From Thermoplasmata archaeon (GTDB taxonomy: Archaea > Thermoplasmatota > Thermoplasmata > Thermoplasmatales > Thermoplasmataceae): DNA of 33,686 nucleotides. Below are positions 1-33,686 of the stretch, piece after piece (position 1 is the first letter of the stretch; every line of letters begins with the position of its first letter). Position numbers and translations under genes: made by a program. The notes below the pieces were generated by a model. It ran no database searches. It was given only the letters and a program-made list of their open reading frames with translations, and had not been told where the DNA came from. Where the stretch lies: contig JAKAWY010000009.1 of the NCBI GenBank assembly GCA_021816745.1, positions 1-33,686 on the forward strand. Direction: 5' to 3'.

Positions 1-18
1 TAGTATCTTTGAAAAAAA

Positions 19-30
19 TATTTTTATACT
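19..30 (+). promoter_or_regulatory. TATA-like promoter for the Lhr gene
   Basis: An AT-rich TATA-like element (ATATTTTTATAC) lies in the first 30 nt. An archaeal start site would be expected about 25 nt downstream, near 50-55, giving an approximately 90-nt leader before the helicase ATG at 142. This is inferred from spacing only. Confidence 0.4.
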
Positions 31-64
31 TCTTATTTTTAACTCATACTGAGGTGGTATCACG

Positions 65-127
65 GTAAACTTTGCAAGAAGAGAGGACTACGACGAAGAT
101 GATGACGTTGATGATGACGATGCATAA
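65..127 (+). other. Possible acidic micro-ORF in the lhr leader, no standard start codon
   Basis: The frame ending in TAA at 125-127 encodes a short peptide reading roughly NFARREDYDEDDDV followed by four Asp and Ala. Stop-to-stop it begins after TGA at 50-52 and contains no ATG, GTG or TTG; the codon at a suitable distance from the GGTGG at 53-57 is GTA (65-67). GTG at 54 is in another frame and stops at 66. Either this is a non-AUG micro-ORF, a one-base defect or sequencing error in a short gene, or chance Asp-rich sequence. I do not recognise a family. Confidence 0.15.
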
Positions 128-141
128 ATATAAGGTACAAA

Positions 142-2850
142 ATGGAAAAAAATTTAAAATTTACAAATGAATTTATTGAATTCCTTGACAAGACTGGTTT
201 CAAGGATTTCACAGAGGCCCAGGAGAAGTTCATACCAGTTCTTCAGGAGGGGAATGATGTAATTCTTATTTCTCCAACCGGAAGCGGCAAAACTGAAGCT
301 GCAATTTTTCCCATAATGGACAGCATTCTCAGAGAAAAATATTCTCCCATAACATGTTTGTTCATAACACCTTTAAGAGCGCTTAACAGGGACATGCTGG
401 GAAGGCTCACCAAATACGGGAAAATGCTTGGAATAAACGTTCAGGTAAGGCACAGCGATATTTCACAGAAAGAAAGGAATGCAATCAGGGACAAACCTGC
501 CAATATACTCATCACAACTCCTGAATCGGTACAGATATTGCTGGTGTCAAAAAAGATCAGGGAATCACTTAAAAATCTCAAATATGTGGTAGTGGATGAA
601 ATACATGAACTGGCCCAGAGTGAAAGGGGAACGCAACTCTCTGTGACGCTGGAAAGACTCACTGAACTTGCAGGTAATTTCCAGAGGATTGGTCTTTCTG
701 CCACAGTGGGCAATCCAGAAGAACTTGCTAAATTCCTGAATCCCGGAAAGGAGGTATCTATTGTAAAAACAGGCCTGGTAAAGGCCATGGAATTCTCGCT
801 GATTATTCCAGAGAAAGCAACAGAAGATATGGCAGCCAAAATGGGATCAGACAGTGCTTATGCAGGGGCCATAGTGAAAATACATGATCTCATGGAACAG
901 AACACTGGAACACTGGTTTTTGTAAATACCAGAAGCGTTGCTGAGGACATTGCATTCAGAATTTCACTGTGTTACAAGGATTACCCGGTCATGGTGCATC
1001 ACGGTTCACTTTCCAGGGAGGCCAGGGAAGAGGCAGAATCAAAATTCAAGAAAGCAGAAATCAAAGGGTTGGTATGTACCTCCTCATTGGAACTGGGAAT
1101 AGATATTGGAAGTGCTGACCTGGTGATCCAGTTCAATTCACCCAGGCAGATTAACAAGCTTGTGCAGAGGATAGGAAGATCCGGGCACTGGATCGAGAAG
1201 GTTTCAAGGGGGGCGATCCTGTGTGGTGACATTATAGAACTTGAAGAGGCAAACGCAATTATTGAGCAGGTGAACAACAGGGTTCTTGAACCTGTTTCAA
1301 TCATCAGGAAATCCATGTCCAGTGCAGCCAACCAGATCATTCTCAGGGCTTATGAAAAAAGAAAATACAATGCTCTGGATTTCTTTGGATTTTTAAGGAA
1401 ATCTTACCCGTTCCTTGAAATCACTCAGGAAGAATACATAGAAATAGTGGAATTCCTCAGTAAAGCAAGAAAAATAAGGTATGATGGAACGGACATCATG
1501 GCAGGTGCAGGATCCCTGGATTATTTCATCGGAAACATCTCCATGATACCCAGTGAGAAGAATTACAGGGTCATTGATATCGTAAACAGAAAGTTTGTGG
1601 GAACACTGGATGAAAGATATGTTGCCAGTGAGATAGAACCTGGGTCTTATTTCGTGATAAAAGGGGCCACATGGAGAACCGTAAGGCTGGATGAGGAGAA
1701 AATACTCGTAGAACCCTTCAGGACTGCTGCACTGGCCCCAAAATGGACTGGAGAGGATATACCTGTCCTTTATGATGTTACGGAGAGGGTTTCGGAGAAC
1801 AGGAAAAACCATGTGGTGGAAAATTACGTGGAAGAGAGATCTGCAGGAATTCTCAGGGAATGGTACCAGAATAATCTGGGTTATACTGACAGGGTGGTCA
1901 TAGAGACCCGTGGAAATGAAACATTGATCCAGATATTGCTGGGTACAAAGGGAAATTTCACCATGACGGGCCTCATTTCATCTGTCCTTACATCCATTAC
2001 AGGGGAGAGCGTGGAGAGCGACTACTCCCCGTATCATATATACCTGAGGACTTCCATCAGATTCAAGCCTGATCAGCTAAAAAACATCATGACTGGCCTC
2101 AGGGGCATGGATATTATGCCCATGGTGGAGAGCAATGCAAGGAGATCCAGATTCTTCAACGGTGTTTTTGTTTATGAGGCCAGGAAATTTGGGATCATAA
2201 GGAAGGATGCGGATATTTCAAGAATTAACATGGACAAGATTGTGGCCTCTTACAGGGACACTGTGGTTTACAGGGATACCATTAGAAAAATGATGGATGA
2301 TTACATGGATGTTGGAAGAATCAACACCTTCCTTTCATCCCTGGATAACGTTGAATTCAAGGTTAGCGACAACTTCAGCAATTCTTCAGAAAGTTTCCTC
2401 TCACATTATTCGGAAATGATGTCTCCTCTGAGGCCTACAAAAACCATTATAGATTCCATTCATGAAAGATTGTTAAGTGAGAATATGACACTGCTCTGCA
2501 CGAAGTGCCTGTGGACTCACACTGACAAGGTAAGGAATCTGAACAGGATCAGGTGTGGAAATTGCGGAACCACCCTGGTAAGTGCAATCTCTCCCTATCA
2601 AAGGGAGGATATGATGAAGGAGATTGGGAAGGGAAAGATAACTGCAAAGGAGAAGAATGCTCTTTCAAAATCAGCCCATCTTGTGAGGGAAAGAGGGCAG
2701 GATGCCCTGCTGGCCCTGGCCGGAAGGGGAATCGGGCCTGAAACTGCATCAAGAATACTTTCTGTAAGATATCTGTCCGTGGATGATCTGATTATGGAGA
2801 TCATCAAGTCTGAAAATGATTTTGCCAGAAACAGGAGGTTCTGGTCATGA
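142..2850 (+). CDS. lhr: Lhr-type superfamily 2 ATP-dependent helicase
   Basis: The 902-residue protein is a Ski2/Lhr-like SF2 helicase expected to unwind or remodel DNA or RNA:DNA hybrids during repair. Visible motifs are Q-motif region around 24-28, Walker A PTGSGKT at 45-51, DEIH box at 152-155, SAT at 186-188, then in the second RecA domain VFVNTR, VHHGS, SLELGIDIG and the arginine-finger motif QRIGRSGH. The middle part matches the winged-helix/Lhr core region. The C-terminal part has two CXXC pairs (Cys786/789 and Cys805/808), a zinc ribbon, followed by a helix-hairpin-helix-like segment near the end. Length fits archaeal Lhr proteins. The ATG at 142 is the only sensible start. The stop overlaps the next gene by 4 nt, implying translational coupling with the Toprim protein. 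Confidence 0.93.
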   Translation: MEKNLKFTNEFIEFLDKTGFKDFTEAQEKFIPVLQEGNDVILISPTGSGKTEAAIFPIMDSILREKYSPITCLFITPLRALNRDMLGRLTKYGKMLGINVQVRHSDISQKERNAIRDKPANILITTPESVQILLVSKKIRESLKNLKYVVVDEIHELAQSERGTQLSVTLERLTELAGNFQRIGLSATVGNPEELAKFLNPGKEVSIVKTGLVKAMEFSLIIPEKATEDMAAKMGSDSAYAGAIVKIHDLMEQNTGTLVFVNTRSVAEDIAFRISLCYKDYPVMVHHGSLSREAREEAESKFKKAEIKGLVCTSSLELGIDIGSADLVIQFNSPRQINKLVQRIGRSGHWIEKVSRGAILCGDIIELEEANAIIEQVNNRVLEPVSIIRKSMSSAANQIILRAYEKRKYNALDFFGFLRKSYPFLEITQEEYIEIVEFLSKARKIRYDGTDIMAGAGSLDYFIGNISMIPSEKNYRVIDIVNRKFVGTLDERYVASEIEPGSYFVIKGATWRTVRLDEEKILVEPFRTAALAPKWTGEDIPVLYDVTERVSENRKNHVVENYVEERSAGILREWYQNNLGYTDRVVIETRGNETLIQILLGTKGNFTMTGLISSVLTSITGESVESDYSPYHIYLRTSIRFKPDQLKNIMTGLRGMDIMPMVESNARRSRFFNGVFVYEARKFGIIRKDADISRINMDKIVASYRDTVVYRDTIRKMMDDYMDVGRINTFLSSLDNVEFKVSDNFSNSSESFLSHYSEMMSPLRPTKTIIDSIHERLLSENMTLLCTKCLWTHTDKVRNLNRIRCGNCGTTLVSAISPYQREDMMKEIGKGKITAKEKNALSKSAHLVRERGQDALLALAGRGIGPETASRILSVRYLSVDDLIMEIIKSENDFARNRRFWS

Positions 2851-3278
2851 AGGAACCAACTTTCCTCAGGCTCATTGAAAATACCATACTGGAGAACCAG
2901 AGAATTCCCATCATTGTGGAAGGACTCCATGATGTTTCATCCCTTAGGGAAATAGGGTTTACCGGGGATATTATAAAATTGAACAACGGGCTCTCCCTAC
3001 ATGCCTTCTGCCAGTCTGTTGTTAACAGATCCAATGAGGTAATTATGCTTGCGGATTTTGACAGGAAAGGTGTGGAACTTCAGGGGAAGATCTCCAGTCT
3101 CCTCTCAACCATGGGTTGCAGCGTCAACAACACATTATGGGATTACATCAGAAAGAATTATAATATAAAAAGCGTGGAAGACCTGCCCTATTTGCACAGG
3201 AAGAGTCTTGGCCTCGAAGACAAGTCCAGTGAATTAAAATTTATTCGGAGACTCAAGAGAAAACAGGATAAAATCTGA
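2847..3278 (+). CDS. Small Toprim-domain protein (UPF0292-like)
   Basis: The 143-residue protein is built around a Toprim fold. IIVEG at about residues 24-28 supplies the catalytic glutamate and ADFDRKG at about 69-75 supplies the DxD metal site. Toprim domains coordinate Mg2+ in primases, topoisomerases, OLD nucleases and RNase M5-type enzymes; small archaeal stand-alone versions have no settled function. The start ATG overlaps the lhr stop (ATGA) and a CAGGAGG lies about 10 nt upstream within lhr, so it is co-translated with the helicase, which suggests a nucleic-acid role. Its last 26 nt overlap the 3' end of the convergent ABC ATPase gene. Confidence 0.8.
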   Translation: MKEPTFLRLIENTILENQRIPIIVEGLHDVSSLREIGFTGDIIKLNNGLSLHAFCQSVVNRSNEVIMLADFDRKGVELQGKISSLLSTMGCSVNNTLWDYIRKNYNIKSVEDLPYLHRKSLGLEDKSSELKFIRRLKRKQDKI

Positions 3279-3993
3279 CTCCTTCCGGAGAATCATACGA
3301 TCTGAACTTTGCGTCATAAATTTTGCCCATGTTTCCCACATTCATGACATCCCAAGTATTTCCGTAGTCCACAACCTGACCGCTCTTCATCAGGAGCATC
3401 TGATCGCTTATGGAAGCAGCTAAATTGATATCATGCATAACGCAGATTATCCCTTTACCCTTTTTTTTGAGATCCTTTAGTATTGTAGAGAGAAGATGCA
3501 CTTTGTCAATGTCCAGGAAGGAAGCAGGCTCATCCATAAGGATATATCTGGAATCCTGGTAAATTGCTGAAGCTATGCTCACCATCCTCTTTTCTCCCCC
3601 GCTAAGCGTTGCAAAATCCCGTTTATCCATATGGCTTATTTTGCATGTTTCCAGTGCATCATTCATTTCCTCTTCACTTGCATCCCTTGAATATGCAGCA
3701 ATATCCATGATGTCATGGACTGACAGGCTCATTGGGACTGGTAATTCCTGCTGAACAAGAGAGAGTTTCCTGGACAGATCCCTTGCATGCATTGAAGAAG
3801 CATCAATACCGTCTATGTTCACATTTCCTGAAACTTTTTCAATTATTCCCATGATTCCCAGAAGAGAACTGGTCTTTCCTGATCCGTTTTTACCGATAAT
3901 GGACAGAATCCTGCCTTCGTCCAGTCTGAAGTTAAGGGGCCCGATTTTCAGGCCACCTCTGTTCATGCAGAAATCATTTACTTCAAGCGTCAT
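3253..3993 (-). CDS. ABC importer ATP-binding protein, FecE/BtuD type
   Basis: The 246-residue protein is the cytoplasmic ATPase of an iron-complex/cobalamin (FecCD-BtuCD) type importer. Walker A GKNGSGKT is at residues 34-41, followed by the Q-loop region (VQQELP), signature LSGGEKR, Walker B ILMDEPASFLD and the switch histidine in VMHD. The ATG lies inside the end of the permease gene (11-nt overlap) with a GGGGAG Shine-Dalgarno site just upstream, so the two are translationally coupled. Substrate cannot be told from the ATPase; Fe3+-siderophore, heme or cobamide are all possible. Confidence 0.92.
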   Translation of the reverse strand: MTLEVNDFCMNRGGLKIGPLNFRLDEGRILSIIGKNGSGKTSSLLGIMGIIEKVSGNVNIDGIDASSMHARDLSRKLSLVQQELPVPMSLSVHDIMDIAAYSRDASEEEMNDALETCKISHMDKRDFATLSGGEKRMVSIASAIYQDSRYILMDEPASFLDIDKVHLLSTILKDLKKKGKGIICVMHDINLAASISDQMLLMKSGQVVDYGNTWDVMNVGNMGKIYDAKFRSYDSPEGVRFYPVFS

Positions 3994-5038
3994 AGTAACT
4001 CCCCCTGTACATCTTCATCATGAGGCCAATGAAGAAAGGCACACCTATGAGTCCTGTGATTATCCCGATGGGAATCACTTCTCCTCTTACGACCACATGG
4101 GCAATGTCATTGCAAAGAATGAGGAATGTGGCCCCAAATATGGCCGATGAAGGAATTACATACTTGTTTGATCCTCCATATAGGAGTCTGGAAACATGTG
4201 GAAATATTAGGCCCACAAATCCTATGATTCCACTTATGGAAACGACAACCGCCACTGAAAGTGTTGTAACTGCAAGGATAACTGCCTTGGATCTTTCAAC
4301 ATCAATTCCCACTGATTTGGCGTGAGCTTCCCCCATCTGCAGTGCATTCAGTTCTCCGCTCATTAAGTACAGGATTACAGCACAGGCCAGAATTATGGGC
4401 AGAACTATGAAGTCCTCATTCCAGGAAATGCCCTGGACTGACCCGAGAAGCCAGAAAAACACCTCATTAAGGGTGTTTGGTTTGGAATAGAGAAGTAGTG
4501 CCACAAGAGAAGTTATGAAAAGAGAAACCGCAATTCCGGATAAGAGAAGGAAGGTTGGAGGGGTTCTCCCATTCCTCATGGAGATCATATATACAACAAA
4601 TACAACTAAAATTCCAAAAATGAAGGCCATGGCAGATATGCTGTATATTCCAAATATTCCTAGGCCGGTTACAATGGCAATTACGGCGCCAAGTGCTGCA
4701 CCGCTTGAAATTCCAGTCACGTACGGATCTGTTATGGGATTCCTGAATACGCTCTGCATGGATGCACCACCTACTGAAAGGGATATTCCAATAGCCATGG
4801 CTCCAATTATTTCAGGTTCTCTAAGTACCACAACAATGTAGTAAGAAGTGCTTGGGACGCTGATCCAGTAGAATCCCAGCTGTTTCATGACAGAAAGAAT
4901 GACAATATTAAATGGAATGTTAACAGGCCCTATAAAAAGGGAAAAAATCATTGTAAGGAGCATCACGAACAGGGAAGGTATGAAATATATCTTTTTTGAG
5001 ATAGAATGAAACCTGTTCCTGAAACTACTCCTGAACAA
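3983..5038 (-). CDS. ABC importer permease, FecCD/BtuC family
   Basis: The 351-residue polytopic membrane protein has the FecCD family pattern: an N-terminal membrane segment after a basic cytoplasmic start, VGGASMQSVFRNPITDP, later GEAHAKSVGIDVERSK and the conserved IIGFVGLIFPHVSR loop that contacts the ATPase. About nine to ten hydrophobic segments are visible. The start is a TTG preceded at 4 nt by GGTGA that also contains the stop codon of the upstream binding-protein gene. It forms the membrane channel of the importer encoded with its two neighbours. Confidence 0.92.
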   Translation of the reverse strand: MFRSSFRNRFHSISKKIYFIPSLFVMLLTMIFSLFIGPVNIPFNIVILSVMKQLGFYWISVPSTSYYIVVVLREPEIIGAMAIGISLSVGGASMQSVFRNPITDPYVTGISSGAALGAVIAIVTGLGIFGIYSISAMAFIFGILVVFVVYMISMRNGRTPPTFLLLSGIAVSLFITSLVALLLYSKPNTLNEVFFWLLGSVQGISWNEDFIVLPIILACAVILYLMSGELNALQMGEAHAKSVGIDVERSKAVILAVTTLSVAVVVSISGIIGFVGLIFPHVSRLLYGGSNKYVIPSSAIFGATFLILCNDIAHVVVRGEVIPIGIITGLIGVPFFIGLMMKMYRGSYYDA

Positions 5039-5042
5039 GGAC

Positions 5043-6011
5043 TCACCTTACCGGGGCCGGTTCCGGGTTGTATTGTAGAGTCAGGGGGAAAGTAGGCAGG
5101 GTCACTGTTACATTATATATCTTTTCCATGAGCCACTCTATGGCAAAGATGGATCTGAAGTTAGGTTGCTGGAACAGATTATCATCGAAGATGTTGAAGT
5201 AATGGTTGTTCTTGTATGCGGTGGTGTTCACGTATGGTGCACTGGAAAGCAGGCTGTCATTGAAGTACTGGTCTAGGATAAGATACTGGGGGTTGGATGA
5301 AACGATTACTTCATTGGATATTTCGTAAAATCCAGTCTGATTTGCTGCAATGTTCTTGAGGTGTGCATAGGTAAATATCTGGTTCATAAACGTGGAATTA
5401 CCTGCAGTCCAGGTACCATGGGAACCAGGGGATAAAGCATAGAACATGCTGTAATTCGTCGAAACATTTGTGTTATTAAAGTCCTGGAGCGATGTGTTCA
5501 TCCACTGGTTGATAAGAGAGGCATTTTCAGAATTTCCCGTAAGTTCGCCAAGAAGTGTGGTCTGTTTCTCTATTAAGGACATGCCGGAACCGGTTCCTGA
5601 GCTAAGGAATATGTAGTCGATTCCAAGTGAGGTAAGTTGAGAGATCTGCGACTGGTTATAATCACTAAAAGATATAACTGCATCAGGCGATAAATTGACA
5701 ATTTCCTGGATGCTCATTGTAGGATAATCCGATACATTGGTTAAAGTTTCGTTAGGAGGGTATGAATCGCAGGAATTTCCGCCAACTAGGTATTTGTAGG
5801 ATCCCAGTGCATAAAGTGTTGCAGTGGCAGCTGGATCAAGTGAAACGATTCTGTGCAATGAGATGCCATTCACATTGGATGAAACAGTAATGACTTTTCC
5901 CTGGCTTGGTGGCTGGTTTGCCTCGTAAATAAAGAGGCCTGATACGATCACGATTGCTATAATAGCTACCGAGATAATCTTGGTAGTTTTATTCCATGAA
6001 AACTTTTTCAT
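5043..6011 (-). CDS. ABC importer substrate-binding protein (BtuF/FecB-like)
   Basis: The 322-residue exported protein has a basic N-terminus and one hydrophobic segment (about residues 11-29) acting as signal anchor; no lipobox cysteine is visible. The remainder resembles class III binding proteins: RIVSLDPAATATLYALG, then IQEIVNLSPDAVI and a second lobe. Many N-X-S/T sequons suggest an N-glycosylated, extracytoplasmic protein, as expected for an acidophile surface protein. It is the first gene of the three-gene import operon and has the palindrome at 6014-6033 immediately upstream. Iron-complex or cobamide binding is inferred from the permease and ATPase family. Confidence 0.88.
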   Translation of the reverse strand: MKKFSWNKTTKIISVAIIAIVIVSGLFIYEANQPPSQGKVITVSSNVNGISLHRIVSLDPAATATLYALGSYKYLVGGNSCDSYPPNETLTNVSDYPTMSIQEIVNLSPDAVISFSDYNQSQISQLTSLGIDYIFLSSGTGSGMSLIEKQTTLLGELTGNSENASLINQWMNTSLQDFNNTNVSTNYSMFYALSPGSHGTWTAGNSTFMNQIFTYAHLKNIAANQTGFYEISNEVIVSSNPQYLILDQYFNDSLLSSAPYVNTTAYKNNHYFNIFDDNLFQQPNFRSIFAIEWLMEKIYNVTVTLPTFPLTLQYNPEPAPVR

Positions 6012-6013
6012 AA

Positions 6014-6033
6014 AAGTGAAATAATTTTCACTT
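6014..6033 (-). promoter_or_regulatory. Perfect palindrome, probable repressor operator of the ABC importer
   Basis: AAGTGAAA and TTTCACTT form perfect 8-bp arms around a TAAT spacer, ending two bases before the ATG of the binding-protein gene. On the minus strand an AT-rich TATA-like stretch sits at about 6034-6047, so the palindrome lies between TATA and the predicted start site. Repressors of archaeal metal-uptake operons (DtxR/MDR1 type) typically bind there. Which regulator binds is not known. Confidence 0.55.
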
Positions 6034-6082
6034 ATTTAATTATTATGTTTATGCCATTTGATTCCCATTGCTCTCAATGCAG

Positions 6083-7237
6083 TTATTGTTTGTATTGCTT
6101 GAATCTTGCGAAGAATACCAGGTCATATGCTGCTTTCAGGCCACCTGCAACCATGGGGATTCCACTCTGAAAGATGGAAAACATGGCTCCTCCCATAGCT
6201 GGTGCTGGAATTATGGATACATTACGTGCAGCTATGAACTGGGAGTTTGTGGATATGCGTTCATCCTCCGGTATGATTGTGTTGATGAAGCTGTCTCTTG
6301 GAGGAACATCCATCTGGCTGGTAGCCTGCCTTAAAAATAACATTGATTCACTGAAAATCAGGCTGTGCACAACTGCCATGAGTATCAGGAATGCATTGCT
6401 GATCAGATGGGTATAGACCATGGTACGCACCATCCCCAAAGTAGAGGATATTCTTCCAGAAATCAGTACAGACATGGCGGAAAGAATGTTCACAACAACA
6501 AATATGAATCCGGTTTCTCCCAGATTGGTGGAATAAACCGTAAGGAACCACAGAGAAAGCATGGATGCATTTACCAGTCCACCTGCAAAGGAATCCACTG
6601 CGAACAGTGAGATCAGCTCATTCCTGAGTTTACGGGTTTCTTTACTAATTTCACCGTGGCCGATTTTCCTGGTATATTCTGGCAATGGGGCTATCATGTA
6701 AGGAATTCCGGATACAATGGCAAATACAAAACTCAATTGAAATATCTGAAGGAAACTCATTCCAGAAAACAGGAAAAGGATCAGTGCTGCAAGGGTACTT
6801 CCAGCATACGAGAGGAAATTATAAAATCCATAGGATGTGTTTCTGCTTCTCTGGTCTGTGGCACTCTTGCCCACACTATACTGTTCCAGGGCCTGGTTTG
6901 GAGACATATCTTTTCCTGAAAGTGGAATTCCTCCCACAAGCAATGCAATGATGAAGGTTGCCAGAGATTCCCGGATTAGAAGAATTGCCAGGGATAAGAA
7001 GAAAAGAACCCACAATATCAGCAGAATTTTCCTCATGCTGATTTTCAATCCGGGAAAAACGTAAACGAATGCAGTGGATGAGACTCCGCTCAAAGCCAAA
7101 ATCAGTCCGGAATAGAGAGGATTCATTCCCAGTGACTTTAGAAAAAATGGGGAAGAGACTGCAAGGATGGTGAATACAAATGATCTTAGAAACCTTGAGG
7201 TGGAGAGCGGGTAGACTGTTTTAGCATCCAAAGGCAT
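6083..7237 (-). CDS. Major facilitator superfamily transporter
   Basis: About 384 residues with roughly eleven to twelve hydrophobic segments, a central charged loop (EYTRKIGHGEISKETRKLRNE) separating two halves, and small-residue-rich helices typical of MFS permeases. The ligand is not predictable. I place the start at the ATG at 7237 because GGTG at 7247-7244 lies 6 nt upstream; the in-frame GTG at 7246 would add three residues and sits inside the Shine-Dalgarno site. A minus-strand TATA-like CATAAAATG at about 7306-7314 gives a leader of roughly 45 nt. It is transcribed divergently from the GT2-like gene at 7430. Confidence 0.85.
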   Translation of the reverse strand: MPLDAKTVYPLSTSRFLRSFVFTILAVSSPFFLKSLGMNPLYSGLILALSGVSSTAFVYVFPGLKISMRKILLILWVLFFLSLAILLIRESLATFIIALLVGGIPLSGKDMSPNQALEQYSVGKSATDQRSRNTSYGFYNFLSYAGSTLAALILFLFSGMSFLQIFQLSFVFAIVSGIPYMIAPLPEYTRKIGHGEISKETRKLRNELISLFAVDSFAGGLVNASMLSLWFLTVYSTNLGETGFIFVVVNILSAMSVLISGRISSTLGMVRTMVYTHLISNAFLILMAVVHSLIFSESMLFLRQATSQMDVPPRDSFINTIIPEDERISTNSQFIAARNVSIIPAPAMGGAMFSIFQSGIPMVAGGLKAAYDLVFFARFKQYKQ

Positions 7238-7393
7238 GTTCACCACCTTTCATATTTGTCAGTGATCTATGAACAATGGGCAATAACGAGAATAGTGAAC
7301 CAGAACATTTTATGCCTCTCTGGTATAGTTGCATGATACAGCATTGGATTATGGTTTTTATAGGAATCTATTTTCTGATCTCCAATGATAAAT

Positions 7394-7402
7394 TTTCATA
7401 AA
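7394..7402 (+). promoter_or_regulatory. TATA-like element of the GT2-like gene, leaderless start
   Basis: TTTCATAAA is centred about 30 nt before the ATG at 7430, with no Shine-Dalgarno site in between, which is consistent with a leaderless transcript. The rest of the 190-nt divergent spacer holds the MFS promoter and nothing else that I recognise. Confidence 0.35.
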
Positions 7403-7429
7403 CTTTAATTTCACCCACTAATTACGTAC

Positions 7430-8419
7430 ATGTTGGCAGAAACTTCCACTCAACAGGTTAAGACTTATGAATTGCGCAGAGCAAACAAATTCAATGTCAG
7501 TTTACATTTTATCTGCCTTTTTAATGGAAAGGATACATTACTGGAGGATTCTCTGAGAAGTATCGTGGATATAGCCGAGGAAACAGGCCTCACATTTTAC
7601 ATAACAATCCTGAACAACAGCCATTTTCCCATCACAGAAGCAGCCATGGACGGAGTGATGCACAGACTAAAGGAAATCAGGGTTATCCAGAATTCCAGGA
7701 TTTCCAGGGGAGCACTTAAGAATCTGGCATTCCAGCAAAACAAGACAGACTACGTGGTTATGTTCGATCCAGAGAAAGAATATGACATCGCCTTTTCAGA
7801 TCTCCTTTATTCTTTTGTAAGGAGAAAGGAAAAACGTATGCTTTTCTCAGATATCGTGGTAATGCCAAGAGATATCCTTGAGGAACTGGGTGGATGGAAC
7901 GATTTGAGCTTATCTGAGGACATAAACCTCTTTGCCAGGATATCCACTTCCTATGGAATTTTGTTCTACCCCACTGAGGGAAGGGCCAGCATGAACAGAT
8001 TCCTCACTTACAAACCAAAACAGCTTCATTCAAGGCCAGAGTACAAGAACGTGAACAGATCCAGGAAGGTTTCCATGACCAGGGACCTGATCGTGGGATG
8101 TAATTACGGATTTAAGGATCTATTCCTCTTCAATAGCGGGAGCGGGGAGATGAAATTCTCAGACAGGCTGATTTCCATCAGTGCTTTCCTTTACTCCAGA
8201 ATGAAGAATCCCAAGGTTGGAAAAGTGTACAAGAACAGTTACGTGATCTTCATGGAATCCATGTTCGAATCAGTGATTTTGAAGGAATATAAACGGTTTG
8301 ACAGCTTCAACAAGCCACTCAGGATCTCCATAACCGAAGATGAGAACAAGTACCTCATGGAAAAAAGTGACATCTGGAAAAAAGTCAGGAATACCATGCG
8401 TTCCTTCACAGATTCTTAA
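7430..8419 (+). CDS. GT2-like glycosyltransferase family protein, soluble and divergent
   Basis: The 329-residue protein has a GT-A/GT2 feel: an N-terminal alternating beta/alpha region (FNVSLHFICLFNGKD, FYITILNNSH), RGALKNLAF where GT2 enzymes have their ribose/diphosphate loop, VMFDPEKEYD in the DXD position, and LGGWNDLSLSEDINLFARI corresponding to the GGW...ED acceptor motif. The DXD is degenerate (DPE), so catalysis is uncertain. No membrane segment is seen, so it would be cytoplasmic. The neighbouring exported sequon-rich protein and further glycosyltransferases fit a role in surface glycan assembly. Confidence 0.65.
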   Translation: MLAETSTQQVKTYELRRANKFNVSLHFICLFNGKDTLLEDSLRSIVDIAEETGLTFYITILNNSHFPITEAAMDGVMHRLKEIRVIQNSRISRGALKNLAFQQNKTDYVVMFDPEKEYDIAFSDLLYSFVRRKEKRMLFSDIVVMPRDILEELGGWNDLSLSEDINLFARISTSYGILFYPTEGRASMNRFLTYKPKQLHSRPEYKNVNRSRKVSMTRDLIVGCNYGFKDLFLFNSGSGEMKFSDRLISISAFLYSRMKNPKVGKVYKNSYVIFMESMFESVILKEYKRFDSFNKPLRISITEDENKYLMEKSDIWKKVRNTMRSFTDS

Positions 8420-8477
8420 GAACAGTGCAAATATAGCATTTATCGTTCAGTTATTCATGATGCTTTAATGCGGATAT

Positions 8478-10823
8478 GTGAAACATTTCCTTGTACTGGT
8501 GCTGTCTCTTCTGATAATTCCTTCTGCACCTCTTGTACACCATCCGACTACAAATATACTTTCTCAGGGATTTATCCAGGTGGAAAGTGGAAATCCGACT
8601 TTATACATCCCGGGAAACCTGACAATTAATAATTCAAATCTGCAGATATTATGCCACTACAACCTGATTTTTACAGGAATGGAGTTACACCATTTTATTT
8701 TTGCATCAAACGCAAGCATCTCTCATGAGAATATATCCAGTATATCCGGTAATCTTTCAGTATGTAATTTATACTCTGGCCTTAGCCTGACCATATCAGA
8801 TTCTTATTTGCATTATAATGGAACTATGACTATGTTCAATTCCAGCATACACTTTTATTACTCATCTCTCAAGGGTACTATTTTTACAAAATTTTCAAAC
8901 GATTCATTTGAATCTGTCAATTCAACTTTTAGGGTAGTTCATCCGCTCCAGGACAAAAAGGAATTTTACATTTCATCCATTCATCAGAATGGCCAACCCA
9001 TAAGCAGCTCCAGATTTTTTCCCTACACCTACTCTGGTTCAGCACTTCCGGTGATGCCAATTACCATGGTTCAGACGTGTATGAATTATACCAAGAATCC
9101 TGGTAGCTCTCTTCTACTGCTCAATTTCTCCATGGGAAACAGATTTAAGTTCAACGAATCAATTTTCCTGAATAATACAGCCGGGATTTATTTACTCAAT
9201 ACGAGTCTTCCCGCTCCATGGTACGATGGTGGTTTCACCGAAGGAGAAAAGATTCAGGTCAATTATACAATGGATAATCAATCAGAACTTACTTTATGGA
9301 GTAGCAAATTTACCTTTTTCTCCAACAGTTCATTGAATATCTCCGGGTTAAGACACAACTTCATGCTTTTTTCACATAGTAGAATATTAGCAGAAAATTC
9401 AACCTTCAGTGGAAACTCAGGCAATTGGGAAATTAATGGTTTTATAAATTCCTCCAGGACGGGCCTATTGCTTGAAAACGAATCAAAAATCATATTAATG
9501 GATTCAGGGTTTCAGGGAGTTTCAACTTCCAGCACAGGAAATCTTTCTCCCATCATGACCTGGAAAAACAGTACCGTGGAAGTATGGAAATCACCGTTAA
9601 TTGAATCGATAGCCAATTCAAAGTATTTCCGTGATGAAAACCTGGGTTTCTCAGGGATCGGCAATAACTATTCATCCACGCTTAAATCTGCAAATAAATA
9701 CTTAGGGAAGTTTACTTTGGGTGGTATTAACTCAGGGTCGGTACTGGTACTGTTTGAAAATAATTCCAGCTCTTATGAATACAATATTTTCAAATTCAAC
9801 TTATATGGAAAAACGAATTATATCTCGTTATCAACTGGCAGTTTATTTCAGTCCGCTTTTCCCACGGAGAACATAACGCTCAAGAATGCTTCATTCATAA
9901 AAATGAGCACCTTCACAAAAAACATCGAAGGGAATTTTAGTATCATCATGAATATGGAATCTATTGGAGGAAACTCCACAGATATTAATGTGAAATATTC
10001 AATAGAATATTCAGGAAGAACATACATAGGAAACTTCAGCAGAGGAAAGCTCCCAGAGGAAAAAAATGCCTCATTTCTCTTTAATATCAGCCGAATTCCT
10101 GACTTGAGCAATTCCATTATTTTCATCAATTCCACTGTCATGTTTAACAACTCATACTTCGTTCAGGAAATGAACTTAAGCAATTTTGTTCCTTTAAGCC
10201 CATATTTTTACAGTTATCGACTATGGGAAAATGGTATAACGCCAGGAAAAAAATGGACGGTTGGATTCGATGGTTCCACATATTCAAGCTATGGGAACTG
10301 CATTGAAATCAATTCCACAGAAGGTTTTGCCTGTATAACGCCATATTCCACAGGATATTTTATTCCAGGGGATAAGCTTCTGAAGATCTTTCCTGGAAAT
10401 ACCAGCTTAAATTATACCCACCTCATGGGTAATTTTACAATTATATGCACTTCCAGCATTAAATACAATTTAAGCGTCGATGATATATCGATTATTCATG
10501 CTGAAGGAAATTACACAATTACACTTCCATATGGTAATTATACGATTTTTCTTAACTCTGGGCGAATTGATAAAAAAATTGAAATTTGGATAAATGCATC
10601 AAATATGGTAATTTATGCAGGGATCTATTCGCCCAATCTGGTAAAATCCGATCTTTTTATGTATCTGGCGGTTGTTCTTGTAATGATTTCAATCATTATG
10701 GCAGTCTGCAGGAAGTTTTTTATTTCATTCTGCCCGGATTGCATGGAGTTGAAGAGGCCATTTGGATTACGGATTCATCATTGCACAGCAAGAAAGAAGG
10801 ATCATGAAAGTTCTATATTATAA
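8478..10823 (+). CDS. Large exported sequon-rich protein with beta-helix-like repeats and C-terminal TM plus Cys/His tail
   Basis: The 781-residue protein starts with a signal peptide (hydrophobic residues about 4-20). A long Ser/Asn/Thr-rich ectodomain follows, with dozens of N-X-S/T sequons and short irregular repeats such as ENSTFSGNS and NDSFESVNSTF, the look of a right-handed beta-helix. One membrane helix lies near residues 722-742, and a short cytoplasmic tail has C-P-D-C and later H-H-C. The GTG at 8478 is chosen because ATG at 8476 is followed immediately by TGA. A TATA-like ATATAGCATTTAT at about 8431-8443 precedes it. Likely a surface glycoprotein; no family name can be given. Its 3' end overlaps the convergent GT-C gene by 22 nt. 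Confidence 0.7.
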   Translation: MKHFLVLVLSLLIIPSAPLVHHPTTNILSQGFIQVESGNPTLYIPGNLTINNSNLQILCHYNLIFTGMELHHFIFASNASISHENISSISGNLSVCNLYSGLSLTISDSYLHYNGTMTMFNSSIHFYYSSLKGTIFTKFSNDSFESVNSTFRVVHPLQDKKEFYISSIHQNGQPISSSRFFPYTYSGSALPVMPITMVQTCMNYTKNPGSSLLLLNFSMGNRFKFNESIFLNNTAGIYLLNTSLPAPWYDGGFTEGEKIQVNYTMDNQSELTLWSSKFTFFSNSSLNISGLRHNFMLFSHSRILAENSTFSGNSGNWEINGFINSSRTGLLLENESKIILMDSGFQGVSTSSTGNLSPIMTWKNSTVEVWKSPLIESIANSKYFRDENLGFSGIGNNYSSTLKSANKYLGKFTLGGINSGSVLVLFENNSSSYEYNIFKFNLYGKTNYISLSTGSLFQSAFPTENITLKNASFIKMSTFTKNIEGNFSIIMNMESIGGNSTDINVKYSIEYSGRTYIGNFSRGKLPEEKNASFLFNISRIPDLSNSIIFINSTVMFNNSYFVQEMNLSNFVPLSPYFYSYRLWENGITPGKKWTVGFDGSTYSSYGNCIEINSTEGFACITPYSTGYFIPGDKLLKIFPGNTSLNYTHLMGNFTIICTSSIKYNLSVDDISIIHAEGNYTITLPYGNYTIFLNSGRIDKKIEIWINASNMVIYAGIYSPNLVKSDLFMYLAVVLVMISIIMAVCRKFFISFCPDCMELKRPFGLRIHHCTARKKDHESSIL

Positions 10824-13078
10824 AACGAGAAGGTGTAACTGAGGGGGTTTTTGGATTTTAACATGTAAGAGAAACTTGCATACTGGTTTTTGAAATTTGG
10901 AATATGAGGCAAACTCAGGTTCAAGATTTGATTGAAGTTAACCGTGAAATTACTGGTGAGAATATAAATTGCATTTCCTGTGGAATCATACTGCGGAGAT
11001 TTAATCGTGCTGTTAAATCCGATATATACTGAATAAGAATTATTGAAAGAAATCTGAATTCCCACCATCAGTAAGGGAGTCACTGTACCGTTGGCTAAAA
11101 CCAGATCTGTTCCTGTTCCATTGTAACTACCGGAAAAACTAAGAGTTAAATGGTTGGATGAAAGATATGTAAGATTTATCTTGGGATTGTAAAGGAATAA
11201 GGAAGAGTCCGGTCCCTGAGTTTTTTCTATGCTTAATGTACCCCCATCCCCTGTAACATTAAATCCATCTGTCTGGATGTAGTTAAAACCTGTATTCTGA
11301 CTCAGGTACCAGGATGGATATGGGTTGCCTTGTTCATAAGAGGGATATTGCATATTGAAGTTCGGGAATTTAATCAGATTGCCAGCACTTACTGCTCCGC
11401 TGCTGAAATAAAGACTTTGTACAATATAATAAGCACGAATGTTGAAATTGGTCCCATCCTGAAGGAAGTAGATGGAAAGAGTTGGAAGGATTGTAATATT
11501 ATTAATCCCGATATTGAGATTCCGGGTTGATTTCCAAATGAGCCCATTCATGACTCCATTTGTCGGGGTAGATGGAATGATCCTGAAATATACAGGGGAA
11601 GTCTGATTCATTCCCTGAGCTGGATTATAAGTTATGGAAAGGTTGATGGATGTAACATAACCTATGGTTCCAACCGGATTTGATACATTGTTAATGGAAT
11701 TTATGACAAAAATATCGGATCCATTGTATTTGGTATCTTCATAAATTGCCACAGATGCCCCTCCCGCCAGTATAATTGCCAGTACGAGAAAAAATGAAAG
11801 ATTTTTCATGATTAGGGGTTTTATGTTGTGAAAATCAGGTGAGTTAATTGTGACAGAGGTTTTATCTTCTGGGTTTTCCAATGGCACCTTTAATTCTTTC
11901 GCATTGAAGAAATCAGCAAAAGCAAGAAGATCCAGAATGAGCCAGTCCAGAATGTATGTGGCTAAAAGTCTGTAATTGAAAAGGAAAACGATGGCTGGAA
12001 AAACGAATAACGCATATTTTAAACGGTCATAGAATCTTATGTAGAACAGAAGGAAAACAAAAGTAGCGGTTATAAAGAGTACAGTGAATACTGCCGATGG
12101 TACATTTGCTGCACCAGCAAATGAGAGTTCTGAGAAACCCACTCCAATGCCAATCACAGGCTGGAATTCAGCTTCAATAATGTTCCTGATCCAGTCATGT
12201 GGTTGCATTATTATGAATGGTAAATTAGTCAGGAAGAAGGTAAAAATTCCAAAAATAGTAAAATAAATCACTTCTTTGATGGAATTATTTTTTTCTTTGT
12301 AAATAAGATAAAGGAAATACGGAAAAATCAGGACTGGAATTTGCTTTGCTGAAATAGAAAGGCCAAACATTGCACCAGACAGTTTACTTTTGTCCCGGTA
12401 CATGTATGATAGTGCCATGAAGAATATCCAGATGACATCTGTAGACCCGTTAATGGAAAGTCCAATGAACGATATATCAATAGCCAGTATTATTGAAAGG
12501 TAAGGTATTGAATCGCTCAATCCCTTCTTTTTCAGATATAATATGGTGAACCCGATCAGGAGAATAGAGAAGAAATACAATGATGCATAGTCAGGAAGAT
12601 TAAGGTATACAAAGGGGATGAATGCCAGTACGGACATTCCAGGATAAAGGAGGAAATATACACTATTTCCGTTCAACATAGGCGTACCGTAAATTGGAGT
12701 AATGAACTTGAAAACTCCTACCATGTTGGAATTTATATATGGATCCTGACCCTGTATGAAAATTTTAGCTGCATAAGTTTCAATGATAATTTCGTCAGTG
12801 GTTGCATTTCCAAAGACGCTGGCAATAACGATAAAAAATTGGATGGTAATGAAAAATAACCCGGCCAGTGAAACAAATTTAATAAATTTTGGGAGTTCAA
12901 TGTATGTGAGAAAATATAAGATACATATCAATCCAATGACAAACAAAATCCAGCCATTTACTATCTCGTAAAAGTTCAGATAACTAACAAAAAATATTGT
13001 CTCTAAAGGAAGAATGGTGAAAATAATGCCCAATAAGAAATACTTGAGCTTCCCGATCTCAAATTTTAACTGACCCAT
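10802..13078 (-). CDS. GT-C-type polytopic glycosyltransferase-like membrane protein with extracytoplasmic domain
   Basis: The 758-residue protein has about ten to eleven hydrophobic segments in residues 1-400. The first large external loop reads TTDEIIIETYAAK with GQDPYINSNM, the acidic plus G-x-D/N-P-Y pattern of GT-C mannosyltransferases (GT87/PMT-like), which use polyprenyl-phosphate sugars. A further hydrophobic helix (about 425-445, SFFLVLAIILAGGASVAIY) leads into a roughly 310-residue beta-rich ectodomain with many sequons that I do not recognise. The start ATG has a TATA-like TTATATTTTTAT about 30 nt upstream. The adjacent DPM1-type gene could provide the lipid-linked sugar donor; that link is inference. 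Confidence 0.72.
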   Translation of the reverse strand: MGQLKFEIGKLKYFLLGIIFTILPLETIFFVSYLNFYEIVNGWILFVIGLICILYFLTYIELPKFIKFVSLAGLFFITIQFFIVIASVFGNATTDEIIIETYAAKIFIQGQDPYINSNMVGVFKFITPIYGTPMLNGNSVYFLLYPGMSVLAFIPFVYLNLPDYASLYFFSILLIGFTILYLKKKGLSDSIPYLSIILAIDISFIGLSINGSTDVIWIFFMALSYMYRDKSKLSGAMFGLSISAKQIPVLIFPYFLYLIYKEKNNSIKEVIYFTIFGIFTFFLTNLPFIIMQPHDWIRNIIEAEFQPVIGIGVGFSELSFAGAANVPSAVFTVLFITATFVFLLFYIRFYDRLKYALFVFPAIVFLFNYRLLATYILDWLILDLLAFADFFNAKELKVPLENPEDKTSVTINSPDFHNIKPLIMKNLSFFLVLAIILAGGASVAIYEDTKYNGSDIFVINSINNVSNPVGTIGYVTSINLSITYNPAQGMNQTSPVYFRIIPSTPTNGVMNGLIWKSTRNLNIGINNITILPTLSIYFLQDGTNFNIRAYYIVQSLYFSSGAVSAGNLIKFPNFNMQYPSYEQGNPYPSWYLSQNTGFNYIQTDGFNVTGDGGTLSIEKTQGPDSSLFLYNPKINLTYLSSNHLTLSFSGSYNGTGTDLVLANGTVTPLLMVGIQISFNNSYSVYIGFNSTIKSPQYDSTGNAIYILTSNFTVNFNQILNLSLPHIPNFKNQYASFSYMLKSKNPLSYTFSFYNIELS

Positions 13079-13121
13079 ATCTAGAATGGGTATGAATAAT
13101 TAAGATAAAAATATAAGTGGA

Positions 13122-14177
13122 CTATAGGTGCCAAACGACACCCTGGCTCCCACCAAAGTTCGTAGTGAATGATCCGATTATTCCTATAAAATCAGCAAGC
13201 ATGTAATTCATGCCAAAGTGAGTTAACAATAGGAGTATTGAAATGTTGATTCCCAAACCAAGGCTGGACATGAAATTATATTTCAGATATCTTCTGAAAA
13301 CGGTGCTTTTTGCCAGTCTTTTCCTGTACGTCCAGTAATTGTTCAGGAGGAAATTTGATACAATTGAACCCTCCAGTGCCAACAACCCTGCAAAAATCAG
13401 TGGTTGTTTGAAGTATCCAAAGGATAAATTCATTATGAGAAGATTTAAGAGTGCACCGGTCAATCCAACAGCCATGAATTTAATCATCTGGTAGTCAGAA
13501 AGGCGTAATACAAGTTTTATATATTTTAAAAATTCTCCCATCCCTAACTTGCTTTTCCCTCTTTTCCTCTTTATGAATCTGTAAGGAACTTCTCCAATAT
13601 TCCTGAAATCGGTAGCAACCAATAATTCAAGCAGTATTTTATAACCATTTGAGACAATGCTTTCTGGTAAAACTTTATCTCTCCTGAATCCAAAGAAACC
13701 TGACATTGGATCTTTAATGTTATCTGTTTTCTGAATATTCATATGGGCAAGAAAAGTGGCCATTTTTGATATGGTTTTCCTGAGAACATTAAATTCAGCC
13801 GAACCCCCACGAACATATCTGGAAGCAATAACGAGGTCTTTTCCATTTTCAAGCTGTCTTAAAATTCTGGGAATAACTTCAGGAGGATGCTGAAGATCGC
13901 TGTCCATTACTATAACATATTTACTTTGAGAGTTTAACAACCCATCCCTGACTGCAGTGGCGATTCCGTTTTTGCCGGGTCTTCTTACAACTACGATATT
14001 CCCGTATTTCTCATTGAGTCTATCAGCAGCATCTGCAGTTTTATCCTTACTGTTGTCATCTACAACCACAATCTGACAGTTAAGATCCATTTCTTCAATC
14101 CTATGGATAATGATGGGAAGGTTCTCTACTTCATTGTATGTTGGAAGAATTACAGAAAGGTCGTATATTTTATCCAC
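13122..14177 (-). CDS. Dolichol-phosphate mannosyltransferase-like GT2 with C-terminal GtrA-like membrane domain
   Basis: The 351-residue protein has an N-terminal GT2 domain: LSVILPTYNEVENLP, VVVDDNSKDKT, a nucleotide-loop GKNGIATAVRDG, the catalytic MDSDLQHPPE and the GFFGFRRD acceptor region. From about residue 232 four hydrophobic segments form a GtrA-like domain. This DPM1-GtrA arrangement makes polyprenyl-phosphate sugars from NDP-sugars at the cytoplasmic membrane face. The start is a GTG at 14177; the nearby ATG is in another frame and the GT2 fold begins directly after GTG. A minus-strand TATA-like element near 14205-14214 makes the transcript nearly leaderless. Confidence 0.88.
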   Translation of the reverse strand: MDKIYDLSVILPTYNEVENLPIIIHRIEEMDLNCQIVVVDDNSKDKTADAADRLNEKYGNIVVVRRPGKNGIATAVRDGLLNSQSKYVIVMDSDLQHPPEVIPRILRQLENGKDLVIASRYVRGGSAEFNVLRKTISKMATFLAHMNIQKTDNIKDPMSGFFGFRRDKVLPESIVSNGYKILLELLVATDFRNIGEVPYRFIKRKRGKSKLGMGEFLKYIKLVLRLSDYQMIKFMAVGLTGALLNLLIMNLSFGYFKQPLIFAGLLALEGSIVSNFLLNNYWTYRKRLAKSTVFRRYLKYNFMSSLGLGINISILLLLTHFGMNYMLADFIGIIGSFTTNFGGSQGVVWHL

Positions 14178-14729
14178 CTCATTTTAAGGTACGATGATAT
14201 ATGGATTTATTATAATAATGTTACTGAAACTGCATGAAATATCCTATAAAAACTGTCAAATATTGAAAAAATTAAAGTGAAAAAATGACTAATTATTATA
14301 TTATATAAATGACATTATTTTTAAAAGTTATAAGAATTTAAAACAAAATGATTTTTTTTGAAAATATCGAATATGTTAAATAATACCAAAATTGCGGAAA
14401 AATTAATAACTCTTTAACATAGGAATTGTCTGACAAATAGCATACATTCAATTTTATTGCATGCTAATAAGTAGCATCATTAATTTTTTTCTGACTACTA
14501 TTATTAATTATTTAAAATAGTTAAAAATTTCGCTAGGTACCGTTTTTACTGTACTTTCTCAAATCAATAATCTTTCATAAATATGATTGAATTCCAGATA
14601 ATAAGAAATGTTATTTGTTATCTGTGATAATTTAACCACTTACTGGTTTAAGTTATATTTTCCAAGTTGAGGTTTCAAGCCTCGATTTCAAAAGTGTTAT
14701 TTTATTGTAAGGTATTTCTTTTCTATAGG
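14178..14729. other. AT-rich non-coding region of about 550 nt
   Basis: No convincing ORF on either strand. It holds the minus-strand promoter of the DPM1-like gene at its left end, a strong TATA-like TTATATAAAT on the plus strand at 14301-14310, a small inverted repeat followed by seven T at 14461-14490, and a TATA-like AGTTATATTTT at 14651-14661 that probably drives the J-domain gene. The rest is A/T-rich with no repeats that I can see. Confidence 0.6.
14461..14490 (+). terminator. Small hairpin plus T-tract, terminator-like
   Basis: ATGCTA (14461-14466) and TAGCAT (14472-14477) form a perfect 6-bp stem with a 5-nt loop, followed by a run of seven T at 14484-14490. No annotated plus-strand gene lies upstream within 3.6 kb, so if real it would end an unannotated transcript. 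Confidence 0.25.
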
Positions 14730-15524
14730 ATGATTGATTATTATAAGATTCTTGAAATTCCCATTAACGCGAAGGAAGACGAGATTAAAAAAGCTTATTA
14801 TAAGATGATAAAAAGATGGCATCCTGACGTTAACTTACAAGACAGAAATTTATCTGAAATAATGGCTAGGCAGATTAATGAGGCGTACGAAACTTTGAGA
14901 GATCCTGACAACAGGAATGCTTACAACATTAAGCTTCAGTCGGTCAGGGGGTTTTCCTCGCAGAATCATTATGAAAAATTGCGGAAAAATGATGAGGGGA
15001 AAAAGAAAGTAGTTACTCCGGAAAGGGAATCAAAAAGTAAAGATCGGGATAAGATGGTACGATGGGCTTCAAAATTTTCAAGATATATTGAGGTTCATCC
15101 ATGGTCCAAGAAAGTGTATGATAACTTTACCGAGGAAATTAAACTTAACTTTATCAGCGGAAATTTGAGCATGGAAGACATTTTATTCATGTATGGCAGT
15201 CTGGCCATTGAAAAATCAAACATGGGAATGAAAAGCAACTACTTTAACTCCAAGACAATCAGAAATATGATGCAAAAACATAACAGTGCTGAAATCGCCA
15301 TAAGAACCATATCCATGATGGAAGTGCTAATGCAGATGCAGATCAGGTTAAGCCAGGGATTAATCCAGATTAATGGCAGATCTGATTCCAAGTGGCAGGT
15401 AGCAAGAAAACTGTTATTTTTACATAAATTTTTAGAAAAAAATCCTGATAAATTTTTCATCGGAATTAAAAAATTCTACATAACCAAGGAAGAATGGAGA
15501 TGGGCAGTGAATTCCATTCATTGA
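14730..15524 (+). CDS. Stand-alone J-domain protein next to grpE-dnaK-dnaJ
   Basis: Starting at the ATG at 14730 the protein has 264 residues. Residues 1-65 are a J-domain (DYYKILEIP, KKAYYKMIKRW, then HPD at 31-33, and NEAYETLRDPDNRNAY), so it should stimulate DnaK ATPase. There is no G/F-rich or zinc-finger region. A basic linker (about 85-115) leads to a 150-residue helical C-terminal domain that I do not recognise (contains MEDILFMYGS and EEWRWAVNSIH). An in-frame TTG at 14667 would add 21 residues of hydrophobic, non-J sequence and is less likely. It sits immediately upstream of grpE, suggesting a substrate-specific DnaK partner. Confidence 0.82.
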   Translation: MIDYYKILEIPINAKEDEIKKAYYKMIKRWHPDVNLQDRNLSEIMARQINEAYETLRDPDNRNAYNIKLQSVRGFSSQNHYEKLRKNDEGKKKVVTPERESKSKDRDKMVRWASKFSRYIEVHPWSKKVYDNFTEEIKLNFISGNLSMEDILFMYGSLAIEKSNMGMKSNYFNSKTIRNMMQKHNSAEIAIRTISMMEVLMQMQIRLSQGLIQINGRSDSKWQVARKLLFLHKFLEKNPDKFFIGIKKFYITKEEWRWAVNSIH

Positions 15525-15577
15525 TCGACCATTACGTTCAAGAAAAACACTCTTTTTGTTGTATGCAATTAGAAAAA

Positions 15578-15585
15578 CTTTATAA
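15578..15585 (+). promoter_or_regulatory. TATA element upstream of grpE
   Basis: CTTTATAA is centred 25 nt before the ATG at 15607, the usual archaeal TATA-to-start-site distance. It would start the grpE-dnaK-dnaJ transcript at or next to that ATG. Confidence 0.5.
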
Positions 15586-15687
15586 TGAAGAACATATTTA
15601 CCACGCATGGCCTACGTACCGGATCAGGCAAAAATCTTGCTCGATCCAATACAGTACTCTATCAAAGCCGCAAGGAGTAGAAATAAA

Positions 15688-16134
15688 ATGTCCACCCTAA
15701 AGGTACAGATTGATGGAGATAACGTTGAAGAGTTGAAAGACAGGAATGGTGCTCTTCTAAGATCTCTTGCTGAACTGCAGAACTACACTAAAATCATGAC
15801 CAGAGATTTCGAAAATCAGAAGAAAACAGCAGGAATGGACATAATCAAGGGAATTTTCCCGCTTCTGGATTCTCTGGATTCTGGAATCTCCTCTGGAAAA
15901 GATGTAGAAATGCTTCAAAACCTCAGGAAGATACTTCTTTCCTCCCTTTCACCCTTTGGGTTGAAGGAAATAGAAACAGTGGGAAAGAAAATAGACCTGA
16001 ATGTTCATGAAGTTGTAGGGACTGTAGATGGTGAGAACGACAATGTCATTGTGCATGAAGTGCAGAAGGGCTACACACTCAATGGTGAGGTCATAAGAAC
16101 CGCAAAAGTTATTGTAGAAAAAAGAGGTGAATAA
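15688..16134 (+). CDS. grpE: Nucleotide exchange factor GrpE
   Basis: From the ATG at 15688 the protein has 148 residues. A coiled-coil N-terminal helix (about 10-50, [20 protein letters not shown]) is followed by the four-helix dimer region ([13 protein letters not shown]) and the C-terminal beta domain with [13 protein letters not shown] and [22 protein letters not shown], the GrpE signature that opens the DnaK nucleotide cleft. AAGGAG about 9-10 nt upstream supports this start. An in-frame ATG at 15607 would add 27 residues and fits a leaderless start 25 nt after the TATA element, so two starts are possible. The stop is 1 nt before the dnaK ATG. Confidence 0.9.
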
Positions 16135-16135
16135 A

Positions 16136-18007
16136 ATGGGAAAAATAATTGGAATTGATCTTGGAACAAGTAATTCGGCAGCTGCTGTAATCATATCTGG
16201 AAAACCGACTATCATACCCAGTGCTGAGGGTGTATCGGTTGGCGGGAAATCTTTCCCAAGCTATGTGGCCTTTACCAAAGATGGGCAACTGCTGGTTGGT
16301 GAGCCAGCCAGGAGGCAGGCTTTACTGAATCCAGAAGGAACTATTATCGCAGCAAAAAGGAAGATGGGTACAGACTTCAAGTTTAAGGCATACGGCAAGG
16401 AATACACTCCTCAACAGATATCTGCCTTTATTCTCCAGAAGATCAAGAGAGATACTGAGAATTTCCTCGGGGAAACGGTATCCGACGCAGTCATAACGGT
16501 ACCTGCCTATTTTGATGACAACCAGAGGCAGGCAACCAAGGATGCAGGAACTATAGCAGGTCTAAATGTAAGAAGAATTATCAACGAACCCACAGCAGCA
16601 TCACTTGCCTATGGAATAGACAAGCAGAACCAGTCCATGAAAATACTGGTTTATGATCTTGGAGGAGGAACACTTGATGTCACTGTTATGGAATTCGACA
16701 ACGGTCTATTTGAAGTCAGGTCAACGTCAGGTGACACCAAACTTGGTGGAACTGACATGGACGAAGCTGTGATAAAATACATAGTGGATGATTTCAAGAA
16801 GAAGGAGAATGTGGATCTTTCAAAGGATCAGAAGGCATATATCAGGCTGAAGGATGCCGCTGAAAAGGCAAAAATTGAACTCTCATCCACACTGGAAACG
16901 GAGATTAACCTGCCCTATATCACGGTGGTCAAAAATGAGCCAAAGCATGTCCAGCTGACACTTTCCAGATCAAAATTCGAGGACCTGATCTCTCCCATAG
17001 TGGGAAGATCCAAGCAACCGCTGGAAAATGCCATAAGCGAGGCTAAACTTTCAAAAGCTGAAATTGAAAAGATAATTCTGGTAGGAGGGCCTACCAGGAT
17101 CCCCTACGTCAGGAAATTTGTTGAGGATTTCTTCGGGAAGAAGGTTGAAGGTGGAGTAGATCCCATGGAGTGTGTGGCAACTGGTGCAGCCCTTCAGGGT
17201 GCAGTACTTTCAGGCGATATCAAGGATATTGTCCTGGTGGATGTTACCCCTCTGACACTTGGGATTGAGACACTGGGTGGGATAACCACTCCACTGATAA
17301 ATGCAAATACGGCCATTCCGGTAAGGAAATCAAAACTGTTCTCCACTGCTGCAGATATGCAGACAGTAGTGCCAATACACATAGTCCAGGGTGAAAGAAC
17401 CATTGCAAAGGACAATGTTTCACTGGGACAGTTCAACCTTGAGGGGATTCCACCTGCACCCAGGGGAATACCACAGATTGAGGTAACCTTCGATATTGAC
17501 TCAAATGGTATCCTCACAGTGAGCGCCAAGGACAAGGCCACAAATAAGGAGCAGAAGATATCCATTGAGGCCAGGACTAAACTTACCGATGAGCAGATTG
17601 AAAAAATGAAGAAGGAGGCAGAACAATTCTCAGAGGAGGACAAGAAGAAGAAGGAACAGATCGAAAAGATGAACATGGCTGAGAATCTTGCATATACTGC
17701 TGAAAAAACACTCAATGAGAACAGCGAAAAGATTGACAAGGCAGATCTTGAAGAAGCCAGGACTCTGATTTCGAAACTCAGGGATGCCATAAAAGATCTT
17801 AAAGAGGAAGATGTGGACAACTATACAAAAGAACTCGGGGAAATGATACAGAAGATTGGATCTAACCTGTATTCACAAAATCCGGAAGGAACATCTGAAA
17901 ATCCCGGAGAATCCTCATCAGAAACCAGTGAAGAAGAGAACCCTGGAGATACTGCATCTGAGCCCGAATCAGATGAGACCGCCGGGGATTCATCGGAAAC
18001 CCAGTAG
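16136..18007 (+). CDS. dnaK: Hsp70 chaperone DnaK
   Basis: The 623-residue protein has all Hsp70 parts. The ATPase domain carries [50 protein letters not shown] and [12 protein letters not shown] hydrophobic linker ([14 protein letters not shown]) leads to the substrate-binding domain ([34 protein letters not shown]), followed by a helical lid and an acidic Ser/Glu/Pro-rich tail lacking EEVD. GAGGTGA lies just before the ATG at 16136; the in-frame GTG at 16127 is part of that Shine-Dalgarno site. It works with the adjacent GrpE and DnaJ in ATP-dependent folding in the cytoplasm. Confidence 0.98.
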
Positions 18008-18019
18008 GGGTAGAGGCCA

Positions 18020-19111
18020 GTGGGAAAGGACTATTACTCCATTCTGGGTGTAGAAAAAACAGCATCTCAGGAAGAAATAAAAAAGGCATTCAAGACTCTT
18101 GCAAAGCAATGGCACCCGGATGTAAATCCGGACAAACGCCAGGCTGCTGAGGAGAAATTCAAGGAAATTGGTGAAGCATACGAAGTCCTCTCTGACGAAA
18201 ACAAGAGGAGGATGTATGACCAGACCGGATCGGTAGATTTTGGAGATGGCCAGAACACGGGTTTCAACTGGCAGAATTTCTCCCACTTCTCAGACTTTTC
18301 AGATGTTTTTGATGATCTTTTCAGAGGATTTGGAGGAGGTTCTCCTTTTGGCGGGGCCACATCCGGAAGAAGAGAAATACAGCTGGATCTATCAGTGGAA
18401 ATTTCCATATCCATGGCGGAATCCTATACCGGCACAAAAAAAGAGATAAAATATCGCAGGAGCGTAGATTGCGATAACTGCAAAGGAAAAGGATTCGAGG
18501 GAAACGTAAAGAGATGCAGGGCTTGTAACGGATCCGGACAGGAAAGGATTATGCAGCAGAACGGCCCATTCAGACTCATCAACACAATTACATGCAGAAC
18601 CTGTAGCGGTACAGGTTTTGAGGGTGATCGCAGATGCTCAGTCTGTCATGGCTCTGGAAAGAAATCCGTGGTTGAAAAGCGCAACATCGATATCAGGCCC
18701 GGAGTTGCAGATGGATCAAGGATGTTAGTCAAGGGCATTGGAGACATGGAGAATGGAAGGGTCGGAGATCTTTACATTTTCATCAGGGTAAGGCCGGAAA
18801 GAGGTGTGGAAAGAGTCGGTGACGAGATTATTCTTGAGAAAGAAATCGATTTTCCTGAAGCAGCGCTTGGTTCTGAAGAACAGATTACCCTTTTTGGAAA
18901 AATAATCAGTTTCAATATACCACCGGGAACACAACCCAATGAAATAGTAAAAATAAGGGGAATGGGATTTCCAAAATTACGTGGAACAGGAAATGGGGAT
19001 ATAAACGTCAGGATTAATGTAAGAGTTCCAAAAAAATTAAGCTCATCCCAGAAAGACTTAATCGCAAAACTGAAGGAAGAAATGGAAAAGAAAACCTGGT
19101 TTGGGAAATAA
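18020..19111 (+). CDS. dnaJ: Type I co-chaperone DnaJ
   Basis: The 363-residue protein has a J-domain with HPD at 32-34, a Gly/Phe-rich stretch ([12 protein letters not shown]), and the zinc-binding region at about 151-213 with four CXXCXGXG motifs ([32 protein letters not shown]). Two beta-barrel substrate domains and a C-terminal dimer helix follow. The start is a GTG, with a GGGGTAGAGG purine stretch upstream, 12 nt after the dnaK stop. All zinc cysteines are intact, so it should act as a full holdase and DnaK activator. It is the last gene of the chaperone operon. Confidence 0.97.
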
Positions 19112-19159
19112 GTATATAACAAAGAGAATTTTTTTATACGAAGTACTCATAATACTAAG

Positions 19160-19594
19160 ATGAGAATTGCCATTGCGTTTGACAATTCACCAAGTGCTGT
19201 GAAAGCCTTGAAATTTGCTCTAACACTCCAGACTCTGTGCACAGAATATGTGATCATTCATGTCAATCCAACCCTGGTAAGGGCTTTGACTGGCGCAGAC
19301 GGTATATTTTCTGAGACTGTGGTTTCAGATCAGGAGCAGTATGGTGAGAAGGTAAAATCCTTTGCTGAAGAGATACTAAAACCTGCAGGTGTGAAATATA
19401 CCTATGTCATCATTGAGGGAACAGGTGATGATGTCGCCTCAAAGATCATTCCAAAATGTGAGGAACTAAAGGTCGATCATATAATTACTGGATCGAGAAA
19501 ACTCTCAGGAATAAGCAAGTTCATCCTCGGTTCAGTCAGTTCAGAATTAATAAAATTGTCAAAAGTTCCGGTTACAGTAGTTCCACCGGACTAA
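19160..19594 (+). CDS. Universal stress protein, UspA family
   Basis: The 144-residue single-domain protein has the Usp pattern: RIAIAFDNSPSAVKALKFAL at the N-terminus, VIIEGTGDDVASKII in the middle, and the nucleotide-binding loop ITGSRKLSGISKFILGSVS, followed by VPVTVVPP. The GxxxxG(9x)GS-like spacing suggests an ATP-binding type. A TATA-like TTTTTTATAC at about 19130-19139 lies roughly 25 nt before the ATG, so the mRNA is probably leaderless and separate from dnaJ. Partners are unknown. Confidence 0.9.
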   Translation: MRIAIAFDNSPSAVKALKFALTLQTLCTEYVIIHVNPTLVRALTGADGIFSETVVSDQEQYGEKVKSFAEEILKPAGVKYTYVIIEGTGDDVASKIIPKCEELKVDHIITGSRKLSGISKFILGSVSSELIKLSKVPVTVVPPD

Positions 19595-19621
19595 ACAAAA
19601 GATTTACTGGAAAAATAGTTT

Positions 19622-19855
19622 TTACTCTACGGTCTGGCCAGTGAATTCTGCTTCTTTGGCAGCCCTGTTCCTCTTTTTAATAACATACCTGGTGGTATAT
19701 CCTGTTATCAGGTTAAGGTCCCTCTTGGATGCACCGTCAATAACTCCGACCAGTAACTTCCTGTTATAATGGAAATTGTCAGTAAATGTATCTGGGTTTG
19801 TGTTTACCAGATCAATGGCAATCTTTTTCACATATTGTGATCTAATACTTCCCAT
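19622..19855 (-). CDS. rps17e: 30S ribosomal protein S17e
   Basis: The 77-residue basic protein matches archaeal/eukaryotic S17e: IRSQYVKKIAIDLV, then NPDTFTDNFHYNRKLL and SKRDLNLITGYTTRYVIKKR. It has a 15-residue tail after the core that is a bit longer than the shortest archaeal forms. It is a small-subunit protein absent from bacteria, which fixes the domain of the organism. A minus-strand TATA-like TTTTTAAAC about 30 nt upstream and no Shine-Dalgarno site suggest a leaderless mRNA. It converges on uspA with a 27-nt gap. Confidence 0.9.
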   Translation of the reverse strand: MGSIRSQYVKKIAIDLVNTNPDTFTDNFHYNRKLLVGVIDGASKRDLNLITGYTTRYVIKKRNRAAKEAEFTGQTVE

Positions 19856-20005
19856 GAAATCCCGTGGTAATAAATAGGCAGTTTAAAAATATATCTATGA
19901 TTCGTGACCAGCCTATATTCAAGGCAAAACTTCCCTGATTTTACACATTCATCTTGAATCAAAAAGTTGTGATTTATGAAACGAAGACTGGTCACCTGGA
20001 AGCAA

Positions 20006-20014
20006 AAATTTAAG
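20006..20014 (+). promoter_or_regulatory. TATA-like element of the Ehr-type operon
   Basis: AAATTTAAG is centred about 25 nt before G20034, the first base of the structured leader. That is the distance expected if transcription begins at the base of the RNA structure. Confidence 0.45.
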
Positions 20015-20033
20015 AGATACAGTGAATTACGTT

Positions 20034-20107
20034 GTTGAGGGATGACGTTCCCCGAGCCTTTCATTGAGGGGCTGAACTGCTCAACGGAATGAGCTGATAA
20101 CGCCTGT
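20034..20107 (+). promoter_or_regulatory. Structured leader, candidate fluoride (crcB-motif) riboswitch
   Basis: Elements in order are: GG-GATGACGTTC-CC (39-52 past 20000), a 10-nt-loop hairpin like the first crcB hairpin; an extra small hairpin AGCC/GGCT (20055-20073); GAACT; a 5-bp hairpin GCTCA/TGAGC (20079-20094); then TGATAACGCCTG. Loop bases CGTT (20046-20049) can pair with AACG (20099-20102), in the register of the crcB pseudoknot as I remember it. AACTGC before and CTGAT after the second hairpin also match. Differences are a short imperfect first stem, the inserted hairpin and A-C in the outer pseudoknot pair. A competing helix GTTGAG/CTCAAC (20034-20039 with 20080-20085) and a hairpin CGCCTGTC/GATAGGTG (20101-20120) could be the expression platform. 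Confidence 0.55.
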
Positions 20108-20134
20108 CGTATGATAGGTGCTATGGTGAATGTT

Positions 20135-21085
20135 ATGGATCAATATCTGGAAACCCTCTTGATGACGCTAACGCAATTTTTATTTGTTTTACTTGCTGCA
20201 CCATTATTTTCCGGAATTCTCACAAGACTGAAATCCATGGTTGAATCCAGGAAAGGACCGAGCATTTTCCAGCCGTATCGGGATATATGGAAACTACTCC
20301 ACAAAGAAACTGTCTTCCCGAATAATTCAGGCACAATCTTCAGATATGGGCCCTATGCCATAATGGGGATTTATTCATTGATTTCACTGATAGTCCCCAT
20401 CCTTGTTCCTGTCCCCATCTTCTTCACTGCCAGTGCAGATTTCCTTGGTGGGGCAATTCTGTTTTCCCTTGCAGCATTCATAAAACTGGCCGCTGCCCTT
20501 GAATCAGGAAGCAACTTCATGACAATGGGTGCGGTAAGGGCACTTTCATTTAATTTTCTCTCAGAAGGCACACTGATCACTGTGTTTTTTGCAGTATCCC
20601 TCATAACCGGTACAAACAACCCGTATGTAACCAACAGTTTCCTTTCATCAAATCCAATACAGGGAATTTCCCTGGAGCATATTTTCGCCACACTGGCCTT
20701 CCTGATGCTCTTTTTCTATGAAACAGGTAAGCTGCCGCTGGAAAGTTCAGGCCTCATGGAAATGGGGATGATTGAGGAGGGTATGAATTATGAATACAGT
20801 GGTAAGCTTCTTGCCATAAACAGGTGGTCATCCCACATAAAGCAGTACATACTGGGATCGATCCTTCTCAACGTATTCCTGTTTCCGTGGTTCCTGCAAT
20901 CTTCATTCCCATGGTACATTCTGGACATTCCCATTATGTTCCTGAAATGGATGCTGTTGATTTTCATAGTGCTGGTTATTGAAACAAGCCTTGCAAAGAT
21001 GAGGCTATTCAGAATTCAGGATTATCTTGCCACTGCATTTGCATTCTCGATTCTTTTCCTGATATTTGGTGTGGTGGTTGGATGA
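20135..21085 (+). CDS. hyfC: NuoH/HyfC-like membrane subunit of an Ehr-type complex
   Basis: About 316 residues with eight or so membrane helices. The cytoplasmic loop ESRKGPSIFQPYRDIWKLLHKE region is the HyfC/HycD form of the NuoH signature, and later ETGKLPLESSGLMEMGMIEEG followed by NYEYSGKLLAINRW matches the acidic quinone/ion-path loop. This subunit joins the hydrophilic arm to the membrane arm. I use the ATG at 20135 because GGTGA lies 5 nt upstream; in-frame ATGs at 20111 and 20123 are possible but overlap the leader hairpin. It is the first gene of six; its stop overlaps the next start by 4 nt. Confidence 0.88.
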   Translation: MDQYLETLLMTLTQFLFVLLAAPLFSGILTRLKSMVESRKGPSIFQPYRDIWKLLHKETVFPNNSGTIFRYGPYAIMGIYSLISLIVPILVPVPIFFTASADFLGGAILFSLAAFIKLAAALESGSNFMTMGAVRALSFNFLSEGTLITVFFAVSLITGTNNPYVTNSFLSSNPIQGISLEHIFATLAFLMLFFYETGKLPLESSGLMEMGMIEEGMNYEYSGKLLAINRWSSHIKQYILGSILLNVFLFPWFLQSSFPWYILDIPIMFLKWMLLIFIVLVIETSLAKMRLFRIQDYLATAFAFSILFLIFGVVVG

Positions 21086-21732
21086 ATCCGTTTGAAAACG
21101 TAATATTCCTTGCAGCGGCCATGGCCACTGTGGCAGGATTCTATATCCAGGCCCAGGAATTTATCCGTTCCATGATCAGGGGCCAGCTGATTCAGTCAAT
21201 CATCATAGCAGGAATAGTGTTCATTCTGGCCTATCTGGAATCCTCACCAGATCTGGTCATTCTTGGAATCCTGGTTCTTGTACTGAGGGGATATCTTGTT
21301 ACTGCCTTATTGGAAAGACGCATTCCAGGCAATGAGTCCTACGTTTACGAAAAAGGGATAGGTGTTGCATCTCACATCATCATGGATCTTGTTTTCATCA
21401 TACTGGCCACATTTATCGTTTTTTCACTGGTGTTCTCGGGGATTCACTTCAGCATTTCAGGTGGAATTGCAGGAAGCACCATTATTGTATTTCCTTTGGC
21501 AATATTCTTCCAGGGCCTGTTTCTGATTGGTTCCAGGAACACAACATTTTCGCAGATCATGGGTTACGTGGAAGAAGAGAATGCACTGGTTCTCTTTGCA
21601 TTATTCATCATCCCTGTTCCCCTTATTATTGAGACAAGCGTGTTTCTGGATGTTCTCGCACTGGTGGTCATATCATCCATTGTGGTCATGGAGAAATTCT
21701 CACATGAACCCATGGAGGAGCTGAGGGGGTGA
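21082..21732 (+). CDS. hyfE: HyfE-like (NuoK-related) membrane subunit
   Basis: The 216-residue protein has about seven hydrophobic helices. Its charged loop after the third segment (LVLRGYLVTALLERRIP) and overall length match hydrogenase-4 component E, an extended relative of NuoK/MrpC. In such complexes it sits in the membrane arm between the NuoH-like and antiporter-like subunits. The start ATG overlaps the hyfC-like stop (ATGA). No odd features. Confidence 0.82.
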   Translation: MNPFENVIFLAAAMATVAGFYIQAQEFIRSMIRGQLIQSIIIAGIVFILAYLESSPDLVILGILVLVLRGYLVTALLERRIPGNESYVYEKGIGVASHIIMDLVFIILATFIVFSLVFSGIHFSISGGIAGSTIIVFPLAIFFQGLFLIGSRNTTFSQIMGYVEEENALVLFALFIIPVPLIIETSVFLDVLALVVISSIVVMEKFSHEPMEELRG

Positions 21733-21736
21733 TAAA

Positions 21737-23071
21737 ATGCACATAATTCCTTTTATTATAATTGCAACACCCATAATTGCCTCACTTTTCTTCAGGTGGA
21801 ATGTAAAGTCTGTCAGCCTGATCTCAGGATTTATTGAAATGGCACTTTCCACGCTGCTGTATTTCCAGATGCCTTTCCATGGGATATTTTATGTGGATTT
21901 CACTGAGTGGATTTTCCTCATGATGGTATCATCCATCTACACAGTTTCCGTTTTTTACTCCATATATTACATGAAAGACATAGAATCCAGGGGAATTTCA
22001 GAAGAAATGTACTTCGTCCTCATGAACCTTTTTACTGCATCCATGCTCTTTTCTCTGCTGATGAACAACTATGGCTTCATGTGGGTGGGAATAGAGGCCA
22101 CAACCATCAGTTCTGCACTTCTGATAATAGCAGAGAAAAATGATATTTCCCTGGAAGCTGCATGGAGATACATTATTCTGGTATCCGCTGGAGTCACTTT
22201 TGCTTTTATCTCAATTATACTGATCTATTACAACTTCCACACACTGAATGTCTATGACGTCATTCATTCAGGTTCTCAGGGGGGCCTCATAATCAGGGTC
22301 ATAGTTTCCATTGCTCTGGTGGGATTTGGAACCAAGACCGGAGTTTTTCCTGTGCATACCTGGCTTCCGGATGCACACAGCGAGGCACCCCCTCCGGTAA
22401 GTGCAATGTTTTCAGGTGTACTTCTACCTGTGGCCCTTTACGTCCTTTACAGGATATACCAGATAGCTCCCTATCCGCAACTGTACACATGGTTTGCAGT
22501 GATTTCCATCGCTGCCGCTTCCATATTCCTGGCCAACCAGAGGAAGTACAAGAGAATGTTTGCCTATTCCACCATGGAAAACATGAATGTGGCCCTTCTG
22601 GGGTTGGCATTAGGGGGAGTAGGTGTCACAGGGGCATTGCTGGTGCTTGTGACACACAGTTTTGCGAAATCAGCATCCTTCTTCTCTTCTGGAAACATCC
22701 TGAAATCCACCGGAAGCAAGGACATGGATCACGTCAGGGGAATATGGAAAGGGATGCCTTACACTTCCACTGCACTCTTACTGTCATCCTTTGCAGTGAC
22801 AGGGGCCCCTCCCTTTGGTGTATTCATCGGGGAATTCATAATCCTGTACAGACTGGCAACAGTCAACATGATCCAGTTTGCACTGGTGCTGTTCTTCCTT
22901 ATGGCAGCATTCATAGGAATCAACCAGAACGTGACTTCCATGGTATTCAACGGAACCTCTGACCACAAAGAATCAGGCTGGCAAATGCCAGCAATTGCCC
23001 TGGCCTGTGCTGTCATATCGCTATTGCTTGGTATCGTATTCCTTGGAGGTTACTTCAATGCGCTATTATAA
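21737..23071 (+). CDS. hyfF: Antiporter-like membrane subunit (HyfF/NuoN type)
   Basis: The 444-residue protein has about thirteen to fourteen helices of the Mrp-antiporter/NuoL-M-N fold. VGFGTKTGVFPVHTWLPDAH with SEAPPPVSAMFSG is the conserved half-channel loop with its lysine; a glutamate in WVGIEATTISSALLI matches the TM5 acidic residue, and HSFAKSASFFSSGN is the later lysine/histidine helix. It should move H+ or Na+ across the membrane when the hydrophilic arm turns over. A GGGGTGA lies before the ATG. Its 3' end overlaps the next gene by 14 nt. Confidence 0.9.
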   Translation: MHIIPFIIIATPIIASLFFRWNVKSVSLISGFIEMALSTLLYFQMPFHGIFYVDFTEWIFLMMVSSIYTVSVFYSIYYMKDIESRGISEEMYFVLMNLFTASMLFSLLMNNYGFMWVGIEATTISSALLIIAEKNDISLEAAWRYIILVSAGVTFAFISIILIYYNFHTLNVYDVIHSGSQGGLIIRVIVSIALVGFGTKTGVFPVHTWLPDAHSEAPPPVSAMFSGVLLPVALYVLYRIYQIAPYPQLYTWFAVISIAAASIFLANQRKYKRMFAYSTMENMNVALLGLALGGVGVTGALLVLVTHSFAKSASFFSSGNILKSTGSKDMDHVRGIWKGMPYTSTALLLSSFAVTGAPPFGVFIGEFIILYRLATVNMIQFALVLFFLMAAFIGINQNVTSMVFNGTSDHKESGWQMPAIALACAVISLLLGIVFLGGYFNALL

Positions 23072-24224
23072 GGAAGGAAAGCCGAAAGGAAGATTCATAG
23101 GATCCACGGAAAGATATGATATCTATCCTGGAATCTATAGAAAGAAAGAGGAAAGGCAAGAACCTGAACCGCACAGAAAAACAGAGCAGGAATTCGTGTT
23201 TTCCTACGGCCCCGCATCCGGCATGCTTGAATCCTCAGAAATTGATTTTTACACACCAGGAGAGATCATCAATCATGTGGATGTGGATTATGATGTGAGG
23301 ATGAGAAAGATCGGCATAACAGGCCTCACACCGGCAGACGCACTGCTCAGGATAGAAAGAATTAACGGATTCCATGCTGCATCACACGCAATCTGTTTCC
23401 TCAGTGCAGTGGAGGATGCAATGGGGGTAAGTCCACCTGATAACGTGCTTAAAAACAGGATATTGCAAATAGAATCCGAGAGAATCAGGAGCAATCTTCT
23501 GGTGGTGGAGAGAATGGCACAGGCCGCAGGATTCGGGGTTCCAGTGAATCAGTTGTCATTACTCAGGGAAAAGGTTTCAAGGATCATTGGAAAACACTCA
23601 GGCCACAGGTATTTCTACGGATCAAATTCATTGGGTGGAACAGTTTTTGAAATATCCTCGCTTGCTGAAGAGATAGGCGAAGTGTCTGATGAATTCAGGG
23701 ATATTTTCAGGAGCCTCCTTGTTTCAAAACTTTTCATAAACAGGCTCCAGAACAATGGAATAAACATGGAAAGTGACAGCATCGGGCCCGCTGCGAGAGC
23801 TTCAGGAATAATGCATGATGCCAGAATGGATTCCCCTGATCTACCTTATGGTGAACTGGATTTCAAGCCAGTAATCAAAGAAGAATCCGATGCCTTTGGA
23901 AGATTTATGGTAAGATCAATGGAGATAGGGCAGTCATCAGATCTGATTAAAAAAGTAAAAATTTCCAATGATGAATTGTCAGAAAATCAGGTAGGATCAG
24001 TGAATGGGAAGGGAATGGCAAGGATTGAAAGCCCTGCAGGCGATATATTTTATGGTATTGAATTAAAAGACGGGATCATTTCAGCCATTGACCATATATT
24101 CCCGTCAGTGAAAAATCTTGAGAATTTCCGCAAGTCCATGAGGGGAAATATATTCACTGATTTCCACTTCAACTGGGAAAGTTACGGAATTTGGATATCT
24201 GAGCTGGGGGTGGTACTGGAATGA
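23058..24224 (+). CDS. NuoD/HyfG-like large subunit lacking NiFe ligands
   Basis: The 388-residue protein is the 49-kDa/large-subunit homologue. At 100-110 it reads ERINGFHAASH where NiFe hydrogenases have ERICGxCxxxH, so both N-terminal cysteines are gone. The C-terminus ends FHFNWESYGIWISEL in place of DPCxxCxxH. Cys113 is the only cysteine I see. The NuoC-like N-terminal domain of HyfG is also missing; the first 65 residues are a basic, unrelated extension. It cannot hold a NiFe centre and groups with Ehr-like/complex-I-like subunits. Start ATG at 23058 is supported by GGAGG 8 nt upstream; the earlier GTG-type start at 22995 lies inside hyfF. Confidence 0.88.
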   Translation: MRYYKEGKPKGRFIGSTERYDIYPGIYRKKEERQEPEPHRKTEQEFVFSYGPASGMLESSEIDFYTPGEIINHVDVDYDVRMRKIGITGLTPADALLRIERINGFHAASHAICFLSAVEDAMGVSPPDNVLKNRILQIESERIRSNLLVVERMAQAAGFGVPVNQLSLLREKVSRIIGKHSGHRYFYGSNSLGGTVFEISSLAEEIGEVSDEFRDIFRSLLVSKLFINRLQNNGINMESDSIGPAARASGIMHDARMDSPDLPYGELDFKPVIKEESDAFGRFMVRSMEIGQSSDLIKKVKISNDELSENQVGSVNGKGMARIESPAGDIFYGIELKDGIISAIDHIFPSVKNLENFRKSMRGNIFTDFHFNWESYGIWISELGVVLE

Positions 24225-24847
24225 ATATCAATTTCTGGTTCCTCAAGGGAATATTTAAAGGTATAAAGACAGAAAAATTCCCGAAGAAGGCCCCTTTGGA
24301 TATCGCTCCATGGAGCACTGCCCTGGTTGGAAAGGGAAATGTGGATTGCCCAGTGGAGGCCATAAAAGACGGTAAATGGAATTTTGAAAAATGCATCTTC
24401 TGCAGACGATGCCTGCCCGAATATGCTCCAAATGGAGACACGGCAATTTACAAAGTTTCAGGGAATGACAGGACTTTCAAAAAGTCATTCCATCTATTTC
24501 CACTGGATTCTGGTGCCTGCGGTGCATGCAATGTAGAGCTTCACAATATAGCAGCGCCACAATACGACATGACCAGGTTGGGGATATTCTTCACCAACAC
24601 ACCAAGGCATGCGGACGCCATTGTGATAATGGGAGTTTGGACAGAAGGGATGGGAAAGGTACTGGAGAGGGCTCTTGAAGCAATGCCAGGCCCAAAACTG
24701 GTCATAGCCATGGGGGCCTGTGCGATATCAGGTGGAATCATCGGAACCGGTGTAACTGATAAATTCAACGCTGATGTTGTAATTGGTGGCTGCCCACCTA
24801 ATCCATATACTATACTCTCAGCACTCATGAAGGCAAGGGGTGAGTGA
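24221..24847 (+). CDS. NuoB/HyfI-like small subunit fused to a half ferredoxin domain
   Basis: The 208-residue protein has two parts. Residues 40-70 are ferredoxin-like, with CPVEAI at 43-48 and CIFCRRC at 58-64; Cys43, 58, 61 and 64 can ligate one [4Fe-4S] cluster, while the first CxxCxxC of a two-cluster ferredoxin is absent. Residues 95-200 are NuoB/small-subunit: GACGACNVEL (Cys100/103), MGACAISGG (Cys167) and GGCPPNP (Cys191), the four ligands of the proximal N2-type cluster. The fusion could replace a separate NuoI/HyfH electron-input subunit, which is absent here. It overlaps the large-subunit gene by 4 nt (ATGA). Confidence 0.9.
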   Translation: MNINFWFLKGIFKGIKTEKFPKKAPLDIAPWSTALVGKGNVDCPVEAIKDGKWNFEKCIFCRRCLPEYAPNGDTAIYKVSGNDRTFKKSFHLFPLDSGACGACNVELHNIAAPQYDMTRLGIFFTNTPRHADAIVIMGVWTEGMGKVLERALEAMPGPKLVIAMGACAISGGIIGTGVTDKFNADVVIGGCPPNPYTILSALMKARGE

Positions 24848-24850
24848 AAA

Positions 24851-26602
24851 ATGCTTGGATATTATTTCCTTATGCCATTTGCAGTTTCGATTCTTATTTC
24901 TATATTCCACAGGAAAGCAGGATATATTTCTCTGGCAGTTTCATCCATTATCTTTTTTATTTTTGCATTTACAAGCTTCACATATTTGTCATCCTTCATT
25001 GCCATAAGTTCCATGGTGTGGATATTTGCCTCCATATTCTCAATTTCATACGGAAAAAAATATGGCAGATGGCTGGCCCCGTTATTTTCCCTTACCGTTT
25101 TTGGAATGGCCACAATACTGGTTTCCACCACATACATCCAGTTCATCTCAGGATGGGAGGTGATGTCCATGGCAAGCTATGCTATAATTGGCCTGAACAG
25201 GAAGGACTCTTCTCCTCCCTTTATATTCATGGGGTTCTCAGAGCTCAGTACCATATTCATCATAGCAGGTGCTGCCATTTCATTTTCCTTAACCGGTACC
25301 ATAAGCATTGTATCCACAACTTCGATGATACCAATGGTTCTATTCACACTGGGTGCACTGGTGAAGATGGGCATGGTACCATTCATGATAAGCGAATGGC
25401 TCCCGATTGCACATGGGAATGCACCTGCCAATGCCTCAGCCATATTGAGCGGAACCATGACACTGATGGGAGTCTATTTTATTGTACGGATGATGTTCTT
25501 AAGCCCGTTGAATCCTGTATTTGGAATCATACTGATCACCATTGGTGTGATATCAGTGATTTTTGCATCCCTTTTTGCATATGTTTCAGATTCTCCCAAG
25601 ATGCTGGCCGGTTTCAGCACTGTGGAGAACAATGGTGCCATACTGGCTGCCATTGGATTTTACATGATTGCAGACACACCATTACTCATGGAATTCGCAC
25701 TGGCTACCATTGTGATCTTTGCCCTTTCACATTCCCTTTCAAAATCACTGATTTTTGCCGGAATTGGAGCATCTGGAATGGAATCTTTCCATGGAACAGA
25801 ATCCAGTGGTGATCCCATGCTGAAGGCTGGAATGTTTATGGGGACCGCATCTTTATCCGGACTTTTTCCCACCATAGGGGGCCTGGGCACATGGATGATC
25901 CTTGAAATGTTTTTCATGGGTGCCCTGGAGCCCGGATTCTATGGCATCGTTTCCATAGCTGCGGGTTCAGCCATGGCATTGGGAGAGGGATTTGCCGCTG
26001 CAGCCATGATGAAGGTGCTGAAATTCACTTCCATGGGTAAAATGAAAGATGGAATTGATCCCATGGAGAAACGTACCGTCTATTATATGGGGGTAATACT
26101 GGTGGCCCTTTTTGCAGCATCACCTTTCTTCATCTACAGTAACCTTATTGGAGGCATACCTTCAGTTCTGGTATTCAATGGTTTCACCATACAGTCCATG
26201 TACTCCAGCACTGATTTCGGCCTTATTTCCCCCGATTATGTGTTGTCCATACTGGTTTCCTTCTTCCTGGTCTGGATTATAGTGTTTGGAAGGCCTAAAG
26301 GCAGGATTGTGCCCACATGGAACAACGGGAGGGAGAGTTTTGAGCCGTACAATTCCTATGCATATTCCAACAACATCCGGTTAATGCTAAGAAAAATTCT
26401 CAGGACCGATACCGGCCACATGAGCCAGAGAATTGCCATGGCGGATGTGTTCTGGATATTCACCTTAAGGGTGACAGGGATGTACAAAAAGATTGCAAAG
26501 TTTTTCACTTTGGGGATAATGAACAGTTCCATACGCTGGTACATGGTTTATATGATTGTGGCCTTCGTATTCGTACTGCTTTTCGCAAAATACATGGGAT
26601 AA
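24851..26602 (+). CDS. hyfB: Large antiporter-like membrane subunit (HyfB/NuoL type)
   Basis: The 583-residue protein has about sixteen hydrophobic segments. FISGWEVMSMASYAIIGLNR carries the TM5 glutamate, MVPFMISEWLPIAHGNAPANASAI is the first half-channel motif with its lysine upstream, and LSHSLSKSLIFAGIG the second. A long C-terminal extension after the fourteenth helix ends in two extra helices, a HyfB/NuoL-like feature. It is the distal ion pump of the complex. GGGGTGAG lies 5 nt before the ATG. It is the last gene of the operon; there is a 3-nt gap to the previous gene. Confidence 0.9.
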   Translation: MLGYYFLMPFAVSILISIFHRKAGYISLAVSSIIFFIFAFTSFTYLSSFIAISSMVWIFASIFSISYGKKYGRWLAPLFSLTVFGMATILVSTTYIQFISGWEVMSMASYAIIGLNRKDSSPPFIFMGFSELSTIFIIAGAAISFSLTGTISIVSTTSMIPMVLFTLGALVKMGMVPFMISEWLPIAHGNAPANASAILSGTMTLMGVYFIVRMMFLSPLNPVFGIILITIGVISVIFASLFAYVSDSPKMLAGFSTVENNGAILAAIGFYMIADTPLLMEFALATIVIFALSHSLSKSLIFAGIGASGMESFHGTESSGDPMLKAGMFMGTASLSGLFPTIGGLGTWMILEMFFMGALEPGFYGIVSIAAGSAMALGEGFAAAAMMKVLKFTSMGKMKDGIDPMEKRTVYYMGVILVALFAASPFFIYSNLIGGIPSVLVFNGFTIQSMYSSTDFGLISPDYVLSILVSFFLVWIIVFGRPKGRIVPTWNNGRESFEPYNSYAYSNNIRLMLRKILRTDTGHMSQRIAMADVFWIFTLRVTGMYKKIAKFFTLGIMNSSIRWYMVYMIVAFVFVLLFAKYMG

Positions 26603-26682
26603 TAGATATAGAAATTTATTTATTGATTCCAAGAAACAAAATATTTTTATTCCCCATTCTGTTTTAACAATTGGTCTTGCAT

Positions 26683-26817
26683 ATGGTTAAGAAAAAAGAT
26701 ATCGAGGACCTGTTGGGAGCATCCGACGTGGAAGACATGGACCGGCTCGTTTTTGAGGAAGGAAAAGAAAAAAGAAACTCAGGGAAAAACCCTGTTTCTG
26801 TCTCTAGGAAACAGTGA
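26683..26817 (+). CDS. Possible 44-residue charged small protein, overlapping the aspS 3' end
   Basis: An ATG-TGA frame encodes a hydrophilic peptide starting MVKKKDIEDLLGASDVED and ending [14 protein letters not shown]-like ATATTTTTATTC at 26641-26652 lies about 36 nt upstream, giving a short leader. No Shine-Dalgarno site and no recognisable family. Its last 39 nt lie opposite the aspS end and across the terminator hairpin there, so the C-terminal half could be chance coding. Confidence 0.4.
   Translation: MVKKKDIEDLLGASDVEDMDRLVFEEGKEKRNSGKNPVSVSRKQ
26773..26799 (-). terminator. Hairpin with T-tract at the aspS end
   Basis: AGAAAC-AGGG and CCCT-GTTTCT form a 10-bp stem with a 2-nt bulge and an A5/T5 loop. 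On the minus strand the sequence after the stem is T-rich (TTTTTCTTTTCC), as in an intrinsic terminator. The aspS stop codon (26779-26781) lies within the stem. Confidence 0.55.
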
Positions 26818-28062
26818 AGCTTCCCTTATATTGGGAAGACCCAGAATTACCTGGACAAGCCTTTCCAGCCCAAGTCCCCATCCTGCATGCGGTGGCATTC
26901 CGTACTTGAATGTCCTCAGGTAAAATTCAAAATCATCGCTGTCCAGACCCTTATCCTCAATCCTTCTTTTCAGTTCTGCCGGGTTGTGAACCCTCTGTGC
27001 ACCTGAGGTTATTTCAATTTCCCTGAACTGCAGATCGTAGGATTTGGTATACTCTGGATTATTGTCCAGGAGGGCCGTGTAGAATGGCCTTACTGAAGTG
27101 GGCCAGTCGGTGATGAAATAGAATCCATCGAACTTTTTCCCGATTATCTTGAGCGCCTCATTGTTAAGATCCTCTCCATGGACTGCTGGGTAGCCCTCCC
27201 CCTTCAGGATTTTTATGCATTCCAGGTAAGAAACCCTTGGGAAAGGGGTAACGGGTTTTTCTTTCACCACTGAAAATGAAGATGCATCCCTGACATTTTC
27301 CAGGAAATTTGAAATTCCCTTGGCTATGGCATTTTCCAGCATGTGCATGGCATCGTGATGGTCTGCAAATCCCATTTCAATATCAATGGAGGTGAATTCA
27401 TTGAGGTGCCTTGGCGTATTGTGTTCTTCAGCCCTGAATGCAGGCCCAACTTCAAACACTCTCTCGACGCCTGAGGCCACAAGCATCTCCTTATAAAGTT
27501 GTGGACTCTGGTTCAGGAAAATATTTTTCTCAAAATACTTCACATGAAATAACTCTGCCCCTCCCTCGGTGGCAGCAGAAACAGTCTTTGGGGTCTGCAC
27601 TTCAGTAAAACCCTGGGACATGAGGAAATTCCTGATCCCCCATAGTATTGCGGATTTAGCCTGAAATATCCTCCCAATTTCAGGTTTCCTGAGATCTAAA
27701 AACCTGCTGTTGAATCTGGTATCCATGTCAGTCTCGACATTGTCAGTAATTCCAATGGGGAGTGGCACCTCAGCCATGTTGATCAGTTCAACGGAGGTTA
27801 CCAGTATTTCCCTCCCTATGTTGCTCTGCACCTTTTCCGGTACTGTACCGGTAATTTCAACGACGCTCTCCCTTGACAATGTTTCCAGTTTATGAAAATC
27901 AGGGCAGTCCCTTTTCACAGTGGCCTGCACCAATCCGGTGGAATCCCGTACAATTATGAATGCTATATTCTTCATGAGCCTGATATCCTGGGCCCACCCT
28001 TTTACATGAACCTCTTTCCCCGGCGTTATATTGTCAATATCGGAAATGAAGAAATTTTTCAT
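26779..28062 (-). CDS. aspS: Aspartyl-tRNA synthetase, archaeal type
   Basis: The 427-residue class IIb synthetase charges tRNA(Asp) with aspartate. The N-terminal OB-fold (residues 1-100) binds the anticodon: [21 protein letters not shown]. The catalytic domain shows motif 1 ([16 protein letters not shown]), motif 2 ([25 protein letters not shown]) and motif 3 ([28 protein letters not shown]). No GAD insertion, so archaeal/eukaryotic type. At the OB-fold site where discriminating archaeal enzymes have Trp (GWVW) this one has GWAQ, so it may also charge tRNA(Asn). A TATA-like TTTTTATGC at about 28082-28090 makes the mRNA probably leaderless. Confidence 0.96.
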
Positions 28063-28158
28063 CTCATGGGTATGCTCTAAGCATAAAAACCTTTTTCCAG
28101 CGTTCCGGGTGGATCTCTAAATGAGAATTATATATATTCGATTTTCATATTTGCATTT

Positions 28159-29508
28159 ATGAACTGGAAGGTCGCTTTATTCACAATCCTGCTTATTGCC
28201 ATGGTTATGATTGGGGCTCTGACAATGACCATATGGGGAAACAGCCAACCACATTCTTCTTCAATTGCAACTTATAAATCCATGACCACAAACAAGAACC
28301 TGCTGGTTATAAATCTTAACGAGCAGATTGATCCAGGATCTGAAAGCATGGTAACCGGGGCTCTTTCCGGGTTGAACAAGAACACTACGGCTGCCGTGGT
28401 CATAGAGATGAATACTCCCGGTGGTTTGTTGAGCTGTATGCTCCAGATGGTGTCCAGCATAAACCAGACAGAGGCACTGGGCATTCCGGTGTACACATAT
28501 ATTGTTCCCGATGGCCTTGGAGCATCAGCTGGCTCATACATAGCCATGGCCACCCAGAGCATATGGATGGGGCCAGGTTCTGAGATCGGCCCGTCCACAC
28601 CCATTGTGGTGGGTGGTACAAGCCTGGAGGAAAATCATACACTCAACGGAATGGAGGCATTGATGACTTCCCTGGCCCAGACACATGGGAGAAACGTTAC
28701 TGCTGCTGCAGGAATGGTATACAAGGACATTGCCTATAATTATCAGCAGGCACTTTCCGTGGGAATTTCCAATGGAATAGCCAACAATTTTTCTGCATTT
28801 CTAGCTGACAACAATCTTTCCACATATAACCAGAATGTTGTTTCAGAGTCTGTTTATGATCAGTTCCTCAGCTTCCTGAGCAATTCCATAGTGGATGGTA
28901 TACTGATCTCCATGGGGTCGCTGGCCATCCTGCTTGATCTTTACCACAGGACTCTTTTCCTCACCGTGACTGGACTGGTCCTGATCATTCTTGGACTTCT
29001 CGGAGCCCAGTTAATAGATGCATCCATAGTGGGAATAATGCTGTTGATCATCGGTTCAGGGTTGATTCTTCTTGAATTCAAGACTTCCCATGGCATTGCT
29101 CTTCTTTCAGGAATCTCAGTGGATATATTCGGGACTTTCCTTCTGGCGTCCCCCACCTATGATATTTCCTATCAGCCTTATGCAGGATCTTATTCTCCAT
29201 CCCCTGTAACGGGCCAGTTTGTTGTATATGGAATAGCCATAATAGTCATTGGGCTGTTTATTGCATATTATCTCCACCGGATAGTGAAATCGCAGATAGG
29301 TAAGCCAAACACCGGCTGGGAATCTCTCATACATACTCATGGTATAGCTGACACTGACATTGAGAAAGAGGGATGGGTATCCATTGACGGAGTAAGATGG
29401 AAAGCCATAGCCTATGATAACGAAAAGATCTCAAAGGGAGATCCCATAGTTGTCATTGGTATCAAGAATCTTACCCTGACTGTGAAAAAAGACGGAGAAG
29501 GCCAATGA
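28159..29508 (+). CDS. NfeD-like membrane protein with ClpP-class (SppA-like) protease domain
   Basis: The 449-residue protein starts with a signal anchor (about 5-25). A ClpP/crotonase-like domain follows, VVIEMNTPGGLL and GLGASAGSYIA with Ser123 as nucleophile, PGSEIGPSTPI; then four hydrophobic segments (about 250-385), and a C-terminal OB-like NfeD domain (GWVSIDGVRWKAIAYDNEKI). Such proteins cleave or quality-control membrane proteins, often with a stomatin partner, which is not seen here. The Lys of the Ser-Lys dyad is not evident where I would place it (His160 there). A TATATATA-like element at 28125-28134 gives a leaderless start. It overlaps the ROK gene by 4 nt. Confidence 0.85.
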   Translation: MNWKVALFTILLIAMVMIGALTMTIWGNSQPHSSSIATYKSMTTNKNLLVINLNEQIDPGSESMVTGALSGLNKNTTAAVVIEMNTPGGLLSCMLQMVSSINQTEALGIPVYTYIVPDGLGASAGSYIAMATQSIWMGPGSEIGPSTPIVVGGTSLEENHTLNGMEALMTSLAQTHGRNVTAAAGMVYKDIAYNYQQALSVGISNGIANNFSAFLADNNLSTYNQNVVSESVYDQFLSFLSNSIVDGILISMGSLAILLDLYHRTLFLTVTGLVLIILGLLGAQLIDASIVGIMLLIIGSGLILLEFKTSHGIALLSGISVDIFGTFLLASPTYDISYQPYAGSYSPSPVTGQFVVYGIAIIVIGLFIAYYLHRIVKSQIGKPNTGWESLIHTHGIADTDIEKEGWVSIDGVRWKAIAYDNEKISKGDPIVVIGIKNLTLTVKKDGEGQ

Positions 29509-30503
29509 TCGTAGGCTTTGATGTGGGTGGTTCAAAAATATCCCTTTTTCTTTCTTCCAGGGATGGAAGAATTCTCTATCGTGACCGTGTAAGGACTCCC
29601 GCCATGGGCGATCCCATGGATCTGGTGGATACCCTGGCAGGGATGACACGGATCGCAGAAGAGAGATCAGGAACTCCTGCAGAGATCATTTCCATTGCTT
29701 TCGCAGGTGCAGTGGATGGAAAGAGTGGCGTGATTCACGCCTCTCCGAATCTATTTGGTGGAAAGGAGATTCCAATATCCTCCATAATGGAGGATCTCCT
29801 TGGGAAATCTGTTTATGTTGAAAATGATGCGACCGCTGTGGCCATCTCTGAGAAGATATTCGGGGTGGGGAAGCAATTCTCAAACTATATCTACCTCTCA
29901 CTTAGCACAGGGATAGGTGGTGGAATATTTGCCAACAACCACATTTACAGGGGTGCCCTGGGAATGGCTGGAGAATTCGGGCACATGAAAGTGGTGGAAA
30001 AAGGGAGGCTCTGTGGATGCGGAAGGAATGGATGCCTTGAGTCGGAGGCTGGCGGGAGGGCCATTGCAAATATCCTTGAGGAAGAGAATTACAGGGAAAA
30101 ATCCCCATATCTTGCAAAAATACCTGGAAGGGCTCTGGAGGCACTGGATCTATTCGAGGGGGCAAAGGCGGGAGACAAGGTTTGCATTAAACTGGCAGAA
30201 AGTATAGCGTATAAAATTTCATCAGGCATAGCGAGCCTGGCAAACATCTTTGATCCTGAGGCCATAATGCTGGGTGGTGGCCTTTCAAATTCCAAAGAAT
30301 TCATATTTGACAAGGTCAGGGAAACGGTTCCGAAACTCATGTCAACACTTGGGAGGAATCTGCTATTTTATCACACATCCCCGGAGATCATGGAGCTTTC
30401 TCCCCTTGCAGTGGTTCTCTATGAAGAGCAGATTCCAGGGTTCAATATTGAGAGAATTGTCAGGGAAATGAGGGCTAAAACATCAGGGAAGGCCACATTC
30501 TGA
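29505..30503 (+). CDS. ROK-family sugar kinase (glucokinase-like)
   Basis: The 332-residue protein has ROK hallmarks: phosphate-1 loop IVGFDVGGSKISL at the N-terminus, ENDATAVAISE with the substrate/catalytic aspartate, STGIGGGIF, GEFGHMKV and the zinc site CGCGRNGCLE, then ANIFDPEAIMLGGGLS at the adenosine site. It probably phosphorylates glucose or another hexose with ATP in the cytoplasm; exact sugar not decidable. The ATG overlaps the nfeD stop, so they are co-transcribed although the functions are unrelated. Confidence 0.88.
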   Translation: MIVGFDVGGSKISLFLSSRDGRILYRDRVRTPAMGDPMDLVDTLAGMTRIAEERSGTPAEIISIAFAGAVDGKSGVIHASPNLFGGKEIPISSIMEDLLGKSVYVENDATAVAISEKIFGVGKQFSNYIYLSLSTGIGGGIFANNHIYRGALGMAGEFGHMKVVEKGRLCGCGRNGCLESEAGGRAIANILEEENYREKSPYLAKIPGRALEALDLFEGAKAGDKVCIKLAESIAYKISSGIASLANIFDPEAIMLGGGLSNSKEFIFDKVRETVPKLMSTLGRNLLFYHTSPEIMELSPLAVVLYEEQIPGFNIERIVREMRAKTSGKATF

Positions 30504-30677
30504 ATATAATTTATAATGTTTTTCAAAATTAATATATATTGTTAAGAAGATTTCATGGCACTTAACTGGTGTTTCATGATATATTAACTTTTAATATGAT
30601 TTTCGAACCTATCCAGATGCCAACTTTCCAGCATCCGGTTTCTACACTTTCCAGACGCTATTTTTAGCTCAAAAGAG

Positions 30678-30685
30678 TTATATAA
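30678..30685 (+). promoter_or_regulatory. TATA element of the FKBP gene
   Basis: TTATATAA lies 36-40 nt before the tandem ATGs at 30718/30721. The spacer 30504-30677 also holds two copies of ACTTTCCAG (30623-30631, 30646-30654), 23 nt apart. Nothing else recognisable is in this 214-nt gap. Confidence 0.5.
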
Positions 30686-30717
30686 CATCTAAAATTACCC
30701 AATAACCTACCGGTGAT

Positions 30718-31476
30718 ATGATGAACGAAGGAGACTTCATAAAGATCACTTTTGAAATGAGGATTGGCACTGACAAGAGATTAGTAGCCACCAATATCGA
30801 GAGTATAGCCAAAGAAAATGATATGTTTGACGAAGAGCAGGATTTCAACGAGATGCCAGTCATTGTCGGCACCAAAGACCTATTTGATGAGATTAACAAA
30901 AGCATTCTTGGAAAGAATGTGGGAGAAGGAGACGAAGTTGAGATAAAATCAGAGAAAGCCTACGGCGAAAGGGATGTAAAGAATATCAAGGTGCATCCAT
31001 ACTCTGAATTCCAGAAAAATAAAATTGATCCTATTCCTGGAAATGAGGTAAGGATTGGAAACAGAAGGGGAAGAGTACTATCAGTAAGCCCTGGAAGAGT
31101 CGTTGTGGATTTTAACCACCCATGGGCAGGAAAGGATGTATTCTACAAGTATACCATTGTTTCAAAAACTGAAGACGATGTGGGAAAAGTCCAGAACATG
31201 ATTCAGCAGCACGTGGGCAAACTCTGGAGTTCGTTCCAGGTTGAAGAGTCAGGGGATAACATAAACGTGACAATTCCTGAGGATATGAAATTCAACATGG
31301 AATGGTTCAACGAGAAGTTTCATGTGATCAACACTGCCAGGGAGCACCTTAAGGGCAAGACCATCGTCTTGATTGAGAAGTATGAACTCAAGGCAGAGGA
31401 AACAAAACCAGAAGCATCTGAATCCAATGCTGAAGGATCATCAAACCAGGATCTCCCAGAAGCAGGAAATGAGTAG
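30718..31476 (+). CDS. Long archaeal FKBP-type peptidyl-prolyl isomerase (SlyD-like)
   Basis: The 252-residue protein begins with an FKBP fold (GDFIKITFEMRIGTDKRLV), an inserted chaperone-flap domain (EKAYGERDVKNIKVHPYSEF to VSPGRVVVDF) and the conserved return strand FNHPWAGKDVFYKYTIV. A further 80-residue C-terminal domain and an acidic Ser/Glu/Asn-rich tail make it the long archaeal form. It catalyses cis-trans proline isomerisation and holds unfolded chains. ATG at 30721 has GGTGA 4 nt upstream, so it may be the real start instead of 30718. It overlaps the methyltransferase gene by 8 nt. Confidence 0.9.
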   Translation: MMNEGDFIKITFEMRIGTDKRLVATNIESIAKENDMFDEEQDFNEMPVIVGTKDLFDEINKSILGKNVGEGDEVEIKSEKAYGERDVKNIKVHPYSEFQKNKIDPIPGNEVRIGNRRGRVLSVSPGRVVVDFNHPWAGKDVFYKYTIVSKTEDDVGKVQNMIQQHVGKLWSSFQVEESGDNINVTIPEDMKFNMEWFNEKFHVINTAREHLKGKTIVLIEKYELKAEETKPEASESNAEGSSNQDLPEAGNE

Positions 31477-32248
31477 TGATAACCCGGCAATACACATAGC
31501 ACTTGTGGAACCTGAAGTTCAGGGAAACATAGGTGCCATTGCCAGGGTAATGAAAAACACCAGTTTTTTTAATCTTGACATTGTGGGTACATCATTTCTT
31601 GATGATGATGCCTACTCAAGAGCCATGGAAGCCAAACCCATACTGGATTCCGCACAATTTTTTCAAAGCATTGAAGATCTGAGGAAAAATTTTGATCTCC
31701 TGATAGCCACATCCTCTGTTCCCTCTTCTAATTTAAAGGATTACAGAAGGCTTCCCATTGAGCCGGAAAAATTCTGGAAGGAGCATTACAATCCCTCCAT
31801 GAGTACATGCATTGTTCTTGGAAGGGAGGGCGATGGACTCAGGAACAGCGAGCTCTCCTTATGTGATTTTTTCATTACCATACCAGGTAACCCTGAATAT
31901 CCGGTCTACAATATTTCACATGCAGCAGCCATCATCATGTACCAGTCCTTGAACCTAAGCCATGAAGCATTTCCGCAAAAAGCCAGGGCCAGTGGAAAAG
32001 AACTATCTATCCTGGTGGGAAGATTCATGGAAATCCTGGAAAAAGTCAACTTTTCAAAGCATAAGAGGCCCGCAACTGAGGTGATGCTGCGGAAACTGTT
32101 TGTCCGATCAGGCCTGCAGAAGTCTGAGTTTGTGAGGATTATGGGGATGTTGAGAAAGATCGACCTCGGAACCGCAGCACTGAAAGATGAAACCAAAAGA
32201 AAACGGGGAGAAGAAAATGAAGTGCATATCAGTAAAAAACCTTATTAA
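31469..32248 (+). CDS. trmJ: SPOUT-family RNA 2'-O-methyltransferase, TrmJ-like
   Basis: The 259-residue protein shows SpoU motifs: EPEVQGNIGAIARVMKN (motif 1), VLGREGDGLRNSEL (motif 2, with the catalytic Arg upstream in the first motif) and IPGNPEYPVYNISHAAAI (motif 3), which form the knotted SAM site. The C-terminal helical part (about 170-250) matches TrmJ/TrMet(Xm32), which methylates the ribose of tRNA position 32. The start ATG at 31469 lies inside the end of the FKBP gene with AGCAGG upstream; earlier in-frame starts would overlap FKBP by about 100 nt. tRNA target is a family inference. Confidence 0.85.
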   Translation: MSSDNPAIHIALVEPEVQGNIGAIARVMKNTSFFNLDIVGTSFLDDDAYSRAMEAKPILDSAQFFQSIEDLRKNFDLLIATSSVPSSNLKDYRRLPIEPEKFWKEHYNPSMSTCIVLGREGDGLRNSELSLCDFFITIPGNPEYPVYNISHAAAIIMYQSLNLSHEAFPQKARASGKELSILVGRFMEILEKVNFSKHKRPATEVMLRKLFVRSGLQKSEFVRIMGMLRKIDLGTAALKDETKRKRGEENEVHISKKPY

Positions 32249-32275
32249 TGCCGTATTATTTATGTGTTACTTCTG

Positions 32276-32653
32276 ATGGTCAAAATGTCGGTAAAAGCGC
32301 AGAATAAATTAAATCAGGATCTTAGGTTTTCTGTTGACAGTCTTCTTAAGATTTCAAGGGAGAACAATTCCCCCATATGGAGGGAAATCGCAGTAGCCTT
32401 AAGCGGCCCTAGGAGGAACTATGCCGCAGTAAATGTTGGGAAATTATCCAAGATATGTAACCAGGACGACGTAATTGTAGTTCCCGGGAAAATTCTGGGA
32501 AGTGGAATATTTGATAAGAAAATCAAGGTTTCATCCCTATTTATCAGTGAAAAAGCATTGAGGAAACTCAGTGAAGCAGGATCAGAATTCATCCCTCTGG
32601 AGAAGCTTGCAGAAGAAAAACCAAAGGGAACTGGAGTAAAAATTATACGGTGA
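32276..32653 (+). CDS. rpl18e: 50S ribosomal protein L18e
   Basis: The basic protein (125 residues from 32276) matches archaeal L18e: WREIAVALSGPRRNYAAVNVGKLSKI, VVPGKILGSGIFDKKIKVS. It heads the L18e-L13-S9-RpoN cluster typical of archaea. A TATA-like CTTATTAATG at about 32240-32249 is roughly 25-30 nt before the ATG at 32276, supporting a leaderless mRNA; ATG at 32285 and GTG at 32264 are alternatives. Confidence 0.93.
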   Translation: MVKMSVKAQNKLNQDLRFSVDSLLKISRENNSPIWREIAVALSGPRRNYAAVNVGKLSKICNQDDVIVVPGKILGSGIFDKKIKVSSLFISEKALRKLSEAGSEFIPLEKLAEEKPKGTGVKIIR

Positions 32654-32658
32654 AATAA

Positions 32659-33084
32659 ATGAAGATTATTGATGCAGGAAACTGTGTTTATGGAAGGTTA
32701 TCCACCATCATTGCCAAGGAGTTATTGAACGGTGAAGAGATTGTTATTGTCAATGCAGCTAAAACTGTAGTTACCGGCAACCCAACCAGTGTGAAGAAGA
32801 AGTTTCTGGAGAGAAGAGACATCGGAAGTGTAAGAAAAGGTCCATACTATCCAAGAGTGCCAAAGGCAATCCTGAAGAGATCCATTGGTGACATGCTTCC
32901 CAAGAAAACCACAAGGGGAAAGGAAGCTCTTAAGAGATGCATGGTGTACGACGGCCTTCCAAAGGAGCTCAAGAATTCTAATATTGAAGTTATTGAAAAG
33001 GCAAGAAATACTAAGATTAGCGGCTTTGTAACCCTGGAAGAAGTTTCAAGGATTATGGGAAAAGAGGTGAAAATAATTGAGTAA
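32659..33084 (+). CDS. rpl13: 50S ribosomal protein L13
   Basis: The 141-residue protein matches archaeal uL13: IIDAGNCVYGRLSTIIAKELL, IVNAAKTVVTGNP, GPYYPRVPKAILKRSIGDMLP and the end region RCMVYDGLP. The short archaeal form of the family. It lies 5 nt after the L18e stop and overlaps the S9 gene by 8 nt, so the four genes are one operon. Confidence 0.96.
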   Translation: MKIIDAGNCVYGRLSTIIAKELLNGEEIVIVNAAKTVVTGNPTSVKKKFLERRDIGSVRKGPYYPRVPKAILKRSIGDMLPKKTTRGKEALKRCMVYDGLPKELKNSNIEVIEKARNTKISGFVTLEEVSRIMGKEVKIIE

Positions 33085-33487
33085 AGAAATACAGAATATA
33101 ATTACCACTGGCAGCAGAAAGACTGCTAAAGCCAGGGCATATACAAAAAAGGGAACTGGAAAGTTCCTTATCAACGGGCTTCCAATAGAACTGTATCCAG
33201 TTGCTATCCTCAGGGAAAAACTTGTGGAGCCAGTCAAACTTATTGGAGACAAGGCAACATCCATGGATGTTGAAATAACCGTGAGCGGTGGAGGAGTTAC
33301 AGGCCAGGTGGACGCTGCAAGGACTGCAATGGCAAAAGGCATTGTGAAATTCCTTGACGATTCCGAAGTGGAAGAGATTTACAGGCAATATGACAGAACA
33401 ATCATGGTCAATGATATCAGGAGAAAGCTCCCGAAGAAACCTCAGGGAAGGGGAGCCAGGGCAAAGAGGCAGAAATCTTACAGGTGA
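33077..33487 (+). CDS. rps9: 30S ribosomal protein S9, TTG start
   Basis: The 136-residue protein matches uS9: TTGSRKTAKARAYTKKGTGKF, VSGGGVTGQVDAARTAMAKGI and the C-terminal basic tail ending RQKSYR, whose Lys/Arg reach the P-site tRNA. No ATG is available near the N-terminus; TTG at 33077 has GAGGTGA at 33064-33070 spaced 6 nt, which fixes the start. The stop codon lies within the GGTGAT Shine-Dalgarno site of rpoN. Confidence 0.95.
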   Translation: MSKEIQNIITTGSRKTAKARAYTKKGTGKFLINGLPIELYPVAILREKLVEPVKLIGDKATSMDVEITVSGGGVTGQVDAARTAMAKGIVKFLDDSEVEEIYRQYDRTIMVNDIRRKLPKKPQGRGARAKRQKSYR

Positions 33488-33492
33488 TTTGA

Positions 33493-33686
33493 ATGATCAT
33501 ACCTATAAGATGCTTCAGTTGCAACAGGGTCATTGCCTCTGACTACAAGAAATTCCAGAAGCAGCTCAATGAGATAAAGGAAAGAAGACGAGAACCAACT
33601 GCTGAAGAGATTTCCAAGATCATGGATGATCTTGGCCTGGAAAGATACTGTTGCAGAAGAATGATACTTTCTCACATAGAACTTAT
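33493..33686 (+). CDS. rpoN: DNA-directed RNA polymerase subunit N (Rpb10-like), 3' end beyond window
   Basis: The first 64 codons are seen and the frame is open to the edge. The N-terminus [16 protein letters not shown] with Cys7 and Cys10, and [18 protein letters not shown] with Cys53/54, are the zinc ligands of RpoN/Rpb10, which scaffolds assembly of the archaeal polymerase. GGTGAT lies 5 nt before the ATG. Full-length archaeal RpoN is about 65-80 residues, so only a few codons are missing. Confidence 0.95.

Follow-up and report, generated by a model that had tools for sequence, protein, structure and literature searches.

The window analysed here, a 33,686-nt stretch of DNA from a Thermoplasmata archaeon, raises the question of what a putative fluoride-responsive RNA might be doing in front of a complex-I-like operon. 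A first-pass annotation had placed a crcB-motif RNA at 20034-20120, in the leader of a complex-I/Hyd-4-like operon. The targets reported for the crcB motif in 2010 already included MutS and formate hydrogenlyase (Weinberg et al. 2010, PMC2864571), and the window aptamer precedes an FHL/Hyd-4-like operon, a member of this second target class. Complexes annotated as formate hydrogenlyase have long been an odd target for a fluoride riboswitch. Our main reading, to which we give a probability of about 0.85, is that a fluoride riboswitch (crcB motif) controls the translation of a nickel-less, antiporter-bearing, complex-I-like Ehr operon.

The aptamer and its additional hairpin

A search of the window leader at Rfam gathering thresholds returned no match. 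With relaxed thresholds, the top match was RF01734 (Fluoride) at 20029-20113 of the forward strand (30.2 bits, E 1.3e-6 in the 401 nt searched with cmscan), in agreement with the motif originally proposed, whose elements are present as they were given. The alignment spans the whole model (positions 1-64) with an 18-nt insertion, and its score stands under the curated cut-off, the gathering score of RF01734 being 34. This shortfall is probably due to the insert, which sits between P1 and P2 and is treated by Rfam's model as an insertion. When the 1.3-Mb assembly was searched whole, the same match was recovered (E 9.8e-7), by far the best and the sole credible one. The other match of the window, which scored 17.1 bits at 31537-31621, lies inside an RNA-methyltransferase-like reading frame and was taken as chance.

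The elements of the aptamer all lie on the forward strand. P1 (20039-20052) pairs GGG at 20039-41 with CCC at 20050-52 and closes the 8-nt loop AUGACGUU (20042-49), which carries the conserved AUG of fluoride riboswitches; the loop had been described as 10 nt long, with the last P1 pair counted in. GAACT (20074-78) precedes P2 (20079-20094), in which GCUCA at 20079-83 pairs with UGAGC at 20090-94, as given by the RF01734 alignment and by covariation. Directly 3' of P2 stands TGATAACGCC (20095-104), and the conserved CUGAU that follows this helix is present in GAGCUGAUAACGCCU (20091-105). The P3 pseudoknot (20044-20104) joins GACGUU (20044-49) to AACGCC (20099-104) and shows covariation over its six pairs. 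In the window it contains one A-C mismatch (20045/20103), common to the nearest relatives, and both sets of site nucleotides, AUG and UGAU, are preserved.

Covariation was analysed in 42 distinct aptamer cores set in a common frame, from which the variable joint and the P2 loop were cut out. P1, P2 and P3 together were paired in 95.7% of cells, with both-side changes in 12 of the 14 pairs, in a set in which the P2 5' arm was partly picked by fit and P3 was not fitted. The covariation score was 0.645, compared with a shuffled mean of 0.228 (0 of 500 shuffles reached the observed value) and with slid controls of at most 0.132. For P1, 98.2% of cells were paired; for P3, the figure was 98.0%, and five of its six pairs had compensatory changes on both sides. 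Across related leaders, covariation is thus seen both in the pseudoknot and in the GCTCA/TGAGC helix (P2). Neither of the two sequence-level outcomes that the first-pass annotation had named as refuting it, no covariance-model match at relaxed thresholds and no covariation in these helices, was therefore observed.

The joint between P1 and P2 contains a hairpin, named P1.1 here, at 20055-20073 of the forward strand (stem 20055-62/20066-73, AGCCUUUC/GAGGGGCU). Of 31 leaders, mostly ones with long P1-P2 joints, 23 had a stem, 4 bp or longer, that directly abuts the xAAC joint on its 5' side, compared with a mean of 7.6 and a maximum of 13 for shuffled joints. These stems vary widely (AGCC/GGCU, AACU/AGUU, GGGGG/CCCCC, GCCGG/CCGGC, GUGGGCC/GGCCCAC). 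The inserted hairpin of the first-pass annotation is therefore real and recurs in relatives with compensatory changes; as judged across these leaders, P1.1 is a recurrent element, not one private to the window genome. Two mutually exclusive helices sharing CTCA had also been proposed. The second of these, UUGAG (20064-68) with CUCAA (20080-84), can be formed on paper, but neither the predicted folds nor the closest relatives contain it, and we rejected it. The real competition is between P3 and a hairpin over the Shine-Dalgarno (SD) sequence, described below. By sequence and covariation, then, the leader very probably carries a genuine fluoride riboswitch, in a variant form that has one hairpin more.

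The operon and its missing nickel site

Six genes follow 3' of the aptamer on the same strand, in the order NuoH-HyfE-HyfF-NuoD-NuoB-HyfB. The first encodes a NuoH/HyfC-like membrane subunit (20111-21085; PF00146, E 5.9e-27); its ORF opens at 20111 and its likely start is GTG at 20126 or ATG at 20135, with ATG at 20123 also in frame, the N-terminus having been judged by homologues. Then come a HyfE-like membrane subunit (21082-21732; NF008556, E 4.9e-7, under the curated cut-off, syntenic across relatives), a HyfF-like antiporter-type subunit (21737-23071; NF005042, 556 bits, cut-off 437), a NuoD/HyfG-like large subunit without nickel ligands (ORF 22995-24224, likely start ATG 23058; PF00346, E 1.4e-18), a NuoB-like small subunit with the cluster cysteines and an N-terminal Cys-rich part in its sequence (24221-24847; PF01058, E 2.2e-22) and a HyfB-like antiporter-type subunit (24851-26602; NF005046, 613 bits, cut-off 460). 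These family matches and the NuoH-like first gene support the earlier description of the operon as complex-I/Hyd-4-like. The nearest PDB relatives of the large subunit are Mbh 6cfw_L and FHL 7z0s_E.

The nickel ligands of L1 (RxCGxC) and L2 (DPCxxC) are absent at the aligned columns from the window large subunit and from all homologues compared. IERINGFHAASH and GNIFTDFHFNWESYGIWI stand in place of the L1 and L2 CxxC motifs, with ERINGFH and TDFHFNWESYG occupying the aligned positions instead of the nickel cysteines; all four nickel-binding cysteines are missing, within the order and in the homologues compared outside it. One locus (L186) has a stray RxCGxC match elsewhere in the protein, not at the nickel site. 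Ehr complexes have been defined by group-4-hydrogenase-like and antiporter-like subunits without Ni/Fe-coordinating residues (PMC6349859). Since the nickel ligands are missing and hydrogenase-like and antiporter-like subunits are present, the predicted product of the target operon is, by this definition, an Ehr-type complex and not a hydrogenase. The association of the crcB motif with formate-hydrogenlyase-like genes, which the first-pass annotation had mentioned, stands in PMC2864571; the operon found here, however, encodes no hydrogenase.

Linkage of aptamer and operon across archaea

In the 117 genomes of the same order, an RF01734 match at E <= 0.1 was found in 97 and one over the curated cut-off in 62. 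The downstream sequence was inspected for about 110 of these order-wide matches, and among them the commonest target was a NuoH-like first gene followed by the window's gene order, its start usually within ~40 nt of the aptamer. Of the inspected matches over the cut-off, most stand immediately 5' of this NuoH-like gene. To sample breadth, we took 80 NuoH-like loci, the closest ones found in named genomes; among these are Ferroplasma acidarmanus, Acidiplasma aeolicum and E-plasma and, from beyond the order, Sulfolobales, Metallosphaera, Marsarchaeota, Nitrososphaerota/Thaumarchaeota, Archaeoglobaceae, a Thermococcus MAG and two Micrarchaeota-labelled MAGs. Of the genomes in this sample, 29 were checked for RF01734, and 27 had a match at E <= 0.01. 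An independent pattern scan (P1, P3 and UGAU) placed the motif no more than ~160 nt 5' of NuoH or HyfF at 71 of the 79 scorable loci; it matched 86 times elsewhere in 1.63 Mb, counting both strands, so that only a few of the 71 would be expected by chance. In the HyfF-first, permuted operons of Metallosphaera yellowstonensis, M. javensis and one Marsarchaeota MAG, the aptamer stands before HyfF. Since it is found at the operon head even when the genes are permuted, the RNA tracks the operon and not one particular gene.

Some of these genomes deserve separate mention. In the two Micrarchaeota-labelled MAGs (L140 and L141), the Ehr operon is Thermoplasmatales-like and has the aptamer, which scores 58.2 bits in L140; this is a case of either transfer or misbinning. 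A second, paralogous nickel-less operon without aptamer (L172, L174) occurs in genomes that have another with it (L162, L164); in E-plasma, the L172 operon lacks the aptamer and L162, in the same genome, has it. In the literature available for searching, no report was found of a fluoride riboswitch in Thermoplasmatales or Thermococcus kodakarensis, nor of one linked with archaeal hydrogenases.

The other targets in the order were MutS-domain-V proteins (~500 aa), small coiled-coil-like pairs and one CrcB. Aptamer-headed MutS-domain-V genes occur at L043, L052, L074 and further loci, and in one MAG each of Marsarchaeota and Thaumarchaeota (L153:7899-10927 and L155:784-3743) the Ehr operon has as its neighbour a tandem MutS-domain-V pair, which carries an aptamer of its own. 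In several taxonomic families of the order (L019, L021, L022, L024, L017, L100, L104, L111 and others), the aptamer stands before two paired small genes whose products, of up to ~130 aa, look coiled-coil; these gave no confident family match. As to known and possible fluoride exporters, CrcB/Fluc is encoded in only 3 of the 117 genomes of the order. A single CLC occurs in 88 of the 117 (~600 aa in four examples), and no CLC under a riboswitch was seen among the loci inspected.

Probable translational control and rival explanations

The TATA element noted upstream is present as the TATA-like TTTAAGAG at 20009-20016 (forward strand). In most good-match leaders a TATA-like 8-mer lies 27-36 nt 5' of P1, and across 65 leaders the A+T content peaks at 0.81-0.86 at this position. 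The spacing places the transcript start at about P1, and the leader would therefore consist essentially of the aptamer and a short platform. In this platform, a competing anti-SD hairpin (20101-20120, forward strand) pairs CGCCUGUC (20101-08) with GAUAGGUG (20113-20). Its 8 bp take four of the six 3' P3 bases and bury the SD AGGUG (20116-20120), which is equally placed in relatives; a second SD-like sequence, GGUGA, is found at 20125-29. The hairpin is the minimum-energy fold with and without P1 and P2 forced, and in the folding model the unpaired probability of the SD is ~0 undocked, versus 0.19-0.89 with the P3 strands withheld. The window's P3-to-SD region has a z of -2.62 against dinucleotide shuffles, and the SD-sequestering hairpin of the first-pass annotation is thus real.

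The same region of 55 non-redundant leaders had a mean z of -1.2 against dinucleotide shuffles, 17 of them falling under -2, and none of 200 shuffled sets had a mean duplex energy of the P3 strand with the spacer as strong as the observed one. A spacer-swap test for P3-SD co-evolution was not significant, 54 of 500 swaps being at least as good as the leaders' own pairing; the complementarity is therefore partly generic to GGUG-type SDs, and we claim no P3-SD covariation. In a simple docking model, SD opening gained more than 0.2 in only 16 of 44 leaders. Striking long stems, running from the P3 strand through to the SD or start codon, were seen in L065, L151 and L153.

We propose the following mechanism. 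Transcription would begin a few bases 5' of P1. In the absence of fluoride, GAUAGGUG would be paired with CGCCU, the 3' P3 strand, and with the nucleotides that follow this strand, and AGGUG would be hidden. With Mg2+ and fluoride, P3 would dock, the pseudoknot would hold the 3' strand, the hairpin would open and translation would start. The Ehr complex would then be made when fluoride accumulates, as expected in an acid-loving cell taking up HF. Here we infer fluoride binding and the direction of switching from the sequence; translational ON control is likely for the window and may be common in the group.

One alternative is that the fluoride riboswitch acts on transcription, docking altering elongation or termination and not SD access. 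Bacterial crcB RNAs often overlap terminators (PMC2864571), and a short leader with co-transcriptional folding would permit such control. The window has no U-run after the hairpin, however, the competing hairpin ends on the SD, and in most leaders the start codon lies ~14-30 nt past the aptamer, so we regard transcriptional control as unlikely. Decidedly more improbable is a decayed crcB-like aptamer that has lost fluoride binding or binds another ligand. The sub-threshold score and the A-C mismatch in P3 would fit decay, yet the window's two closest relatives share this mismatch and score 39.6 and 36.5 bits, and the intact site nucleotides and the order-wide conservation also speak against it. 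That the leader is a chance cluster of hairpins with no regulatory role, as its score under the curated cut-off might suggest, is next to impossible given an E of ~1e-6 in its own genome, the synteny in 71 of 79 operons and the covariation.

Translational control of the Ehr operon by fluoride thus remains our preferred reading. A review emphasises that the cytoplasm is acidified when HF enters and that fluoride riboswitches commonly target Na+/H+ antiporters (PMC11139923). By analogy, an ion-translocating Ehr complex would fit an antiporter-like role against HF acidification, and its benefit would probably be restored proton balance or electron flow. A bolder idea, which we hold only tentatively, is that the nickel-less Ehr could be the main fluoride-response machine of Fluc-less acidophilic archaea, electron transfer driving the export of fluoride or of HF-borne protons. 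If this idea is true, the near-universal fluoride riboswitch would be the first firm clue to the purpose of Ehr complexes. A switch on nearly every close archaeal version, in several phyla and despite changes of gene order, would tie them to fluoride or HF stress. The near-absence of Fluc (CrcB) from the order gives this added weight, and the link is approachable in culturable Ferroplasma acidarmanus, Acidiplasma aeolicum or Metallosphaera.

Both the RNA class and its broad association with formate hydrogenlyase were already published in 2010 (PMC2864571); what we add is the order-wide evidence, a measure of how strong and how widespread the linkage is, the new identification of the target as Ehr, the extra hairpin relative to Rfam's model and the inferred platform. 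Like the known crcB motif (RF01734), the window RNA has P1, the 8-nt AUG loop, P2, UGAU and the P3 pseudoknot in order, it occupies a 5' UTR, and targets annotated as formate hydrogenlyase have been reported before (PMC2864571; PMC11139923). It differs in the extra hairpin between P1 and P2, in the score below gathering of the window leader, in an apparently translational, not terminator, platform and in a target without a hydrogenase active site. With formate hydrogenlyase/hydrogenase-4 (HyfB, E, F) and archaeal Mbh, the operon shares subunit homology, including equivalog matches for HyfF and HyfB, whereas its large subunit lacks any CxxC nickel ligand and, unlike in formate hydrogenlyase, no formate dehydrogenase gene is found among its six genes. 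With Ehr complexes it shares hydrogenase-like and antiporter-like subunits and the lack of Ni ligands; the difference is that a fluoride riboswitch heads nearly all close archaeal relatives of the window operon.
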